Shown here in pieces: positions 1 through 5,711 of a stretch of DNA of 5,711 nucleotides. Both the position numbers and the translations under genes were made by a program. Below the pieces are notes generated by a model. That model was not told where the DNA came from and did no database searches. It saw only the letters and a list, made by a program, of their open reading frames with translations. Source of the DNA: Nitrospira sp. (lineage in GTDB: Bacteria > Nitrospirota > Nitrospiria > Nitrospirales > Nitrospiraceae); assembly GCA_015904055.1 (NCBI GenBank), contig JABMDE010000073.1, forward strand, positions 29,959 through 35,669, in the 5' to 3' direction. Position 1 is the stretch's first letter. Each line of letters begins with the position of its first letter.

Positions 1-29
1 ATTCCGGGACCTTCCAACACCTTAGCCAT
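1..29 (-). CDS. 5' end of a gene starting MAKVLEGPG, possibly ATP-citrate lyase/succinyl-CoA ligase-type subunit (partial)
   Basis: The start codon is at 29-27 and the first nine codons read M-A-K-V-L-E-G-P-G before the window ends. A textbook ribosome binding site AAGGAG (41-36) lies six bases before the ATG, and a good promoter lies further upstream (75-103), so a real start is well supported. From memory, this N-terminus resembles the small (beta) subunit of ATP-citrate lyase and related ATP-grasp ligases of the reductive TCA cycle. Nine residues are too few to establish the family. The gene runs leftward out of the window on the same strand as mutM. Confidence 0.55.
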
Positions 30-74
30 GACTCGCTCCTTCAAAAGTGTGAACGCTGCTGCAAGGGGAGCAGG

Positions 75-103
75 ATTGTAGCGAAATCACTCCCATGACT
101 CAA
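75..103 (-). promoter_or_regulatory. Sigma-70-like promoter for the leftmost gene
   Basis: On the minus strand, TTGAGT (103-98) and TACAAT (80-75) are separated by exactly 17 bases. Transcription would start near 68, giving a leader of about 40 nt that contains the AAGGAG site of the gene starting at 29. It lies in the gap after mutM, so the leftmost gene probably has its own promoter. Confidence 0.5.
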
Positions 104-203
104 GACGCCAGAGGAACTAAGTGAAAACAGATCAAAAGGCCTACCGAATGCCCCGTCTTTGACGTAACCTGCCTAAGTACCTGTAATCATGAATCTTTGG
201 TAT

Positions 204-222
204 GTTCGATCCCCTGTCGAAC
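204..222 (-). terminator. Hairpin just after the mutM stop, weak terminator candidate
   Basis: GTTCGA (204-209) and TCGAAC (217-222) are perfect 6-bp arms around a 7-base loop, starting about six bases after the mutM stop codon. There is no run of U after the stem on the minus strand, so it is not a canonical intrinsic terminator. It may only protect the 3' end, or be chance. Confidence 0.2.
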
Positions 223-228
223 TGAAAA

Positions 229-1068
229 CTATTTCCATTTCCTTGGATTCTGGCATTGCGGGCAGAAAAAGGAGCTGCGTTCGTCGCTCACGCGACGAAT
301 GCGCCGGCCGCATAAGTTTGGACAGGGTTGCTCCTCCTTTCCATACACGGCGTGGCGATGCCTGTATTGTCCCTCTGTTCCATCTGGAGCAAAAAAATCA
401 CGCACGCTCGAACCGCCACAAGCAATCGCGCTGTGAAGCACCTCCTGGGTCACGTGGAAAAGCCGTTCGACTCTGGCAGCCGAAAGACGATCAGCCTGAA
501 CATTGGGGTGCAATCCCGCACGAAAGAGGATCTCGTTTGCATAGATGTTCCCAATCCCGGCAACAGCCTGTTGGTGCATGAGCAGTGGTTTTAACCGGCC
601 CCGCCGGTTCTTGAGGAGCCGATAAAACTCTTCTAGTGAGACCGTCAAGGGATCGCAGCCGAACCGGCGAGCGACGTATCGATTGAGACCCTCTTGGTCC
701 AACAGAGACAGTCTTCCGAATCGGCGCGGATTCCAGTACCGCACCTCCGGCTCCCGGCCACCGGAAAAGGTCATGCGCACATGCACGTGCTGTGGGTGTC
801 TGATCTGCACCGATGAAAACAGCAATAGGCCCGTCATGCCCAATTCGGCGACGATATAGCGCACCGCCTGATTCTTACCGAACTGAATGGCCACGCTCTT
901 TCCGTACCGCTGAACATGCTGCACGACGGCCCCCGTGTACCACGAACGCGATGCAAGCCCCTCCCGGACAATATCCTTCCGGCCCACCCAACAATCAGTC
1001 AAGCAGGCGCCGATGAGCGCAGCACGGATCTGACCGGCAACGACTTCGGCCTCAGGCAATTCCGGCAT
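229..1068 (-). CDS. mutM: Formamidopyrimidine-DNA glycosylase (Fpg/MutM)
   Basis: Bifunctional base-excision repair enzyme that removes 8-oxoguanine and formamidopyrimidines and nicks the abasic site. The 279-residue length is normal for the family. After Met removal, the catalytic proline and glutamate are the P and E of the N-terminal MPELPEAE. Lys57 lies in RYGKS, the beta-hairpin lysine position. LGMTGLL, the helix-two-turn-helix segment GIGNIYANEILFRAGLHP (about 170-190) and the C-terminal zinc finger are all present. The first cysteine pair of the finger reads C-P-N-L-C (CX3C) instead of the usual CX2C; the second pair is CPQC. The start is supported by AGGAG eight bases upstream, held in the loop of a hairpin (1069-1094). 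Neighbours on the same strand are the phosphatase upstream (122-bp gap) and the metabolic gene downstream. Confidence 0.96.
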   Translation of the reverse strand: MPELPEAEVVAGQIRAALIGACLTDCWVGRKDIVREGLASRSWYTGAVVQHVQRYGKSVAIQFGKNQAVRYIVAELGMTGLLLFSSVQIRHPQHVHVRMTFSGGREPEVRYWNPRRFGRLSLLDQEGLNRYVARRFGCDPLTVSLEEFYRLLKNRRGRLKPLLMHQQAVAGIGNIYANEILFRAGLHPNVQADRLSAARVERLFHVTQEVLHSAIACGGSSVRDFFAPDGTEGQYRHRHAVYGKEEQPCPNLCGRRIRRVSDERSSFFCPQCQNPRKWK

Positions 1069-1094
1069 ATCGGTCGCTCCTCATAGTGACCGAT
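1069..1094 (-). promoter_or_regulatory. Hairpin with the mutM ribosome binding site in its loop
   Basis: On the minus strand, ATCGGTC (1094-1088) and GACCGAT (1075-1069) form perfect 7-bp arms around a 12-base loop, ACTATGAGGAGC, which contains the AGGAG site. The right arm ends directly before the mutM ATG. Such a stem could tune ribosome access or serve as a protein-binding inverted repeat; the function is inferred. Confidence 0.4.
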
Positions 1095-1190
1095 TAAGCC
1101 ACGGAGGTCATTGGAAAGGCAACGCCTGCAAGAAAGGGTTGGAACACGGTTGGAAACGGAATCGACGTGTTGCGGCAGACACCAACAGGA

Positions 1191-1601
1191 TCAAGAACTC
1201 TGACGCAGCAGCCGAACATGCTCGATACCCGCTTCAAGATTGGGAAGCGGCAGCGCCCCGGGTCGTTTGACCAACACCAGATTCAGCACATCGGCATAGG
1301 CCATCCCTTCCACGCAACACAAATAGGCCATGGCCACGGACACAGATCGGCCCATCCCGGCACGGCAACAGACCATCACGTGGTGGTCCATGATGTGCCG
1401 TTCAACCCACCCGACGGCATCAGCCAACACGTTCGGATCGGCTTCGCCAAAATCTTTGAATGGGATCCTGCCGGCAATCAGCCAACTCGGCGCTTCGAGC
1501 TGATACTCTTCGGCCACCAGTAACAACGCGCTGATCTGTGCCGGGGGCTGCGCGGAATCGTAGATATTGCCAACGAACAATCGGTCGGTAATCTGATGCA
1601 T
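1191..1601 (-). CDS. Dual-specificity-phosphatase-like protein (cysteine phosphatase fold)
   Basis: A 136-residue protein with the P-loop signature of cysteine-dependent phosphatases, CRAGMGRS at residues 79-86 (catalytic Cys79, phosphate-binding Arg85, Ser86). A candidate general acid is Asp50 in PFKDFGE, about 30 residues before the cysteine, as in dual-specificity phosphatases. The N-terminus ITDRLFVGNI also matches the usual start of that domain. The residue before the catalytic cysteine is Cys78 where the family normally has His, so the motif reads CC. The protein is probably cytoplasmic: no signal peptide or membrane segment is visible. Substrate unknown. The start ATG has a strong promoter whose -10 box ends eight bases before it and no Shine-Dalgarno site, so translation may be leaderless. 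It is transcribed divergently from the zinc-ribbon gene at 1694. Confidence 0.85.
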   Translation of the reverse strand: MHQITDRLFVGNIYDSAQPPAQISALLLVAEEYQLEAPSWLIAGRIPFKDFGEADPNVLADAVGWVERHIMDHHVMVCCRAGMGRSVSVAMAYLCCVEGMAYADVLNLVLVKRPGALPLPNLEAGIEHVRLLRQSS

Positions 1602-1609
1602 CGGACGTC

Positions 1610-1637
1610 AGTATACCGACATACCAACACGCGTCAA
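1610..1637 (-). promoter_or_regulatory. Promoter of the phosphatase gene, leaderless type
   Basis: On the minus strand, TTGACG (1637-1632) and TATACT (1615-1610) are separated by 16 bases. The -10 box ends eight bases before the ATG, so transcription should start at or within a base or two of the start codon. Confidence 0.6.
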
Positions 1638-1654
1638 GACTTTCCCTGGCGCTG

Positions 1655-1684
1655 TTGCGATTCCATTTCTCCGCCCGCTATACT
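1655..1684 (+). promoter_or_regulatory. Promoter of the zinc-ribbon gene, leaderless type
   Basis: TTGCGA (1655-1660) and TATACT (1679-1684) are separated by 18 bases. The ATG at 1694 follows the -10 box after nine bases with no ribosome binding site between, so the mRNA would have at most a few leader bases. It faces away from the phosphatase promoter in the 92-bp divergent gap. Confidence 0.5.
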
Positions 1685-1693
1685 CGCATCATC

Positions 1694-2053
1694 ATGGTTA
1701 CGATCACTCAGCAAGAAGTCGAACGGCGCCTGGGCACAGTCCCCTGTGCTATTTGCAAAGAGTCCAGCTTCGGGATCGACGAACGATTCATGGGGACCGA
1801 CGGTGAATGGCGCGGCATCTGCAAGAAATGCTATTACATATTCCCTGTCCATACCGACACCGAGTTCTACCTGCGCACGCAACCGGATGTGCCGTATCGA
1901 CTGAAAGAGATAGCCTGCACCGCCTGCAACCGTCAGGGGGTCAGCCTGGACTTCCGGGCCACGATGTCCGTCCGCGACGCCTATTATTTCGTGACGTGCC
2001 AAACCTGTAAGCGACAGTTCCCTGAGAAATCGTCGCTGGAAGCTTACGAATAA
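1694..2053 (+). CDS. Small protein with four CxxC motifs, double zinc-ribbon-like, function unknown
   Basis: A 119-residue protein with CxxC pairs at 18/21 (CAIC), 43/46 (CKKC), 75/78 (CTAC) and 102/105 (CQTC), the pattern of two consecutive zinc ribbons each built from two CxxC knuckles with 21-26 residues between them. No signal peptide or membrane segment. The open frame extends upstream to 1655, but ATG 1694 is preferred: it lies nine bases after a -10 box and removes an N-terminus that overlaps the promoter. The role is not recognised; binding of nucleic acid or a protein partner is only an inference from the fold. Residues from about 51 to the end are repeated in the truncated copy at 3482-3692 with only four changes, and all four cysteines in that part are kept. 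It is followed after 38 bp by the acidic 60-residue gene, a pairing kept in both copies. Confidence 0.75.
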   Translation: MVTITQQEVERRLGTVPCAICKESSFGIDERFMGTDGEWRGICKKCYYIFPVHTDTEFYLRTQPDVPYRLKEIACTACNRQGVSLDFRATMSVRDAYYFVTCQTCKRQFPEKSSLEAYE

Positions 2054-2079
2054 CTCAACAAGCCCCGGCGCTACTCGTG

Positions 2080-2085
2080 TATAGT
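2080..2085 (+). promoter_or_regulatory. -10 box (TATAGT) before acidic gene, copy 1
   Basis: TATAGT ends exactly six bases before the ATG at 2092, so initiation would fall on the A of the start codon. No convincing -35 hexamer is visible, but TG directly precedes the box. The identical box and spacing recur in copy 2. Confidence 0.4.
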
Positions 2086-2091
2086 GACGGT

Positions 2092-2274
2092 ATGACTGAC
2101 ACACCCAAACAAGCCGGCCAATCGACGCCTGACGAGAAACCCAAGGCGAGAAAAGAGCTCACCATCATCTCTGTCCCCGACGATCGCGACATGATCGCCG
2201 AGGAAATGGCCGAGCTGTTCGAGGAAGACAAAGTCTCCCACCAGCACGGCAGCTCGGAGCCGGAAGCGGACTGA
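2092..2274 (+). CDS. Acidic 60-residue protein of unknown function, copy 1
   Basis: A small, strongly charged protein: a Pro/Thr/Lys-rich N-terminus (TPDEKPKARKE), then a predicted short strand-helix core (LTIISVPDDRDMIAEEMAELFEED) and a polar tail. No membrane segment or known motif was recognised. An in-frame GTG at 2077 would add five residues, but it overlaps the TATAGT box; ATG 2092 fits leaderless initiation. The second copy (3731-3913) differs at only three residues (K6N, G9D, L42M). It follows the zinc-ribbon gene by 38 bp on the same strand and converges with the GIY-YIG gene. Confidence 0.7.
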   Translation: MTDTPKQAGQSTPDEKPKARKELTIISVPDDRDMIAEEMAELFEEDKVSHQHGSSEPEAD

Positions 2275-2537
2275 AGCCTCGTCATTCGTCAAGCGTCAAT
2301 CGCACGCACCCTCGCCTCGTGCAAATCACTTGCAGCGCTGGCAGTCCTGCTCGGCTCGACCGCAGTATGCTTCGCAGTTGCTGGCCTGCGGAACTTGCTG
2401 CCTTGTCGCTTAGCCAAGCCAGCTTCGAGCAATCCTCGGCCCCCTTCGAGCCATAACTGCTTGCCAACTGACGATGCCCTCGCCTCCACGATTCATCCGC
2501 AGGACCGCTCAGCACTGCTCTAATAGACAGGATCTCG
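2275..2537. other. Noncoding spacer between convergent genes, copy 1
   Basis: A 263-bp stretch between the ends of the acidic and GIY-YIG genes. On the minus strand an open frame runs through most of it. The matching frame in copy 2 ends at a stop after about 47 codons, and roughly 10 of the first 13 codon differences change the amino acid, so selection for protein is not supported. No intrinsic terminator with a U-run was seen. The core around 2365-2440 is the best conserved part between copies and may be a structured or repetitive element. Confidence 0.5.
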
Positions 2538-2822
<285 letters not shown>

Positions 2823-2941
2823 TTATCAGGTAGACTCACGCTCCTTAAGGATCTTGCCAGTCGTGGTCTTCCAGGCGAGAGCGGACTTAAAGGGTCAGAC
2901 CCCGCTTTCGTCAGACATAACGAAAGGCCATCGCCAAACGA

Positions 2942-3256
2942 TTATGCAGCCGTCAGCGGGGATATGCGATTGATTCTGCCTTTGGCCTGTTTCGCTGCCT
3001 CCCACAGATCAACCGCTCGCTGGGCGTTCAACCAGAACTCTGCGGTGTTCCCAAACAATCGAGAGAGCCGTAGCGCCATTTCAGGGCTGACAGCCCGCCG
3101 TTCCCGAAGCACTTCATTCACAGTCTGCCGCGACACTCCGATGGCTTTGGCGAATCCGGAAACAGTCAGTTCATAGTCCGGCAGGAAGTCCTCGCGCAGC
3201 ATCTCTCCCGGATGGGTGGGCCGTACCTTCCGAACTCCTTTGTTGGGAATAGCCAT
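2942..3256 (-). CDS. higA: HigA-family antitoxin (XRE helix-turn-helix)
   Basis: DNA-binding antitoxin of a HigBA type II system: it binds the HigB mRNA interferase and represses its own operon. The chosen 104-residue form begins MAIPNKGVRKVRPTHPGEML. The helix-turn-helix follows (VSGFAKAIGVSRQTVNEVL, about residues 32-50), then the family signature RRAVSPEMALRLSRLFGNTAEFWLNAQ, about 53-79. An in-frame ATG at 3268, one base after the toxin stop, would add four residues; ATG 3256 is preferred because GAGG lies about six bases upstream. The toxin stop is 13 bp away, the usual HigB-then-HigA order. The antitoxin looks complete although its toxin is truncated. Confidence 0.88.
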   Translation of the reverse strand: MAIPNKGVRKVRPTHPGEMLREDFLPDYELTVSGFAKAIGVSRQTVNEVLRERRAVSPEMALRLSRLFGNTAEFWLNAQRAVDLWEAAKQAKGRINRISPLTAA

Positions 3257-3269
3257 ACCAAACCTCATA

Positions 3270-3491
3270 TCAATGATAGTCAGTTAGCTCAACATCAAAT
3301 GCATCACCATCGACAAATCGAAAGCAAATCCGCCACTTCATGTTTACCGAGATTGAATACTGGCCCTCTCGATCTTCTTTCAACCTATGAAGCCGGTTGC
3401 TTGGGGGAATCTTCAGATCATCGACACAGACAGCCGAATCGAGGTACTGCAACCTTCGTAAAGCTCCACTCCAGATCTCGGCCCTGTCCAT
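3270..3491 (-). CDS. higB: HigB-like toxin, N-terminus lost at the duplication junction (probably inactive)
   Basis: HigB toxins are RelE-fold ribosome-dependent mRNA interferases. The clear family match starts at about EIWSGALRRLQYLDS and continues through NRLHRLKEDREGQYSI, WRICFRFVDGDAFDVE and the terminal DYH, the usual HigB end. Family members are about 92 residues; only about 71 here are family-like, and the first 20-25 (normally with an SF/F..K start) are missing. The loss falls exactly at 3481/3482, where the second copy of the module begins. Codons upstream of 3482 on this strand are antisense to the zinc-ribbon gene. ATG 3491 gives 73 residues; a TTG at 3521 would add ten antisense-derived residues. 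The original promoter and ribosome binding site must also be gone. It could equally be called a pseudogene. Confidence 0.75.
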   Translation of the reverse strand: MDRAEIWSGALRRLQYLDSAVCVDDLKIPPSNRLHRLKEDREGQYSISVNMKWRICFRFVDGDAFDVELTDYH

Positions 3492-3692
3492 ACCGACACA
3501 GAGTTCTACCTGCGTACGCAACCGGATGTGCCGTATCGGCTGAAAGAGATTTCTTGCACCGCCTGCAACCAGCAGGGGGTCGGTCTGGACTTCCGAGCCA
3601 CGATGTCCGTCCGCGACGCCTATTATTTCGTGACGTGCCAGACATGCAATCGGCAGTTCCCTGAAAAATCATCGCTGGAAGCCTACGAATAA
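3482..3692 (+). pseudogene. 3' fragment of the zinc-ribbon gene, copy 2
   Basis: It encodes the last 69 residues of the four-CxxC protein, including its second zinc ribbon (CTAC, CQTC), and ends in the same EAYE and stop. There is no start: the frame upstream holds only seven codons of unrelated sequence after a TAA at 3459-3461. Compared with 1844-2053, 16 codons differ and 12 of these are synonymous, so the sequence evolved as a functional gene before it was cut. Confidence 0.85.
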
Positions 3693-3718
3693 CTCAACAA
3701 GCTCCAGCGATGCTGGTG

Positions 3719-3724
3719 TATAGT
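3719..3724 (+). promoter_or_regulatory. -10 box (TATAGT) before acidic gene, copy 2
   Basis: Same TATAGT and same six-base distance to ATG 3731 as in copy 1, although several nearby bases differ between the copies. The retention supports a functional, leaderless-type start. Confidence 0.4.
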
Positions 3725-3730
3725 GACGAT

Positions 3731-3913
3731 ATGACTGACACACCCAACCAAGCCGACCAATCGACGCCTGACGAGAAACCCAAGGCGAGAAAAGAGCTCA
3801 CCATCATCTCTGTCCCGGACGATCGCGATATGATCGCCGAGGAAATGGCCGAGATGTTCGAGGAAGACAAAGTCTCCCACCAGCACGGCAGCTCGGAGCC
3901 GGAAGCGGACTGA
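3731..3913 (+). CDS. Acidic 60-residue protein of unknown function, copy 2
   Basis: 57 of 60 residues match the copy at 2092-2274 (N6, D9, M42 instead of K, G, L). Only five bases of 183 differ, two of them silent. The gene is intact even though the zinc-ribbon gene before it is truncated and has no start, so any expression must come from the local -10 box. An in-frame ATG at 3710 would add seven residues; ATG 3731 is chosen for the same reason as in copy 1. Confidence 0.68.
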   Translation: MTDTPNQADQSTPDEKPKARKELTIISVPDDRDMIAEEMAEMFEEDKVSHQHGSSEPEAD

Positions 3914-4192
3914 AGCCCGCATTACTCGTCAAGCGTTTTCGGCAGCAATTCCCCGCACCCTGCACATCACGCACAACGCTGAGCGATCGTGCTCTACTCA
4001 ACGCTTCGGCTCGACCGCAATAGGCTTCGCAGTTGCTGGCCTGCGGAACTTGCTGTCTTGTTGCTTCGCCAAGCCAGCTTCGAACAATCCTCGGCCTCCT
4101 TCAGACCGCAACTGCTTGCCAACTAACGGTGTCCTCGCCTCCGCGATTCGCTCACAGAACCCCTCAGCGCTGCTCCAACAGACAGAATCTCA
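3914..4192. other. Noncoding spacer between convergent genes, copy 2, with an inverted repeat
   Basis: 279 bp, similar to 2275-2537 but with indels and many substitutions. It contains GCAGTTGC (4029-4036) and its exact complement GCAACTGC (4108-4115); the arms extend imperfectly outward through GGC/GCC. In copy 1 the right arm is altered to ATAACTGC without a compensating change, so the pairing is not conserved. No gene is supported. Confidence 0.45.
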
Positions 4193-4480
<288 letters not shown>

Positions 4481-4541
4481 TCAGGCAGACTCAAGCTCCT
4501 TAATGCTTTTGCCAGTCCTGGTCTTCCAGGTGAGTGCGAAC

Positions 4542-4691
4542 TTAAGAGGCCAGCCCCTGCCGAACGGCTCGCGTTGCGTTCTCACACCGAACCTTGTTGC
4601 TCTCGCGTTTGGCCTCGGCCTTCCGACCCCAGTAGGCGCTACGACCCCTTTTTGCTCCAGCGTGATCAGTCTTGTGGGCTCTTCCAGCCAT
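4542..4691 (-). CDS. Basic 49-residue protein, unknown function
   Basis: ATG 4691 to TAA 4542, starting MAGRAHKTDHAGAK and containing AYWGRKAEAKRESNK. It is rich in Arg and Lys. From memory, small conserved hypothetical proteins with a YWG-x-x-AEAK core exist; no function is known to me. The ATG lies 20 bp after the antitoxin stop; AGGAGG (4709-4704) is 12 bases upstream, rather far, and an in-frame TTG two codons earlier would be at six bases. Copy 1 of the module retains only the last codons (about 2887-2910, with the stop at the matching place). An overlapping frame (4481-4702) is less likely to be coding. Confidence 0.55.
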   Translation of the reverse strand: MAGRAHKTDHAGAKRGRSAYWGRKAEAKRESNKVRCENATRAVRQGLAS

Positions 4692-4711
4692 AACCAATTC
4701 AATCCTCCTGC

Positions 4712-4999
4712 CTATGCCACACGCAGGACAAGCCGCTTACCGCAAGCCTTGACGTACTTTCGAAGCGTGGCCACGGACGGGGAATGCTTTCCCGTGGCCA
4801 GCGCACGCTCGATGCGCGCAATGGCAGGCGCCTGTGTCCCCATTCGCTTCGCCACCTGCGCCTGGGTCAGGCCGGCCTCGTGCCGGGCTTTCAACAACGT
4901 GTCAAGGAGTTCGGCCTCCTCCCGCTCAAGACGCCGAACCTCTGCGCGCACGCCTGGTCGCCGCATCAGACGCTTCACCAACTGGTCATGCGTTTTCAT
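4712..4999 (-). CDS. XRE-family antitoxin of a Gp49/RelE-type toxin-antitoxin pair
   Basis: A 95-residue protein with a Lys/Arg/Glu-rich N-terminal helix region (about 1-34) and a helix-turn-helix at about 37-85: LLKARHEAGLTQAQVAKRMG, then APAIARIERALATGKHSPSVATLRKYVKA. This is the usual antitoxin partner of Gp49-like (DUF891) toxins; it binds the toxin and the operon promoter. The start is supported by GAGGTG about four bases upstream. The gene lies 66 bp after the present toxin stop, but the ancestral toxin frame runs 14 nt into it. It appears intact. Confidence 0.88.
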   Translation of the reverse strand: MKTHDQLVKRLMRRPGVRAEVRRLEREEAELLDTLLKARHEAGLTQAQVAKRMGTQAPAIARIERALATGKHSPSVATLRKYVKACGKRLVLRVA

Positions 5000-5051
5000 G
5001 TTTCACCTCTTTCATCCGCCTCTCAGCAATTTCTCGCTCACGAGCCGGTGT

Positions 5052-5071
5052 CTTTTCTGATTTCTTCAGGA
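5052..5071. repeat. 20-bp tandem direct repeat, unit 1
   Basis: The 20 bases at 5052-5071 (CTTTTCTGATTTCTTCAGGA) are repeated exactly and immediately at 5072-5091. On the minus strand the array lies at the end of the toxin gene and shifts its frame. Confidence 0.97.
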
Positions 5072-5338
5072 CTTTTCTGATTTCTTCAGGAAGCTGTGCA
5101 GCATGACAATCCGCCGACCGACAAGAGTGCAAAAGAACACACGGGCAATGCCTTCGGCCCCCTTGAGCCGTAATTCGAAGAGACCACCCCCAAACGCCTT
5201 GGTATGCGGCTCTCCAAGATTTTGTCCGAGGGACACCATTCGCCTGGTCAAGACGATATATCGTGCCGCAAGCGTATCTGGAAGAGTGAGGATCTGTTCC
5301 TGAACCTCTTCACCGTAATACCCGATCGTATAATCCAC
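5066..5338 (-). CDS. Gp49-like/RelE-superfamily toxin, C-terminus frameshifted by a 20-bp duplication
   Basis: Phage Gp49-like (DUF891) toxins are RelE-fold proteins that cleave mRNA at the ribosome. The 90-residue product starts at GTG 5338 and shows the family core: QEQILTLP, then LGEPHTKAFGGGLFELRLKG, EGIARVFFCTLVGRRIVMLHSFLKKSEK. It then ends in S and TGA, whereas family members continue with K-T-P and a charged helix. Reading through with one 20-bp repeat unit removed gives TPAREREIAERRMKEVKHENA and a stop at 4988-4986: 110 residues, overlapping the antitoxin start by 14 nt. The present form lacks this C-terminal helix and the overlap, so activity is doubtful. It heads a same-strand group with the antitoxin, a 49-residue protein and a GIY-YIG gene. 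Confidence 0.85.
   Translation of the reverse strand: MDYTIGYYGEEVQEQILTLPDTLAARYIVLTRRMVSLGQNLGEPHTKAFGGGLFELRLKGAEGIARVFFCTLVGRRIVMLHSFLKKSEKS
5072..5091. repeat. 20-bp tandem direct repeat, unit 2
   Basis: Exact copy of 5052-5071. In the toxin frame it encodes LKKSEK plus partial codons. Twenty is not a multiple of three, so the second passage is read out of frame and meets TGA at once. Confidence 0.97.
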
Positions 5339-5343
5339 CGCTC

Positions 5344-5372
5344 ACAATAACAAATATGTTATGCTGCTGCAA
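5344..5372 (-). promoter_or_regulatory. Candidate promoter of the second toxin-antitoxin operon
   Basis: On the minus strand, TTGCAG (5372-5367) and TATTGT (5349-5344) are separated by 17 bases. The -10 box ends five bases before the GTG start, which again leaves almost no leader. No ribosome binding site is visible. Confidence 0.35.
5347..5362. promoter_or_regulatory. Inverted repeat, candidate antitoxin operator
   Basis: ATAACA (5347-5352) and TGTTAT (5357-5362) are perfect 6-bp arms around AATA. The repeat lies in the spacer of the candidate promoter, where an XRE antitoxin would be expected to bind to repress its own operon. Binding is inferred from position and symmetry only. Confidence 0.4.
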
Positions 5373-5440
5373 CGAGGACCGGCCTGGATAGCGCGGTGCG
5401 CGCACCCGATGGATCGCACCACAGGCCATTCCCAGACGGT

Positions 5441-5692
5441 TCATGCTAGACGGATCATCTCAACCGCCGCGTCTTGCTCGATTCTTCCCAGCGCCGACAC
5501 TTTACCGCCTTTTTCTTTTCTGACGATTCGCTCAATCTGCACCAGTGCGCCGCGGTGCCAGGAATCAAACGCCTCATTCTGAGGAGAAGCGAGCCGATCC
5601 TGCCGCCCCACTTCATACCGGCCCTGTTCATTGCACAACCAGGCCCGCTTCTCCCCCTTCATCTCACGCAGTTCACTCACGACCCGATACAC
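5441..5692 (-). CDS. Hypothetical protein, 83 codons, possibly partial at the right edge
   Basis: Not recognised. The frame is open to the window edge, so the gene may begin further right. Within the window GTG 5692 is a plausible start, with GGAG (5703-5700) seven bases upstream. The product is charged and without membrane segments; it includes MKGEKRAWLCNEQGRYEVGR and ends in EQDAAVEMIRLA. It lies upstream of the second toxin on the same strand with a gap of about 100 bp that holds that operon's candidate promoter. Confidence 0.5.
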   Translation of the reverse strand: MYRVVSELREMKGEKRAWLCNEQGRYEVGRQDRLASPQNEAFDSWHRGALVQIERIVRKEKGGKVSALGRIEQDAAVEMIRLA

Positions 5693-5711
5693 ATCCGGTC
5701 TCCGCTCAACA

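What the first reader, a model, noticed from the sequence alone, without database searches (positions are those of the whole stretch)
5052..5091. Perfect 20-bp tandem duplication frameshifts the second toxin and uncouples it from its antitoxin
With one repeat unit removed, the minus-strand frame continues past SEK as TPAREREIAERRMKEVKHENA and stops 14 nt inside the antitoxin gene, which is the normal family C-terminus and a typical coupled overlap. With two units the toxin ends at residue 90. A short perfect tandem repeat can be gained or lost by slippage, so this could be a reversible on/off switch for the toxin, or a recent knockout.
Basis: seen in the sequence. Interest (0 to 1): 0.72.

Follow-up and report, generated by a model that had tools for sequence, protein, structure and literature searches.

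The report
Broken toxin gene, intact antitoxin gene
A 20-letter stretch of DNA has been copied twice in a row inside a Nitrospira toxin gene, cutting off the end of the toxin while its antidote gene stays whole; this looks like a recent breakage of a kind that related bacteria show repeatedly, not a designed on/off switch.

Summary
A perfect 20-bp head-to-tail duplication (5052-5071 / 5072-5091) shifts the frame of a Gp49-family (HigB/RelE-like) toxin gene, which stops at residue 90. Of 80 GTDB relatives, 77 read open to 107-111 residues, 3 have early stops, none ends at 90. The lost part is a conserved C-terminal helix (P91 and R101 in 77 of 77 open relatives, K103 in 74).

The switch reading is not supported: no relative examined has two units, the duplication has no flanking microhomology, and there is only one extra copy. 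Uncoupling is true as geometry (14-nt overlap becomes a 66-nt gap), but the antitoxin keeps its own strong ribosome site, and 8 of 81 relatives have a natural 11-20-nt gap.

New context: in the Nitrospira family, 10 of 23 assessable relatives have a toxin broken by nonsense codons or 5' deletions; the antitoxin frame is complete in 8 of those 10 and looks as constrained as beside intact toxins. The window fits as one more, very recent, lesion. Its other toxin (HigB) is also truncated beside an intact HigA. An assembly error cannot be excluded without reads.

The parts
5066..5338 (-). Truncated Gp49-family (HigB/RelE-like) toxin gene, GTG start, 90 aa, ends ...KKSEKS
   Evidence: ORF; Pfam PF05973 Gp49 E 6.8e-18, 65 bits against cut-off 23.9, profile 2-76 of 90; 77 of 80 GTDB relatives open to 107-111 aa
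5052..5091 (.). Exact 20-bp tandem duplication, 2.0 copies, no flanking microhomology
   Evidence: single unit in L001 and L002
4986..5051 (-). Out-of-frame remainder of the toxin gene (21 codons and stop), still open and conserved
   Evidence: own-frame translation of this piece alone; of 21 codons, 2 synonymous and 1 nonsynonymous differences from L001, 4 and 4 from L002
4712..4999 (-). Intact XRE/HTH_3 antitoxin gene, 95 aa
   Evidence: Pfam HTH_3 E 1.5e-9; dN/dS 0.04 against G001
5003..5009 (-). Shine-Dalgarno-like GAGGTGA just upstream of the antitoxin ATG
   Evidence: sequence read; function inferred
5348..5361 (.). Near-palindrome TAACAAATATGTTA, likely operator of the operon
   Evidence: pattern TAACANATNTGTTA found once per TA copy and only at the TA locus in 15 of 20 Nitrospira genomes, absent in 5; within 60 nt upstream of the toxin in 67 of 80 GTDB loci; intact in the window
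3273..3521 (-). The window's other toxin, HigB-like, lacking its N-terminal part
   Evidence: PF05015 matched only at profile 30-91 of 91; a block-duplication boundary lies at 3482
2942..3268 (-). HigA antitoxin of that pair, intact
   Evidence: TIGR02607 109 bits against cut-off 47.7

Best explanation
This is a recent loss-of-function lesion in a chromosomal Nitrospira type II toxin-antitoxin operon (Gp49-family HigB toxin first, XRE antitoxin second). A 20-bp tandem duplication shifts the frame at codon 90, so the toxin loses its conserved C-terminal helix and is most likely misfolded or inactive. The antitoxin is probably still translated from its own ribosome site and still able to bind its operator. 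It is one of many separate toxin-breaking lesions in this operon across Nitrospira, where selection appears to keep the antitoxin but not the toxin. Shown: the duplication in the sequence, the frameshift, the intact antitoxin, operator conservation, and recurrent toxin lesions. Inferred: loss of toxicity, continued antitoxin translation and operator binding, and the reason the antitoxin is kept (antidote to incoming relatives, or tolerance of a decaying module).
For: 77 of 80 GTDB loci read open to 107-111 aa and none ends at 90. In those 77, residues lost here are nearly fixed: T90 in 75, P91 in 77, A98 in 76, R101 in 77, K103 in 74, E104 in 76. AlphaFold2 on nearly the same alignment gives the L001 toxin pLDDT 86.4, pTM 0.79 with a helix at 92-109, but the 90-residue product pLDDT 48.7, pTM 0.37. 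The M. tuberculosis TAC toxin paper (PMC9098466, passages) says this long helix occurs in closely related Gp49-like toxins, contacts the P-site tRNA, and that alanine at K113 or R117 affects toxicity. The out-of-frame tail is still conserved, so the lesion is young. In 23 assessable Nitrospira-family relatives there are 3 with nonsense codons and 7 with 5' deletions in the toxin; the antitoxin frame is complete in 8 of those 10. Nearest-pair dN/dS for antitoxins of toxin-broken loci is 0.00-0.10, except the G003/G006 pair at 0.36 with dS only 0.055; intact loci other than G006 give 0.00-0.12.
Against: No reads, so a real duplication is not proven. Toxicity of the 90-residue product was not tested; the active-site-type residues F83 and K85 are still encoded. 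The AlphaFold contrast rests on a shallow alignment (33 and 32 rows), and the five intact models ranged from 64.5 to 86.4. The relatives whose names are known are mostly metagenome-assembled genomes, so some 5' deletions could be contig joins. The dN/dS pairs mix time before and after toxin loss, so they do not prove selection after it.
Confidence: 0.7

Rival explanations
1. Assembly artefact: the two units come from a bad join of contig ends that share 20 bases, and the cell has one unit and a full toxin.
For: Exactly 2.0 copies with zero extra identity on either side, which is what an unmerged 20-base overlap would give; the tail is almost unchanged; no other sequence examined has two units; the source genome is not held, so the window may be a metagenome contig.
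Against: A true duplication without microhomology looks the same. The gene belongs to a group that is repeatedly broken in this genus, which raises the prior for a real lesion. (The unit carries a substitution relative to L001 in both copies; both explanations predict that.)
Confidence: 0.2
2. Reversible on/off switch: slippage between one and two units turns the toxin on and off.
For: Perfect 20-bp tandem repeats can lose a unit by slippage (general knowledge, no call); the tail is still conserved.
Against: No allele with two or more units in the relatives read or in viral contigs; no pre-existing repeat or microhomology that would favour gain; only two copies; relatives lose the toxin by lesions such as deletions that cannot switch back.
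Confidence: 0.05
3. The truncated protein is still a working or altered toxin, or a partner that titrates the antitoxin.
For: Residues 1-89 are unchanged in frame and conserved (dN 0.010, dS 0.169 against L001); the active-site-type positions F83 and K85 remain; P0031 is a 98-aa C-terminally shortened relative on a 305,837-base contig.
Against: Loses residues fixed or nearly fixed in 77 relatives; poor predicted fold; the helix matters in a related toxin (PMC9098466, passages). The low dN can reflect history before the lesion.
Confidence: 0.05

Closest known systems
Gp49-family (PF05973) HigBA modules, such as higBA2 of Acinetobacter plasmid pAB120 (PMC5906591, passages)
   Same: Toxin gene first, XRE antitoxin second; Gp49 toxin; the nearest plasmid-borne relatives of the window toxin, on Acinetobacter plasmids, are 69-70% identical (pAB120 itself was not compared)
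   Different: Here the toxin is cut at residue 90 and no longer overlaps the antitoxin gene
Streptococcus pneumoniae HigB (PDB 6AF4; PMC7984235, passages) and the TAC toxin HigB1 (PDB 7AWK/7NBU; PMC9098466, passages)
   Same: Fold of the intact relative L001: Foldseek TM 0.71 to 6af4_C, 0.72 to 7awk; both papers describe a C-terminal helix
   Different: The window protein lacks that helix
Orphan antitoxins left by decayed TA pairs (PMC7192599, PMC10790755 and PMC7354431, passages)
   Same: Antitoxin kept without its toxin; anti-addiction proposed as one role
   Different: Those are surveys of Klebsiella and E. coli and a review; here the lesions are read one by one in one operon of Nitrospira

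Membership tests
Type II TA, Gp49/HigB family | Toxin matches Pfam Gp49 above its cut-off | tested here: met
   65 bits against 23.9, though only profile 2-76 of 90
Type II TA, Gp49/HigB family | Toxin gene precedes an XRE/HTH antitoxin gene | tested here: met
Type II TA, Gp49/HigB family | Complete C-terminal helix with the TP...A..R.KE motif | tested here: not met
   relatives have it; the window product ends at residue 90
Type II TA, Gp49/HigB family | Toxicity neutralised by the antitoxin | not testable with these tools
   needs expression assays
Phase-variable gene controlled by tandem repeats | Different unit numbers in related strains | tested here: not met
   one unit in L001 and L002; 77 of 80 GTDB loci open to 107-111 aa; no close strain with the window's allele was available
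Phase-variable gene controlled by tandem repeats | Mixed alleles within a population | not testable with these tools
   no reads
Orphan antitoxin after toxin decay | Complete antitoxin frame beside a disrupted cognate toxin | tested here: met
   same in 8 of 10 toxin-broken Nitrospira-family relatives

The most novel reading that the evidence does not exclude
Nitrospira as a lineage is shedding this toxin while keeping its antitoxin under purifying selection as an immunity gene against incoming phage- or plasmid-borne relatives of the toxin; the window's duplication would be a freshly caught step in that process.
Probability: 0.25. Interest if true: 0.5.

Novelty: new member of a known kind. 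Interest (0 to 1): 0.27.

Why it matters
Why bacteria keep antitoxins after losing the toxin is an open question. This operon gives a compact natural series in one family: 10 intact toxins, 3 open toxins without the usual start codon, 3 with nonsense codons and 7 with 5' deletions, plus the window's duplication. Antitoxin function could be compared across that series. The duplication alone is an ordinary mutation.

Tried and rejected
Whole-genome search for the window: no genome is held. Viral contigs for the 40-mer: none. Direct PDB match with the 90-residue product: none; the profile of intact relatives found 3 distinct sequences. A wider regulon for the antitoxin as the reason for its retention: rejected as far as an exact-pattern search goes, because the operator-like pattern occurs only at the TA locus in 15 of 20 genomes and nowhere in the other 5; the backward control pattern occurred in 1 of 20. 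Paper searches for phase-variable TA toxins by tandem duplication and for Nitrospira HigB pseudogenes listed nothing on this case; listings only, and only open-licence PMC papers. Alignment A1 (38 rows) held one row, L109, taken from the wrong strand; when it was rebuilt I dropped that row and five more (P0001, P0006, P0044, P0100 and L076, with longer or shifted N-termini), giving 32 chosen rows of 110 residues plus the window. In those 32 chosen rows T90, P91, A98, R101, K103 and E104 are invariant, but over the 77 open GTDB loci only P91 and R101 are; the wider count is the one I rely on. Programmed frameshifting was considered only by eye: no standard slippery heptamer was seen before the TGA; not tested further.

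Full report
Observation. The window (5711 bases) contains one exact tandem duplication, 5052-5071 and 5072-5091, unit CTTTTCTGATTTCTTCAGGA, with no further identity on either side. It is the only exact tandem duplication with period 8 to 199 in the window; in 300 Markov shuffles (periods 8-59) the longest was 11. In the 82 loci (786,066 bases) 8 exact tandem duplications with period 12-60 were found, only one with period 20 or more, so such events are uncommon.

Effect on the genes. On the minus strand a Gp49-family toxin (PF05973, 65 bits against a cut-off of 23.9) runs from GTG at 5338 and stops at 5066 after 90 residues. The XRE/HTH_3 antitoxin (4712-4999, 95 aa) is complete. The sequence downstream of the repeat, read by itself, is TPAREREIAERRMKEVKHENA and stops 14 nt inside the antitoxin gene.

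Relatives. Of 80 GTDB loci with the nearest toxins (the best 80 of 166 found), 77 read open to 107-111 residues (58 at 110, 15 at 107, 4 at 111) and 3 have early stops; none ends at 90. None of the 120 homologues listed, out of 4642, has length 90; most are 110. I read 21 of those 120. Four of the 21 have an altered C-terminus near the same place (P0004, P0031, P0043, P0068; some are on short contigs), so C-terminal loss may not be unique. The nearest relative, Nitrospira sp. YR-XLJ-2 (L001), is collinear with the window over 1-1102, 1232-2274 and 4551-5689 and has one unit and 110 residues, so the window is most likely a Nitrospira chromosome.

What is lost. Over the 77 open GTDB loci the lost positions hold T90 in 75 (S in 2), P91 in 77, A98 in 76, R101 in 77, K103 in 74 (R in 2, Q in 1) and E104 in 76. 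AlphaFold2 puts residues 92-109 of the L001 toxin in a helix (pLDDT 86.4, pTM 0.79; other models down to 64.5); the 90-residue product gives pLDDT 48.7 and pTM 0.37. Foldseek places the intact model with S. pneumoniae HigB (6af4, TM 0.71) and the TAC toxin HigB1 (7awk, TM 0.72). In PMC9098466 (passages) this long helix is described as found in closely related Gp49-like toxins, as touching the P-site tRNA, and as holding K113 and R117, whose replacement affects toxicity. By a constant offset of 10 these would be positions 103 and 107 here (107 is H in L001); that offset is my inference from the F-x-K motif spacing, not an alignment. In PMC7984235 (passages) the S. pneumoniae active site includes R68, R73, F90 and K92, K92 mattering least; the equivalents of the last two by the same motif (F83, K85) are still encoded here. 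Loss of toxicity is therefore likely but not shown.

Age and origin. The 21 tail codons differ from L001 by 2 synonymous and 1 nonsynonymous codons, and from L002 by 4 and 4, and the two units are identical, so the change is recent. The unit has no microhomology at its ends, which argues against gain by slippage at a pre-existing repeat. It is also what an unmerged 20-base contig overlap would look like; without reads I cannot separate the two.

Coupling. Of 81 loci with an antitoxin match (the 80 GTDB and 2 viral loci; L003 had none), 63 have the 14-nt overlap; 8 with an ATG at the aligned start have a gap of 11-20 nt; 7 more have no start codon at the aligned position and are unresolved; the other 3 overlap by 4 or 17 nt. 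The window antitoxin has GAGGTGA just before its ATG, where L001 and L002 have GAGGTTA. The antitoxin is therefore probably still made.

Operator. The near-palindrome TAACANATNTGTTA lies just upstream of the toxin in the window and within 60 nt upstream in 67 of 80 GTDB loci. In 15 of 20 Nitrospira genomes it occurs only at the TA locus, once per TA copy (G004 has two copies), and in 5 of 20 not at all, four of them 5'-deleted; the backward control occurred in 1 of 20. This fits local autoregulation, not a wider regulon.

Recurrent toxin loss. Of 175 genomes of the family around G001, 24 carry a close antitoxin at E <= 1e-25. One (G150) is cut by a contig end. Of the other 23, 10 have an open toxin with GTG or ATG at the usual start; 3 (G053, G010, G011) are open but lack ATG/GTG/TTG there, though G011 has an in-frame TTG just upstream (as L028, L038, L052); 3 have nonsense codons (G003 at codon 3; G004 at codon 15 in both of two tandem copies; G005 at codons 13 and 33); and 7 have lost the 5' part of the toxin (G160, G106, G116, G107, G164, G093, G129) at different points. 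In G093 about 20 codons and in G129 about 7 codons remain, the latter judged by eye. The antitoxin frame is broken only in G107 and G129, both toxin-deleted. A looser relative, G148, also has one stop in its toxin. Among the 80 GTDB loci, early stops are in 3 of 15 with a Nitrospira-type title (my count) and 0 of 65 others (Fisher p 0.0055; a post hoc test). Antitoxin dN/dS to the nearest other antitoxin is 0.00-0.10 for toxin-broken loci other than G003 (0.36 with G006, at dS 0.055) and 0.00-0.12 for loci with intact toxins other than G006; the pairs include time before the loss, and G107, G129 and G150 were not in this test. Some 5' deletions may be contig errors.

The other pair in the window. 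HigB-like 3273-3521 matches PF05015 only from profile position 30, its 5' end running across position 3482, where a block duplication (1843-2905 and 3482-4560, 88% identical) begins. HigA (2942-3268) is complete. Both toxins of the window are thus damaged and both antitoxins are whole.

Verdict. A true and well-read observation, most likely one more toxin-breaking lesion in an operon that Nitrospira repeatedly disarms while keeping the antitoxin. Orphan antitoxins are known from other surveys (PMC7192599, PMC10790755, PMC7354431; passages). Homologous toxins with antitoxins occur in two viral contigs (L081, L082), and more distant toxin relatives in 3628 plasmid records, 3534 of them under 60% identity, so an antidote role is possible but untested.

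Noticed in passing
1843-2905 and 3482-4560: Direct duplication of about 1.07 kb at 88% identity with a HigBA pair between the copies; the first 430 bases of both copies match one and the same place in L001.
   Followed up: partly
3273-3521 (-): HigB-like toxin lacking about 29 N-terminal profile positions, apparently cut by the duplication boundary at 3482, beside an intact HigA.
   Followed up: partly
L094 / L111 (G004, contig C121): The whole TA operon is present twice in tandem, both copies with the same nonsense codon in the toxin and an intact antitoxin.
   Followed up: partly
L028, L038, L052: Nitrospira toxins with an open frame whose usual start codon is replaced by GCG or GGG; possibly further silent losses of the toxin.
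   Followed up: partly
5348-5361: Near-palindromic operator-like site found upstream of this toxin in 67 of 80 GTDB loci of diverse bacteria and nowhere else in the 20 Nitrospira genomes searched.
   Followed up: yes
2538-2819 (-) and 4193-4474 (-): Two copies of a 93-aa protein without a Pfam or NCBIfam match at E 0.001.
   Followed up: no
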